In this document: positions 1-51,921 of the stretch, in pieces
How the letters are laid out: every line of letters starts with the position of its first letter
Numbering within the stretch: position 1 is the stretch's first letter
Assembly: GCA_028821475.1 (NCBI GenBank)
Contig: JAPPGB010000146.1
Coordinates: 230 to 52,150 of the forward strand
DNA length: 51,921 bases
DNA from: Spirochaetaceae bacterium
Lineage (GTDB): Bacteria > Spirochaetota > Spirochaetia > SZUA-6 > Bin103
Direction: 5' to 3'
Notes under the pieces: model-generated
What the model saw: the letters and a program-made list of their open reading frames with translations, nothing else
The model's database searches: none
Told to the model about the DNA's origin: nothing
Program-made: the position numbers and the translations under genes

Positions 1-639
1 GGGGCTCGCGGGGGGGTGCCCCCGGGGGGCCGCCACTTCGGTGGCGGCCCGCTCGACGGCGCGCCAGTAGGTGTCGTGCTCGACCGCCAGCACCCGGCGC
101 GCCAGCGTCTCGGCGGAGTCGCCCGGCCACACCGGCACGGGACGCTGCACCACGATCCCGCCGTGGTCGTACTCCTCGTCCACCAAGTGCACGGTGACGC
201 CGGTCTCGCGTTCGCCCGCGGCCAGCACCGCGCGGTGCGGCGCCATGCCGTACATGCCGCGCCCACCGTGGCGCGGCAGCAGCGCCGGGTGGATGTTCAG
301 GATCCGTCCCCGCCAGCGGCGCACGATTTCCGCGGGCAGAAGCTTCGTATAGCCGGCGAGCACGATCAGCTCGGCGCCGTGCAGCGCGAGGATCTCCAGC
401 AGACGAGCGAGGTAGGCGTCACGGCTCGGGTGGGTGCGGCGCGACACGTGGTAGGCCGGCACGCCGCGCGCGCGGGCCAGCCGCATGACCGGGGCGCCGC
501 TGTTGTTGCCGACCAGGCAGCGGAAGTGCGGCCGCACGGCGCCGCTGTACCGGTGGTCCAGCAGGGCGGCGGCGTTGCTGCCGGAGCCGGAGGCGAACAA
601 CGCCACCGCCACCGAGGCGCTGCCCGGTTGCGCCGTCAC
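1..639 (-). CDS. purN: Phosphoribosylglycinamide formyltransferase, 3' end cut by window edge
   Basis: GAR transformylase: moves a formyl group from 10-formyl-THF to GAR, the third step of de novo purine synthesis, in the cytosol. Read on the minus strand from a GTG at 639, the protein opens with VALFASGSGSNAAALL (the PurN N-terminal nucleotide loop), has AELIVLAGYTKLLP in the middle, then NIHPALLP with the catalytic Asn and His, and VDEEYDHGGIVVQ with the catalytic Asp. 213 codons are present and the frame is still open at base 1; the family is usually 190-220 residues, so little is missing. valS lies 126 bases upstream on the same strand. The start is uncertain because the frame stays open upstream and no clear ribosome-binding site is seen. 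The identification itself is firm. Confidence 0.9.
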   Translation of the reverse strand, partial: MTAQPGSASVAVALFASGSGSNAAALLDHRYSGAVRPHFRCLVGNNSGAPVMRLARARGVPAYHVSRRTHPSRDAYLARLLEILALHGAELIVLAGYTKLLPAEIVRRWRGRILNIHPALLPRHGGRGMYGMAPHRAVLAAGERETGVTVHLVDEEYDHGGIVVQRPVPVWPGDSAETLARRVLAVEHDTYWRAVERAATEVAAPRGHPPASP

Positions 640-765
640 GCCGGCAGCCCGTGGCGGGAGCCGGCGTCCCGGGGCGATATGTGAGCGCGGAGCAACGCAG
701 CCGGCCGGGATGGATCGCCGCTCGAATGCAGCCGGAGTTCCGCCACGGGCTGCCAAGCCGCCGCT

Positions 766-3516
766 TCAGGTGCGGGCGGCGAATTCCGCGTCCCGCACCA
801 CGAACTGTCCGTCCGGCAGCGAGTCGTCTTCCACCAGTTCGAAACCCTCGGCGCGCACCGCGCTGATCACGTCTGCGGTAACCGGTTCCACGGCCCGTAT
901 GGCGCCGGAGTGGCCGGCGAGCTGCATGGAGCTGATGGCGCGCGCCACCGACACGCCGGACTGCGTCTTGTGGCGGTGGATGGCGGCCAGGGAGGACTTG
1001 GCGGCGGCGAAGCTGGCCTCGCTGTCGGGCCGGCGGAACGCGGCAAATTCGGCCTCCGCCGGCCACCGTGCACGATGCACCGAGCAGGCCGCCGGCAACT
1101 CCGCGCCGGCCTCCGGATCGGCCCCGTTCAGCGCGTCGCCCACGCTTCGAGCGTCGTCCACGCTTCGAGCGTCGTCCACGCGCCGCGCGTAGTCCCACGA
1201 CCACAGCTCCTCGGTAATGTAGGGCAGCACCGGGGCGAACATGCGGATCAGCACGCTGAGCGCGAAGTCCAGGGTGGCCACCGCCGACGCGCGCTCCTGC
1301 TCGCCGACGCCGCCCTCACCCTTGGCACGGTTCTTGGCGAGCTCTATGTAGGAGTCGGTGAAGTTGTCCCAGAAGAACGCCTCGGTGTGGGCCAGCCCGG
1401 TGGCGTAGTCGAACTCCCCGTGCGCCGCGCCGGCGCGCCGCACCAGGTCGCGCAGCGCGGCCAGGAAGCCGCGGTCCAGCTCCTCGCTCACCATGCCCGG
1501 GTGGGGCGGCTCGCCGCCCCCCCCGGCGCGCGCGGCTGCCACGATCCCGGCCACGAACTTGCCGGCGTTGTACAGCTTGGTCACCAGCCGCCGTCCGATC
1601 TTGAACACCGACTCGTCGTAGGCGGTGTCCACCCCCAGGCGGGCGCTGGCCGCCCAGTAGCGCGCGGCGTCGGCGTGATGGGTCTCGATGATCTGCTGCG
1701 GGGTGACGGTGTTGCCGCGGCTCTTCGACATCTTCTTGCGGTCGGGGTCGAGGATCCATCCCGAGATCAGCGCGTGGTGCCAGGGGATGGTGTCGAAGTG
1801 CAGGTGCGCCTTGGCGATGGTATAGAACGCCCAGGTGCGGATGATGTCGTGCGCCTGCGGGCGTACGTCCATGGGACAGAGCTGGCGGTGGCGCTCCGGG
1901 TTGCGCACCCAGCCGCTGGCGATTTGGGGGGTCAGCGAACTGGTGAACCAGGTGTCGAACACGTCCGCCTCGGCGGTGAACCCGCCCGGCTGGTCGCGCT
2001 GCTCCTCTTGATAGCCCGGCGGCACGTCGGTGAGCGGGTCCACCGGCAGCGCGGCGTCGTCGGCCGGCAGCGGGCGCTCGTAGTCGGGCGCGCCGCCGGC
2101 GTCGAGCGGATACCAGACCGGGAACGGCACGCCGAAGTAGCGCTGCCGGCTGATGCACCAGTCGAACTGCAGGTTCTCGGTCCAGTTGACGTAGCGGCTG
2201 AGCATGTAGCCGGGATGCCACTGGATTTCACGCCCGCGATCGATCAGCTCATCGCGCTTGTCGGTGAGGCGCACGAACCACTGCCGGGTGGTGATGAACT
2301 CCAGCGGGCGGTCGCCCTGCTCGTAGTAGCGCACCGTGTGCTCGATGGGCCTCGGTTCGCCGCGCAGCGGCGGCCGGTCGCCGGCCGCAGCGCCGTCGGG
2401 GCGGCGCAACTGCTCGACGATGGCGGCGCGCGCCTGGCGCAGGTTGCGGCCGGCCAGCTCGGCGTAGGAGCGGTTGGCGGCTTCCGGGTCGGCGCTGTCC
2501 CACTCGCCGCTGCCGAAGGTGACCTCCCGCAGGCGTCCGTTGGGCGCCACGATCTGGCGCAGCGGCAGCTTCTGTTCCTGCCACCACTGCACGTCGGTGG
2601 TGTCGCCGAAGGTGCACACCATCAGGATGCCTGTGCCCTTTTCCGGGTCGGCGAGATCGGTAGCGAAGATCGGTACCCGCGCCCGGTACAGCGGCGTGAC
2701 GGCGCGTTTTCCGAACAGTCCGCGGTAGCGCTCGTCGTCCGGATGGGCGGCGACGCCGACGCAGGCGGCGAGCAGCTCGGGACGGGTGGTGGAGATCACG
2801 ATCTCCCGGTTCGAACCTTCGACGCCGAACGCCAGGTCGTGGTAGTGGCCGGAGGTGGGGCGGTCCTGCACCTCGGCCTGCGCTACCGCGGTGCGGAAGT
2901 CCACGTCCCACATGGTGGGTGCCTCGGCGCTATAGAGATGCCCCTTGCGGTACAGGTCGAGAAAGCTGTACTGCGCCAGGTGGCGGCTCGCCTCGCCGAT
3001 GGTGGCGTACTCCTCGTGCCAGTCCACCGACAGGCCGATGGTCTGCCACACGCTCATGAACGCCTTCTCGTCCTCGGCGGTGACCAGGGCGCACAGCTCG
3101 ATGAAGTTGCGCCGTGAAACCGCGCGCGGCGGCGACCGGAAGGTCTTGCCGGTGGCCATCGGCAACGTGAGGCCGGGCTCGTAGGGCAGGCCCGGCTCGC
3201 AGCGCACGTGGAAGTAGTTCTGCACCCGCCGTTCGGTGGGCAGGCCGTTGTCGTCCCAGCCCATCGGGTAGAATACGTGCTTGCCGCGCATGCGCTGGTA
3301 GCGCGCAACCACGTCGGCCTGGGTGTAGCTGAACACATGGCCGACGTGCAGTGAGCCCGATACGGTGGGCGGCGGGGTATCCACCACGAACGCCTGTTCG
3401 CGGGTATGGCCCGGATCGTAGCGGTACACGCCGGCGCGTTCCCACCAGGCGCGGAAGTGCTCCTCGCGGCCGGCGGCGTCGTAGTGTCTCGGCAGCTTGC
3501 GCGGATCGAAGGTCAT
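766..3516 (-). CDS. valS: Valyl-tRNA synthetase
   Basis: Class I aminoacyl-tRNA synthetase that charges tRNA-Val and edits mischarged Thr. The 916-residue protein has the HIGH-type motif HVGH at residues 57-60 within PPPTVSGSLHVGH, the long CP1 editing insertion that follows, and KMSKS near residue 593 (DRKKMSKSRGN). MGWDDNGLPTERRVQN near residue 85 is the form seen in the shorter ValS lineage of actinobacteria, rickettsias and archaea, and there is no C-terminal coiled-coil arm, consistent with that type. In the anticodon-binding part a small insertion reads RRVDDA-RSVDDA-RSVGDA, encoded by 18-base tandem units at 1141-1194. The start ATG at 3516 gives the usual N-terminus (FDPRKLPRHYD). The gene stands alone between a secreted protein gene and purN. 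Confidence 0.97.
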   Translation of the reverse strand: MTFDPRKLPRHYDAAGREEHFRAWWERAGVYRYDPGHTREQAFVVDTPPPTVSGSLHVGHVFSYTQADVVARYQRMRGKHVFYPMGWDDNGLPTERRVQNYFHVRCEPGLPYEPGLTLPMATGKTFRSPPRAVSRRNFIELCALVTAEDEKAFMSVWQTIGLSVDWHEEYATIGEASRHLAQYSFLDLYRKGHLYSAEAPTMWDVDFRTAVAQAEVQDRPTSGHYHDLAFGVEGSNREIVISTTRPELLAACVGVAAHPDDERYRGLFGKRAVTPLYRARVPIFATDLADPEKGTGILMVCTFGDTTDVQWWQEQKLPLRQIVAPNGRLREVTFGSGEWDSADPEAANRSYAELAGRNLRQARAAIVEQLRRPDGAAAGDRPPLRGEPRPIEHTVRYYEQGDRPLEFITTRQWFVRLTDKRDELIDRGREIQWHPGYMLSRYVNWTENLQFDWCISRQRYFGVPFPVWYPLDAGGAPDYERPLPADDAALPVDPLTDVPPGYQEEQRDQPGGFTAEADVFDTWFTSSLTPQIASGWVRNPERHRQLCPMDVRPQAHDIIRTWAFYTIAKAHLHFDTIPWHHALISGWILDPDRKKMSKSRGNTVTPQQIIETHHADAARYWAASARLGVDTAYDESVFKIGRRLVTKLYNAGKFVAGIVAAARAGGGGEPPHPGMVSEELDRGFLAALRDLVRRAGAAHGEFDYATGLAHTEAFFWDNFTDSYIELAKNRAKGEGGVGEQERASAVATLDFALSVLIRMFAPVLPYITEELWSWDYARRVDDARSVDDARSVGDALNGADPEAGAELPAACSVHRARWPAEAEFAAFRRPDSEASFAAAKSSLAAIHRHKTQSGVSVARAISSMQLAGHSGAIRAVEPVTADVISAVRAEGFELVEDDSLPDGQFVVRDAEFAART
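1141..1194. repeat. 18-bp tandem repeat inside valS
   Basis: Two identical 18-base units (CACGCTTCGAGCGTCGTC at 1141-1158 and 1159-1176) and a third diverged one (1177-1194) lie in frame in valS and encode an (RSVDDA)-like hexapeptide repeat. They enlarge a surface loop of the anticodon-binding domain without breaking the frame. Confidence 0.85.
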
Positions 3517-3570
3517 GTTCGGTGAGCCGTCCTGTCAGCGGCATCCGCCGCCGGGTTCCACCACGGGACG

Positions 3571-4053
3571 CTAGTAATCGTAACCGAGCTCGGCGGCGTC
3601 GACGCCCACCTGCACGATGCGGGTCTGGTCCACCCCGCCGACGGCGACGTACTTGAAGACCGCCGAATCGAGCTCGCGCGGCTGGGCGTGCTGCACCACC
3701 ACGGTGGCGAGGCCGCTGAACAGCGCGGCGAACGGCGCCGCCTGGGTGCCGGCGTCCACGTCGGTCGGGAATGCGAAGCCGGTGCCGGGACTGTTGGTGT
3801 ACACGATCTCGCCGTTCTCGTCGCTGATCCAGAACTCCGAGATGACGCTCTGCGCCGCCACCTTCCTCAGGATCCAGTTGATCTCGTCGGTGCTGTATCC
3901 GGCTTGCCGGGCGGCGTCGATGAAGTGCGCCGTCAACATCGCCTGGGCTACCATGTGCTTGGAGGTCGCCTCCTCGACCGACACCGGGTCGGCGGCGGCG
4001 ACTCCGCTCAGCGCCGCACCGAACACCAGGATCAATATCGCGATTCGTTTCAT
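3571..4053 (-). CDS. Secreted Cache-like sensor-domain protein
   Basis: A 160-residue exported protein. The ATG at 4053 is chosen because it is preceded by GGGGGAG six bases upstream and begins a clear Sec signal peptide (MKRIAILILVFGAALSGVAAA). The mature part starts as a helix (SKHMVAQAMLTAHFIDAARQAG), followed by the sensor-like segment SEFWISDENGEIVYTNSPG and a C-terminal KYVAVGGVDQTRIVQVGVD strand pair. This helix-plus-small-PAS-like order resembles single Cache domains that precede histidine kinases or chemoreceptors, but there is no transmembrane helix or output domain after it, so it would act as a free periplasmic protein. No kinase gene is adjacent. The family assignment is by eye and moderate; export is well supported. 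Confidence 0.6.
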   Translation of the reverse strand: MKRIAILILVFGAALSGVAAADPVSVEEATSKHMVAQAMLTAHFIDAARQAGYSTDEINWILRKVAAQSVISEFWISDENGEIVYTNSPGTGFAFPTDVDAGTQAAPFAALFSGLATVVVQHAQPRELDSAVFKYVAVGGVDQTRIVQVGVDAAELGYDY

Positions 4054-4091
4054 AAGTCTCCCCCTCACGCTTAACTTGTTCACCATTGGCG

Positions 4092-4118
4092 CGCTCGGGT
4101 CAAGGGCTGGCCCGAGCG
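4092..4118. promoter_or_regulatory. Inverted repeat in divergent intergenic region
   Basis: CGCTCGGG (4092-4099) and CCCGAGCG (4111-4118) form a perfect 8-bp inverted repeat with an 11-base loop. It sits between the divergently read secreted protein (start 4053) and the small-protein/PhyH operon (start 4193), so an operator or transcript hairpin are both possible. There is no U-tract on either side, which argues against a simple intrinsic terminator. Confidence 0.4.
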
Positions 4119-4192
4119 ATCCGGGGCCGCAATATTCTTCTTGTCTCCGGCCCGGAACCTGCACTACGATTCCGGCGTGGTGGCGAGACGAT

Positions 4193-4486
4193 ATGGGCAG
4201 TGACAATGGTGCAACGCCCAGGCAGCGGTTGCTGTACATCCACGCGCAGACGCCGAATCCGCTGTCACCGGTGTTGGAGATGACCATCTACGAGCCGGTG
4301 AAGGGCTTCCGGATCGAGTTGACGGCCGACGAGCCGGAGTTACGCTACGCCACCGTGCACGAGGCGCTGGTCGACGGCTGGCAGATCGTGCAGTTCCCCT
4401 TGCATCAGGCGGAATACGACGACGACGAGATCGACATGGTGGGATACGAGTTCATCCTGCAGAAGATGGAGGTAGTGGACGGATGA
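4193..4486 (+). CDS. Small conserved-looking protein coupled to PhyH oxygenase
   Basis: A 97-residue acidic protein from the ATG at 4193 (MGSDNGATPRQRLLYIHAQT). I do not recognise the family. Its ending DDDEIDMVGYEFILQKMEVVDG and internal ELRYATVHEALVDGWQIVQFP read like a small alpha/beta domain; there is no signal peptide or membrane segment. Its TGA overlaps the ATG of the following PhyH gene in an ATGA junction at 4483-4486, so the two should be translated together and made in similar amounts. That coupling suggests an accessory or substrate-related role for the oxygenase, but this is inference. GC-rich codon use matches the neighbours, supporting that it is a real gene. Confidence 0.65.
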   Translation: MGSDNGATPRQRLLYIHAQTPNPLSPVLEMTIYEPVKGFRIELTADEPELRYATVHEALVDGWQIVQFPLHQAEYDDDEIDMVGYEFILQKMEVVDG

Positions 4487-5331
4487 GTACGACATTGACC
4501 GCGGCCCCGGATGCCGCCGCGAAGAGCGCCCAACAGAACCAGTGCACGTTGGCGCCGTACCTGCTCGACGACCTGGAGGTGGTCGACTTCATCGTGAACG
4601 GGTACCACGTCGTGAAGCCGGACCTGCGGCCCGGGCTGAACGACGCCATCGCTGCCAAGCTGGACGTGATGGAGCGCAACCCGGGTGATGCGATCTGCGA
4701 CGAGGTGCCGGAACTGAACGAGGTGCTCGACCACCCGGCGGTGCGCGGCGCCCTGGTAAGCCTGGCGGGCCGGAACTTCGAGACCATGTTCCACCGCCAC
4801 TGGCACTGCAAGGAGCCCGGCACCCCCTACATGCACTGGCACCAGGACGGCAAGAACCGGCGTGAGATGGGCCTGGACAAGTTCCTGGGCCTGTATTATC
4901 CGGCCGACGTGACCGCGGACATGGGGCCGACCATCATCGTGCCGGCTACCCACTACCGCAACGCGCCCACCGACCGCATGCGCACCTACGGCAACATCCG
5001 CGGCCAGGTGCCGCTGGTGGTGGAGGCGGGCACGTTCGCCATCACCCACTACGACCTGTGGCACGGCACCGCGGCCAACAGGTCCGGCAAGCGGCGGCAC
5101 ATGGTGAAGTTCCTGTTCTCGCGCACGGCGCCGAACGAGGCGGCCACCTGGAAGCACGACCCCGAGTGCATGAACCGGCTGCGCGACTGGAATCTGCGCG
5201 AGCAGGCGACCGACCCGTTCAACCAGCTCACCTTCGCCAACCCGCTGAACGTGTCGCAGAGCGATTCCTACAAGGAGCGCGCCATCCGCCGGGCCATCTG
5301 GGAGCAGCTCACCGGCGAGCCGCTCGGCTAG
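4483..5331 (+). CDS. Phytanoyl-CoA dioxygenase (PhyH) family protein 1
   Basis: A predicted Fe(II)/2-oxoglutarate-dependent oxygenase of 282 residues. The metal-binding facial triad is visible as H120-Q-D122 (MHWHQDGKN) and the distal His in HYDLWHGTAANRSGK at about residue 194; the following Arg/Lys cluster would bind 2-oxoglutarate. The N-terminal helix DLEVVDFIVNGYHVVK is the usual PhyH opening. It begins in an ATGA overlap with the small protein upstream and is followed, 29 bases on, by a VOC protein on the same strand. The segment PELNEVLDHPAVRGAL and the ending SRTAPNEAATW recur in the HEAT-fused PhyH at 47018, so these two belong to one subfamily. The substrate is unknown. Confidence 0.9.
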   Translation: MSTTLTAAPDAAAKSAQQNQCTLAPYLLDDLEVVDFIVNGYHVVKPDLRPGLNDAIAAKLDVMERNPGDAICDEVPELNEVLDHPAVRGALVSLAGRNFETMFHRHWHCKEPGTPYMHWHQDGKNRREMGLDKFLGLYYPADVTADMGPTIIVPATHYRNAPTDRMRTYGNIRGQVPLVVEAGTFAITHYDLWHGTAANRSGKRRHMVKFLFSRTAPNEAATWKHDPECMNRLRDWNLREQATDPFNQLTFANPLNVSQSDSYKERAIRRAIWEQLTGEPLG

Positions 5332-5360
5332 CCGATGCGGGCCGTCGGGCGGGGAGCAGC

Positions 5361-5774
5361 ATGAACACGCGACCGGGCCGGCTGCGCCACGTGGCGCCGC
5401 TGTTCTTCGTGCGCGACGTGGTGGCCGCCACCGAGTACTACGTGCGCGCGCTCGGGTTCACGCAGCCGCCCTACTGGGGAGATCCGCCCGCCTTCGCCAT
5501 GCCCAGCCGCGACGGTGTCGTGATCATGCTGAAGCGGGCGCAGAGCGGCGATCCGATACGCAGCAACAACCCCGGCGCGCAGTCGGGCGACGGAGGTTGG
5601 GACGCCTACGTGTGGGTGGACGACGCGCGCGCGCTACATAGCGAGATGGCGGCTGCCGGTGCCGAAGTGGCGTATGGCCCCCAGTTGCAGGAGAGCTACG
5701 GCAACTGGGAATTCGCGGTGCGCGACCGCGACGGCTATCTGGTCGCCTTCGGCTCCGACGCGGACACGGAGTAG
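5361..5774 (+). CDS. Glyoxalase/bleomycin-resistance (VOC) superfamily protein
   Basis: 137 residues with the paired beta-alpha-beta-beta-beta modules of the vicinal-oxygen-chelate fold: HVAPLFFVRDVVAATEYYVRALGFTQ at the N-terminus and WDAYVWVDDARALHSEMAAAGAEV before the closing FAVRDRDGYLVAFGSD. VOC proteins isomerise, cleave or sequester small substrates, usually at a divalent metal; the C-terminal strand lacks an obvious second Glu ligand (VAFGSD), so binding or resistance is as likely as catalysis. The ATG at 5361 follows GGGGAG at a short distance. The gene lies 29 bases after PhyH-1 and probably shares its transcript. Confidence 0.85.
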   Translation: MNTRPGRLRHVAPLFFVRDVVAATEYYVRALGFTQPPYWGDPPAFAMPSRDGVVIMLKRAQSGDPIRSNNPGAQSGDGGWDAYVWVDDARALHSEMAAAGAEVAYGPQLQESYGNWEFAVRDRDGYLVAFGSDADTE

Positions 5775-5810
5775 CGTTTCCGGACACCGTCGCCCAAGGT
5801 GCTCCGGTAC

Positions 5811-5982
5811 CGGAGCGGCCGACGCCACGGTGCGCTGCCGGATGGGCACGGCGGCGCATCCGCTTCCCGAGCGACGGGCCTCCGGCGTCCGCCGGTACCG
5901 GCTTGCCGCCGCCCCGCTGCCGCCGATGCCGCTGCGGCGGCCCGAGGGCCGCCCTCCGACCGCGGGCACCAGGCGGTACCGG
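5811..5982. repeat. Three GGTACC-centred palindromes about 80 bp apart
   Basis: The gap between the convergent VOC and sulfatase genes holds GCTCCGGTACCGGAGC (5811-5826, a perfect 16-bp palindrome), GCCGGTACCGGC (5891-5902) and GGCGGTACCGGC (about 5972-5983). Centres are 78 and 81 bp apart. No coding frame with good support occupies this stretch. They may act as transcript hairpins or a small REP-like set; the function is unknown. Confidence 0.45.
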
Positions 5983-6011
5983 CTCCCGGCGCCGCGGCGG
6001 TTGACCGGTCG

Positions 6012-7400
6012 CTACGCGGTGTCGCCCACCTCGGCGCGCAGGCGTTCGAGTTCGGCGGCCAGCTCGGCACGCACGGCGGCGTAGGCGGGGTCGTCGTACA
6101 CGTTCACCAATTCCTGCGGGTCGCGCTGCAGGTCGAACAGCTCCCATTCCGGCGGCGTGGGATCGCCGACCGCGCCGGCGGCGTCGAGCGGGTCGCCGTA
6201 GTAGTAGATGAGCTTGTGGGTCTCGGTGCGCACGCCGTAGTGGGCGGCGACATCGAAGTGGGCGCCGTGCATCCAGTAGCGGTAGTACATGGAGGTGCGC
6301 CAGTCGCCGGCCGGCTCGCCGGCGAGCAGCGGGCGCAGGCTGCGGCCCGGCATGTCGTCCGGGGTCGGCACCCCCGCCAGGTCGAGCACGGTGGGCGCGA
6401 AATCGACGTTGAGCACCATGTGGTCGTCGGCCAGGCCGGGCCGCGTGACGCCCGGCCCGCGAACCAGGAGCGGGATGCGGATCGACTCCTCGTACATGAA
6501 GCGCTTGTCGTAGAAGCCGTGGTCGCCGAGGAAGAAGCCGTGGTCGGAGGTGTACACCACCAGCGTGTCGTCGGCCAGGCCGGCCTCGTCGAGCCAGGCG
6601 AGCAGGCGCCCTATGTTGTCGTCCACCGAGGCCACGCAGCGCAGGTAGCCCTTCATGAACGACTGGTAGTTCCAGCGCAGCAGCTCGTCGCCGGTGAGGC
6701 CGGGCGGCGGCGGATCTGGCACGTGGTTGCGCAGATGCGCGGTGGCCACCTTCTGCGTGCTGCGCGCGGCGGCGGCTGCGCGGCCCTGGTAGTCGTCGCG
6801 CAGGGTAGGCGGCTCCGGCAGGTCGCGGCCGGCGAACAGGTCGGCGTGCGCGGCGTCGTAGGTGAACGGGTCGTGCGGCGCCTTGTTGCCGAGGTAGAGG
6901 AAGAACGGGCGGTCGGGGTCGCGGGCGCGCAGCCAGTCGAGCGCCATGTCGGCCAGGATGTCGGTCACGTAGCCGCGCCGGGTCACGGTGCCGGCCGCCT
7001 GGTGAAACTCCGGGTCGACGTACTTGCCCTGCACCGGCAGCACGCTCCAGTGGTCGAAGCCGGCCGGGTCGCTGTTGCCGCCGTGGCCGAGGTGCCACTT
7101 GCCGAGGGCGGCGGTCTGGTAGCCGGCGTCGTGCAGCATCATGCCGAGCGTGCGTTCGCGGGTGTGGTCGATGACGTCGCTCAGGGTGCGGATGCCGGTG
7201 GTGTGGCTGTACTTGCCGGTGAGCACGGTGGCCCGCGCCGGCGTGCAGATCGAGTTGGTGCAGAAGCAGTTGTCGAAGCGCACCCCTTCCGCCGCCAGGC
7301 GGTCCAGGTTGGGCGTGGCCACCTGGCTGGGACCGTAGCTGGAGATCGCCGCCGGCGCGTGATCATCGGCAATGACGAACAGGATGTTGGGCCTGGGCAT
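6012..7400 (-). CDS. Sulfatase (formylglycine-dependent, alkaline-phosphatase fold)
   Basis: Type I sulfatase, about 462 residues from the ATG at 7400 (MPRPNILFVIADDH). Asp12 and Asp13 are the Ca ligands and C52-T-P-A-R is the CxPxR sulfatase signature whose Cys is converted to formylglycine. TSDHGFFLGDHG near the middle gives the second pair of metal ligands. PEWELFDLQRDPQELVNVY at the C-terminus is the conserved end seen in choline- and iduronate-sulfatase-like enzymes. There is no signal peptide, so a cytosolic enzyme is likely. Alternative starts exist at 7418 (ATG) or 7424 (TTG). The substrate cannot be told from the sequence, and no formylglycine-generating enzyme gene is in the window. 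Confidence 0.93.
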   Translation of the reverse strand: MPRPNILFVIADDHAPAAISSYGPSQVATPNLDRLAAEGVRFDNCFCTNSICTPARATVLTGKYSHTTGIRTLSDVIDHTRERTLGMMLHDAGYQTAALGKWHLGHGGNSDPAGFDHWSVLPVQGKYVDPEFHQAAGTVTRRGYVTDILADMALDWLRARDPDRPFFLYLGNKAPHDPFTYDAAHADLFAGRDLPEPPTLRDDYQGRAAAAARSTQKVATAHLRNHVPDPPPPGLTGDELLRWNYQSFMKGYLRCVASVDDNIGRLLAWLDEAGLADDTLVVYTSDHGFFLGDHGFYDKRFMYEESIRIPLLVRGPGVTRPGLADDHMVLNVDFAPTVLDLAGVPTPDDMPGRSLRPLLAGEPAGDWRTSMYYRYWMHGAHFDVAAHYGVRTETHKLIYYYGDPLDAAGAVGDPTPPEWELFDLQRDPQELVNVYDDPAYAAVRAELAAELERLRAEVGDTA

Positions 7401-7502
7401 GGCGCCATCATCAACCATTGCCAACCGCCGTGGCCAGACACCGGGGTCCCGGGCGCCGTCCCCGCGTGTGCTTGCGGGCCGCTTGGTGAGCTTGCGGTCC
7501 CC

Positions 7503-7578
7503 TGGTGCAAGACCGCCGCTCAGTGCTGCTGCCGGTGCGGACCGACTGGTGCAGACCGGCGCTCAGTGCTGCTGCCGG
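7503..7578. repeat. Tandem duplication at the 3' end of the first Uma2 gene
   Basis: CTCAGTGCTGCTGCCGG occurs at about 7519-7535 and again at 7562-7578, and TGGTGCA precedes each copy, giving a near-perfect duplication with a 43-44 base offset. The second copy contains the stop codon and last codons (RRQQH) of the Uma2 gene; the first lies just past the stop, so it is a non-coding echo of the gene end. Confidence 0.7.
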
Positions 7579-8651
7579 CGTATCAAGCTCAGGAAGTGGT
7601 CGGCGTCGTCGCACTGCAGCGCGGCCTGCATCAGCGCCGCCGTAGAGATGGCCGGCGGTCTGGTCAGGTGCAGCGCCAGCGCGGCCGGTACCGGCACGCC
7701 CCGCGACGTCAACACCTGCCGCACGGCCTCCAGCCGCATCTCGGCCCTGGCCGCGGCACGTCCCTCGGCACGGCCCTCGGCATGGCCCTCGGCATGGCCC
7801 TCGGCATGGCCCTCGGCATGGCCCTCCGCATGGCCCTCCGCATGGCCCTCCGCATGGCCCTCCGCATGGCCCTCCGCATGGCCCTCCGCACGACTCTCGC
7901 GGCGCAAGGCGCTCAGCAGCGGGTCGTCATCCGGGCCGGTTCCCTGCACGGCTCCCAGCGTTCGCCCGATCCTGCGCAACGCGGCCATGGTGGCATACGA
8001 CACCTCGCGCTCGTTCAACGCCAAGTGGATCTCCTCCGCCGTCCAGCCCGGCAAGGCCCGGCTGCTCGCGGCGGTGCGGAAGCTGCCGTGCTCCAGCAGG
8101 TAGATCGTCAGGCCCGGGTGCAGGCCTACCGGGCGGCTCGGGGAGTACTGGTCGGGCACCTCGACCCACACCTCCGGGAAGCCCCACGATTCGTACAGCG
8201 ACAGCTTGCCGCGGCGCACGTCGGTGGTGTTGTCGACCTCCAGCACCACGTCCGGCAGCGTGTCGCTGCCCACTTCGATCCTGGCGCCCTCGGGCCGCGT
8301 GGTGCGCGGGTGCAGGTAGACACTCTGGTCGGCCTCCAGGATACGCCGCCACGCGCCGTGGGCGTCGCGCAGCAGCAGGTCGGAGGCGCCGAACGTTGCG
8401 ATGGGTGCGCCGCGCAGGTGGGCAATGGTACGGAGCAGCGCGGCCAGCACCTGCCCCGGCTGTTCGTGGTAGACGGAGACCGGATCGCACACCATGGCGG
8501 TCTCGGTGGCGGCGTCCCAGTACTCGATGCGGCGCTCGCAGTGTTCGATCTCGGCGCGCGTCATGGGCACCGGCCGGCACCCGGGAAACTCCAGCGGCGG
8601 TGCGTGATGCTCGGTGGACGGCCGGGCAGCGGTGGTCGGAGGTTCAGCCAT
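7563..8651 (-). CDS. Uma2-family (DUF820) putative nuclease with AEGH-repeat tail
   Basis: About 362 residues from ATG 8651 (MAEPPTTAARP); ATG 8663 is an alternative. The central part carries a PD-(D/E)XK-like nuclease core: LPDVVLEVDNTTD followed by RGKLSLYESWGFPEVWVEVPD, the usual Uma2 pattern of Asp, Glu and Lys/Arg. DUF820/Uma2 proteins are common in cyanobacteria and filamentous bacteria and their cellular role is poorly known. After the core comes an unusual repetitive segment, nine AEGH then two AEGR tetrapeptides, followed by a helical tail (AAARAEMRLEAVRQVL) and a last helical domain ending LSLIRRQQH. Similar Glu/Gly/Arg repeat tails occur in other restriction-like families such as Rpn. 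The gene stands alone on the minus strand. Confidence 0.82.
   Translation of the reverse strand: MAEPPTTAARPSTEHHAPPLEFPGCRPVPMTRAEIEHCERRIEYWDAATETAMVCDPVSVYHEQPGQVLAALLRTIAHLRGAPIATFGASDLLLRDAHGAWRRILEADQSVYLHPRTTRPEGARIEVGSDTLPDVVLEVDNTTDVRRGKLSLYESWGFPEVWVEVPDQYSPSRPVGLHPGLTIYLLEHGSFRTAASSRALPGWTAEEIHLALNEREVSYATMAALRRIGRTLGAVQGTGPDDDPLLSALRRESRAEGHAEGHAEGHAEGHAEGHAEGHAEGHAEGHAEGHAEGRAEGRAAARAEMRLEAVRQVLTSRGVPVPAALALHLTRPPAISTAALMQAALQCDDADHFLSLIRRQQH
7757..7888. repeat. 12-bp tandem array (11 units) coding for (AEGH/R)n
   Basis: Eleven contiguous 12-base units. Read on the plus strand, nine carry CATGG and two carry CACGG or CACGT. CATGGCCCTCGG units come first (from 7781) and CATGGCCCTCCG units follow (from about 7829), so the array seems to have grown by block duplication of two sub-variants. 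A change of one unit keeps the frame of the Uma2 gene and adds or removes one AEGH. Confidence 0.92.
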
Positions 8652-8791
8652 GGCACCGACCATACCATGGATCAGACCGATCATTCCACAACGGTTACAG
8701 TCGGGTGGGAAGGCAAGCGCCACCTGCATCGATTGTCGATGGCGATTCGTGTAGTGACACGGCCGGCGGGCATCCGCCACACTCGCTTGTC

Positions 8792-9634
8792 ATGATCAGG
8801 GCGATCGATACCCACGTGCACTTCTGGGAATTGGCCGGTTACCGCGGCTACGACGGCTGGTTCGCGGGGCGTGACTACCTGCGGCGCGACTACCTGCCGC
8901 ACCACCTGCGCCCGGAGCTGGCGGCGGTCGGCGCCGAGGGCGCGGTGATCGTGGGGGCGGCGCCCGACTCGCACCGCCACAACCTCCAGTGGGGCGCGCT
9001 GTGCGAGCGGCACGCCGACGTGCTCGGCCTGGTGGGCAGCTACGGCATCACCTCGCCGCGCCTCGGCGCGTGGCTGGACGACTACGCCGGCAAGCGGTGG
9101 TTTCTCGGTATCCGCAGCCAGCCGGCGCTGCCGCCGGAGCGGTGGGGCGAGGACGCGGACGCCGACCGCGGTGCGCGCGAGCTGCTGCGCCGCGGGCTGG
9201 TGCTGGACATCCTGGTGCAGCACCACTTGATTCCGGCGGTCGGGGTGTTCGCGCGGCGCCATCCGGACCTGCCCTTCGTGCTCAACCACTGCGGCCTGCC
9301 GCCGTTCCGGGACGGCGGCCTGGAGGTGTGGGAGCGGCACGTGCGCGCGCTGGCGGCGCTGCCCAACGTGGTGGTGAAGTACTCGTCGTTCTTCCTGCAC
9401 TGCCATCCGCGCTGCGACCCGGACGAGCTGCGCCGCGCCGCCGGGGTGCTGTTCGAGGCGTTCGGCATCGAGCGGCTGCTGTGGGGCAGCAACTGGCCGC
9501 CGGAATTGGTAGGCGGCAGTTACCGCGATGCGTTCGACACCATGATGGACGCCGCGCCGCCGCTGTCGGCGGACGAGCGCCGCCGGGTGCTCCGCGACAA
9601 CGCCATACGTGTGTACCAAATGCCGGTCGGGTAG
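8792..9634 (+). CDS. Amidohydrolase family 2 (COG3618-type) metal-dependent hydrolase
   Basis: 280 residues forming a predicted TIM-barrel hydrolase. The start ATG at 8792 leads directly into IRAIDTHVHFWE, whose H-x-H is the beta-1 metal site. Other landmarks are LDILVQHHLIPAV (beta-5), FVLNHCGLPPF with the beta-6 His, and LLWGSNWPPE near residue 225, in the place of the conserved beta-8 Asp (GSD/GSN in lactonase-like members). COG3618 members hydrolyse sugar lactones, dihydrocoumarin-like lactones or decarboxylate aromatic acids. The gene diverges from the Uma2 gene and converges on PhyH-2, so there is no operon context to narrow the substrate. Confidence 0.88.
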   Translation: MIRAIDTHVHFWELAGYRGYDGWFAGRDYLRRDYLPHHLRPELAAVGAEGAVIVGAAPDSHRHNLQWGALCERHADVLGLVGSYGITSPRLGAWLDDYAGKRWFLGIRSQPALPPERWGEDADADRGARELLRRGLVLDILVQHHLIPAVGVFARRHPDLPFVLNHCGLPPFRDGGLEVWERHVRALAALPNVVVKYSSFFLHCHPRCDPDELRRAAGVLFEAFGIERLLWGSNWPPELVGGSYRDAFDTMMDAAPPLSADERRRVLRDNAIRVYQMPVG

Positions 9635-9846
9635 CAACGCGGCGGCGCTGCCCCGGACGGCGCTTTCAGCCGGCGCGCTACGGCGCCGGCTCGCGGCGTG
9701 CGCCGTCCGACTCGTGGCATTGCCATCCGGCCACGCGCTTCGGCGCCGGCGCTCCGTCAGGCCGGCCTGAAGCCCGCGGTGCTTCCGATTTGAGCGCTTC
9801 GGTGCGCGGCGCGGCGCACGGTATCAGAAGCGCCGCGGCCCGGTAC

Positions 9847-10764
9847 TCAGCCGCGGAACTCGGGGGACGGCTCTCGCTCCACCACCTCGCGCTGGTAGCC
9901 TTCCCAGTAGTACTGGTAGCGGTCCGACTTCCAGCCGGCGTATACCTCCGGCCAGGTGAGCCGGCCCTGGTGCACGCCGAGGTTCTTTTCCATGATCTTG
10001 TCGGTCATCTTCTGGTAGCGGTAGTCGACCGACAGCCGGATGCGGTTGCCGGTCACGTTGGGCAGGCCCTGGTGCACGGTCTTGCTGTGGAAGAACAGCG
10101 TGTCGCCGCGCTCGAACGGACTGGTCACCCACTCGCCGTCGAGGCACTCGTCGTTCACGCCGAGGCCGCCGGCCCCCTGGCGCTCGTGCACCGGCAGGAT
10201 GCCGCGCCGGTGCGAGCCGCGCAGCACCGCCAGCCCGCCGAGGCCGATCGGGCACGCGCCGAGCGGTATCCACGCGGTCCACACCTCGGGCGTGCCCTGC
10301 ACGAGAACGAAGTCCTGGTGCGGCGGCGTGGTATGCTCCAGGGTGTTCGGGAACATCACCCGCACGATGGTGCTCGGCTGCGGCATGCCGCGTTCGCCGA
10401 GCAACGCCTCGGCCACCTCCAGCAGCGCCGGCTCGTGCGCCATGGTCTGGAACGACTCCAGCTTCTGGATGGCGTCGTAGATGGGGATGTACTCCGGCGT
10501 CCGGTTCAGCTTCGCTTCCTGGGTGGAGACGGCGTCCAGTGGGTCGGTGCCGTCGTCGAGCCAGCCGGCGCCGTCGAGGATCACCGCGATGTCCCGGCGC
10601 AGGCGCACGATCGGCTCGTCCGGCACCAGGGCGCGGATGAACAGGTAGCCGTCTTCCAGCGCGCGGGTGCGCAGGTCGCTCGGGCGGTCGAGGAGGTCGT
10701 TGCTTACCGTGAACGGCGTGCAGCGCCGCTGCTCGGCGCCGACCTGGACAGTAGCTGTGGCCAT
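9847..10764 (-). CDS. PhyH-family oxygenase 2
   Basis: 305 residues from ATG 10764 (MATATVQVGAEQ). The Fe(II) ligands are in PPHQDFVLVQG (His-x-Asp) and the distal His in FFHSKTVHQGLPNVTGNRIRLSVD, with the Arg of NRIRLS as likely 2-oxoglutarate contact. WTAWIPLGACPIGLGGLAVLRGSHRRG is the core double-stranded beta-helix segment found in PhyH enzymes. The C-terminal YYWEGYQREVVERE is specific to its subfamily. The substrate is unknown. It lies downstream of the winged-helix gene on the same strand, 121 bases after its stop, so readthrough from that operon is possible but it more likely has its own promoter. Confidence 0.9.
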   Translation of the reverse strand: MATATVQVGAEQRRCTPFTVSNDLLDRPSDLRTRALEDGYLFIRALVPDEPIVRLRRDIAVILDGAGWLDDGTDPLDAVSTQEAKLNRTPEYIPIYDAIQKLESFQTMAHEPALLEVAEALLGERGMPQPSTIVRVMFPNTLEHTTPPHQDFVLVQGTPEVWTAWIPLGACPIGLGGLAVLRGSHRRGILPVHERQGAGGLGVNDECLDGEWVTSPFERGDTLFFHSKTVHQGLPNVTGNRIRLSVDYRYQKMTDKIMEKNLGVHQGRLTWPEVYAGWKSDRYQYYWEGYQREVVEREPSPEFRG

Positions 10765-10885
10765 GCCCGGCAGGATACCCAAAGCGCCGCCGTGCACAAA
10801 CCCACCCCGGTGCCGGCCGAGCACGAGTAGAGTCGCAGCTCCATGACCGCTGTGTGGGCCTGTCCTCCTGACGCGACGGCCCGGC

Positions 10886-11209
10886 TCATCGGGCGCGGTC
10901 GATGAGCCGGGTCAGGTTCTCGATGTGCTGCGCGAGGTGCTGCTGGCCGGCGGCGGTAAGCTGGTACCAGGTGACCGGGCGCCGTTCGCGATAAGTCTTG
11001 TCGACCGCCAGGTAGCCGGCGTCCTCCAGCTTGCGCAGGTGGGTGCCGAGGCTGCCGTCCTTCTCCTCCAGCACTTCCTTCAGCCGGCGGAACGACATCG
11101 CGTCGTACTTGGACAGCAGCACGCAGATCGCCAGCCGGACGCGATGCTGAAGCAGGCCATTCAGCGCCGCCAGCTCGTCCAGGTTGGGGACGTCGGGATC
11201 AGCAGGCAT
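10886..11209 (-). CDS. Winged-helix transcriptional regulator (HTH_34/PadR-like)
   Basis: 107 residues. After LNGLLQHRVRLAICVLLSKYDAMSFRRLKEVLEE (helices 1-2) come the recognition helix GSLGTHLRKLEDAGYLAV and the wing KTYRERRPVTWYQLT, then a dimerisation helix AAGQQHLAQHIENLTRLID. This layout is that of the winged-helix DNA-binding domain often encoded beside a multi-pass membrane protein. The gene follows the membrane protein gene with a 44-base gap, so both are probably transcribed from the palindrome-bearing promoter at 11866-11907 and the protein likely represses its own operon. Start ATG at 11209 (MPADPDVPNLDELAAL). Confidence 0.88.
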   Translation of the reverse strand: MPADPDVPNLDELAALNGLLQHRVRLAICVLLSKYDAMSFRRLKEVLEEKDGSLGTHLRKLEDAGYLAVDKTYRERRPVTWYQLTAAGQQHLAQHIENLTRLIDRAR

Positions 11210-11253
11210 CGTCACTCCGCAGCGCCGCAGGCGGTTTCGGGGCGCGTGCCAGC

Positions 11254-11823
11254 CTAGCGGGCGGCATCTTGTGTCCGCGCTCCGAGGATCGCCTGCCAGA
11301 CGAGCGCAACCGCCACCAGGACGCCGGCCAGGGTCCATTGGTACCCCGGTACGAACAACGTCACCAGGTAGCACGCACCAAGCACCACGCCGATCGCCAG
11401 CATCCGGCGGTCCAGGTACAGGCCCGCATGAAAGTACGACAGGGCCAGCAGCAGCACCACGAGCGAACCGAATGCGGACCACGGCAGGTGCCCGGCCGCG
11501 ACCAGGGCGGCACCGAGCGCGCCGGCTGCCATGAATGCCAGCCAGTGCAATCCCCAGCGCGCGCCGATCCGCGCGCTTCCCTGTCCGGCGTTGCGGCCGG
11601 CGCGATAGCCGAGCAATGCGGAGATGACGAACCCGGCGGGGCCCGCCACCGCCCAGAACCGTCCTACCCAACGCCCGTCGTCCACGAAGTCCGCCAGCGC
11701 GAAGCCGCACAGGCCGATCACTGCCCACACCACGTAGATCGACGGAACTGTTGCGGCACCCGCCCTCTCGGCCGCGGCGCGCACGTACGCGATGTCTTCC
11801 CTGAGGTTGCCGGTAGTAGTCAT
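11254..11823 (-). CDS. Six-helix integral membrane protein, first gene of regulator operon
   Basis: 189 residues with about six hydrophobic spans: SIYVVWAVIGLCGFAL, FWAVAGPAGFVISALL, LHWLAFMAAGALGAALVAA, AFGSLVVLLLALSYFHAGL, LAIGVVLGACYLVTLFV and WTLAGVLVAVALVWQAIL. The N-terminal helix NLREDIAYVRAAAERAG is amphipathic and cytosolic. I cannot name a substrate or family beyond the common membrane protein that accompanies HTH_34 regulators. The start ATG at 11823 has an excellent GGGAGG ribosome-binding site six bases upstream. The winged-helix gene follows in the same operon, and the promoter region carries a perfect inverted repeat, so expression is probably tightly repressed. Confidence 0.85.
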   Translation of the reverse strand: MTTTGNLREDIAYVRAAAERAGAATVPSIYVVWAVIGLCGFALADFVDDGRWVGRFWAVAGPAGFVISALLGYRAGRNAGQGSARIGARWGLHWLAFMAAGALGAALVAAGHLPWSAFGSLVVLLLALSYFHAGLYLDRRMLAIGVVLGACYLVTLFVPGYQWTLAGVLVAVALVWQAILGARTQDAAR

Positions 11824-11865
11824 CTGTTCCTCCCGTGACTCTCGATCCGAGATAGCTCTCGAATA

Positions 11866-11907
11866 CCGTATACTCTGAAAATTAGAGTATACGGCCCGAG
11901 CTGTCAA
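11866..11907 (-). promoter_or_regulatory. Promoter with overlapping perfect palindromic operator
   Basis: On the minus strand TTGACA (11907-11902) is followed after 17 bases by TAATTT (11884-11879). Across the -10 lies a perfect inverted repeat, CCGTATACTCT (11866-11876), seven bases, AGAGTATACGG (11884-11894). The membrane protein gene begins 43 bases downstream of the palindrome. A dimeric winged-helix protein bound here would block RNA polymerase; the downstream HTH gene is the obvious candidate. Confidence 0.75.
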
Positions 11908-12011
11908 CCCCAAACCTGCGATTTCGCACGAGCCTTGTACGTGACTATGATTGGTAGGATCGTCTGGACCATGCCCTCGGGCGCGGGTCAGGGGCGAGGA
12001 GGGTAAGTGGT

Positions 12012-12866
12012 ATGAGCGATGTTTCGCGGGCGGCGGCGGTGCCGAGTCTGACGGAGGATATGGAGACGGCGCGGAGGGACCTCGCGGTGTGGGGCTACGC
12101 GATGATCGCGAACGCGCTGACGGCGGAGCAGGTGCGGGAGTGCCGGGAGCGGCTGCGGTCTCAGGCCGCGGCGGAGGAGGCGGCCGGGATCGGGCACTTC
12201 GACAACGGCGAGCTGAAGCTGAATCAGCGGGTGTGGAACCTGGTGAACAAGGGCGAGATGTTCCGCGACCTGCTGTTCCACCCGGTGCTGCGCGAGCTGT
12301 TGCCGGAGTTGCTGGGCAAGGACTACACCCTGTCGAGCCTCACGGCAAACATTGCCGCGCCGGGCGGGGAGCCGATGGCGCTGCACTCGGACCAGGGGTA
12401 CACGCCGCGCTCGCTGCCGATCCGGGTGGTGGTCAACACCGCCTGGATGCTGGAGGAGCACTCGGAAGCGAACGGCGGCACCCGGCTGGTGCCGGGCAGC
12501 CACCTGTGGCCGGAGCTGCCCGGGGACAAGCCGGAGGTGGAGAGCGTCGCGGCCACCGGGCCGGCGGGGACGATGGTGATGTTCGACGGGCGCCTGTGGC
12601 ACGGCACCGGCGCCAACCGCACCGCCCGCCGGCGGCACCTGCTGCTCGGCTACTTCTGCCGCCCGTGGATCCGCCCGCAGGAGAACTTCACCCTGTCGCT
12701 GCTCGACGAGTTGTACGAGGAGGCCTCGCCCGAGTTGCTCGGGCTGCTCGGCTTCCGGACCCACGCCACGCTCGGCAACGTGAACGGCGTGATCGTCCCC
12801 AACGGCGCCCTGATCGACCGGCGCCGGCAGGTAGGCCCGATGGAGGCAACCCCACCACCCGAGTAG
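12012..12866 (+). CDS. PhyH-family oxygenase 3
   Basis: 284 residues from an ATG preceded by GAGGAGGG. It starts with an amphipathic helix (ETARRDLAVWGYAMIANALTAEQVRECRERL), carries ALHSDQGYTPR with the metal-binding His-x-Asp, then NTAWMLEEHSEANGGTRLVPGSHLWPELP, the strand typical of the family, and LWHGTGANRTARRRHLLLGYF with the distal His and the 2-oxoglutarate-binding Arg. The tail RPQENFTLSLLDELYEEASPELLGLLGFR is a common ending in bacterial PhyH enzymes. The substrate is unknown; there is no operon partner, as the next gene reads in the opposite direction. Confidence 0.92.
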   Translation: MSDVSRAAAVPSLTEDMETARRDLAVWGYAMIANALTAEQVRECRERLRSQAAAEEAAGIGHFDNGELKLNQRVWNLVNKGEMFRDLLFHPVLRELLPELLGKDYTLSSLTANIAAPGGEPMALHSDQGYTPRSLPIRVVVNTAWMLEEHSEANGGTRLVPGSHLWPELPGDKPEVESVAATGPAGTMVMFDGRLWHGTGANRTARRRHLLLGYFCRPWIRPQENFTLSLLDELYEEASPELLGLLGFRTHATLGNVNGVIVPNGALIDRRRQVGPMEATPPPE

Positions 12867-12896
12867 CGCCATGCCCGTAGCGGGCGGCGGCGGTGG

Positions 12897-13280
12897 TCAG
12901 GGAAACACGATCCGTACCGTGTTCCTGGTGATCCGCGCGATGTATGGAGGGAGCCGGGTGCTCAATATCTGGCGAATGCGCGAATCATGCTTGCGCAGCA
13001 ACTGTGCTTGGTCTTGTCCCGAGATGTTGTTGTTCCGAAACGCGAAGTACCGGACTCGGTGATCCCTGACGGCCTGCAACTCGATATCCGCGTGACGAAC
13101 CCTGTTGTCCCCGCTCAGTACGACCCACCCATTGCTGCCCGCCAGAGCCAGCCACTTTGAATCGTCCTGCTCGCGGGCGGTGAAGTGATCGGAGTGAAGC
13201 TCGACTCCGTGGCCCAGAGCCCGCAAGGCTTCAGGAACGGTATACCTGCCCAGGCAGCGATCAACGAGAAAGGTGTAAAT
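12897..13280 (-). CDS. PIN-like toxin (VapC45-type), noncanonical start
   Basis: Predicted PIN-fold ribonuclease toxin of 127 residues if translation starts at the ATT codon at 13280 (IYTFLVDRCLGRYTVPEALRALG). The acidic residues expected of the fold are in LVDR, ARTEQDD-like AREQDDSKWLAL and VLSGDNRVRHAD. The frame contains no ATG, GTG or TTG between the in-frame stop upstream and the TTG at 13226, and that TTG start would remove the first catalytic Asp. So either AUU (13280) or AUA (13292, overlapping the antitoxin stop) is used, with coupling to the antitoxin gene that ends 8 bases upstream, or the toxin has been disarmed. Family call is good; start and activity are uncertain. Confidence 0.72.
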   Translation of the reverse strand: MYTFLVDRCLGRYTVPEALRALGHGVELHSDHFTAREQDDSKWLALAGSNGWVVLSGDNRVRHADIELQAVRDHRVRYFAFRNNNISGQDQAQLLRKHDSRIRQILSTRLPPYIARITRNTVRIVFP

Positions 13281-13288
13281 CGCTTGTC

Positions 13289-13984
13289 CTATGCCGCGGA
13301 AGGAACACCGCGAAGATCCTGCTCGAAACGGATAGCTTCTCGAATCTCTTCGCTAGGCATCTCATAGTCGCGAGCCAGGACATCTACCTCATCTCCGCCC
13401 CTGAGCCGCTGGTACAGTATCTCCGTCGGTATGCCGGTCCCGGCAAGACACGGCCTGCCGAACTGTACCGATGGATTGATTTCGATTGTCCGTGGCTCAG
13501 CCGACTCGATTTCGGCAGTGGGAAACGGGAACAGCTTGCGAGCCCCCCCCGCAGGGTGCCGTTCGATTCTCTGTAGAGCGGCCCTCAGCACCTCGTCGAG
13601 TATCGTTTGCTTTTCATAGTCGCTGACGTTGGTCAACAAGCCCGACACACGAGCAAACAACTCGTACCCGTCGGTGAGGATGTCTTGTTCTGCCAGGGGG
13701 TGTTTCGACTCCCAGACGGCAGATAGGATTTCGATAGCTATCCTGACCCGATAAAGCGTTACGCGGTGACGCTTCCGTATCGAGTTGAGCACGTGAAGCT
13801 CGACCAGATTGCGAAACGACAGCATCCGGCGCCTGGAGTCGTCCATTTGCAGCACTGGCTGGAACTGTCCCCAGCCGGTATTCATGCCAAGAAACCAAGC
13901 TCGAACGGTAGCTACGGGGGCCCGGACGTAGCGCGCCGCATCGGCGAACGTGTACGCACCGAGGGTGGACACTTCACGGGTCAC
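13289..13984 (-). CDS. DUF433-family antitoxin (VapB45-like), upstream of PIN toxin
   Basis: 231 residues from a GTG at 13984. The N-terminal part, AYTFADAARYVRAPVATVRAWFLG, is a MerR-like winged HTH that would bind the operon promoter; a helical middle domain follows (LVELHVLNSIRKRHRVTLYRVRIAIEIL). The C-terminal FGRPCLAGTGIPTEILYQRLRGGDEVDVLARDYEMPSEEIREAIRFE is a clear DUF433 domain, which neutralises PIN toxins in the VapBC45 arrangement. Antitoxin first, toxin second and the 8-base gap are typical of type II modules. The gene has lower GC than most of its neighbours, fitting a mobile module. Confidence 0.88.
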   Translation of the reverse strand: MTREVSTLGAYTFADAARYVRAPVATVRAWFLGMNTGWGQFQPVLQMDDSRRRMLSFRNLVELHVLNSIRKRHRVTLYRVRIAIEILSAVWESKHPLAEQDILTDGYELFARVSGLLTNVSDYEKQTILDEVLRAALQRIERHPAGGARKLFPFPTAEIESAEPRTIEINPSVQFGRPCLAGTGIPTEILYQRLRGGDEVDVLARDYEMPSEEIREAIRFEQDLRGVPSAA

Positions 13985-14127
13985 AGGCGGCGCCCTACGT
14001 CATTTCCGGTCATCGGAATTCGCCAACGGGCATCTGTTCCGTGGTGTCCGTGCGCTCCTACCATCGCTCCCACCCATGTTGCCGATCGTACTGCCGTCCG
14101 TCAGGCAGGTCAATTGACGAGGAGGCT

Positions 14128-14610
14128 TTACGTACTCGACTCCATCAGGTCCTGGAAGCGGGCGAAGCCGTGCGCCTCGTAGAATCGTCGGGCGTGGTAG
14201 TTGTCCGTGTACACGTGGAGTTCGATGCGCTCCGCCCCTCGTCGCGCGGCCTCGGCTCGGATCCTGTTGATCAGAAGCGCGCCGATCCCCCGCCGACGGT
14301 GCGTGCCGGCCACCGCCATCTGGTCGACCGTCAGCGACCGGCTGGCATACCGAAACGGATTCTCTGCTCTCACCAAGTCACACACCATCGCATACCCTAC
14401 GCAGACGCCTTCGAGGCGGGCCACGAGCAATTGCGCGCCGTCACGCGACAGGAGGAAGCGTAGTCCCTCCAGCGCCGCTGACCGCTCGAACGGCTTGAAC
14501 CAATCGGGTCGGCGCTGTCGGTGCTCTTCGTGGACCTCCCGAAGCAGCTCTACGATCATCGTAGGATCGTCCGTGGTTTCGATTGTCACGTTCATGGGCG
14601 ACATCGTCAT
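14128..14610 (-). CDS. GNAT-family N-acetyltransferase
   Basis: 160 residues. The acetyl-CoA-binding motif A is complete: LTVDQMAVAGTHRRRGIGALLINRIRAEAARRG, with R-R-x-G-I-G as the pyrophosphate loop. Motif B follows as IELHVYTDNYHARRFYEAHGFARFQDLM. The acceptor is unknown; this compact form commonly acetylates small amines, aminoglycosides or protein N-termini. I take ATG 14610 (MTMSPMNVTIE); ATG at 14604 or 14595 would also fit. The gene sits alone, downstream of the palindrome cluster at 14696-14764 and convergent with nothing close. Confidence 0.9.
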   Translation of the reverse strand: MTMSPMNVTIETTDDPTMIVELLREVHEEHRQRRPDWFKPFERSAALEGLRFLLSRDGAQLLVARLEGVCVGYAMVCDLVRAENPFRYASRSLTVDQMAVAGTHRRRGIGALLINRIRAEAARRGAERIELHVYTDNYHARRFYEAHGFARFQDLMESST

Positions 14611-14695
14611 GCGGTCACCACTATAAGGTTGCCGCACCGCTGTGGCGGATTACGGGAGCGACGACCGGAGTTGCATCAGACGCACAGGAAAGAAA

Positions 14696-14764
14696 CGGGC
14701 CCCAACGGGGCCCGCGTTCAATTGACCCCAACGGGGCCGCACGCAAAACGCCCCAACGGGGCGT
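14696..14764. repeat. Three CCCCAACGGGG palindromes spaced 25-26 bp
   Basis: CCCCAACGGGG occurs at 14700-14710, 14726-14736 and 14751-14761. Flanking bases extend the pairing in the first (CGGGCCCC-AAC-GGGGCCCG, 14696-14714) and third (ACGCCCC-AAC-GGGGCGT, 14748-14764). Three identical cores in near-regular phase lie between the 3' end of the molybdenum hydroxylase gene (14875) and the start of the GNAT gene (14610), both on the minus strand. A terminator stack or a REP-like unit are the two simplest readings. Confidence 0.8.
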
Positions 14765-14874
14765 AACGCAACGGTGATGCGTCCAACGTACTCTGTCAAC
14801 TCACGTCTGGCAATTCCAGCAATTCGTGGGCCATGGCTGCAAGCGTCCACCGGGGACAACCCCGGAGGGCCGGG

Positions 14875-17118
14875 TTACGAGCCGTTGGCGGCCTTGTGGG
14901 CGAGGATGCCTGCCAGCACGCGGTCCGGGGACATCGGCACCTGGCGCAGGCGGACGCCGGTGGCGTCGGCGATGGCGTTGGCCACCGTCGCCAGCGGCGC
15001 CACGATGGCGTTCTCGCCCACCCCGCGCACGCCGTACGGGTGCTTGGGGTTGGGCACTTCCACCACCACCGTGTCGATCATCGGCAGGTCGAGCGCCACC
15101 GGCATGCGGTAGTCCAGGAAGCCGGCGTTCTCCATCACGCCGTCCTCGTCGAACAGGTACTCCTCGTTCAGCGCCCAGCCGATGCCCTGCACGGCGCCGC
15201 CCTGCATCTGGCCTTCCACGTAGCTCTTGTGCAGCGCGCGGCCGGCGTCCTGGCACACGGTGTAGCGCACCACGTCCACCTTGCCGGTGTCCTGGTCTAC
15301 CTCCACGTCGCAGATGTGGGTGCCGAATGCCGGCGCCGCGAAGCGCGCGTTGATCGCCGCCTCGGCGCCGAGCGGACCGCCGGTCTGCGACGAGCTCCCG
15401 GCCAGGTCGCGCAGCGACAGCGGCTCCTCGGAGCCGTTGCTGCCGCCGTTGCAGTGCGCGGCGCCGTCCTGCCAGGTGACCCGCTCCTTGTCCACCTCCC
15501 ACACCTGGGCGGCGCGGTCGCGCAGCAGGTCGATCAGCTTGCCGGCGGCCTCGTGGATCGCCATGCTGCTGGCGTAGGCGGTGCTGCTGCCCTCCGAGAT
15601 GCCGTTCATGCCGACCGTGTCGGAGTCGCCGATGGAGGGGTTGATCTCGTCCACCGGGATGCCGAGCTCCTCGGCCAGCACCATGGCCTGGGCGGCGCGC
15701 GAGCCGCCGATGTCGGGGCGCCCGGTGATCAGCGACACGCGCCCGTCGGGCAGCACGGAGATGTTGGCGGTGGCGTCGCCGCCGATGTTCATCCAGAACC
15801 CGCTGGCGACGCCGCGTCCCTGGCCCGGGCCGAGCGGTGCGCTGTAGTGGGGATGGGCCTTGGCGGCCTCGAGCGTCTCGACCATGCCGATCTGCGGGTA
15901 GACCGGGCCGTAGGCGGCCTTGGTGCCCTCCTTGGCGGCGTTCTTGAGCCGGAACTCGATCTTGTCCATGCCGATCTGCTCGCAGATCTCGTCGATGATG
16001 GACTCGGTGGCGTGCGCGGCGTTGGGCGCCAGCGGCGCGCGGTAGGGGCGCATGAACGGCTTGTTGACCAGCACGTTGTAGCCCTTGATGTGGTAGTTGT
16101 CGACCTCGTAGGGGGCGGTGAGGCACATCATCCCCAGTCCCATCAGCGGGCCGGGGTAGCTGCCCGACTCGTACCACAGGTCGGCGTCCACGGCGGTGAT
16201 GCGGCCGTCGCGGGTGGCGCCCATCTTGAGGCGGATGTGGCTGCCGGGGGCGGGGCCGCTGGAGGTGAACACCTCCTCGCGCGTCATCACCATCTTCACC
16301 GGGCGGCCGGTCTTCTCCGCCATCAGGATCGCCACCGGCTCCAGGAACACCGTGGTCTTGCCGCCGAAGCCGCCGCCGATCTCTGCGGGAATGGTCTTGA
16401 TGCGCGACGGCGCGATGCCGAGCTGGCCGGCGGTCAGGTCGCGGATCGCGAAGTGGCCCTGGCTGGACACCCACAGCAGCACGTTGCCGTCCTCGCCCCA
16501 GCGGGCGACGCAGGCGTGCGGCTCGATGTAGCCCTGGTGGATGGTGGCGCTGTCGAATTCGTGCTCGATGATCACGTCGGCGGCGGCGAAACCCGCCTCC
16601 ACGTCGCCGGCGTCGAACACGTTGGTGTTGGAGATGTTGGAGGGCGGCGCCGACTCGTCGCCGTCGGTGCGCAGCTCGGGATCGATGATCACCGTGCCCT
16701 GCGCCGCCTCCCACACGTCGGTGACGCACGGCAGCACCTCGTAGTCGACCTCGATCAGGCCGAGCGCCTGGTCGGCGACGGTGGGGGTGGCGGCCGCCAC
16801 CGCGGCGACCGGCTGGCCCTGGTAGCGCACGTGGCCGCGGCACATCACCACCTCGGCGCTCACCGGATTGGCGGTCTCGGCCGGAAAGTCGCTGCCGGTC
16901 ACGACCGCGAACACGCCGTCGAGCGCCGCCGCGGCGGCGGTGTCGATGGAGCGGATGCGCGCGTGCGCGTGCGGGCTGCGCAGCACCTTGCCGTGCAGCA
17001 TGCCCGGCAGGTGGAAGTCGGCGCCGTAGTTGGCGCGCCCGGTTACCTTGTCGACGCCGTCGTGACGCACGGGGCGCGTGCCCAATACCTTGTAGGTTGC
17101 AGTTTTCGTATCGCTCAC
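14875..17118 (-). CDS. Xanthine dehydrogenase-family molybdenum hydroxylase, large (molybdopterin-binding) subunit
   Basis: 747 residues from a GTG at 17118 that follows GGAGGG with a five-to-six base spacer. LGTRPVRHDGVDKVTGRANYGADFHLPGMLHGKVLRSPHAHARI is the conserved N-terminal a/b hammerhead domain. The molybdopterin-binding domain shows EIGGGFGGKT, MRPYRAPLAPNAAHATESIIDEI, NGISEGSSTAYASSMAIHEAAGKL, and near the end YGVRGVGENA, where E702 is the catalytic Glu. Enzymes of this family hydroxylate purines, aldehydes, quinoline-like heterocycles or CO, using separate FAD and 2Fe-2S subunits. Neither of those subunits is encoded next to it here: a Uma2 gene and a GNAT gene flank it. The substrate cannot be told. 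Confidence 0.95.
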   Translation of the reverse strand: MSDTKTATYKVLGTRPVRHDGVDKVTGRANYGADFHLPGMLHGKVLRSPHAHARIRSIDTAAAAALDGVFAVVTGSDFPAETANPVSAEVVMCRGHVRYQGQPVAAVAAATPTVADQALGLIEVDYEVLPCVTDVWEAAQGTVIIDPELRTDGDESAPPSNISNTNVFDAGDVEAGFAAADVIIEHEFDSATIHQGYIEPHACVARWGEDGNVLLWVSSQGHFAIRDLTAGQLGIAPSRIKTIPAEIGGGFGGKTTVFLEPVAILMAEKTGRPVKMVMTREEVFTSSGPAPGSHIRLKMGATRDGRITAVDADLWYESGSYPGPLMGLGMMCLTAPYEVDNYHIKGYNVLVNKPFMRPYRAPLAPNAAHATESIIDEICEQIGMDKIEFRLKNAAKEGTKAAYGPVYPQIGMVETLEAAKAHPHYSAPLGPGQGRGVASGFWMNIGGDATANISVLPDGRVSLITGRPDIGGSRAAQAMVLAEELGIPVDEINPSIGDSDTVGMNGISEGSSTAYASSMAIHEAAGKLIDLLRDRAAQVWEVDKERVTWQDGAAHCNGGSNGSEEPLSLRDLAGSSSQTGGPLGAEAAINARFAAPAFGTHICDVEVDQDTGKVDVVRYTVCQDAGRALHKSYVEGQMQGGAVQGIGWALNEEYLFDEDGVMENAGFLDYRMPVALDLPMIDTVVVEVPNPKHPYGVRGVGENAIVAPLATVANAIADATGVRLRQVPMSPDRVLAGILAHKAANGS

Positions 17119-17389
17119 TTGTTCCCTCCGAAGCCGGTTGCCGATAGTAACTCAGCTTGCCGGCAGCGTAGACGAAAACGGGACGGTACGACAACCGCAC
17201 CAACCGCACGCGCCGAGCCCGTTGCGGGGATCGCGTTTCCGCAACGCCGGCGATGTGGCCGGCGCGGGGGCAGTATGGCAGGTTGTCGGCTCCAGGAGCG
17301 CCTTCCTCGACTTCGACCGTGTCGGAGTTGCGGAACGACGGACAGGGAGAGTGGCCGTTCCTGCTTGCTCGGTCTATACTGGCCGGTAC

Positions 17390-18346
17390 ATGGAGCCGGC
17401 TACCCCCCACAGCGGTCATTCTGCGCTTGACCCGCAATCCAGCGCTCCGGGAGCGGAGGCTGCCCCGCCGGGCGGGGTGCTGGCGAGGCCGGCCTTGAGC
17501 GTGGCGCGTGCCGCCACGGTCCGGGCGGCAGGGGTAGCCGCTCCGCCGCCGCCGCTGAACGTCAACATCGAATCTCTGGTAACCGAGGATGATACGCCGG
17601 TGGACAACATGCCCTCCGAGAAACAGCAGCGCCTGCTCACCGAGCCGCTGTACAGTTCGTGGGCCGGTCCGGGGGGCGGGCGCACGTTTGTGGCGGCTGC
17701 CAACGTCGGCGTGTTTCCGGAGCCGCGCAACCCGGCGATCGTGCCGGACGTGTTTCTGAGCCTGGACGTGCAGGTGCACGAGAACTTCTGGGAGAAGAGG
17801 CACCGCTCCTACTTCGTGTGGGAGTTCGGCAAGCCGCCGGACCTGGTGGTGGAGATCGTGTCGAACCAGAAAGGCAACGAGGTTGGCAGCAAGCGGCTCA
17901 GGTACGCACGCATGGGCGTGGCTTACTACGTGATCCACGATCCGTTTCACCGCGTGATGCGGGACGACCTGCGCGTATACCGGTTGCGAGACGGGGACTA
18001 CCGGCGGCAGGAGTCACCCCGGTTCCCGGAGTTGCGGTTGGGCATGCGGCTGTGGGAGGGGGAGTTCGAGGGCGTGTGGTGGAGCGGGTGGCTGCGCTGG
18101 ACGGACGAGCACGACGTGTTGATACCGATGGGCAAGGAGCGTGCCGAGCACGCGGAGCACCTGGTGGTGGAGGAAAGCCGCCGTGCCGAGCAGGAAAGCC
18201 GGCGCGCTGAGGAGGAAAGCCGCCGTGCCGAGCAGGAAAGCCGGCGCGCCGAGGAGGAACACCGGCGCGCCGAGGAGGAACACCGGCGCGCCGAACGCCT
18301 GGCGGCCTTGCTGCGCCGGTCGGGCATCGACCCGGAGCAGGCGTGA
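17390..18346 (+). CDS. Uma2-family (DUF820) putative nuclease with heptad coiled-coil tail
   Basis: 318 residues from ATG 17390 (MEPATPHSGHSALD), 10 bases after a TATACT sequence. A Pro/Ala-rich leader of about 60 residues precedes the core: IVPDVFLSLDVQVHENFWEKR and PPDLVVEIVSNQKGNEVGSKRLRYARMGVAYYVIHDP give the Asp, Glu and basic residues of a Uma2 PD-(D/E)XK fold. The C-terminus is six heptads of the type ESRRAEQ/ESRRAEE/EHRRAEE that should form a coiled coil, ending RLAALLRRSGIDPEQA, a tail widespread in this subfamily. It is diverged from the Uma2 protein at 7563 in both core and tail. Function in the cell is unknown. Confidence 0.85.
   Translation: MEPATPHSGHSALDPQSSAPGAEAAPPGGVLARPALSVARAATVRAAGVAAPPPPLNVNIESLVTEDDTPVDNMPSEKQQRLLTEPLYSSWAGPGGGRTFVAAANVGVFPEPRNPAIVPDVFLSLDVQVHENFWEKRHRSYFVWEFGKPPDLVVEIVSNQKGNEVGSKRLRYARMGVAYYVIHDPFHRVMRDDLRVYRLRDGDYRRQESPRFPELRLGMRLWEGEFEGVWWSGWLRWTDEHDVLIPMGKERAEHAEHLVVEESRRAEQESRRAEEESRRAEQESRRAEEEHRRAEEEHRRAERLAALLRRSGIDPEQA
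18173..18298. repeat. 21-bp tandem array (6 units) coding for a coiled-coil heptad
   Basis: Six in-frame 21-base units in the Uma2 gene. Units 1 and 3 (ESRRAEQ) resemble each other most, and units 2 and 4 (ESRRAEE), so a 42-base pair of heptads appears to have duplicated; units 5 and 6 carry EHRRAEE/R. A unit change adds or removes exactly one heptad and preserves the frame. Confidence 0.9.
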
Positions 18347-18458
18347 GCGGCGGGTATTCCGCCGCCGATGGGGTGCTGTTTCCGAGAGCGGCTTGACCGG
18401 TGAGGGGGGGCGTGCGAGAGTCAGATTCATGGAGTTAATAAGCAAGGAGAGGATCTTC

Positions 18459-20204
18459 ATGAGGACTTTCGCACTCGAGACAGTGGTCTTGGCCGCACTT
18501 CTGTTCAGCTTGGCCGCTCTGCCGCTGTGGGCAGCCGCGGCGGGCGAGGAGGGAACGGCGGCGGCCGCGGCTGCGCCCGGCGAGCCGCAGTACGGCGGCA
18601 CGCTCACCGTGGTCACGTTCAAGACGCACGACGAGAGCGTGAGATGGGACGCAACGCTCGGCAAGTACGTGACCAACACCTTCCAGAGTCCCTTCTCCGA
18701 GAGCCTCCTGGTGGGAGACGTGGACACACACGGGCCGCGCGGCTCCGGCGAGTACAAGTTCAGCGTCATCGAGTTCGTCCCGCTGCAGTTCACGCGCGGT
18801 CAGCTTGCCGAGAGCTGGGAAATCACCAGCGATCCTCCCGGCATCGTCTTCCACATCCGTCCGGGCGTCATGTGGACCGGTAATGAGCACATCGGCATGG
18901 AGCCGAGGGAGTTCGTCGCCGCCGACGCGGTCCATCACCTGGAACGGTTCAGGAACAGCAGCCACGCCTCGGACTACTACTACATCGACAAGGTGTACGC
19001 GGACGGAGACCACCGCTTCGTGGTCGAATTCAACCAGGGATACTCGTTCTGGCCGTTCGATCTCGGCTACGGCACGTTCGCTCACCACGTGGCTCCGGAA
19101 ACGTTCGACGCTCCGGGCGGCATCCAGGATTGGCAGAACCAGGTGGGAACCGGTCCTTACATCCTGGTCGACTTCGTGCAAGGGTCCACCGTCGCGTTCG
19201 TCAGGAACCCTAACTACTGGGACACGACGACCATCGACGGCAAGGAGTACCAGTTGCCGTTCACGGACGAGTTCGTGCTGCCCCTGATCGCCGACGAGTC
19301 GACGCGGCTGGCCGCCCTGAGGACCGGCAAGATCGACTGGGACACGAACCTGAACGTGGTCAGCGAGGCGACTCTGGATCGGACCAGTCCGGAACTGGTC
19401 AAGTACCGGCACGCGCGTGCCTCCATCTACCAGGTCGGCTTCAACGCGACGAGCGAACCGTTCAACGACATCAACGTGCGGCGGGCGATGCACCTCGGCA
19501 CCGACCAGCACACGGTGGCAAAGAACTTCTTCCAGGAGTACGACCTCCATGCCCATCCGCTGCGTGAGGACGCCGCCGGCCTGTTCGTGCCGTTCGAGGA
19601 ACTGCCGGAATCGAGCCGGGAACTGTACACCTACGATCCCGAGCGGGCAAAGAAAATGCTCGCGGACGCCGGCTATCCCGACGGCTTCAAGACGATCCTG
19701 AACACGGCCGACATTCTCGGGTGGCCCACCCTTGCGGCAGCGGTCAAGGACCAGTGGTCCAAGATCGGCGTCGAGGCGGAGGTGATCGTCCACGAGGGAG
19801 CGGCGCTCTGGCCGATGCTCAACCCCGCTGACGACGCGGACCGGTACAAGGGCACCTTGGTGTTCGGTAACGGGAACACGATGATCCCGTTCCACCTCTC
19901 CAAGTGTGCCGGAGAGCACACCTACGCGGTAACCGGATTGGACGATCCCGAGTACAGCGAACTGTTCGCCGCGGCCATGGCGGAGATGGACTACGACAAG
20001 ATGGCGGCGATGGGGCGCGAACTGTTCACCAGGTGCATCGCGACGGCCACCATCATGCCGCTCGGCGACGGACACGACATCACCTACGCGTGGCCGTGGG
20101 TCAAGAACTACTTCGGCGAGATCGAAACCGGCTTCGTGAGCGTCGGGCCGATCGGCGCACGCGTCTGGATCGACCGGGCGCTGAAGAAGGAAATGGGATA
20201 CTAA
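18459..20204 (+). CDS. ABC transporter substrate-binding protein (family 5, oligopeptide type), cluster A
   Basis: 581-residue periplasmic binding protein. The ATG at 18459 has AAGGAGAGG six bases upstream and starts a Sec signal peptide (MRTFALETVVLAALLFSLAALPLWAAAA) without a lipobox Cys; the mature N-terminus is a short Glu/Gly/Ala linker typical of spirochaete-like binding proteins. GEPQYGGTLTVVTF, QLAESWEI..GIVFHIRPGVMW, VGTGPYILVDFVQGSTVAFVRNPNYW and FNDINVRRAMHLG are family-5 landmarks. These proteins bind peptides, nickel, opines or sugar oligomers. Two permease genes follow on the same strand; no ATPase gene is nearby. The ligand is unknown. Confidence 0.95.
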   Translation: MRTFALETVVLAALLFSLAALPLWAAAAGEEGTAAAAAAPGEPQYGGTLTVVTFKTHDESVRWDATLGKYVTNTFQSPFSESLLVGDVDTHGPRGSGEYKFSVIEFVPLQFTRGQLAESWEITSDPPGIVFHIRPGVMWTGNEHIGMEPREFVAADAVHHLERFRNSSHASDYYYIDKVYADGDHRFVVEFNQGYSFWPFDLGYGTFAHHVAPETFDAPGGIQDWQNQVGTGPYILVDFVQGSTVAFVRNPNYWDTTTIDGKEYQLPFTDEFVLPLIADESTRLAALRTGKIDWDTNLNVVSEATLDRTSPELVKYRHARASIYQVGFNATSEPFNDINVRRAMHLGTDQHTVAKNFFQEYDLHAHPLREDAAGLFVPFEELPESSRELYTYDPERAKKMLADAGYPDGFKTILNTADILGWPTLAAAVKDQWSKIGVEAEVIVHEGAALWPMLNPADDADRYKGTLVFGNGNTMIPFHLSKCAGEHTYAVTGLDDPEYSELFAAAMAEMDYDKMAAMGRELFTRCIATATIMPLGDGHDITYAWPWVKNYFGEIETGFVSVGPIGARVWIDRALKKEMGY

Positions 20205-20301
20205 AGGCCTTTCTTGCAGGACAAGGGAATCTTGATCGAGAAGGGGTGGGGCCGCGCGCCTCGCCCCTTCTTTGCAATGCGGTGATCAACTCGGAGTCGG
20301 C

Positions 20302-21312
20302 GTGCGTGTCTACCTGATCCGAAGACTGCTGCTCACCATTCCCACCCTGTTCATTGCGAGCATCATCGTGTTCCTGTCGGTTCGCTTCATACCGGGCGAC
20401 GTCGTGGACGTGATGATGATGCGGGCGCAGACCGGCATGTCGGAAGAGACCCGGGCGGCGATACGGCGCGACCTGGGACTCGATACACCGATCCACATCC
20501 AGTACGGCCGTTGGCTGGGCGTCCTTCCGCAGCACGATGCAGCGTCGGACGCGGGTGCCCGGAACGCCAGGTTCAATGGGGTGTTGCAGGGCAACGTCGG
20601 CACCTCGCTGTGGACCGGGGTGCCGGTGTTGGAGGCGCTGAAACGCAGGCTGCCGGTTACCGTCGAGCTGAGCTTGATGGGCCTGGTCCTGGGCCTGCTG
20701 ATAGCGATGCCGATCGGCATGTATTCGGCCCTGCGCCAGGACACGATCGGTGACTATATCGCGCGCAGCATTGCGATGGCGTTCATCGCCGTTCCCTACT
20801 TCTGGATCGGGATCCTGGTGGTGGTGTTCGGATCGTTGTGGTTCCGCTACATGCCGCCCTTGCGGCTCGTTCCCTTTGTCGAGGATCCGCTCGGCAACCT
20901 GGGACAGTTCATCGTACCGGCCATCGTCCTCGGCATGGTGCTGTCGGGGTGGACCATGAGACTGACCCGGACAATGATGCTGGAAGTACTGAGGCAGGAC
21001 TACGTCAGGACGGCGTGGGCCAAGGGGCTGCGGGAGCGGGCGGTGGTGCTGCGCCATGCGCTGAAGAACTCGCTCATCCCGGTGGTCAGCCTGATCGGTC
21101 TGCAGTTGCCCCTGTTGTTCGGGGGCACGGTCGTGATAGAACAGATATTTCTGCTGCCGGGCGTCGGCCGCTACACGGTGGAGGCCACCATCAGCCGGGA
21201 CTACCCGGTGATCAGCGGAGTGCTGCTCCTGTTCGGCGCCACCGTCGTGCTGGCCAATCTCCTGATCGACCTGAGCTACGGCTTCCTGGACCCGCGGATT
21301 CGCTATGAGTAG
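20302..21312 (+). CDS. ABC transporter permease, DppB/OppB family, cluster A
   Basis: 336 residues from the GTG at 20302 (VRVYLIRRLLLTIPTLF), chosen because this is the usual family N-terminus and CGGAG lies upstream; an ATG at 20272 is in frame but adds nothing conserved. It has the first helix LLLTIPTLFIASIIVFLSVRFIPGD, a periplasmic loop, then five more helices. The EAA loop that contacts the ATPase is DYVRTAWAKGLRERAVVLRHALKNSLIPVV. The ending YPVISGVLLLFGATVVLANLLIDLSYGFLDPRIRYE is diagnostic. The stop overlaps the next gene's start by eight bases, which implies coupled translation of the two permeases as a heterodimer. Confidence 0.95.
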   Translation: MRVYLIRRLLLTIPTLFIASIIVFLSVRFIPGDVVDVMMMRAQTGMSEETRAAIRRDLGLDTPIHIQYGRWLGVLPQHDAASDAGARNARFNGVLQGNVGTSLWTGVPVLEALKRRLPVTVELSLMGLVLGLLIAMPIGMYSALRQDTIGDYIARSIAMAFIAVPYFWIGILVVVFGSLWFRYMPPLRLVPFVEDPLGNLGQFIVPAIVLGMVLSGWTMRLTRTMMLEVLRQDYVRTAWAKGLRERAVVLRHALKNSLIPVVSLIGLQLPLLFGGTVVIEQIFLLPGVGRYTVEATISRDYPVISGVLLLFGATVVLANLLIDLSYGFLDPRIRYE

Positions 21313-22231
21313 TGGGACGGTGGCCGGCAAGCGGCCGCGCGGCCTGCTGGCGGACAGCGCGGTGCGACTGGTACGCGAGAAGCCGCTCGGTACCGTGGGT
21401 GCGGCCATCACGCTGGTGTTCCTGCTGATGGCGGTATTTGCCGACGTCCTGGCGCCGTACGGCATGAACGAGGGCACGCCGACCAACCTGACTCCGCCGT
21501 CGGCGGAATTCTGGCTGGGTACGGATGAATTGGGGCGCGACGTGTTCAGCCGGGTCGTGATCGGCGCCCGCATCTCGATGGGAATGGGGCTGGCGGCGAG
21601 CGCCGTGAGCATCGTCATTTCGGTGGCGATCGGCCTGGTCAGCGGCTACGTCGGCGGCAAGTTCGACATCATCGTGCAGCGGTTCGTGGATGCCTGGATG
21701 TCGCTGCCGGGCCTGATCTGGATGATGGTGGTGCTGTCCATCGTGGGCCGCGGCGTGGTGCCGATCGTGGTCGTGCTGTCGCTGGTGCTCGGCGTAGGCG
21801 GTTCCCGGATCATCCGGGGCGCCGTGATCAGCGCCAAGGAGAACGTCTACGTGGCGGCGGCGCTGGCGATCGGCTCCCGTACCGCCCGCGTCCTGTTCCG
21901 GCACATTGTGCCGGGCATCATGGCGCCGATCATCATGCTGTTTTCGGTACGCGTGCCGGATGCGATCCTGATCGAGGCGGCGTTGAGCTTCCTCGGTTTC
22001 GGCATGCCGCCGCCGTATCCGAGCTGGGGCAGCATGCTGTCCGGCAGCGCGCGCCAGTACATGTTCGTGGCCCCGTGGATGGCCCTGTGGCCGGGCGTGG
22101 CCCTGGCGCTGGTGGTGTATGGTGTGAACATCTTCGGCGATGCCCTGCGCGACATACTGGACCCGCGCATGCGGGGCGGCGGCGGACGCTTCGGCGTGCG
22201 CGCGAAGAAGTTGTCCGGCAAGAGGGGGTGA
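21305..22231 (+). CDS. ABC transporter permease, DppC/OppC family, cluster A
   Basis: 308 residues overlapping the preceding permease by eight bases. VREKPLGTVGAAITLVFLLMAVFADVLAPYG is the N-terminal helix and WLGTDELGRDVFSRVVIGARISM the family motif. The EAA loop is NVYVAAALAIGSRTARVLFRHIVPGIMAPIIM, and the ending LSFLGFGMPPPYPSWGSML..LRDILDPRMRGGGGRFG is diagnostic. It pairs with the DppB-like permease to form the membrane channel. The ATPases (DppD/DppF type) are not in the window. An aldo/keto reductase gene follows two bases after the stop, indicating one operon. Confidence 0.95.
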   Translation: MSSGTVAGKRPRGLLADSAVRLVREKPLGTVGAAITLVFLLMAVFADVLAPYGMNEGTPTNLTPPSAEFWLGTDELGRDVFSRVVIGARISMGMGLAASAVSIVISVAIGLVSGYVGGKFDIIVQRFVDAWMSLPGLIWMMVVLSIVGRGVVPIVVVLSLVLGVGGSRIIRGAVISAKENVYVAAALAIGSRTARVLFRHIVPGIMAPIIMLFSVRVPDAILIEAALSFLGFGMPPPYPSWGSMLSGSARQYMFVAPWMALWPGVALALVVYGVNIFGDALRDILDPRMRGGGGRFGVRAKKLSGKRG

Positions 22232-22233
22232 AC

Positions 22234-23286
22234 ATGGAGCAGCGGCGGTTCGGCGATACCGAGCTGGCTACCTCGCCGATCGGCTTCGGCACCTGGGAGA
22301 TGAGCGGCACCATGTACGGCAAGATCGACGCCACTGCCGCCAGCCGTGCGGTCGGGGCGGCCATCGACCACGGCATCACGCTGTTCGATACCGCGGCCGT
22401 GTACGGGCCGTTCCACTCGGAGCGGCTGCTCGCCAAGGCGCTCGGCGCGCGGCGCCGGGAGGTGACCCTGGTCACCAAGGTGTGCGAGCGGCTCAGTGAC
22501 GACGAGACGCTGGACTGGCGCGACCGGATCGGGCCGCGCGACGGCAGCTACGAGCACACCATCCGGGCGGCGGAGGGCTGCCTGCAGCGGCTCGCCACCG
22601 ACGTGATCGACCTGCTGCTGATCCATCACCGCGACTTCGACACGCCGATCGCCGAGACCATCGGCGCGCTGGAGCGGTTGCGGACCGACGGCAAGATCCG
22701 CTACTACGGCGTATCGAACCACGACGTGGCGATGCTGGAGGAGTGCCGGATGGCCGGCGGCGCCGGCCGCATCGCCACCAACCAGCTTCCGTTCAACCTG
22801 TTCGACCGGCGGGTGGAGCCGGAGATCCTGCCGTGGTGCGCGGCCAACGGCGTCGGGTTCATGTCCTACGGCACCCTGGGCTTCGGCCTGCTGACCGGCG
22901 CGTTCGGCGCCGACACGTCGTTCGGCGACGACGACTGGCGCAGCGAGGGCAGCGCGTTCGGCTTGCCGCTGTTCCGGGGCGCGCCGTTCCGCGACCGGCT
23001 GCGGGTCGGCGCGCGGCTGGCCGAGCTGGCCGCCGCGCATGGCAGGACGCTGGCACAGCTCGCCATCGCGTGGGTGCTGGACCACGCGCCGGTGACGGTG
23101 GCGCTGGTCGGCATGCGCAACGGGCGCGAGCTGAGCGAGAACGTCGGGGCGGCGGGCTGGAAGCTGAGCGATGAGATTCGTGCCGAGGTGGACCGGATCT
23201 TCGCAGCGGAGAACGTTACCACCTATGCCGGCACACCGGTCACGGTGCGGCCGGACCAACAAATTCTTTCGGAAGGAGATGACTGA
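22234..23286 (+). CDS. Aldo/keto reductase
   Basis: NADPH-dependent TIM-barrel oxidoreductase, 350 residues. The catalytic set is visible as FDTAAVYGP (Asp and Tyr), LVTKVCE (Lys) and IDLLLIHHRD (His). KIRYYGVSNHD and ALVGMRNGRELSENVGA are further family blocks, the latter in the nucleotide-binding end. It reduces aldehydes or ketones or oxidises alcohols, probably the imported ligand or a product. The ATG at 22234 has AGAGGGGG upstream and starts two bases after the permease stop; the next gene begins directly after its TGA. Its place inside the transport operon suggests it acts on the transported compound. Confidence 0.93.
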   Translation: MEQRRFGDTELATSPIGFGTWEMSGTMYGKIDATAASRAVGAAIDHGITLFDTAAVYGPFHSERLLAKALGARRREVTLVTKVCERLSDDETLDWRDRIGPRDGSYEHTIRAAEGCLQRLATDVIDLLLIHHRDFDTPIAETIGALERLRTDGKIRYYGVSNHDVAMLEECRMAGGAGRIATNQLPFNLFDRRVEPEILPWCAANGVGFMSYGTLGFGLLTGAFGADTSFGDDDWRSEGSAFGLPLFRGAPFRDRLRVGARLAELAAAHGRTLAQLAIAWVLDHAPVTVALVGMRNGRELSENVGAAGWKLSDEIRAEVDRIFAAENVTTYAGTPVTVRPDQQILSEGDD

Positions 23287-24015
23287 ATGAGCGACAACCA
23301 TAACCCTGACAAACCTGACACGCTGAAATACACGGCCGCGGTGGAAAAGCGGTTCAAGGCCCCCGGCCCGCAGCCCAACGGCCTGCAGGCGGCGGACGAC
23401 GGACTGTGGTGCATCGACCAGACCAACCTGAAGGTGCACCAGCTTGATTGGGAGACGGGCGCGGTGCGGCACGAATTCCAGACCGGCACCGAGCACTCGA
23501 GCGGCATCACGCTCGACGGCGACGGCAACGTGTGGATCACCTCCACCTGGCAGCTCGAGGTGGTGAAGTACGACCCGCGCACCGGCGAGGAGCTGGCGCG
23601 CTACCCGGACCCCGGCAAGGGAGTGGCGGCCATGGTCGAAACCACACCGCCGCCGTGGAAACCGTCGTCGAGCCACGGCATCGAGTGGCGCGACGGTCTG
23701 GTCTACCTGGCGGCGCCGCCCACGCAGCGCCTGCACGTGATGGACGCGGCCAGTTGGACGGAGGTGCGCTCGCTGGTGGCGCCGGGGCTGCGCATCCACG
23801 GCATCGGCTGGAACCGGGACGGCCGGCTGTGGGTGTCGGACACGTCGTCGGGAGCGGTGCACCTGATGGACACCCACAGCGGGCGCTTCGTGGACGTGTT
23901 CCGGGTCGCCGAGCCGGACGAGGTGCACGGCATGACGGTGCGCGGCGGCGAGGAGATCTGGTACTGCGACGCCGGCACCTGCGACATCGGCGTGCTGAAG
24001 CCGCCGGGATCCTGA
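23287..24015 (+). CDS. SMP-30/NHL-like beta-propeller protein
   Basis: 242 residues with repeated blade signatures: APGPQPNGLQAADDGLWCIDQ, HSSGITLDGDGNVWITSTW, SSSHGIEWRDGLVYLAAP, RIHGIGWNRDGRLWVSDTSSG and EVHGMTVRGGEEIWYCDAG. The D-G-D-G-N-V-W pattern is that of SMP-30/Vgb/NHL six-bladed propellers, which include sugar lactonases. There is no signal peptide, so it is cytosolic. It begins immediately after the aldo/keto reductase with a GGAAGGAG ribosome-binding site, last gene of ABC cluster A. A lactonase acting on the product of the reductase is a reasonable guess but no catalytic residue set can be assigned with confidence. Confidence 0.82.
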   Translation: MSDNHNPDKPDTLKYTAAVEKRFKAPGPQPNGLQAADDGLWCIDQTNLKVHQLDWETGAVRHEFQTGTEHSSGITLDGDGNVWITSTWQLEVVKYDPRTGEELARYPDPGKGVAAMVETTPPPWKPSSSHGIEWRDGLVYLAAPPTQRLHVMDAASWTEVRSLVAPGLRIHGIGWNRDGRLWVSDTSSGAVHLMDTHSGRFVDVFRVAEPDEVHGMTVRGGEEIWYCDAGTCDIGVLKPPGS

Positions 24016-24134
24016 CGGCAGGCGACACCCGCGCCGGCATGCGGCCGAGGATCGCGGCGGGTCTGACCGGGCGGCCGCCGCGCGCCATCGTCAACCCCGA
24101 GGTGCTCGGCGCGCGCACGACGTAGCAGCAGCCC

Positions 24135-25769
24135 GTGGCGGAACTCCGGTTGTATTCGAACGGGGCGCGGCTGCTGCTGAGCCTGGCGCCGCTGGCCCTG
24201 GCGTGCACGCCGGCGGCGGCGGAGCCGGCGCCGGGAGCGGAGATCTTCGTGGACGCGAGCGCGGCGGCCGGCATCGACGCGCCCCACGGCGGCGCCTGGG
24301 AGTTCGACGGCAAGGGTGGCTACCTCGGCATCGGTCAGGCCTGGGGCGACTACGACAACGACGGCCGGGTCGACCTGTTCCTGGCCGGCGGCCGGCTCCC
24401 GAGCATCCTGTATCGCAACAACGGCGACGGCACCTTCGCCCTCTCCGAGCACGCCGCCGACGTGGCACTCGCGGACGCGTGGACCGGCGGCGCCGTCTGG
24501 GCGGACTACGACAACGACGGCTGGCGCGACCTCTACGTGCTTACTCACGGCGCCAACGTCCTGTTCCGGAACGAGGCCGGCGGCGGCTTCCGCGACATCA
24601 CCGCGGCAGCCGGAGCGGGCGCGGCCGGCAACGGCGCCACCGCGGCCTGGGGCGACTACGACGGCGACGGCTTCCTGGACCTGTTCGTGGCCAACTGGAC
24701 CTGCTACCCGGAGTGCTCGCCGCAGGAGGCGGACGCCCTGACCAGTGACCGGCTGTACCGTAACCGCGGCGACGGCACCTTCGCGGACGTGTCGCGGCTG
24801 CTCGGCGACAAGCTGCGCGGCGCCGCCTTCTCGGCCAGCTTCGCCGACTTCGACAACGACGGCGACCCCGACATCTACGTGGTCAACGACAAGGTCGACA
24901 ACCCGGTCGGCAACGTGCTATGGCGCAACGACGGGCCGGGCTGCGGCGGCTGGTGCTGGCGCGACGCCTCGCGCGAGACCGGGACCGATGCCGTCCGCAA
25001 CGGCATGGGACTGGCGGTGGGTGACTACGACAACGACCTGGACCTGGACTTCTACTTCTCCGACATGGGCGAGCCGATGTCGCTGCTGCAGAACATGGAC
25101 GGCCGCTTCCGCAACGCCAGCGAGGCGGCCGGCGTGGGGGCGGACCGGCACGGCCGGATTGTCGGTTGGGGCACGGCTTTCTTCGACTTCGACAACGACG
25201 GCTGGCTGGACCTGTTCCTGGCCGCCACCGCGTATTCTCCGCGTTCCAGCGACCCCGGGGCGCCGATCGACCTGCTGTTCCTGCCGCACCCGAACGTGTT
25301 GTTCCGCAATCGCGGCTACGGCAACTACGTGGAGGTGACGCCGGCGAGCTGGCGGGCGCGCCCCGACCCCAGCATGGGCGTGGCGTACGCCGACTACGAC
25401 CGCGACGGGTTCGTCGACTTCGTGGTGGGCAACTTCGACGCCGGCTACACGCTGTACCGGAACGCCGGGCTGGCGGGGGCGGACAACCACTGGCTGACGG
25501 TGCGGCTCGAAGGCCGCGGGCCGGTCAACCGCGACGCGATCGGCGCCCGGGTGTTCGTTACCGCTGGCGACGGCCGCCCGCGCATGCAGGAGGTGAAGAG
25601 CGGCTCGTCCCTGGGCGCCGGCAACGACACCGCGCTGCACTTCGGCCTCGGCGCCTCGGATACCGCCGACGTGCGCGTGCTGTGGCCCGACGGCACCGAG
25701 GCGGTATTCGAGGCAGTCGCCGCGAACCGCAAGCTGCACCTGATCTACGGCCAGACCAAGTTGAGGTGA
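24135..25769 (+). CDS. FG-GAP/VCBS repeat protein with ASPIC/UnbV domain
   Basis: 544 residues, exported. The N-terminus RLLLSLAPLALACTPAAA is a signal peptide with a relaxed lipobox (ALAC), so a lipoprotein is possible. Seven calcium-binding blades follow, each with a D-x-D-x-D-G motif: WGDYDNDGRVDLFLAG, WADYDNDGWRDLYV, WGDYDGDGFLDLFVAN, FADFDNDGDPDIYVVN, VGDYDNDLDLDFYFSD, FFDFDNDGWLDLFLA and YADYDRDGFVDFVVGN. The C-terminal DAIGARVFVTAGDGRPRMQEVKSGSSLGAGNDTALHFGLG..ADVRVLWPDG is the ASPIC/UnbV domain. Such proteins are thought to be extracellular or surface binding proteins. The GTG at 24135 is the start; it follows cluster A after 119 bases and may be separate. Confidence 0.93.
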   Translation: MAELRLYSNGARLLLSLAPLALACTPAAAEPAPGAEIFVDASAAAGIDAPHGGAWEFDGKGGYLGIGQAWGDYDNDGRVDLFLAGGRLPSILYRNNGDGTFALSEHAADVALADAWTGGAVWADYDNDGWRDLYVLTHGANVLFRNEAGGGFRDITAAAGAGAAGNGATAAWGDYDGDGFLDLFVANWTCYPECSPQEADALTSDRLYRNRGDGTFADVSRLLGDKLRGAAFSASFADFDNDGDPDIYVVNDKVDNPVGNVLWRNDGPGCGGWCWRDASRETGTDAVRNGMGLAVGDYDNDLDLDFYFSDMGEPMSLLQNMDGRFRNASEAAGVGADRHGRIVGWGTAFFDFDNDGWLDLFLAATAYSPRSSDPGAPIDLLFLPHPNVLFRNRGYGNYVEVTPASWRARPDPSMGVAYADYDRDGFVDFVVGNFDAGYTLYRNAGLAGADNHWLTVRLEGRGPVNRDAIGARVFVTAGDGRPRMQEVKSGSSLGAGNDTALHFGLGASDTADVRVLWPDGTEAVFEAVAANRKLHLIYGQTKLR

Positions 25770-26046
25770 CCGATCCCGAGGAGAGGCTCTCGAATACCGC
25801 TTGTTTGGTGCTGACCCTTACCCGCTGGAACTGCGGGCGTAGCGCCTGCTTGGCGTGTTGGCGAGTTGCCGGCTGTCGTAGTCGTGCATCCCCACCTCTG
25901 CCGGCCGTGGGGCGTAGCTGGCTTGGGCTTGGTTGATTTGGACTGCCGGCTTGACTGGCTTGACTCCGCCGAGTTGCCGGGCAACACTGTCTCGCTGATG
26001 AAGGGGTGGTCGCCCAGGTGTGGGGCTGCCTTTTGGGTCACACGGC

Positions 26047-27555
26047 ATGTTGACGCGTCTCTCTGTTTCAGGCTTCAAGAACCTGGTTGATGTGGATCTC
26101 CACCTTGGTGCATTTACCTGCGTCGTCGGACCCAATGGTGCAGGGAAGTCCAACCTCTTCGACGCAATTCGGTTTCTCAGTGCACTAGCCAACCACACGT
26201 TCCTGGAGGCGGCCACCTCGGTCCGCGATCAACACAGCCGTACTGCTCAGATACGGGACCTGTTCCATCACGTGGGCAGTCGCTATGACGACAACATGAA
26301 GTTTGTTGCGGAGATGATCGTTCCCGGAAGCGCGACCGACGATTTGGGACAGGAGGCCAAAGCAAGCATTACGTTCTTGCGCTACACTCTGGAACTCGCC
26401 TACCGAGAGTCCAACAACAGCTTGGCGCCGGGAGAGCTGGAGATTGTCAAGGAGGAGCTGGTTCATGTCGCACAGCGTGACGCAGCACGACACCTTCCAT
26501 TTCCTCACAGCGCCAAGGATTGGCGCAAGTCGGTGGTACAGGGACAGAGGTTCGCACGCTACTTCATCTCAACCGAAGGGGAGGGTCAGAACCGGGTTAT
26601 CAAGCTGCATCAGGATGGCGGCAGTAGCGGGCGTCCCTTGAGCCGGCCGGCTGCCAATCTGCCGCGCACGGTGCTTTCGGCGGCAAATGCAACCGAAAGT
26701 CCTACCGTGCTGACTGCTCGCCGCGAGATGGAGGCATGGCAGCTCGTGCAATTGGAACCCAGTGCCATGAGGCAGCCCGACGAATTCGTTTCGCCAACCC
26801 ATATGGGCACGGACGGACGGCATCTGGCTGCTACCCTGTATCGATTGGCCCGTAGTGCGGAACAATACGGGCACAATGGCAACCGAGAAGCTGGTACCGG
26901 TATTCATCCGTCTGCTCCGAACGGCGAAAACCTACGAGCATATAGTCAGATCGCCAACCGTCTCGGAGAACTTATCGACGACGTGCATGGTATCTACGTA
27001 GATCTCGATGAAAAGCGAGAGCTCTTGACGTTGTACGTTAGAGACAGGGATGGGACTTCACATCCTGCACGGGCGCTGTCGGATGGGACGTTGAGGTTTC
27101 TTGCATTGTCCGTTCTGGAGAGCGATCCCAAGATGCAGGGTGTTCTCTGTCTGGAAGAACCGGAGAATGGCATTCATCCGGAGCGGATCCCAGCCATACT
27201 CGAGCTTCTGATGGACATTGCCGTCGACACTCAGCAGTCTGTCGGCATCGAGAATCCGTTGCGCCAGGTTATTGTCAACACACATTCGCCGGTAGTATTC
27301 CAGCAGGTCCCGGATGACAGCGTGGTTTTCGTTAAGCCGATCGAGGCCGTGGACAATACCGACCGTCGCTTCAAGAGTGCGCAATTCCTCTGTTTATCCG
27401 ATACTTGGCGTGCGCAGGACCGTGAGCACGCAGCACGGGGCGACCTCCTGCCTTATCTGAATCCGGTATTGTCCGAGGAGCAGTCGGACCCCCCGGTCAA
27501 GAAACGGGTGGTGGACCGGGACGACGTGCGGCAACTCCTTTTGTTCCCTCACTAG
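26047..27555 (+). CDS. AAA/OLD-like ATPase, first of an ATPase-TOPRIM pair (copy 1)
   Basis: 502 residues from ATG 26047. LSVSGFKNLVDVDLHLGAFTCVVGPNGAGKSNLFDAIRF is a RecF/SMC-type N-terminus with Walker A GPNGAGKS; a long insertion (about 60-330) follows, then a signature-like ALSDGTLRFLALSVL, Walker B GVLCLEEPENGIHPERI and an H-loop VIVNTHSPVVFQQ. This is the AAA15/AAA21 layout of OLD, PARIS AriA and AbiL-type ATPases, but the TOPRIM is not fused: it seems to be the next gene, 9 bases downstream. Codon use and base composition are visibly less GC-rich than in the flanking genes, suggesting acquisition. A paralogue without partner lies at 41999. Role in phage defence is inference. Confidence 0.85.
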   Translation: MLTRLSVSGFKNLVDVDLHLGAFTCVVGPNGAGKSNLFDAIRFLSALANHTFLEAATSVRDQHSRTAQIRDLFHHVGSRYDDNMKFVAEMIVPGSATDDLGQEAKASITFLRYTLELAYRESNNSLAPGELEIVKEELVHVAQRDAARHLPFPHSAKDWRKSVVQGQRFARYFISTEGEGQNRVIKLHQDGGSSGRPLSRPAANLPRTVLSAANATESPTVLTARREMEAWQLVQLEPSAMRQPDEFVSPTHMGTDGRHLAATLYRLARSAEQYGHNGNREAGTGIHPSAPNGENLRAYSQIANRLGELIDDVHGIYVDLDEKRELLTLYVRDRDGTSHPARALSDGTLRFLALSVLESDPKMQGVLCLEEPENGIHPERIPAILELLMDIAVDTQQSVGIENPLRQVIVNTHSPVVFQQVPDDSVVFVKPIEAVDNTDRRFKSAQFLCLSDTWRAQDREHAARGDLLPYLNPVLSEEQSDPPVKKRVVDRDDVRQLLLFPH

Positions 27556-27564
27556 TTGCGATCT

Positions 27565-28215
27565 GTGCATCGACTGCACTACACCCTGGTGTCCGACGGG
27601 ACGTCCGATCGCGCATTGCTACCGATTCTATCGTGGCTGCTGCGGGTCTTTTGCGGTTCGCTGCCCATTCAGCCGGCACTTGCTGATTTGAGGAGGCTGA
27701 GGAATCCCCCAAGATCGCTCGCGGACCGTATTCAGCGGAGCATCGAACTCTACCCGTGCGATCTGCTCTTCGTCCATCGGGACGCGGAGGGAGCTGCCTT
27801 CGAAGATCGCTTGGCGGAGGTCACAGCGGCTCTGAGCGAGAGTGTAGCCACTTCAAAGCCTGCAGTTTGCATAGTTCCCGTGCGTATGTCGGAGGCGTGG
27901 TTGCTCATCGACGAGAGCGCGATTCGACATGCGGCGGGCAATCCCCGTGGTAGCGTACCCCTGGCTTTACCAGACCCGCATCGACTCGATCAGTTGCCAG
28001 ATCCCAAGCGAGTTCTTCACGAAGCTATGCGCCGGGCAAGCGGACTTCGTGGCCGCCGTCTCACTAGCTTCAACCGTCGGTTACACCGATATCGAGTGGC
28101 TGATTGGATCGATGACTTCAGCCCTCTATATCGTCTCTCTGCGTTCAGGCGCTTGTCAGCGGATCTGAAGCACGTGGTAACATCAAACGGCTGGGGGGAC
28201 CCGCACACCTCGTAG
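27565..28215 (+). CDS. TOPRIM-like (DUF4276-like) partner of the AAA ATPase
   Basis: 216 residues from GTG 27565. The N-terminus HRLHYTLVSDGTSDRALLPILSWLL has the form of a TOPRIM opening strand and loop, but with Asp where Glu is usual; CDLLFVHRDAEG is a second acidic site in the right order, and VRMSEAWLLIDESAIRHAAGN and LPDPKRVLHEAMRRASGL follow as in DUF4276-type proteins. If it is a nuclease it would be activated by the ATPase. The 9-base gap behind the ATPase gene and the shared low GC show they are one unit. The family name is from memory of the motifs and needs a profile search; the pairing itself is seen directly. Confidence 0.62.
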   Translation: MHRLHYTLVSDGTSDRALLPILSWLLRVFCGSLPIQPALADLRRLRNPPRSLADRIQRSIELYPCDLLFVHRDAEGAAFEDRLAEVTAALSESVATSKPAVCIVPVRMSEAWLLIDESAIRHAAGNPRGSVPLALPDPHRLDQLPDPKRVLHEAMRRASGLRGRRLTSFNRRLHRYRVADWIDDFSPLYRLSAFRRLSADLKHVVTSNGWGDPHTS

Positions 28216-28485
28216 CGAGATTCGCCCGTTCAGACCGAGGGCTGCCGAGCTTGCCGGTGATGAGGCGACAAACGCGCCGGTGGTGCCGGGGCGAGCCAAG
28301 TCTCTGCGCAGCACCGCGGGCGTCCGTCGGGCGTCCGGCATGCCGATGGCGTTGCCGGCGCGCGGTATGGACTCGGCGTATCCGGCGCCCAGCACCGGCG
28401 AGGCGCCACTCAACGAACGAGTCGAGCCGTTCATGAAACTCGGTCAGGGCAAGTTCGCATGACGTGACCGGGACTTGATGGCTGA
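28216..28485. other. Non-coding stretch downstream of the TOPRIM-like gene
   Basis: I see no supported gene here. A 60-codon frame (28280-28462) ending GQGKFA is open but lacks a ribosome-binding site and any recognisable motif. Composition returns to the GC-rich average. Together with the twin dyads at 28486-28533 it separates the ATPase/TOPRIM pair from the AAA_14 gene. Confidence 0.5.
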
Positions 28486-28533
28486 TTCGGGGTATATTCC
28501 GATTTAGTAGAACTATTTCGGAGTACATTACGA
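28486..28533. promoter_or_regulatory. Twin dyad sites before the AAA_14/DUF4143 gene
   Basis: TTCGGGGTATATTCCGA (28486-28502) and TTCGGAGTACATTACGA (28517-28533) agree at 14 of 17 positions and are 31 bp apart, about three helical turns. Each has an inverted character (TCGG..CCGA and TTCG..CGAA). The gene's TTG start follows at 28535, so a protein bound here would block both transcription and the ribosome-binding region. Confidence 0.65.
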
Positions 28534-28534
28534 A

Positions 28535-29704
28535 TTGCCGCAGTACCCGCGCATCCTCGACATCGACCTTCCGCAGGGCCAGTCGGCGTTCCTGTGGGGT
28601 CCCCGCAAGACCGGCAAGTCTACGCTGTTGCGGAAGCTGTTCCCGCGCTCCGTGCGCTTCGACCTGCTCGATACCCGGTTGCTCCTGGAGTTCACGCGGG
28701 CTCCGTGGACGCTCGCGGACCGCGTCCGCGCCCTCGACCCCGTCGCCAGGGCGCATCCGATCATCATCGACGAGGTACAGAAGGTGCCGGCGCTCCTCGA
28801 TGAGGTGCATCGCCTGATCGAAAGCGACCGCCTGAGCTTCGTGCTGTGCGGCTCCAGCGCCCGCAAGGTGAAGCGCGGACGAGCCAACCTGCTCGGCGGC
28901 CGGGCATGGGGCTTCCGGCTGCATCCGCTGAGCTGGCGCGAGATTCCGGAGTTCGACCTGCTGCGCGCGCTCAATCGCGGCCTCGTGCCGCAGCACTACG
29001 ACTCCGCGCGGCACCGGCGGGCGCTGTCCGGGTACGTGGACGACTACCTCAAGGAGGAGGTGTTCGACGAAGGGCTGACGCGCAATGTGGCCGCGTTCTC
29101 ACGGTTTTTCGAAGCGCTGTCGTTCTGCCAAGGCGAGTTGCTGAATTACAGCAACGTGGCGCGCGACTGCGGCGTCGACTCCAAGACGGTGCGCGAGTTT
29201 TTCCAGATTCTCGTGGATACCCTGCTCGGTGTGTTCGTGGAACCGTTCACGGGGCGCCCCCGTTCGCGTGCGGTCATCGTGCGGGCGCCGAAGTTCTACC
29301 TGTTCGACGTCGGCGTCGCCGGCCACCTGACCGGGCGCCGCATCGGGCAGGCCGCGGGCCCGGACTTCGGGCGCGCCCTCGAGCACTTCGTGCTGATGGA
29401 ACTGCTCGCCTACCGCAGCTACCGGGAGTGCGACTACGAGGTGCGCTTCTGGCGCACCAAGTCGGGCCTGGAGTGCGATTTCGTGCTCGGGCGGGAGGGC
29501 GAGGTGGCGATCGAGGTCAAGGGCGGCGCCAACCCCGGCCCGGGAGACCTTCGGGCACTGCGTGCTTACGTGCGGGATCATCGTCCCCGTGTCGCCGCCC
29601 TGGTGTGCAATGCGAGCGCGCCACGGCGCACTCCCGACGGCATCGACATTCTGCCCTGGGAAGGGTTCCTGGAACGGCTGTGGGCCGGCACGATGGTGGC
29701 ATGA
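28535..29704 (+). CDS. AAA_14 ATPase with DUF4143 domain
   Basis: 389 residues from a TTG at 28535, the only start codon after the in-frame stop at 28508. FLWGPRKTGKSTLLRKLF is the Walker A, HPIIIDEVQKVPALLDEVHRLI the Walker B region, LCGSSARKVKRG sensor 1 and GRAWGFRLHPLSWREIPEFD the linker. The C-terminal half, YLKEEVFDEGLTRNVAAFSRFFEALSFCQGELLNYSNVARDCGVDSKTVREFFQIL and LEHFVLMELLAYRSY..VRFWRTKSGLECDFVLGREGEVAIEVKG, is DUF4143 with a nuclease-like E-x-K end. Such proteins are abundant accessory genes of unclear role, often strain-variable. Twin dyads lie directly upstream. No partner gene is evident. Confidence 0.92.
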   Translation: MPQYPRILDIDLPQGQSAFLWGPRKTGKSTLLRKLFPRSVRFDLLDTRLLLEFTRAPWTLADRVRALDPVARAHPIIIDEVQKVPALLDEVHRLIESDRLSFVLCGSSARKVKRGRANLLGGRAWGFRLHPLSWREIPEFDLLRALNRGLVPQHYDSARHRRALSGYVDDYLKEEVFDEGLTRNVAAFSRFFEALSFCQGELLNYSNVARDCGVDSKTVREFFQILVDTLLGVFVEPFTGRPRSRAVIVRAPKFYLFDVGVAGHLTGRRIGQAAGPDFGRALEHFVLMELLAYRSYRECDYEVRFWRTKSGLECDFVLGREGEVAIEVKGGANPGPGDLRALRAYVRDHRPRVAALVCNASAPRRTPDGIDILPWEGFLERLWAGTMVA

Positions 29705-29791
29705 CACGCGCCGTGGATGACGTGCTGCCGGCGGCCGCCGCCAAGACCCGCCCGCCGCCGCGGCGCTACACTGGTGTTCGGGTGGACCATT

Positions 29792-31015
29792 TCAGGATGC
29801 CGTTGATGAACCACCCAGCATGCCGAGCAGGACCTCTGCCGCCCTGTCGGCGAAGGCCGGATCGTTGATGTTGCAGTCCACCTCCACGACTTCGATGTCC
29901 GGCTTCAGGTTGTTCTTGATGGCCTGGAAGCAGGCGCGGTCGGCATCCGGATCCCAGAAGGCGCCGCCCTCGGTGTCGAGCATCGACACACCGCCCAGTG
30001 GCAGGAGGATAGCCACCGGCGCCGTCGACGCGTTAGCCGCAGCGGCGATCATCGCGCCGATACGCCTGTTCTCGTCTGCATTGGTGCGGAGCAGGGTGGC
30101 GGTCGGCGTCCACTGAAACAGATTGCGCTCCCGGTACCGCTCGGGCACGGAGTCGAGGGCGCCGAAGTTGGCCATATCCACACAGCCCGGCGCGATAACC
30201 GCAGGTATCCCGGCCCGCGAGGCGGCCATGCAGCGCTCCGGCCCGGCGCTCGCCCCGCCGCCGCACACCTCGTCGGCCAACTCGGTGGTGGTGATGTCGA
30301 GGCAGGCGACGATGTAGCCGTCTGCGATCATGCCCTCCATGGTCTGTCCGCCGATGCCGGTGGCATGGAACACCAGCACCTCGTAGCCGTGGTCGGTGAG
30401 CGCGCCGCGGGCGCGGTCGACGCAGGCCGTCGTGTTGCCGAACATCGACGCGGTAATCAGCGGCTTGTCCTGCTCACTGGCAGGAGGCTCCACGCCGAGC
30501 ATGCCGGCGATGGCGCCGACCGCGTTGGCGTACACCCTGGCGCTGATGCGGTTGATGCCGGCCACGTCGACGATCGACGGCATCATGATGATGTCCTTCG
30601 GGCCGACGAAGGCGCGCACGTTGCCGCCGGCGACGGTGGAGACCATCACCTTGGGCACGCCGAAGGGCAGCGCGCGCATGCCCGTCGTGGCGATCGAGGT
30701 GCCACCACCCCCGCCCATGCCCAGGATCGCATCCAGCCGGCCCTCGTCGTACAGCCGTCGTACCACCACCGCCAGGCCCTCGGCCATGATCGGCATCGCC
30801 TCTTCGCGCAGCTTGTTGCGACGCAGGTACTCGAGATCGCCGCCGCCGGCCCGCGCCACCTCCTCGCGGCTTACATCCGCAGGAATGGTCGGCTCACCCA
30901 GAATGCCGAAGTCGACGACCGGGGCGGCCAGCCCCTGCTGCTCGACCAGGTCCTTCACGAAGGCCAGCTCCCGGCCCTTCGTGTCCAGGGCGCCGACGAT
31001 GACGACGGCCTTCAC
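29792..31015 (-). CDS. Tm-1-like ATP-binding domain (UPF0261) protein
   Basis: 407 residues from GTG 31015 (VKAVVIVGALDTKGRELAFVKD), the standard UPF0261 N-terminus. Further family blocks are ILGMGGGGGTSIATTGMRALPFGVPKVMVSTVAGGNVRAFVGPKDI, DVAGINRISARVYANAVGAIAGM, VFHATGIGGQTMEGMIADG and IAPGCVDMANFGALDSVPERY. In plants the same domain (Tm-1) is an ATP-binding inhibitor of tobamovirus replication and is fused to a TIM barrel; in bacteria the role is unknown. Here the TIM-barrel partner is the preceding gene, whose stop lies two bases from this start. It is the last gene of the eight-gene operon. Confidence 0.92.
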   Translation of the reverse strand: MKAVVIVGALDTKGRELAFVKDLVEQQGLAAPVVDFGILGEPTIPADVSREEVARAGGGDLEYLRRNKLREEAMPIMAEGLAVVVRRLYDEGRLDAILGMGGGGGTSIATTGMRALPFGVPKVMVSTVAGGNVRAFVGPKDIIMMPSIVDVAGINRISARVYANAVGAIAGMLGVEPPASEQDKPLITASMFGNTTACVDRARGALTDHGYEVLVFHATGIGGQTMEGMIADGYIVACLDITTTELADEVCGGGASAGPERCMAASRAGIPAVIAPGCVDMANFGALDSVPERYRERNLFQWTPTATLLRTNADENRRIGAMIAAAANASTAPVAILLPLGGVSMLDTEGGAFWDPDADRACFQAIKNNLKPDIEVVEVDCNINDPAFADRAAEVLLGMLGGSSTAS

Positions 31016-31017
31016 GT

Positions 31018-31902
31018 TCAGGTCGTCGCGGCTTCCGAGAGGCTTGCCTCCCGCTGCTTGATCGCGTGGCTCTTGAACCCTTGCACCGCTCCCATCACGG
31101 CCTTCTCCACGGGGATGCGCTCGATGCTCGAAGCTCCGACGAATCCCTGGGCGGCGGTCTGCGCGTACAGCGCCGCGGTGTCCGCGGGTTCGGCAAAGGG
31201 CCCACCGTGCGCCAGGCAGATGGCGTCCGCGTCCACCGCCCAGGCCCCCTCCATGATCTTCTGGGCGCTGCTCAGAGCGTCGGTCATCGGACTGGCGGCG
31301 AAGCCGACCAGCCCGCCCGAGGTTCCACCGACGTGGGCGCACACCACGTCCACGCCCGCCTGCACCATCTCGGCCGCGTGCTCGGCCGAGTGGACATAGC
31401 ACATGGTGAACAGGCCCCCCTCCCTGAACGTCCGTATCATCTCGACCTCGCGCGCGAAGCCCCAGGGTATGCCGAGGTTGCGCCCGGTCTGCTGGTTCTG
31501 TACCAGGGTGTGTGGGTTGAAGGTCTCGCCGTGTCCCTGGGTGGGAAAGTTGATGACCCCGTCGTAGCCCTGGTCCACGAATCGGCGACACAGCTCATCC
31601 AGATCGTAGACCGTCTGGTCGCACGCCTCCACGCCGGCAATGATCGGCGTGTCCCTGACCACGTTGCTGATCTCGTCGTACATGCTCAGCGTCTGTGGAT
31701 TGGCGTGATCGATGTTGATCGTCTGCAGCCCGCGTATGCGGGACTGACCGGTGCTGTAGCAGATGATCAGATCAGCGCCGCCGAGCTCGGCCGCCCGCGC
31801 GATGAGGCCGACGCTGCAGCCGGCCCCGATGATCGGCTTGCCGGTGGCGATCGTGTCCCGCAGCCGCGCGACGATCTCGTTTCGTGCGAACCTCTTCTTC
31901 AT
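31018..31902 (-). CDS. Phosphoenolpyruvate hydrolase-family TIM-barrel protein
   Basis: 294 residues from ATG 31902 (MKKRFARNEIVARLRDTI), with AAGGA ten bases upstream. GKPIIGAGCSVGLIARAAELGGADLIICYSTGQSRIRG, VYDLDELCRRFVDQGYDGVINFPTQGHGETF, GLFTMCYVHSAEHAAEMVQAGVDVVCAHVGGTSGGLVGF and GFVGASSIERIPVEKAV are hallmarks of the family once called TIM-barrel signal transduction. It is the bacterial counterpart of the second half of plant Tm-1. The reaction is not established for most members. Its coupling with the Tm-1-like gene (two-base gap) means the two proteins probably form a complex or act in sequence. Confidence 0.92.
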   Translation of the reverse strand: MKKRFARNEIVARLRDTIATGKPIIGAGCSVGLIARAAELGGADLIICYSTGQSRIRGLQTINIDHANPQTLSMYDEISNVVRDTPIIAGVEACDQTVYDLDELCRRFVDQGYDGVINFPTQGHGETFNPHTLVQNQQTGRNLGIPWGFAREVEMIRTFREGGLFTMCYVHSAEHAAEMVQAGVDVVCAHVGGTSGGLVGFAASPMTDALSSAQKIMEGAWAVDADAICLAHGGPFAEPADTAALYAQTAAQGFVGASSIERIPVEKAVMGAVQGFKSHAIKQREASLSEAATT

Positions 31903-31933
31903 GTAATCAAATCCTTCGATTAAGTCTTTCGAA

Positions 31934-32623
31934 TCAGATTCTTCGTGATACCCAGTGGATTCCGCGTTGGAGGACCTGCCGGAAACCGGGCTCCTGCCAG
32001 GTTTGGTTGTCGTGGCCAGACTGGAAACAGAACACACGGGCCTGCTTGTGCTCGCGGGTCCACCCGATCGTGCGCATACTCTTCGCGTGTGCGGTGGTAA
32101 GCAGGATCTCGCTCCCCTCTTGCGCATCCGCCATGGTGTAGGTCTCGTCGCCCATTTCCCACGACGCGATGCCCTCGGTAATCGGGTGCCGAGTGTCGGC
32201 AACGTCGATCCGCAGATGCTGATCGAAATGGGCCGCGAATGAGCGGTCCTCGATGCCGACCATCTGGTTGAGTAGGGACCAGTCCGGATAGGTGAGCAGG
32301 GCATGATGGAGAACCACGATGCCCTGTTGCGTGTCGCCCAGGTGTTCGATCGCCGCCCGCGGCTTCCTGGCAAAGAACCAGGGCTCTTCCGCGTCCTGAG
32401 GCTCGCCCTTTCCCGCATCGCCGACAGAATAGGGATGAACAAAAAAGTACAGCACCACCGCGTCGTAGGAATCTCGCTCGGCTTCTGTTGCACAGGCGAA
32501 ATCGTCCAGGTGCTGTATGTAGCAGTCGACGCCCTCCAGTCCTCTAAACAGGTGATGGAAATCCACTACACTGAAGCCGTGGGCTCCGGTGACTACCGCG
32601 GTCTTGATCGCGCCGCCGTTCAT
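31934..32623 (-). CDS. ThuA-like domain protein
   Basis: 229 residues with a class I glutamine-amidotransferase-like fold. IKTAVVTGAHGFSVVDFHHLFRGLEGVDCYIQHLDDF starts the domain; YDAVVLYFFVHPYSVG, QQGIVVLHHALLTYPDWSLLNQMVGIEDRSF and ITEGIASWEMGDETYTMADAQEGSEILLTTAH follow, ending QARVFCFQSGHDNQTWQEPGFRQVLQRGIHWVSRR, the ThuA terminal block with the conserved GHD. ThuA proteins participate in trehalose/maltitol or other glycoside utilisation, often with oxidoreductases. The ATG at 32623 overlaps the reductase stop as ATGA, so it is translationally coupled to it. Confidence 0.9.
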   Translation of the reverse strand: MNGGAIKTAVVTGAHGFSVVDFHHLFRGLEGVDCYIQHLDDFACATEAERDSYDAVVLYFFVHPYSVGDAGKGEPQDAEEPWFFARKPRAAIEHLGDTQQGIVVLHHALLTYPDWSLLNQMVGIEDRSFAAHFDQHLRIDVADTRHPITEGIASWEMGDETYTMADAQEGSEILLTTAHAKSMRTIGWTREHKQARVFCFQSGHDNQTWQEPGFRQVLQRGIHWVSRRI

Positions 32624-34629
32624 AGCGTACTTCCCACTACATAGCCCTCGAGGATCGCGTCATGGATGCCGCGCGGTTGCTTGCCATCACCGATCAGATG
32701 CACGTCGGACAGCTCCTGCAGCAGAGACCTGTAGAGCGCATTGTCAGCCTGCATGCCGGCCGCCAACACCACCGTGTCGCAGGCGAACGTGCGGGTGCCG
32801 GAGATGCGGTCAACGGCAATCAGCTCGCCGTCGCGCGCCTCCTGCACCATCGTGTCGGAGGCGATGTTGACCTTGCTATCGGCCAGCATATCCAGGAGCA
32901 TCGATCGGTTGATGCCGACTGCATCGGTGGCAAGAGCAGATGCCTGCTCCAGGAGCGTCACCTCCTTCCCCTGCTGCGCCAACCACAGGGCCGCGTGGCA
33001 TCCGGAGTGACCACCACCGATCACCGCGATGTGCTCCCCCGCCTTCGCGGGGTCCAGATAGAGCTCGCTGCACGTGTGCGCCGGTGCCTGGCTGATGCCC
33101 GGGATTTCGGGAACCTGGTAGGTCGAGCCGGTCGCCACGATCACCACATCGGCATCCTCCTCTCTGAGTAGCTCAGCGGTCACCGCGGTGCCGAGCTTGA
33201 TCTCGATTGCTGATTGGTCGAGTTGCCTCTTGTACCAATCCAACAGCCGCCTGATATCCAGGTTGAAATCCGGGATCGAGAGCGCGATCAGGTGCCCGCC
33301 AAGATCTGCGGCTTTTTCATACAGCGTTACCGCGTGGCCCCGCGACCCCGCCATCCTCGCCGCCTCCATGCCCGCGACCCCGCCGCCGACGACGACTACC
33401 TTCCGCGGCCGGGCCGGTGGGCTCAGCGCCGGCGCTGCGGCTTTCGCTCTGCCGCAGGCCGGATTCACCGAACAACTCAGGTGAGCGCCCGCGAGCGGTC
33501 GGTGCAGACAGCCGTCATGACAGCCGATACAGGGACGGACATCCTCGGTCCTGCCCTCGAACACCTTCTTGGGCCACTCGGGGTCGGCGAGCAGTGCTCT
33601 GCCCAGCACGATGATGTCCGCCTTGTCCTGATTCAGCACCTCCTCGGCGACCGCGGGCAGGCCCAACCTGCTGGCCGCGAGAATCGGGATGCGAACCGCC
33701 TCTTTTACCTGCTTGACCAGATCGGCGGTGAAACCATGCGCGAAATAGTTTGGTGGATGAGCGTAGTAGCTGCTATCGTAGCAGCCGGTATCGAGATCGA
33801 GGCCGTCGTAGCCAGCCTCTTCGAGCAGCCTGGCCATCTCGATAGACTCGGGGAGGTCGCGTCCCAGCTCGGTGTCTCCGTGCAGGGATGCTCGCCACGG
33901 TTCGGCGATGAAGTGTTTGACGCCGAACCGGTAGGTGACGGCCAAGTCGGCCGCTCTTTCTTTGATGGCGCCCAGTATTTCGATGGGAAACGTCAGCCGG
34001 CCTGGCAGGTCGCCGCCATATTTGTCGGTTCGATTGTTCCACAGCGCGGTAGCGAACTGATCGATCAGGTAGCCCTCGTGGCCGTGCACCTCGATGCCAT
34101 CGAAGCCCGCGCTGGCGACCAGCTCCGCCGCGCGGCCAAACGCCGCGACGATCTGCGCGACCTCGTCGGTTGCCAGGGCGCGGCAGGTCACATCCGGCAC
34201 GAAATGGGCTTGATTGGCCGAGGCCGAAACTGGCGTGATGCCGGACTTGATTACGTTGCCCCCGGTTACGCGACCCGGGCCAGCGCTCAGCTGAATAAAG
34301 ACCTTCACCCCATACGCGTGAGCGTAATCGGTCAGCTCGTGGTACTCCGGCAAGGACTTCTCGGTAAGCATGGGCCACACGAACAACCCGTTCGCCATGC
34401 ACTGCTCGATCTGGTTTTCTACCTTGAAGACACCGGTAATGAGGTGGCCCACGCCGCCTTTGGCTATTTCCACGTAGTAGTCGACACATCGCTGCGTTAT
34501 CGTGCCGAAGGTGGGATCCATCTGATGGAAGTTGTTGATCGGGGCCAGGGCCACCCTGTTCTTGAGCCACACGTTGCCGATGGATATCGGCTCGAACATC
34601 TTGCGGCGTTCGCCCACCCGCGCGGTCAC
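32620..34629 (-). CDS. Old Yellow Enzyme/2,4-dienoyl-CoA reductase-type flavoprotein
   Basis: 669 residues with three parts. The FMN TIM barrel (about 1-330) has MFEPISIGNVWLKNRVALAPINN, FDGIEVHGHEGYLIDQFATALWNNRTDKYGG and DIIVLGRALLADPEWPKK. A 4Fe-4S site follows: CIGCHDGCLHRPLAGAHLSC (CxxC-x3-C-x11-C). Then an FAD/NAD(P) reductase domain begins with KVVVVGGGVAGMEAARMAGSRGHAVTLYEKAADLGG. This is the architecture of 2,4-dienoyl-CoA reductase and trimethylamine dehydrogenase, which reduce enoyl or enone double bonds or demethylate amines. Starts may be GTG 34629 (overlapping the SDR stop) or ATG 34599. It belongs to the eight-gene operon. Confidence 0.94.
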   Translation of the reverse strand: MTARVGERRKMFEPISIGNVWLKNRVALAPINNFHQMDPTFGTITQRCVDYYVEIAKGGVGHLITGVFKVENQIEQCMANGLFVWPMLTEKSLPEYHELTDYAHAYGVKVFIQLSAGPGRVTGGNVIKSGITPVSASANQAHFVPDVTCRALATDEVAQIVAAFGRAAELVASAGFDGIEVHGHEGYLIDQFATALWNNRTDKYGGDLPGRLTFPIEILGAIKERAADLAVTYRFGVKHFIAEPWRASLHGDTELGRDLPESIEMARLLEEAGYDGLDLDTGCYDSSYYAHPPNYFAHGFTADLVKQVKEAVRIPILAASRLGLPAVAEEVLNQDKADIIVLGRALLADPEWPKKVFEGRTEDVRPCIGCHDGCLHRPLAGAHLSCSVNPACGRAKAAAPALSPPARPRKVVVVGGGVAGMEAARMAGSRGHAVTLYEKAADLGGHLIALSIPDFNLDIRRLLDWYKRQLDQSAIEIKLGTAVTAELLREEDADVVIVATGSTYQVPEIPGISQAPAHTCSELYLDPAKAGEHIAVIGGGHSGCHAALWLAQQGKEVTLLEQASALATDAVGINRSMLLDMLADSKVNIASDTMVQEARDGELIAVDRISGTRTFACDTVVLAAGMQADNALYRSLLQELSDVHLIGDGKQPRGIHDAILEGYVVGSTL

Positions 34630-34630
34630 C

Positions 34631-35398
34631 TCAGTAGCCCCTGACCATCGTACCGCCGTCCACCATCAGATTCTCGCCGGTGATGAACGACGCGTCATCC
34701 GACACCAGGAAAAGGGCGGCTTTGGCAAGGTCCGCTACGTCACACGCACGGCCCATTGGCGTCTCCCGCGAGACGAAATCGTTCCAGTTGTCAGCGTCGC
34801 CCTCCCGCCACTTCGCGTGCATCGGTGTCGCGCCGATGCACGGACTGACGGAGTTGCAGCGTATGCCATTGCCGACGTAGTCCATGGCGATAGCGCGGGT
34901 AAACGCTACGATCGCGCCCTTCGTGGCGCAGTACACAGCCACATTGCGATTACCGCGAAAAGCGCTGTCGGACCCGGTGCTCAAGATGGCGCCACCCCCA
35001 CTCGCGATCATCGCCGGTACGGCGTGTTTGGTACCCAGCACGGCACCTTTGAGGTTTACCGCGAGCAGCCTGTCGATGTCCTCCTCGGTGACCTCCTGGA
35101 GTTTCGCCGTCGGTCCGAGGATACCGGCGTTGTTGAACAGAATGTCCAACTTGCCGTACACGCCCACCGCCTGCTTGACCATGTTCGCAGCGTCGCCCTC
35201 TTTGGTGACATCCGTCTTCACGAAGATGGCTGCGCCGCCGCCATCCTCTATGGCCTTTGCGACCCGCTCGCCAGCCTCGACGAGCACGTCAGCGATAACC
35301 ACCTTGGCGCCCTCCTGCGCCCAGAGATGGGCGGTGGCCTCGCCAAACCCGCTGCTCGCTCCCGTCACGATAGCTACCTTGTCTTCTAGTTTGCCCAC
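34631..35398 (-). CDS. Short-chain dehydrogenase/reductase
   Basis: 255 residues, classical SDR. VAIVTGASSGFGEATAHL is the TGxxxGxG nucleotide loop, DILFNNAG the NNAG motif, STGSDSAFRG the catalytic Ser region and VAVYCATKGAI the YxxxK catalytic pair. The ending FLVSDDASFITGENLMVDGGTMV is standard. It oxidises or reduces an alcohol/ketone with NAD(P). A GTG at 35398 is the start with GGGGGAG about ten bases upstream. The gene follows the two permeases after 136 bases and its stop is one base from the reductase start, so SDR and reductase are likely successive steps of one pathway. Confidence 0.95.
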   Translation of the reverse strand: MGKLEDKVAIVTGASSGFGEATAHLWAQEGAKVVIADVLVEAGERVAKAIEDGGGAAIFVKTDVTKEGDAANMVKQAVGVYGKLDILFNNAGILGPTAKLQEVTEEDIDRLLAVNLKGAVLGTKHAVPAMIASGGGAILSTGSDSAFRGNRNVAVYCATKGAIVAFTRAIAMDYVGNGIRCNSVSPCIGATPMHAKWREGDADNWNDFVSRETPMGRACDVADLAKAALFLVSDDASFITGENLMVDGGTMVRGY

Positions 35399-35534
35399 TT
35401 AGATCTTGGCTCCCCCCTCAGCGTAGCCTGCTTGGCACGAGGTTCTTGACAACCTCCGATCCGGTGCAGCCCGCGGCGCCGGTTGCGGCGACACGGCCGT
35501 CCAGCGATGCCGTCGCGCCGACGGTGGAGCGACG

Positions 35535-36422
35535 CTATAAAGCACCGAGACGACCGCCACCGCCGCGCAGCCGCGGGTCGAGCAGATCCCGCAGCGCGTC
35601 GCCGAACATGTTGAGGCTGTAAACGGTAATCGTCAGCGCAAGACCGGGCCAGAGACCCAGCCACGGCGCCACCTCCATGTACCGACGCCCTTCCCGGCTG
35701 AGCAGACCTCCCCAGCTAGGGATCTGGGCTGGCAGACCGAATCCGAGGAAGCTCAGAGAAGCCTCAGAGATAATAATTCCCCCGATGTTGATGCTGAATA
35801 TGATGATTGCCACAGGCATGATATTGGGCAGGACATGTTGGCTAAATGTTCTCCATTTCGAACAGCCAATCGACTCCGCCGCCTGGAAATAGTCATTCTC
35901 CTTTACTACGATAACGGCGCCTCTTACTGTTCTCGAGCCGACGATGCCTCCTGCTATCCCCAGCGTCACTATCATCTGTGGTAAACCCCGTCCGACAATG
36001 GACATCACGGTCAACAATAGGAGGAGTCCCGGGAAGGCCATCCAGGCATCGACGAATCTCTGCACAGCCAGGTCAAATCTGCCACCAATGAATCCTGACG
36101 TGCCGCCTAGCAGGACAGCCACCACAACATTGATACTGGTCGCCGCCAGGCCGACAAGCAGCGAAATGCGAGCCCCATAGATAATACGGCTCAGGAAGTC
36201 TCGCCCCAAATGGTCGGTACCGAGCAGATACCGGGCTGATGAGCCCTGTAGCGTGTCTGCCGGGTGCACTTCCGAATACCCATAAGGGGCCAGAACATCG
36301 GCAAAGACAGCCACTAGAATCAATATCAATACAAAAACACCACATGCAGTACCGAGTGGCTTCTCTCTAATCAGCCTGATGAGGACATCAATCGACAGGG
36401 AGCGTCTCCTTGGACCGGCCAC
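35535..36422 (-). CDS. ABC transporter permease, DppC/OppC family, cluster B
   Basis: 295 residues from a GTG at 36422. IREKPLGTACGVFVLILILVAVFADVLAPYG is the first helix, YLLGTDHLGRDFLSRIIYGARIS the family motif, NDYFQAAESIGCSKWRTFSQHVLPNIMPVAII the EAA loop and LSFLGFGLPAQIPSWGGLLSREG..LRDLLDPRLRGGGGRLG the diagnostic end. It is laid next to the DppB-like gene with one base between them. Base composition in this gene and the next two is visibly less GC-rich than in most of the window, hinting that cluster B transport genes were acquired. Confidence 0.95.
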   Translation of the reverse strand: MAGPRRRSLSIDVLIRLIREKPLGTACGVFVLILILVAVFADVLAPYGYSEVHPADTLQGSSARYLLGTDHLGRDFLSRIIYGARISLLVGLAATSINVVVAVLLGGTSGFIGGRFDLAVQRFVDAWMAFPGLLLLLTVMSIVGRGLPQMIVTLGIAGGIVGSRTVRGAVIVVKENDYFQAAESIGCSKWRTFSQHVLPNIMPVAIIIFSINIGGIIISEASLSFLGFGLPAQIPSWGGLLSREGRRYMEVAPWLGLWPGLALTITVYSLNMFGDALRDLLDPRLRGGGGRLGAL

Positions 36423-36423
36423 T

Positions 36424-37380
36424 CTATGTATAGCGGACCCTTGGATCCAAAAAGGGATAAAGCAGGTCGATCAAGAGATTGATCCCTAACACCCCCGTGG
36501 CGAAAACCAGGTTCACTCCGGAGACCATTGGGTAGTCTCTACTATCGAGTCCTTCCAGCAGTAGACGACCCAGGCCCGGTAGGTTGAATATGTTCTCCAT
36601 GATAACGGAACCGCCTACCAGGATAGGCAACTGCATACCTATCAGGGTAACTACCGGAATGACGGCGTTCTTGACGGCGTGTCTGACGATGACGACCTTC
36701 TCCCGCAGACCCTTGGACCAGGCTGTCCGGATATAGTCCTGTCTGAGCACCTCCAGCATCATGGTGCGCGTCATCCGCATGGTGGCTGCAGACATGCCCG
36801 TCCCCAGAATCAGGCTCGGAATGAGGAACATTCCAAGGTTACCCAGTGGGTCGTCGGCAAATCTGATCAGCTGCATCGGTGGCGCCCAGCCCCACCAGAG
36901 TGCCGGGTAGATCATGACCATAATTGCCAGCCAGAAGTTAGGCGTCGCCAGGCCGATGACGGCCGCCGTGCGCCCAGCGTAGTCGGCGACCGTATCCTGT
37001 CGAACGGCCGAGTAGATGCCTATCGGCAGCGCTATCAGGATCCCGATGACGAGCGCCATGACACCGAGCTCGATGGTTACCGGTAGTCTAGCAAGAATCT
37101 CTTCCTCTACCGATGAACCGCCCAGCAGTGGGGTGCCGAGGGTGCCATGCAGGAGAATACCGCCCATCCACCGCCCGTACTGCACATAGACAGGCACGTC
37201 TAAACCCAGCATCTCCTCAATAGCTTCACGGTCCAACTGGGCATTCAAATAGTCGAGTTGGGATTGCATTATGTCTATGACATCGCCAGGGATGAAGCGG
37301 ACCGAGAGAAAGACCAGGACGGTCACTATGAATAGGGTGGGGATGATCAGCAATATCCGCCTGATGATATAGCCCCTCAT
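36424..37380 (-). CDS. ABC transporter permease, DppB/OppB family, cluster B
   Basis: 318 residues from ATG 37380 (MRGYIIRRILLIIPTLFIV). The N-terminal helix IIPTLFIVTVLVFLSVRFIPGDVIDIM, the EAA loop DYIRTAWSKGLREKVVIVRHAVKNAVIPVV and the end YPMVSGVNLVFATGVLGINLLIDLLYPFLDPRVRYT are as expected. It forms a channel with the DppC-like permease. It matches its cluster A counterpart closely in the first helix and EAA loop, so clusters A and B are related transport systems with different ligands. No ATPase gene is present in this cluster either. Confidence 0.95.
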   Translation of the reverse strand: MRGYIIRRILLIIPTLFIVTVLVFLSVRFIPGDVIDIMQSQLDYLNAQLDREAIEEMLGLDVPVYVQYGRWMGGILLHGTLGTPLLGGSSVEEEILARLPVTIELGVMALVIGILIALPIGIYSAVRQDTVADYAGRTAAVIGLATPNFWLAIMVMIYPALWWGWAPPMQLIRFADDPLGNLGMFLIPSLILGTGMSAATMRMTRTMMLEVLRQDYIRTAWSKGLREKVVIVRHAVKNAVIPVVTLIGMQLPILVGGSVIMENIFNLPGLGRLLLEGLDSRDYPMVSGVNLVFATGVLGINLLIDLLYPFLDPRVRYT

Positions 37381-37455
37381 CGACCCACCCAATACTCAAT
37401 ACTCAATTGAGAAAGGGAGCCGGAAGACTCGAGCTACCAGCTCCGTGTTCTCCTC

Positions 37456-39273
37456 TTAATGACCCATTGCTTCCTTCAGCTGACTGTCGATCCAGAGGTA
37501 TTGGAAGAGAGTATTATTTGCACCTCCTCCCATGATGCCTTCGCCGGCGTAGCCCATCACCCACGGCTGGACCACGTTATACACCGGGGCATCCGGACCC
37601 CAGAGAGTCCAATGCTGCTCTATGTAGTTCTTGTCCATCTCGCGACTCAGCCTTTCCACCTCTTCGACAGTGACAGCCTCTAGGAGGTCTTCATGCAGGG
37701 CATCATGGCGAGCGTCGGTAGTCGACATCTGCCAACCACTGGTGTCCCCGGACGTATGCTGCCACCATTGATCCGACGGATCAGCCTTGACGCCTGCGGT
37801 ATCGTTAACCATGTCAAAATTCAAGGCACCTCTTCTAGCCATGAATTCTGCCGAGGAAGGTGTCTCGATACTGACATCTATGCCAATCTCAGCCCAGTAC
37901 GCAGCCATGAATTCCGGCCAGCCCACATCCCACCGGGGGAAGTGCGTGAACGTGGTCTTGAATCGGATACCGTCAGCGCCGCGCGGATACCCGGCCTCAT
38001 CGAGGAGCTTCTCGGCCCCTGCCGGGTCGTAGGTATAGTATCCCTTGAGCTCCGCGGACCACTCTTCGTATGGGTAGATATAAGATGAGAATGTCCGGCC
38101 TATCCTTCCCCGTGGTAACGTATCTGCAAATCCCTTGAAGAAAGAGCTGTTCATGGTCTCGAAGTCTAGTGCCATCTGCATGGCATGGCGCACCCGGACG
38201 TCGTCAAACGGCGGCTTTTGAACGTTCATATGAACGGCGGTGCCCTCGGAGCGCTGTGACCACGCGAACTGCTGGAGTTCGGGGTTGGTCCGCTGCAGGC
38301 TCAAATGATCGTTGATACTGAATAGTTGAGTCGAGCCGGGGTGACCTATATAGTCGATGGCACCCGAGCGCAGTCCCGCCAGACGTGTTTCAAACTCTAC
38401 GATAATGAGACCCTTTACCTCGTCAACATATGGCAAGCGGTTCTCAGGCCATTTTGGGTCGAACCCCCAGTAGTTTGGATTCTTGGTGTAGGTAAAAGAA
38501 CTGCCACTAACCCAGTCAGTCAGCTCGAAGGGACCGGTGCCAACCAGGTTCCTCCAATCGGCAGCGTCACCGTGTTCCTCGATTACCTCGGGGGGGTAAA
38601 TAATCGCGGCTTGGTTATCCATGATTTGGCTCAAGGCAGTGAGACTTGGCTTCTTCATCTTTATGACAAGCGTTTGATCGTCGGTGGCCTCTATGGATTC
38701 CCAAGGCAAATCTCCGAAGGAACCTATCTGGAGGGCTTGGGGTTCGGTAAAGCCGCTGCCCAAACCCAATTGACGGTGAAAGTTATATGCTACGTCCTGC
38801 GCAGTAAGTTCCCGCCCATTCATCGGCGCCTTATCATGCCAGTGAACGCCCTGGCGGATATTGAACACATAAGTGTTGGCGTCGGGCGTTTCCCAGCTTG
38901 CCGCCAGCGCCCCCCGCAGGGCGGATACAGGCGTCCTGAAGCCGCCGTTAAAAGGATATGCGTCCCTATCCAGTGCCCAGTCCATCATGCCCAGTTTCTC
39001 ATTAACGAGACTGCCGATGAGCCCCGACGCCCGATTATTCTGAGCGGTGTCAACATTTTGGGTGGCAAACATGGCGCCAGCTCTGGCAAAGGTTATGGTC
39101 CCGCCCCACTCATGCTCAGTATGCACGTTGCCGGTGACGGGGTCGGTCACGTACCTCTTGTCGGCGGCGGCTGCCGTCGAGCCCTCGTCTGCGCCAGTGG
39201 CCCAGAGGCCGGTGGCGGTCAGGGCGAGTCCAATCAGGATCGCGAGGCACGTCTTAGGAAATGTCTGTCTCAT
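37456..39273 (-). CDS. ABC transporter substrate-binding protein (family 5), cluster B
   Basis: 605-residue periplasmic protein, first gene of the operon. ATG 39273 has a strong AAGGAGG nine bases upstream. The signal peptide MRQTFPKTCLAILIGLALTATGLWA precedes an unusual Gly/Ala-rich mature start TGADEGSTAAAADKRYV. ALRGALAASWETPDANTYVFNIRQGVHWHDKAPMNGRELTAQDVAYNFHRQ, VGTGPFELTDWVSGSSFTYTKNPNYWG and FDDVRVRHAMQMALDFE are family-5 landmarks. It is larger than cluster A's protein and diverged from it. The ligand is unknown; the oxidoreductases, ThuA and Tm-1-like genes downstream suggest a carbohydrate or alicyclic compound. Confidence 0.95.
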   Translation of the reverse strand: MRQTFPKTCLAILIGLALTATGLWATGADEGSTAAAADKRYVTDPVTGNVHTEHEWGGTITFARAGAMFATQNVDTAQNNRASGLIGSLVNEKLGMMDWALDRDAYPFNGGFRTPVSALRGALAASWETPDANTYVFNIRQGVHWHDKAPMNGRELTAQDVAYNFHRQLGLGSGFTEPQALQIGSFGDLPWESIEATDDQTLVIKMKKPSLTALSQIMDNQAAIIYPPEVIEEHGDAADWRNLVGTGPFELTDWVSGSSFTYTKNPNYWGFDPKWPENRLPYVDEVKGLIIVEFETRLAGLRSGAIDYIGHPGSTQLFSINDHLSLQRTNPELQQFAWSQRSEGTAVHMNVQKPPFDDVRVRHAMQMALDFETMNSSFFKGFADTLPRGRIGRTFSSYIYPYEEWSAELKGYYTYDPAGAEKLLDEAGYPRGADGIRFKTTFTHFPRWDVGWPEFMAAYWAEIGIDVSIETPSSAEFMARRGALNFDMVNDTAGVKADPSDQWWQHTSGDTSGWQMSTTDARHDALHEDLLEAVTVEEVERLSREMDKNYIEQHWTLWGPDAPVYNVVQPWVMGYAGEGIMGGGANNTLFQYLWIDSQLKEAMGH

Positions 39274-39330
39274 GGAGATAGACCTCCTTCATCGGTTTTG
39301 AGAGTGCTGTTTCCACTGCCGGCCCCTCGC

Positions 39331-39355
39331 TACTCTCGCGAGCGAGAGTACTCTC
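39331..39355. promoter_or_regulatory. Overlapping palindromes between the cluster B operon and AraC
   Basis: TACTCTCG-CGAG-CGAGAGTA (39331-39350) is a perfect 8-bp inverted repeat, and GAGAGTACTCTC (39344-39355) is a perfect 12-bp palindrome sharing its right arm. The three ACTCTC/GAGAGT half-sites lie 58 bases before the binding-protein start and 137 bases before the AraC start, a fitting place for a control site of both. Confidence 0.65.
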
Positions 39356-39491
39356 ATCGAGCGAGGGCGGCACCCGTTTTCCCGCGTCAGTCGCCGCGAC
39401 GCCCCGCGGGCTGCTGGTCGGCGAAGCAGCGAGACTTCCCCGCTTCATGGCCAGCTATGCGGTATAGTGGTGCTGCGTCGCGGATTCGAGA

Positions 39492-40412
39492 ATGAGACGA
39501 ACCGACCAAAACCTATCTGGAACCGACATCGGGCATGGAACTCGCGAGGAGAAGCTGGTCCGGGTAGACACGCGCGACCAACGGCCGCAGTTCCAGGGGG
39601 CGCCGGTGTGTGCCTCTCTCGCCCGACACCACATCGTTCACCTGGGTGTGGCTCGCCAGCAGGGATCGTGGGAGGTCGTCCGCACGAAGCTCGGGGGGAC
39701 CTATTTCCAGGCGACGTTAGCGGGCGAGGGGCAGGTTGTGGTCGACGGACGTTGGCAGCCGTGTCGCAGCGGGGAAGCGTTTCTCTTGCCGCCGGGAACA
39801 CGGCATCGGTTTCGCGCGCTGCCGCGGCGTCGCTGGGATCATTGCTGGGTGCGCTACGAGGAGCCCCCAGGACAGAGACCCATCGCGGCGGCGAGCTCGC
39901 CGGTTATCGCGAGGTTCGATCCCGGGCCGCTGCGTCACGCGATTCTCGGGCTTCATGGTGAGTGCTCCACGGCCACGGCGCCGGAGACCGCGGACGGGTG
40001 GGCGGAGCTCATTCATCGTTACGTCACCAGATTCGCCGAGCCCGCCGCGATGGACGCGCGTCTGTGGCGGCTATGGGAGACCGTGGCCATGGACTTGGGC
40101 CATCGTTGGAACACATCCGCGATGGCGCGCGTTGCCAACGTGAGCGAGAAGCACCTCGAACGACTTGCCAAGCGAGAGCTTGGGCGAACCCCGCGCCAGC
40201 AGCTTATCTGGTTACGGATGCGGCGGGCGGCCGAGCTCTTGGCCGATGAAAGGCTGACTATCGAGAACGTCGCGGCGCAGGTGGGTTATGAGAACCCATT
40301 CGTATTCTCGACCACGTTCAAGCGAATCATAGGTTGGCCGCCGTCGAAGTACCCCGGTCGAAGGTCTATCGATGCCGTCGCGCCGCGCGCCGCGAGCCGG
40401 CTCAACCCTTGA
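39492..40412 (+). CDS. AraC-family transcriptional regulator
   Basis: 306 residues. A cupin-like ligand domain (about 40-120: YFQATLAGEGQVVVDGRWQPCRSGEAFLLPPGTRHRFRAL) precedes the C-terminal pair of HTH motifs, SAMARVANVSEKHLERLAKRELGRTPRQQLIWLRMRRAAELLADERLTIENVAAQVGYENPFVFSTTFKRIIGWPPSKY. The gene diverges from the cluster B binding-protein gene across a palindrome-rich gap, the normal arrangement for a local activator, and a TATAGT -10-like hexamer at 39463 could serve it. It probably senses the imported ligand or a catabolite. Its last codons overlap the remnant of a sugar permease on the other strand. Confidence 0.92.
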   Translation: MRRTDQNLSGTDIGHGTREEKLVRVDTRDQRPQFQGAPVCASLARHHIVHLGVARQQGSWEVVRTKLGGTYFQATLAGEGQVVVDGRWQPCRSGEAFLLPPGTRHRFRALPRRRWDHCWVRYEEPPGQRPIAAASSPVIARFDPGPLRHAILGLHGECSTATAPETADGWAELIHRYVTRFAEPAAMDARLWRLWETVAMDLGHRWNTSAMARVANVSEKHLERLAKRELGRTPRQQLIWLRMRRAAELLADERLTIENVAAQVGYENPFVFSTTFKRIIGWPPSKYPGRRSIDAVAPRAASRLNP

Positions 40413-40640
40413 TGGCGCCGAGCATGATGCCCTTGACGAAGTACTTCTGGATGAACGGGTGGACCGGCACGATCGGCCCGATGGTGAGCAGGACGCCTGC
40501 ACCGGCACCATGATGGTCCAGTAGGCCACACCGACGATGATCGCCGAATCCTCCATCGACTGATCGACCGTCATCAAGAAGTTGCGCGCCACGATGCGAG
40601 GGTCCCGCGAGTCGCGTTGACCGTACCGGTTGCTTGCAAG
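40402..40640 (-). pseudogene. Remnant of a carbohydrate ABC transporter permease (MalG/UgpE type)
   Basis: The minus strand ends IGPIVPVHPFIQKYFVKGIMLGAIKG followed by TGA at 40402, the typical C-terminus of MalG/AraQ-type permeases. In another frame just upstream are RNFLMTVDQSMEDSAIIVGVAYWTIM, which match the permease EAA loop (ELEESA-IDGA type). The joint between them removes the last helices and shifts frame near 40490-40510, so the gene is a deleted, frameshifted scrap. It overlaps the end of the AraC gene. The rest of a sugar importer is absent. Confidence 0.7.
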
Positions 40641-40668
40641 GACTTGCCTCGCCCGCGAATTGCTTGGC

Positions 40669-41775
40669 TCAGATGAACATGGTCTTGGTGTCGTAGTCCC
40701 GGAGGATCGAAGCGCGGGCGGCCTCGTTCCAGCGGTTGGCATCCAGCTCGTCCGCCAGCGGCTGGTAGCGGTAGCTCCGCTCGTGCGGGAAGCGCTGGTG
40801 GCGGGCGTCGACCGCCAGCGCGATGATGCGCGAGCGCTGGTGGATGCGCGCGGCGTCGTAGGTGACGGGTGGATCTCCGCGCGTCACGCCGAGCAGCGAG
40901 GAGCGGCGGTGAAAGCCGAACACCAGCGTCACCCGCAGCTCCTCGGACTCGTTGGCGAACGCGCCGTGCACCACCTGGCGGTTGTTGATCGCCACGTCTC
41001 CGGGGTTGCACAGCATCGGCACCGCGCCGGGCAGGCGGTCGGAGCCGCCGTTGGCCGCCACGTGAGCGCCGATGTCGTACCGGCTGCGGTGGGTGCCGGG
41101 CACTACCCACAGCGCGTTGGCGGGAGTGGTGGGGTAGAGCTGGGCCATCGTGTTGTAGCCGTGGGTGCCGGCGTCCAACTTGCCGCTGTCCCAGTGCGTG
41201 GTGCCGTCCTGGTGCCACGCCGTGGACGGCCCGAGCCCCGGTTGCTTGACGAATATCCCCTCGTTCCATGGCACGAAGTCAGGGCCGTTGATCCGTTCTG
41301 CCACTGCCAGCAGGTCGGGATGGCCGTACAGCCGCAGATAGGCGTCCATGAGCTGCAGCGCGCCGCCGCCGATGAAGCTCAGCACCTCCTCCGGCGCCTC
41401 CGGGGCGGCCTCGGGCTCGGTCATCTTTACCGGGTGGCGGCCGTCGCTGGCCGCGGTGCCCCCGGCCGGGTCGCTGAGCGGCTTCGCGAACTGGAACTGC
41501 GGGCGCTCCAGGTCCACGCCGAGCGCGGGCCGGCCCCGCGCATCGGTCACGGCCCCGCGCGCGTGCGGCGCCCGCTCCAGCACGCGCGCGAAGTCGGTAT
41601 TCAGTTCGTTCAGCTCCTCGTCGCCCACCACGCCCTCGAACACGTAGAAGCCGGTGCGCCAGTAGGCGTCGACAATTTCCTGCGCAAGCGTGCCATTGCC
41701 GTCGAACCGCAGCGGTCCGCGGTTGCCGAGTTCACAGGCACGCCGTTCGCCCTCTACCAGGTACGCGTCAGTCAC
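40669..41775 (-). CDS. PhyH-family oxygenase 4
   Basis: 368 residues from GTG 41775, which has a GAGGGG ribosome-binding site; ATG 41798 is a longer alternative. STAWHQDGTTHWDSG holds the metal-binding His-x-Asp, NTMAQLYPTTPANALWVVPGTHRSRYD the core strand, and INNRQVVHGAFANESEELRVTLVFGFH the distal His and 2-oxoglutarate Arg. It is longer than the other PhyH proteins because of an insertion before the active site (AAPEAPEEVLSFIGGGALQLMDAYL) and a C-terminal extension. Substrate unknown. The gene diverges from the second AAA ATPase across 223 bases. Confidence 0.9.
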   Translation of the reverse strand: MTDAYLVEGERRACELGNRGPLRFDGNGTLAQEIVDAYWRTGFYVFEGVVGDEELNELNTDFARVLERAPHARGAVTDARGRPALGVDLERPQFQFAKPLSDPAGGTAASDGRHPVKMTEPEAAPEAPEEVLSFIGGGALQLMDAYLRLYGHPDLLAVAERINGPDFVPWNEGIFVKQPGLGPSTAWHQDGTTHWDSGKLDAGTHGYNTMAQLYPTTPANALWVVPGTHRSRYDIGAHVAANGGSDRLPGAVPMLCNPGDVAINNRQVVHGAFANESEELRVTLVFGFHRRSSLLGVTRGDPPVTYDAARIHQRSRIIALAVDARHQRFPHERSYRYQPLADELDANRWNEAARASILRDYDTKTMFI

Positions 41776-41998
41776 CGCATCCCCCCTCGCCGGGGACATT
41801 ATTGGACGCGTCAGTCGGCGGCGCAACCGATCGGCACAAGAGCGGGCGCGCGGTAGCCGGCGAGGGCGCGTCCTTGACGGATTTCCGGTCCGGTCCGACA
41901 CTGCGCGCAGTGTCGGAACGCATCACCTTCAGGCAACGGCGGCGCGGCGTCGGAACGGAAGCGCCGCGGGTCGCGCCGGAATCGGTCGGCGGGCGATC

Positions 41999-43432
41999 GT
42001 GCTGACTCGGCTGCGCGTTTCGGGCTTCCGGAATCTGGTCGACGCCGATGTCCGGTTCGGACCGTTCACCTGTGTCGTCGGGCCCAACGGCGGCGGCAAG
42101 TCCAACCTGTTCGACGCGATCCGGTTCCTGAGCGCGCTGGCCGATGGCACGCTCGGCGAGGCGGCCGACGTGGTGTGCGGCGGTCACGGCGGCGTCGACG
42201 TGCGCGACCTCTTTCACCGCTCCGGCAGCGGCGTCGCCGACCGCATGACGTTCGTGGCCGACATGGTCGTACCCTGGCGAGCGGTCGACGACCTGGGCCA
42301 GGAGACCAGGGCCAGCAGCACGTTGCTGCGCTACTCCCTCGAACTCGGCCGACGCCAATTGCGGGCCGGCTTGGCGCGTGGCGCCGTCGCCGTCATCAGG
42401 GAGGACTTGATCCATCTCCGCCAGCGGGACGCGCCGCATCACCTCCGGTTCCCGCACAGTGCAAGCGACTGGCGCCGGGCGGTGGTGGGCGGCCGGCGTT
42501 CGGCGCCATCCTTCGTCTCCACCGAAGGGAACGGCGAACAGCGCGTCGTGGTACTGCATCGCGACGGCGGCAGCGGCGTCGGTCCGGTGCGCCTGCGCGC
42601 GGTCGATCTGCCGCGCACCGTGCTGTCTACCGCCTCCGGCGCCCACAGTCCCACGGCGCTCGCCGCGCGCCGGGAGCTGCAGTCGTGGCAGTTGCTGCAC
42701 CCGGAGCCGGCCGCGCTGCGCCGGCCGGATCGATTCGGCTCACCGTCGCGCATGGCAGCCGACGGCGGCCACCTGGCCGCGGCCCTGTACCGGCTGACCA
42801 ACAGCCATGGCGGCGACGCGCGCAACCTGGATCGGGCACCGTTGGAAGCGATGTCCGATCAACTTGGCGAGCTGATTGACGGCGCGCATGCGGTGCAGAT
42901 CGAAGTGGATCGCGAACGCGACCGGCTGGTGCTTTCCCTGCTTGACCGGAACGGGACCCCTCATCCCGCATCGACGCTTGCGGACGGCGTGCTGCGGCTC
43001 CTGGCGTTCCTGGTGCTGGCCCACGATCCGCGGACGTGCGGCGTGCTGTGCATGGAGGATCCGGAACGCGGCATCCATCCGGCTCGGATTCCGGCTGTCC
43101 TCGACCTGTTGATCGGGATCGGCGTGGATGCTCACCAGCCGGTCGGGGAGCGCAATCCACTCCGCCAGGTGATCGTCAGCACCCATGCGCCGGCGGTCCT
43201 GCAGCAGGTCCCTGACGAGAGTGTCGTGTTCGTGCGATCTCAAGGCGGGAGCGCGCAGTTTTCGTGCCTGCCGGATACTTGGCGAGCCGGGGACAGCCGG
43301 CATGTGTCACGCGACGATCTGGAGGCGTACCTGCATCCGGTGCCGTCCCGGGATGCCGGTGCCGGCGGCGCGCGCTACCGGCGCGTAGTCGATCGGGAAG
43401 ACTCGGAGCAGTTGCCGCTGTTTCTCAACTGA
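41999..43432 (+). CDS. AAA/OLD-like ATPase, copy 2, without adjacent TOPRIM partner
   Basis: 477 residues from GTG 41999. It is paralogous to the ATPase at 26047: 43 of the first 56 aligned residues agree, including Walker A GPNGGGKSNLFDAIRFLSALA. LADGVLRLLAFLVL stands for the signature, Walker B is GVLCMEDPERGIHPARI and the H-loop VIVSTHAPAVLQQ. Both end with a run R-x-VDR-x-D..QLxLF. The GC is high and like the host's, whereas copy 1 is less GC-rich. No TOPRIM-like gene follows: the next gene is the interrupted TmrB-like frame on the opposite strand 31 bases away. It may be an older copy whose partner was lost, or may work with the partner of copy 1. Confidence 0.84.
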   Translation: MLTRLRVSGFRNLVDADVRFGPFTCVVGPNGGGKSNLFDAIRFLSALADGTLGEAADVVCGGHGGVDVRDLFHRSGSGVADRMTFVADMVVPWRAVDDLGQETRASSTLLRYSLELGRRQLRAGLARGAVAVIREDLIHLRQRDAPHHLRFPHSASDWRRAVVGGRRSAPSFVSTEGNGEQRVVVLHRDGGSGVGPVRLRAVDLPRTVLSTASGAHSPTALAARRELQSWQLLHPEPAALRRPDRFGSPSRMAADGGHLAAALYRLTNSHGGDARNLDRAPLEAMSDQLGELIDGAHAVQIEVDRERDRLVLSLLDRNGTPHPASTLADGVLRLLAFLVLAHDPRTCGVLCMEDPERGIHPARIPAVLDLLIGIGVDAHQPVGERNPLRQVIVSTHAPAVLQQVPDESVVFVRSQGGSAQFSCLPDTWRAGDSRHVSRDDLEAYLHPVPSRDAGAGGARYRRVVDREDSEQLPLFLN

Positions 43433-43463
43433 GCCTGAAGCGCACGGCAGTTGGCCGGTCAGG

Positions 43464-43994
43464 TCAGACCGAGGCCGTCCGGCGAACGGTCGCCGCGACT
43501 TCGGCGACCGAGCGGTGGTCGGTGGTGAGGTGGGTTGCGAACCGCGGCGATTGCAAGGCTGTGGTACAGCGCTCAACGCGCTGCAGCGCCCACCGCGTCG
43601 CGCGCGGATCGAGGGGGCGCAGCAGGAGCCGCCGGCGGATGGTCTTCGGGTCGGCGACCAGCGTGAAGTGGTGCACTGGTATGCCGGCTCTCCGCAACTA
43701 CCCCACCGTCTCGTCGAAGTATCCGGCATCCACCACCGCCATCGGCACCAGGAGCAGTCCTGGATGGTCCTGCAGCACGCCTGCGACAGCGGCGACGGTG
43801 AGGCGCCGCCACAGGTGCAGGTCCTGGAAGTCATCGCTGCGCCGGGCCGCCGGGATCGCCCTGCTCAGCATCCCGCCGATGTCTTCCGGATCCAGCGTCA
43901 TGGCGTCCGGCAGGAGCGTGGACAGCCTCCGCGCCACCGTCGTCTTGCCGACGCCGAATGCCCCGTTCAACCAGATTACCTGTGGCTTCGACAT
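43464..43994 (-). pseudogene. TmrB-like nucleotide-binding protein gene with an in-frame amber codon
   Basis: Read from ATG 43994 the frame gives MSKPQVIWLNGAFGVGKTTVARRLSTLLPDA (Walker A GAFGVGKTT), TLDPEDIGGMLSRAI, DFQDLHLWRRLTV and LLLVPMAVVDAGYFDETVG, then TAG at 43700-43698. The same frame continues LRRAGIPVHHFTLVADPKTIRRRLLLRPLDPRATRWALQR and on to TGA at 43464, exactly the C-terminal half of the TmrB/AAA kinase family. So a single base change makes a nonsense codon in an otherwise intact 176-residue gene. TmrB-like proteins give resistance to tunicamycin or phosphorylate small molecules. It diverges from PhyH-5, with start codons overlapping or close. Confidence 0.85.
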
Positions 43995-44022
43995 GGGTGA
44001 CCGTGTGTTATGGTATTGGGCA

Positions 44023-44784
44023 GTGGAAACTTCGCACAACGGCTTGTCGGTCGAACAGAAGGCGCGCTACCGGCAAGATGGATACGTGGTCCTGGAGCGC
44101 GTGTTCGCGGCTGACGAGTGCCGGCGGTTCGTCCGCCACGTGGACGACCTGAGCGCCGGAAGGAAGCGGCTCGACGGGTTCGGCCAGCAGGAGAATTACG
44201 GCCAGCGCACGTTCAATCAGCACCTCTACGATCCGGTCGCGCTGCAGTTCCTGATCGACGAGCGCCTGCACCGTCCGCTCGCCGACTGCTTCGAAGACGA
44301 GCCGGAGGCGATCCAGACCATGCACTTCTTCGCAGGCTCGGAGCATCCCCTGCACCAGGACCAGTACTACCTTCCCGACTGCATGTCGGCGTGGATCGCG
44401 ATGGTCGACGTCGACCAGGACAACGGCCCGCTGGTGGTTCAGCCCGGTTCGCACACGGGCCGGCTGGTCACCAAGAGCGACGCGCGCCACGAGCTGCAGC
44501 CGGGCGAGACCTACATGGACCAGCAGCACGGCCGCTACTTTCCGCTGGTGCGGGAGGCGTTCCACGACAACGGGCGGGACCAGGCGCAGGTGCTGGTGAA
44601 CCGGGGCGACGTGGTGCTGTTCCACGGCCGGCTGATCCACGGCGGCGCCCCGGTGCGGCGCCCCGGCACCCCCCGGCACGCGCTGGCGTGTCACTACATT
44701 CCGTACGGGAGCGAGAACTGGGACCGCGACTGGCCGCGCATCTCGTTCGACGGCACACGCCGCGTCCACTACCACGCCGCGTAG
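44023..44784 (+). CDS. PhyH-family oxygenase 5
   Basis: 253 residues from GTG 44023; ATG 43993 is an in-frame alternative whose codon overlaps the divergent TmrB-like ATG. LSVEQKARYRQDGYVVLERVFAADECRRFVRHVD is the N-terminal helix pair, MHFFAGSEHPLHQDQYYLPD carries His-x-Asp, SAWIAMVDVDQDNGPLVVQPGSHTGRLV the core strand and LFHGRLIHGGAPVRRPGTPRHALACHYIPYGSENW the distal His and 2-oxoglutarate-binding Arg. This form resembles the hydroxylases of secondary metabolite and ectoine-like pathways. The substrate is unknown. A lipoprotein gene follows 29 bases on. Confidence 0.92.
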   Translation: METSHNGLSVEQKARYRQDGYVVLERVFAADECRRFVRHVDDLSAGRKRLDGFGQQENYGQRTFNQHLYDPVALQFLIDERLHRPLADCFEDEPEAIQTMHFFAGSEHPLHQDQYYLPDCMSAWIAMVDVDQDNGPLVVQPGSHTGRLVTKSDARHELQPGETYMDQQHGRYFPLVREAFHDNGRDQAQVLVNRGDVVLFHGRLIHGGAPVRRPGTPRHALACHYIPYGSENWDRDWPRISFDGTRRVHYHAA

Positions 44785-44813
44785 CCAGCCTCGGCATCGC
44801 ACTCGCCGGCCGC

Positions 44814-45257
44814 ATGCGCCACCTGCCCCGGTTCTTGATTGCCTGCGGCGTCGTGCTGCTTGCCATCGGCTGCACCGGCGGCCGGCAGCCCATGCCCGCG
44901 CTGGCGCCGGTGGTCCTGGGCGAGGACACTCGACAGACGGATGCCTTCCAACTCAACGCCGCCGCGGTCGATGGCGACGTGCTCGCCATAGAGGTGTCCT
45001 ACGCGGGCGGCTGCCGCAACCACGAGTTCTTGCTGCGGGCGTCGCGCTCGTTCCAGGTGGTGTCCGGCTCGGTGCGGCTTGAGATTGCACTGATCCACAA
45101 CGCCAACGAGGATCCCTGCGAGGCCTTTCTCACCGAGCAGTTCCGCTTCGATCTGGATCCGGTCAAGCGCCTCTACCGTCAGACGTACAGCCAGGAAACC
45201 GGCACTGTGTACCTCCGTCTCGACGGCCACGCGGGGCCTCTCGTCTACCGTTTCTGA
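44814..45257 (+). CDS. Putative lipoprotein
   Basis: 147 residues. MRHLPRFLIACGVVLLAIGCTGG is a lipoprotein signal with lipobox LAIGC, so the protein is predicted to be membrane-anchored outside the cytoplasm. The mature region contains VSYAGGCRNHEFLLRASRSFQVVSGSVRLEIALIHNANEDPCEAFLTEQFRFDLDPVKRLYRQTYSQETGTVYLRLDG, a two-Cys (GGC and DPC) beta-rich domain found in uncharacterised bacterial lipoproteins. I do not know its function. It follows PhyH-5 at 29 bases and may be cotranscribed with it. Confidence 0.8.
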   Translation: MRHLPRFLIACGVVLLAIGCTGGRQPMPALAPVVLGEDTRQTDAFQLNAAAVDGDVLAIEVSYAGGCRNHEFLLRASRSFQVVSGSVRLEIALIHNANEDPCEAFLTEQFRFDLDPVKRLYRQTYSQETGTVYLRLDGHAGPLVYRF

Positions 45258-45303
45258 CTCACGACGGCGAGCAGGTCAGGCGGCTGGCGGAAGGCTGGGG
45301 CGT

Positions 45304-45906
45304 TCAGCAGTCGGGAAGGCGCGGGCGCGGTCTCGTCCTGGTGTCGCAGCCGTGTGTGCGCTCAAGATCGACATTGGTCAGGTTGGCGCCACCGAGGTCT
45401 GCCTCGTCCAGGACAGCGCCTGCTAAATCCGCTCCATGCAGATTTGCCTCGCTCAGATCGGCTCCGTTCAACGCCGCACTGCGCAGATCCGCCTCGTGCA
45501 GGTTCGCTCGTCGCAGGATCGCCGCCACCAGGGATGCGGCGCGCAGATTGGTGCCGCTCAGGTCCGCCCGCCGCAGGTCGGCATCCACCAGGTCGGCACC
45601 GATCAGGTCCGCCGCCGCCAGGGAGGCATCGCGCAGCATCACGTTGCGCATCGTCGCCCCGGTCAGGATTGCTCTCTCCAGGTCCGCGTTGATCAGGTCG
45701 GCGTTCGTCAAGTCCGCGTTGACCAGGAGGGCGCCCGACAGGTCGGCGCCGGTGAGATCCACGCCGCGCAGGTCGGCGCCGCGCAGGTCGGCGTCGCTCA
45801 AGTCCGCATACTCGCAGTCCGGCAAGCACTCCGGCAGAGCCGCGACAGACGTGGCGGCCGCCAGCAAGAGTACCACAATCGAAGGCAGGTTCCTCTGAAG
45901 CGTCAT
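45304..45906 (-). CDS. Secreted pentapeptide-repeat protein
   Basis: 200 residues from ATG 45906, with a signal peptide (MTLQRNLPSIVVLLLAAATSVAA) and about thirty A(D/N)LxX pentapeptides, e.g. YADLSDADLRGADLRGVDLTGADLSGALL. These fold into a right-handed square beta-helix that can mimic DNA or bind other proteins. Most bacterial examples are cytosolic (Qnr, MfpA); an export signal places this one in the periplasm or outside, which rules out gyrase protection as the role. The tail THGCDTRTRPRPRLPDC contains two Cys. It converges on the lipoprotein gene. Confidence 0.88.
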   Translation of the reverse strand: MTLQRNLPSIVVLLLAAATSVAALPECLPDCEYADLSDADLRGADLRGVDLTGADLSGALLVNADLTNADLINADLERAILTGATMRNVMLRDASLAAADLIGADLVDADLRRADLSGTNLRAASLVAAILRRANLHEADLRSAALNGADLSEANLHGADLAGAVLDEADLGGANLTNVDLERTHGCDTRTRPRPRLPDC

Positions 45907-46185
45907 GCGCCCAGTATCGCACGTCGCACGGACCATGAACCACCACCGTCTGAAGGCCGGCAGAGATGAGGCTCAAGGTTCACCAGTTCAAACGGCGTCT
46001 GGATACCACACGAATACCGTATGTCCGCATCAAGGTGCGATACATGGATGAAATTGGGCATTGGACTCCTGTATGGTCGGGACAGGGGAGCGACGACGTT
46101 GCGCGACTACCGCTCTATCGACTCCACCGAGCGAGTGATTGACCACGTGCGAGGGGGCGGGCGACACTGCTCGGAGGGCCGTGTC

Positions 46186-46911
46186 ATGCAATCTCTGTCG
46201 GGGAAAGTCGCCGTGGTGACCGGTGGCGGGCGCGGTATCGGGCGCGCCATCGCCGTCGCCTTCGCTCGCGAGGGTGCGGACCTGGCGCTTGCCGCGCGCA
46301 GCGATTCGGAGTTGGCGGCGGTCGCAAACCAGATCCGCGGGCTCGGCCGGCGGGTCCTGGCGGTGCCGACCGACGTCATTCGGCGCGACCAGGTGGACGC
46401 GCTGGCGGACGCGGTGCGCGGGGAGTTCGGGCGCCTCGACATCCTGGTCAACAACGCCGGCGGCGGCCTGGAACCCAGCGGCATCCTGGACAGCGATCCC
46501 GGCCTGTGGGTCGAGGACGTTACCGTGAACTGCATCAGCGCCTACCTGGTGTCGCGCGCGCTGCTGCCCCTGATGATCGAGTCGGGCGGCGGGCGGGTGA
46601 TCAACATCGGCTCCGGCATGGGACACCGGCCCACCGCGGCCGGCTCCGCCTACCACGTCGGCAAGGCGGGCCTGTGGATGTTCACCCGCTGTCTTGCCGA
46701 GGAGGTGTGGCAGCACAACATCGCAGTGAACGAGTTGATACCGGGCCCGGTCGCGACCCGGATCACGCCGCGCGACGGTCCTCCGCCCTACGCGGCGAGC
46801 GAAGTGATCAAGGAGCCGGAGGAGGTCGCCCCGCTCGCGCTGTTCCTGGCCAGCCAGCCAGACCGCGGCCCCACCGCGCAGAGCTTCAGCCTTACCCGCC
46901 GCCCGATCTGA
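46186..46911 (+). CDS. Short-chain dehydrogenase/reductase
   Basis: 241 residues from ATG 46186, preceded by CGGAGGG. VAVVTGGGRGIGRAIAVAFAREGADLAL gives the nucleotide loop, DILVNNAGGG the NNAG motif, INIGSGMG the catalytic Ser and SAYHVGKAGLWMF the YxxxK pair. The protein ends with FLASQPDRGPTAQSFSLTRRPI. It differs from the SDR at 34631 in the substrate-binding region. PhyH-6 follows after 106 bases on the same strand, so this pair may act in sequence, but the substrate is unknown. Confidence 0.94.
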   Translation: MQSLSGKVAVVTGGGRGIGRAIAVAFAREGADLALAARSDSELAAVANQIRGLGRRVLAVPTDVIRRDQVDALADAVRGEFGRLDILVNNAGGGLEPSGILDSDPGLWVEDVTVNCISAYLVSRALLPLMIESGGGRVINIGSGMGHRPTAAGSAYHVGKAGLWMFTRCLAEEVWQHNIAVNELIPGPVATRITPRDGPPPYAASEVIKEPEEVAPLALFLASQPDRGPTAQSFSLTRRPI

Positions 46912-47017
46912 CCGGCTCGCGACCAGCCCCGGGGGTGTCCGCCACCGCCGGCGCAGGCTTGCGCAGGCTCCGCGCGTTGTGGGCGAGCGACCGCGAATTT
47001 CGTATCCTGACAGGGAC

Positions 47018-48754
47018 ATGAATTCCCACTTGTTGTCCGATGCCGCGATCCGCCAGTTCATCGTGGACGGCTACGTGCAGGTGCAGACCGAGCTGCCCGA
47101 GTCGGTGCACCGCGCCATCTTCGAGAAGACCGACGCCATCTTCTCCAAGATCCGCAGCCCGGAGGTGGAGTGGGCGTACAATCCGCTCAACAACGTGCTG
47201 CCGGTAGTGCCGGAACTGCAACAGGTCATGGATGCGCCGCAGGTGCGCGGCGCGCTCACCAGCCTGCTCGGGCCTGGCTACGTGATGCTGCCGCACCGCC
47301 ACTGCCATCCCAACTTCGCCAAGCCGGAGTCCTCCGTCGCGGACGGGCGCAAGCTGATCATGGGCATTCACAAGGACGGCCACGCCGGCGGCCAGAAGCC
47401 GCGCCACCGCGTGCCGCGCTGGGCGATCCTGTTCTACTACCCGCAGGCGTGCCCGGACGAACAGGGCCCGACGGTGATCGTGCCGCGCTCCCACTACCAG
47501 CACAACCTGGCCCGGCAGGGGGACGCCGACCCGAATCTGACCCTGGCGGCGCGCGGCGACGGCAGCTACGGCCTGCCCGAGCACTACATCCACCGCACCA
47601 TGCTGCCGCTTGCCGGCGGGCTCGGCGCGGTGTCGATCATGCACTTCGACGTCGGCCACTCGGTGATCGAGAACCTCGCCCGGCAGCACCGCTACGGACA
47701 GAAGTTCGTGTTCATGCGCACCGAGGAGCCGGAAGCGGCCACCTGGGACAATCGGGTAGAGCACTGGGAGCAGCCCGACGTGGCGGCGATTCCCGATCAC
47801 GAGATTCTGTGGACCTACATCTGGAACTGGATGAGCGGCGGAGCTGACCGTTTCCGGCGCGGGGCGGGTGTCCGGTTGCAACGGCACACCGCCGGCGAGT
47901 TGATCGGCTTGCTGTCGGCGCCGGAGCCGGCGCAGCGGCTGCAGGCGGCCAACGAACTGGGCTTTCTGCGCGCCACGGCCGCCGAGACCGAGGGTACCGT
48001 TGCCGCCCTGGTGCGGGCGCTGCGCGACGAGTACGAGCCGGTGCGCCTCAACGCCGCTTACGCGCTCGGCGCCGTCGGCACACCGGCGCTCGCTCCACTG
48101 CTGGAGTTGCTCGCAACCGACGCCGCGTTCTACGAGTTCGACCCGGTGACGCACGTGTCGATCGCCGCCCATGCCCTCGGCGCCATGGGAGGAGCGGCCG
48201 TCGATGCGCTTGCCGAGCGGCTGACCGCCGACGGTGAGCACACCCGCTCCTGGGCCGCCTATGCGCTCGGCGAGATCGGCCGGCCGTCCGCCGGCGCGCT
48301 GCCGCAACTGCTCGCCGCCGCGCGCGACGACAAGTCTGCCAACGTGCGCCGGCATGCGCTGTCGGCGGCCGGGATCGTCGCCGTGCCCGGCGACGGGGTG
48401 GAGGAGGCGCTGCTGGAGCGGCTGGCGAACGAGCCGGACAGCGAGTTGCGCCAGTATGTACTGCAGGCGCTGTTCCGCATTGGTCCAACCGGCAGCGGCG
48501 GGATTCCGCCGCTTGCGACGGCCTTGGGAGATGGCGACGGCTACGTGGCCGCCTATGCCGCGGAGCAGTTGTTCCGCACCGGCACGCCGGAGGCGTTCGC
48601 CGCGCTGGTGCCGTACCTGCGCGGTCAGCGCTGGTTCCCGCACGAGCCGGTCTCCGAGCAGCGCATCACCGAGCGGCGCGAGCGCGCCCGGACGCAGCGC
48701 CTCGCCAAGCGGCGTCGCGCCCCCGAGCTGACGGTGACCGTCGGCGGCGGATGA
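47018..48754 (+). CDS. PhyH-family oxygenase fused to HEAT repeats (PhyH 6)
   Basis: 578 residues. Part 1 (about 1-285) is a PhyH oxygenase with H118-K-D120 (LIMGIHKDGHAGG), GPTVIVPRSHYQHN and MHFDVGHSVIENLARQHRYGQKFVF carrying the distal His; it belongs to the subfamily of PhyH-1 (shared PELQQVMDAPQVRGAL and EEPEAATW). Part 2 (about 295-560) consists of some seven HEAT-type helix pairs: LRDEYEPVRLNAAYALGAVGTPALAPLLELL, VSIAAHALGAMGGAAVDALAERL, TRSWAAYALGEIGRPSAGALPQLL, ANVRRHALSAAGIVAVPG. The ending TERRERARTQRLAKRRR is strongly basic. HEAT solenoids bind proteins; so the oxygenase may modify or dock a protein. Uncommon fusion; both halves are in one uninterrupted frame. Confidence 0.93.
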   Translation: MNSHLLSDAAIRQFIVDGYVQVQTELPESVHRAIFEKTDAIFSKIRSPEVEWAYNPLNNVLPVVPELQQVMDAPQVRGALTSLLGPGYVMLPHRHCHPNFAKPESSVADGRKLIMGIHKDGHAGGQKPRHRVPRWAILFYYPQACPDEQGPTVIVPRSHYQHNLARQGDADPNLTLAARGDGSYGLPEHYIHRTMLPLAGGLGAVSIMHFDVGHSVIENLARQHRYGQKFVFMRTEEPEAATWDNRVEHWEQPDVAAIPDHEILWTYIWNWMSGGADRFRRGAGVRLQRHTAGELIGLLSAPEPAQRLQAANELGFLRATAAETEGTVAALVRALRDEYEPVRLNAAYALGAVGTPALAPLLELLATDAAFYEFDPVTHVSIAAHALGAMGGAAVDALAERLTADGEHTRSWAAYALGEIGRPSAGALPQLLAAARDDKSANVRRHALSAAGIVAVPGDGVEEALLERLANEPDSELRQYVLQALFRIGPTGSGGIPPLATALGDGDGYVAAYAAEQLFRTGTPEAFAALVPYLRGQRWFPHEPVSEQRITERRERARTQRLAKRRRAPELTVTVGGG

Positions 48755-49126
48755 TTGCACGCCGGCGAAGCGATTGGAGCGCCGGCGCGGTCCGCGACGC
48801 GTTCGGGTGGCGCTGCCCGGATCGCCTTGTCGAACGATCGCGGGGCCGGCTGCGGCGCTGTCCGGCTGCGCCGCAGCCGCGCTCCCCTCGGGTCAGCGCG
48901 GTGCACCGCCGATCCGGCATGCCACGGCAGCACTCCCGATCCGGTGGCACGGGCGAAGCGCGCGCTGACACTCGGCATTGCATCCGGCGGCGCAAAGCGG
49001 GCTCGCCGTGACGGCGTTCGCTGTCGCGGCGCCGCAGGCGACCCTCCGGCGCGCGACGTGGCCGCGGCTGGATAGGTGACGTAGGAGAGGCGCAGCGGTC
49101 TGCGGGGACCGGTAAGGACCATTCGG
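48755..49126. other. Intergenic region before proS
   Basis: I see no supported gene in these 372 bases. Several plus-strand frames are open because stop codons are rare at this GC content, but they have Arg-rich low-complexity translations and no motif. The last 20 bases contain the proS ribosome-binding site (AAGGA). Confidence 0.6.
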
Positions 49127-50929
49127 ATGCAGAGGACGGAACGAGTCGGGCAGCGGGTGTCGAGCCTGTTCGGCAGCACGCTGCGCCACACCCCCGCCGA
49201 GGCGGACCTGGAGTCGCACGCCCTGTTGCTGCGCGCCGGCTACGTGCGCCAGTTGGCCGCGGGCATCTTCTCGCTGCTGCCGCTCGGCTGGCGGGCACTG
49301 CGCAAGATCGAGCAGATCCTGCGCGAGGAGATGGACCGCATCGGCGGCCAGGAGCTGTCGTTGCCGGTGGTGCATCCCGCCGACCTGTGGCAGGCCACCG
49401 GGCGCTGGCAGCAGATCGACGCCACCCTGGCGCGGTTTCGCGATCGCCGTGAGCGCGACCTGGTGCTGGCCATGACCCACGAGGAGGCGGTGGCGTTCCA
49501 CGCGGCTGCCGAGATCACCTCCTACCGGCAGCTCCCGGCGCTGGTGTACCAGGTGCAGACCAAGTTCCGCGACGAGCTGCGCCCGCGCGGCGGGCTGATC
49601 CGGGTGCGCGAGTTCCGGATGAAGGACTCCTACTCGTTGGACCGCGACCAGGCCGGACTCGAGCGCCAGTACCGCGCCCACTACGAGGCCTACGGACGCA
49701 TCGGCCGGCGGGTCGGCGTGCCGCTTACCGCGGTGCGCAGCGACACCGGCATGATGGGCGGCGCGGTCGCGCACGAGTTCATGTACCTCACCTCCGCCGG
49801 CGAGGACAGTCTCGCGCTGTGCGGTCAGTGCGGTTACGCCGCCAACCGCGACGTGGCCGAGTTCGCGCTCGAACCGGCAGCCGGCGAGCAGGCGGCGTTG
49901 GAGGAGGTGCACACCCCCGGCACCGCCACCATCGACGACCTGGCCGCCTGCCTGGGCATCGCGCCGCGGCAGACGGCCAAGATGGTGTTCTACGCCGCCG
50001 CCGCGACCGATGCGGGCGGAGCCGGTCATGCGTCCGGGAGCGGCGCAGAGAGAGTTGCGGTGGTGGCGGCAATCGTGCGCGGCGACCTGGAGGTCAACCC
50101 GATCCAGGTGCAGCACCTGGCCGGTGTGGGGGAGTTGCGCCCCGCGCACGAGGACGAGATCGCCGCCACCGGCATGGTGCCGGGGTTCGCGTCGCCGGTA
50201 GGCATCGATCCGGGAGCGGCGATCTTCGTGGTGGACCGCCAGGTGGCGGAGAGCGCCAACCTGGTGATGGGCGCCAACCGCGCCGACTTTCACCTGCGCA
50301 ACGTGTGCTGCGGGCGCGACTACCAGCCGACGGTGGTGGGCCCGGTGGCCGCCGCCTTCGACGGCGCGCCGTGCGCCGCCTGCGGCAGTCCGCTACGGCT
50401 CGCCCGCGGCGTCGAGGTGGGCAACATATTCCAGCTCGGCACCCGCTACGCCGAAGCGCTGGAAGCGCGCTTCACCGACGAGGCGGGCAGCGCGCACCCC
50501 ATCGTGATGGGTTCCTACGGCATCGGCCTGGAGCGGCTGCTGGCCTGCGTTGCCGAGGAGCACCGCGACGAGCACGGCCTGGTACTGCCGGTGTCGGTAG
50601 CACCGTACCAGGTCGCCCTGGTCGCCCTGGCACGCAAGGAGGAGACCTGGCAGGCGGCCGAGCGCGTGTTCGCCGACCTGGTGGCCGCCGGCATCGAGGT
50701 GCTGTACGACGACCGCCCCGACCTGAGCGCCGGCGTCAAGTTCAACGACGCCGACCTGCGCGGCCTGCCGCTGCGGGTGGTGATCGGCGAGCGCTCCCTG
50801 GCGGCCGGCGGCGCCGAGCTGTCCCACCGCGGCGAACGCGACCGCCGCACCATCCCCCTGCACGCCCTCCCCGCCACGCTGCATGAAGAAATCACCGCGC
50901 TACGCGCATCCTTCACCGTTGCGCCATAG
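49127..50929 (+). CDS. proS: Prolyl-tRNA synthetase (bacterial ProS)
   Basis: 600 residues, class II synthetase of the bacterial type with an editing insertion. LLRAGYVRQLAAGIFSLLPLGWRALRKIEQILREEMDRIGGQELSLP is the N-terminal catalytic part with motif 1, MTHEEAVAF and RDELRPRGGLIRVREFRMKDSYSLD motif 2, and VMGSYGIGLERLLACVAEEHRDEHGLVLPVSVAPYQVALVAL motif 3 plus the start of the anticodon domain. Between residues about 225 and 390 is the YbaK-like cis-editing domain (TIDDLAACLGIAPRQTAKMVFY..) that deacylates Ala-tRNA-Pro. The start is ATG 49127 with AAGGA nine bases upstream. It ends with ITALRASFTVAP. Confidence 0.97.
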   Translation: MQRTERVGQRVSSLFGSTLRHTPAEADLESHALLLRAGYVRQLAAGIFSLLPLGWRALRKIEQILREEMDRIGGQELSLPVVHPADLWQATGRWQQIDATLARFRDRRERDLVLAMTHEEAVAFHAAAEITSYRQLPALVYQVQTKFRDELRPRGGLIRVREFRMKDSYSLDRDQAGLERQYRAHYEAYGRIGRRVGVPLTAVRSDTGMMGGAVAHEFMYLTSAGEDSLALCGQCGYAANRDVAEFALEPAAGEQAALEEVHTPGTATIDDLAACLGIAPRQTAKMVFYAAAATDAGGAGHASGSGAERVAVVAAIVRGDLEVNPIQVQHLAGVGELRPAHEDEIAATGMVPGFASPVGIDPGAAIFVVDRQVAESANLVMGANRADFHLRNVCCGRDYQPTVVGPVAAAFDGAPCAACGSPLRLARGVEVGNIFQLGTRYAEALEARFTDEAGSAHPIVMGSYGIGLERLLACVAEEHRDEHGLVLPVSVAPYQVALVALARKEETWQAAERVFADLVAAGIEVLYDDRPDLSAGVKFNDADLRGLPLRVVIGERSLAAGGAELSHRGERDRRTIPLHALPATLHEEITALRASFTVAP

Positions 50930-51040
50930 CATGCCCGAGCGCTTCCCGAGCGCTTGAATTAGACTTGACTTGACCCGTCAGCAGGAACCGCAGGAATCCC
51001 GCCATATTGTCCTTCGTTGGGGATCGGAAACAAGCCCCGA

Positions 51041-51067
51041 CCGCAACGGCGGCACTGGCCGTTACGG
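51041..51067. terminator. Hairpin between proS and brnT
   Basis: CCGCAACGGC (51041-51050) pairs with GCCGTTACGG (51058-51067) at nine of ten positions around a seven-base loop. A GTTGGGG/CCCCGAC pair of arms lies just upstream. No U-run follows, so a factor-independent terminator is not certain. It lies after proS and before the AT-rich brnT promoter, where a stop for proS transcription would be useful. Confidence 0.45.
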
Positions 51068-51076
51068 TCCTGAAAT

Positions 51077-51111
51077 GTATATAATTTCTTACTCTTAAAC
51101 TACTTATATAC
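51077..51111. promoter_or_regulatory. brnTA promoter with inverted repeat
   Basis: TATAAT at 51080-51085 is embedded in GTATATAA (51077-51084), which is the perfect inverse of TTATATAC (51104-51111), with 19 bases between. This AT-rich block stands out in a GC-rich region and lies 52 bases before brnT. BrnA antitoxins bind operator repeats and repress their own operon, so this is the likely control site. No clear -35 is seen. Confidence 0.6.
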
Positions 51112-51163
51112 CTTAGAGATCAGAGTCGCTCCAGGATCCTGCAAGCAAGAGCGAGGAATCCGA

Positions 51164-51460
51164 ATGCCACTGACGTATGAATGGGATGCTGCGAAGCGGC
51201 GGTCCAATATTGCCAAGCACGCCGGGATCGACCTCGTATTGGTCAAGAACCTTGAGTGGTCTACCGCCCAGACCGTAAGGAGTGACCGCGCTGGCGAAGT
51301 GCGCTATAGTTCCATTGGGTACATTGGGCCTCGGCTCCACGTAGTGATTTACACGGTTCGTGACGGTGCGAGGCGTATCATCAGCCTCCGCAAGGCGAAC
51401 AAGCGGGAGGAAGCACATTATGCCACCGCTCAAGCCGGACCATATCAGTCCGACGGATGA
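51164..51460 (+). CDS. brnT: BrnT-family toxin (DUF497)
   Basis: 98 residues. LTYEWDAAKRRSNIAKHAGIDLVLV is the conserved BrnT N-terminus, and IGPRLHVVIYTVRDGARRIISLRKANKREEAHYA the strand-and-helix end with the Arg/Lys residues needed for RNA cleavage. BrnT is a RelE-like ribonuclease toxin of type II systems. The antitoxin gene begins inside it at 51420, toxin first as usual for brnTA. Start is ATG 51164; no strong ribosome-binding site but GAGCGAGGAAT lies 8-18 bases upstream. Confidence 0.9.
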   Translation: MPLTYEWDAAKRRSNIAKHAGIDLVLVKNLEWSTAQTVRSDRAGEVRYSSIGYIGPRLHVVIYTVRDGARRIISLRKANKREEAHYATAQAGPYQSDG

Positions 51461-51743
51461 CGAGAACGCTGCCATCATCGCCGGCATCGCAGCCGATCCT
51501 GACGCGTTCGAATTGGACGCCGAGTGGTTCAGGAATGCACGTCCTGCCATTGAAGTCGATCCCGATCTAGCGGCGCACCTCCGCGACGGGAGTGACAGTC
51601 CGAGGCCTGGGCGGAGGGAGCGCATCACGATCGTCCTGGATGCCGACATTGCGCAGCATTTCCGCTCCACCGGGAGCGGCTGGCAGGTTCGGCTGAACGA
51701 AACACTGCGTCGTGCCGTGTTCGGCACCGGCAGTCGAGGATAA
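51420..51743 (+). CDS. brnA: BrnA-family antitoxin (DUF4415)
   Basis: 107 residues starting within brnT at ATG 51420, with GGGAGGAAG eight bases before the start. The C-terminal RRERITIVLDADIAQHFRSTGSGWQVRLNETLRRAVFG is the ribbon-helix-helix DNA-binding segment of BrnA antitoxins (I-x-L-D-x-D..F..G-x-G-W-Q..N..L). The acidic N-terminal half (DDENAAIIAGIAADPDAFELDAEWF) wraps the toxin. Downstream bases to the window end contain no supported gene except a possible start at 51916. Confidence 0.9.
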   Translation: MPPLKPDHISPTDDENAAIIAGIAADPDAFELDAEWFRNARPAIEVDPDLAAHLRDGSDSPRPGRRERITIVLDADIAQHFRSTGSGWQVRLNETLRRAVFGTGSRG

Positions 51744-51921
51744 ATCCTGCAAGGGGTCGCTGGCTAGTTCCAGGACTATCCCACGCTACGAAACCGCGGT
51801 CTGTCACGCACCGCCTCGTCGCCGCCTCATCGATGCTGGCGACCTGCACCTGATCCGCGGTTCTCCTGCCACGATTCACGTGAGCCGGTACGGTCACTCC
51901 GTGACAGGGAAGACGATGAAA
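51744..51921. other. Window end, possible start of a further gene
   Basis: No supported gene in 51744-51900. The last bases read AGGGAAGACGATGAAA, an ATG with a ribosome-binding-site-like AGGGAAG seven bases upstream, so another plus-strand gene may begin at 51916 and run off the window. Confidence 0.3.

Follow-up and report, generated by a model that had tools for sequence, protein, structure and literature searches.

We describe a two-gene locus in the genome of a Spirochaetaceae bacterium (GenBank assembly GCA_028821475.1, contig JAPPGB010000146.1) that is an ordinary member of a catalogued candidate system, HEC-01, and that carries an active-site variant which is shared across the family and seems not to have been reported before. 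The locus lies within the 51,921 nucleotides that were analysed (hereafter the window) and consists of a gene for an ABC ATPase (gene A) followed by a gene for a TOPRIM-like protein (gene B). The explanation we favour, with rather better than even confidence, is a horizontally spread HEC-01-type module in which A would regulate a TOPRIM-like nuclease, B, whose metal site is swapped in a coupled manner. The two-gene ATPase/TOPRIM systems form an expanding class of immune modules in bacteria, and the reciprocal exchange of two acidic residues reported below opens a direct mutational test of the HEC-01B active site.

Gene A (26047..27555, + strand; ATG at 26047, TAG stop at 27555) encodes a 502-aa ABC ATPase of the OLD/PtuA/SMC type, as assigned from Pfam (AAA_21, 8.1e-29), PADLOC and an AlphaFold model. 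The PADLOC model PDLC04184 (HEC-01A) covers residues 1-438 with an E value of 1.8e-98, and the structural model, with a pLDDT of 92.6, is matched by PtuA, SMC heads and OLD (TsOLD) in Foldseek at E values of about 1e-10 to 1e-12. All ABC ATPase motifs are intact on the + strand: Walker A, GPNGAGKS (residues 28-35, 26128..26151; G28, N30, G33, K34 and S35 100% conserved in 81 relatives); the ABC signature LSDGT (residues 344-348, 27076..27090; L344, S345 and G347 100% conserved); Walker B, CLEEPE (residues 368-373, 27148..27165; C368, E370, E371, P372 and E373 100% conserved); and the H-loop THS (residues 412-414, 27280..27288; T412 and H413 100% conserved). A sequence-only reading of this DNA had called A an OLD/AriA-like ATPase, and both the coordinates it gave and this class stand, the set of ABC motifs being complete.

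Gene B (27565..28215, + strand) encodes 216 residues from a GTG start. GTG 27565 is the best start: relatives have their ATG at the aligned position, and this start leaves a gap of exactly 9 bp after the stop of A. The other candidate is a TTG in the same frame at 27556. Scanning genome contigs yielded 207 relatives of B, and the best 80 loci were retained. Among these best 80 of 207, A adjoins B in 78, and the two exceptions are contig ends. Gaps on the same strand are no longer than 20 bp in 75 of 79 pairs, 39 of which have a 4-base overlap of the ATGA type; in only one locus (L024, 6001-8220) does A follow B, and it is there encoded on the other strand. When 292 cyanobacterial genomes were surveyed for A instead, all six full-length proteins (E<1e-100) had B adjoining. 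Two further matches in that survey were A fragments and a third belonged to a distant subfamily; the ORF after this third one may be DUF4276-like, as read from the sequence, although the B profile does not match it. At the wider set of DUF4276 loci such ATPases lie alongside in nearly every case. A conserved third gene was sought and rejected, since none recurs outside close relatives; sigma-54 regulators, aminotransferases and others near the pair recur just as common families. A and B thus constitute an obligate two-gene, self-contained module. The 9-base gap and tight linkage noted from the sequence alone are real, with adjacency far beyond chance, and comparison of the homologues' neighbourhoods shows that the two are anything but rarely adjacent.

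The pair also differs in base composition from its surroundings, as had been noticed earlier. Its GC content is 57.6% compared with 67.0% in the rest of the window, which places it at the 4.6th percentile of stretches of the same length, and third-position GC is 0.64 in A and 0.62 in B versus 0.94 in the upstream gene. Across 75 loci, the pair has a lower GC than the flanking DNA in 66. Another low-GC stretch (55-56%) lies at 36001-39000 of the window. Downstream of the pair, at a distance of 319 bp, is a gene for a DUF4143/AAA_14 ATPase (28535-29704, + strand; PADLOC PDC-S01, 2e-52); PDC-S01 is a common candidate family, and this ATPase and the pair perhaps form a two-system mini-island.

Judging by record titles, the best 80 of the 207 loci with relatives of B represent at least 15 phyla. 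The pair itself is found in one of 393 genomes of its own phylum and, at the thresholds used, in six of 386 cyanobacteria and in six of 289 genomes from the phylum of a verrucomicrobial locus; it is absent from both of the same-genus genomes searched. In the same-genus genome G1078, where an empty site was looked for, the protein of the right flank has its match on contig C16 and that of the left flank on contig C55. Some copies are decayed: a Nostoc copy (L013) has a frameshifted A and a B with Gln at position 75, both partners having decayed jointly, and two cyanobacterial loci (L148 and L150) keep truncated A remnants without B, with transposase-like ORFs near the former. The pair is patchy in distribution, horizontally spread and accessory; its GC is as a rule below that of the surroundings, and it has decayed in places. 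A search for B in a viral contig collection gave no confirmed copy. One locus (L006, MT836135.1) comes from a record labelled 'Bacteriophage sp.', in which the pair adjoins ruvB and other housekeeping-type genes; the phage label is probably wrong and the contig bacterial. The genome of the window itself carries an unusual load of DUF4276/ATPase pairs. A second, more distant ATPase and B-like pair with the motif ICEGSSD is present on contig C148 (L002), where B is broken, its reading frame split and its middle missing, and seven more DUF4276 genes (L110, L117, L120, L122, L123, L124 and L125) each have an ATPase match nearby.

The nearest neighbours of the pair are mostly housekeeping genes, and within a Nostoc/Scytonema group its flanks are conserved, suggesting long vertical residence. 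Together with the essential cellular role that is reported for Cran1, an archaeal OLD-family ATPase (PMC12796447), these features would suit a module on the chromosome that serves stress response, repair or the cell cycle rather than defence. We regard that as doubtful, given that the very patchy distribution, the low GC and the decayed copies are unlike an essential function. An excess of defence genes was sought by comparing 102 nearest-neighbour ORFs from 60 loci with a small control of 83 ORFs taken from five genomes of that set, and PADLOC hits were few in both, with no obvious excess beside the pair; repeats marking an insertion site around the pair gave just weak matches, as expected by chance. 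The patchy spread and tight two-gene overlap, along with a copy on a Kovacikia plasmid, would also fit a toxin-antitoxin-like or selfish maintenance module with B as the toxin and A as antitoxin or regulator, and PARIS, which is mechanistically alike, has PDB entries that call AriA an antitoxin. That plasmid is, however, the only one among 72,556 plasmid records to carry the pair, which mostly resides on chromosomes and is seldom seen on sequenced plasmids. We consider such a module about as improbable as a stress or repair function, and it would not be exclusive of a role in defence. A defence role for the horizontally spread pair is plausible, and it is the role that we infer.

As to the identity of B, the PADLOC model PDLC04210 (HEC-01B) covers residues 1-205 (E 3.3e-24), and the protein is best described as a divergent DUF4276/TOPRIM-like one. 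It scores 17.4 bits against Pfam DUF4276 (PF14103), below the gathering score of 30.2, and 65 of 76 relatives match that family weakly (best 1.4e-7). In hhalign, the B-family profile pairs over its full length with DUF4276 proteins of the same phylum, at 97% probability. The DUF4276 profile in turn reaches OLD TOPRIM domains at 80%, whereas the B profile matches OLD TOPRIM directly at about 4%. Judged from these profiles, the TOPRIM homology of B is indirect, by way of DUF4276. The model of B (pLDDT 94.6) has the secondary-structure order β1-α1-β2-α2-β3-α3-β4-α4, which fits a TOPRIM core, and places conserved acidic residues after β1 (4-9), after β3 (67-71) and in the helix after β4; in Foldseek it found nothing below an E value of 1e-3 in PDB and BFVD, and the sequence matched no PDB chain. 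The earlier description of B as TOPRIM-like is supported by layout and by a chain of profiles via DUF4276, but not by a direct match to OLD.

Three conserved motifs, all on the + strand, mark the predicted active site. Motif I, D11-G-T-S-D15 (27595..27609), follows strand 1 and is part of the sequence VSDGTSD (residues 9-15); position 11 is Asp in 94% and Glu in 6%, the 94% being counted over the first 83 relatives, and D15 is 100% conserved. Motif II, H71-R-D73-A-E75 (27775..27789), stands at the end of and after strand 3, with H71 and D73 100% conserved and position 75 being Glu in 93% and Asp in 6%. Motif III, M108-S-E110 (27886..27894), opens the helix after strand 4, and both M108 and E110 are 100% conserved. 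In OLD enzymes the metal ligands are a Glu after β1 (E400) with an acid at +4 (E404/D381), a DxD after β3 (D455/D457) and a TxE in the next helix (T506/E508, E508 being a ligand of metal B) (PMC6755086, PMC7049728). By model topology and sequence, D11, D15 at +4, D73/E75 and M108-x-E110 of B fall at these ligand places. The place of the DxD after strand 3 reads HxDxE/D in B, so that the TOPRIM DxD may correspond either to D73-x-E75 or to H71 at the first Asp with E75 as an extra acid.

With Asp in place of the usual motif-I Glu in most members, and a His at position 71 where relatives often have an acid, B might be taken for a catalytically dead TOPRIM scaffold. This seems very unlikely to us. 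The alignment of 76 B sequences shows no variation at G12, D15, H71, D73, M108, E110 and W112, and the carboxylates at 11 and 75, which are lost only in copies that are decayed or very distant, exchange with each other reciprocally, whereas a dead site would drift. The Asp in VSDGTSD had already been picked out, and it is what most of the family has rather than a peculiarity of this copy; nor is it a simple loss of the Glu, since in motif II an Asp has in turn become Glu.

This reciprocity was counted in 92 aligned B proteins. The motif-I residue is Asp in B of the window and in 81 relatives, and Glu in nine of the 92 rows. Both positions are acidic in 89 sequences, of which 81 have D11/E75 and eight have E11/D75, with no mixed state (D/D or E/E) at all; the other rows are the Nostoc copy with the frameshifted A (D/Q), a distant sequence (L098, E/A) and one that has no position 11. 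A later relative from the family of the window genome (L169) again shows E11/D75 (ICEGSSD...HRDAD). A change between Asp and Glu takes a single third-codon-position substitution at each site. Mixed states are absent though one substitution suffices, which points to selection against them. Switches were mapped on a tree of A proteins, which excludes columns 11 and 75 of B. There are five changes per residue, at least four of them forced by well-supported branches, and the two sites change together each time; the chance that at least four of five branches coincide if the sites were independent is 4e-5 in a branch-length-weighted simulation. By mutual information with average-product correction, 11-75 is the second-ranked covarying pair of 22,155, and the 13th when the distant group is left out. 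A sign test on independent pairs gave 4/4 (p 0.125) and is underpowered. The distant group (L006 and L106-108) has the canonical E...D form, so the D...E form is probably derived and partly reverted.

The two states might instead reflect recombination that spread a B active-site segment from a single E-type lineage, and not coupled point changes that occurred repeatedly. A single origin of E11/D75 is rejected on A and B data together (p 8e-47) but not on B alone (p 0.34), and it is this latter result that makes recombination of B possible. Yet the E-type B sequences of the ingroup have D-type nearest neighbours, L066 groups with L055 as in the A tree, and each change needs but one third-codon-position substitution. 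We therefore think recombination unlikely, though a more serious contender than a dead scaffold. Repeated coupled change remains our reading, and we read D11/E75, from these alignments, as a coupled metal site that is a compensated variant and not a dead enzyme. A broader proposal, to which we give slightly less than even credence, is that HEC-01B may represent a TOPRIM nuclease class in which the motif-I Glu, supposedly invariant, and a motif-II Asp are exchangeable just as a pair, without a lasting mixed state, and have toggled at least four times, with H71 as an extra ligand or general acid/base unlike in OLD or AriB. If mutants bear the coupling out, the active site of HEC-01B would be located and the TOPRIM requirement for a motif-I Glu qualified; motif scans that demand Glu would call such enzymes dead.

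In the mechanism that we propose, A would act as a sensor or regulator ABC ATPase and B as a TOPRIM-like metal-dependent nuclease that A may hold in check or activate. Gating of B by A is proposed by analogy with PARIS, in which AriA is the sensor and AriB a two-metal RNase that acts on tRNA (PMC12409363). A challenge by phage or another foreign element would most likely release B, which might then cleave nucleic acid, whether RNA, like AriB, or DNA, like OLD. Its predicted metal site would comprise D11, D15, D73, E75 and E110, with the conserved H71 nearby, and the usual TOPRIM Glu of motif I and Asp of motif II would be exchanged in a site where both positions change just together.

Since the HEC-01A and HEC-01B models cover most of A and B, respectively, the pair is, on these profile matches, a member of HEC-01 and its type is already catalogued. 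The suggestion of a separate, little-studied type was right in that the pair is distinct from PARIS and AbiL, but PADLOC lists it as HEC-01. HEC stands for Hma-embedded candidate, a name introduced in a preprint that used guilt by embedding (Payne et al. 2024, 10.1101/2024.01.29.577857, as cited in PMC12988326); PMC12988326 reports activity for several HECs, HEC-06 among them, and does not name HEC-01 in the passages found. Our literature search found no experimental test of HEC-01, no paper naming it together with PADLOC, and none naming DUF4276. The window pair shares with HEC-01 the same two-gene content and the match of both proteins; HEC-01 has several models, and the pair belongs to the PDLC04184/PDLC04210 subgroup with the D11/E75 site. 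No Hma gene was seen beside the pair in the window, and HmaC lies near one of 60 loci. The Hma association is how the candidates were found and not a definition of the proteins, so its absence does not exclude HEC-01 membership.

Among other known systems, PARIS likewise has an OLD-type ATPase and a TOPRIM-like partner in separate genes, and A matches AriA weakly (E 0.0054 to PDB 8ux9). PARIS was rejected as an assignment, in agreement with the earlier remark that the partner is not its DUF4435 protein: neither B nor any of 76 relatives has a DUF4435 match. B, with its 216 aa, also has another motif II, while AriB keeps the motif-I Glu (E26). AbiL (AbiLi/AbiLii) and MADS share the same broad ATPase class, A matching AbiLi at 2.3e-18 and mad3 at 2e-26. 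AbiL was rejected, as B matches HEC-01B models alone in PADLOC at E values up to 1, with no AbiLii; so was MADS, since A scores 147 bits against an NCBIfam MAD3 cut-off of 420 and B has no mad model match, nor was a mad gene seen adjoining the pair in the window. The OLD family nucleases (TsOLD, BpOLD and GajA) have an ABC ATPase of the same class, and the conserved acids of B stand at the places of E400/E404, D455/D457 and E508; OLD, however, is one polypeptide with the canonical Glu and DxD, whereas the pair is made of separate genes and carries D...HxDxE.
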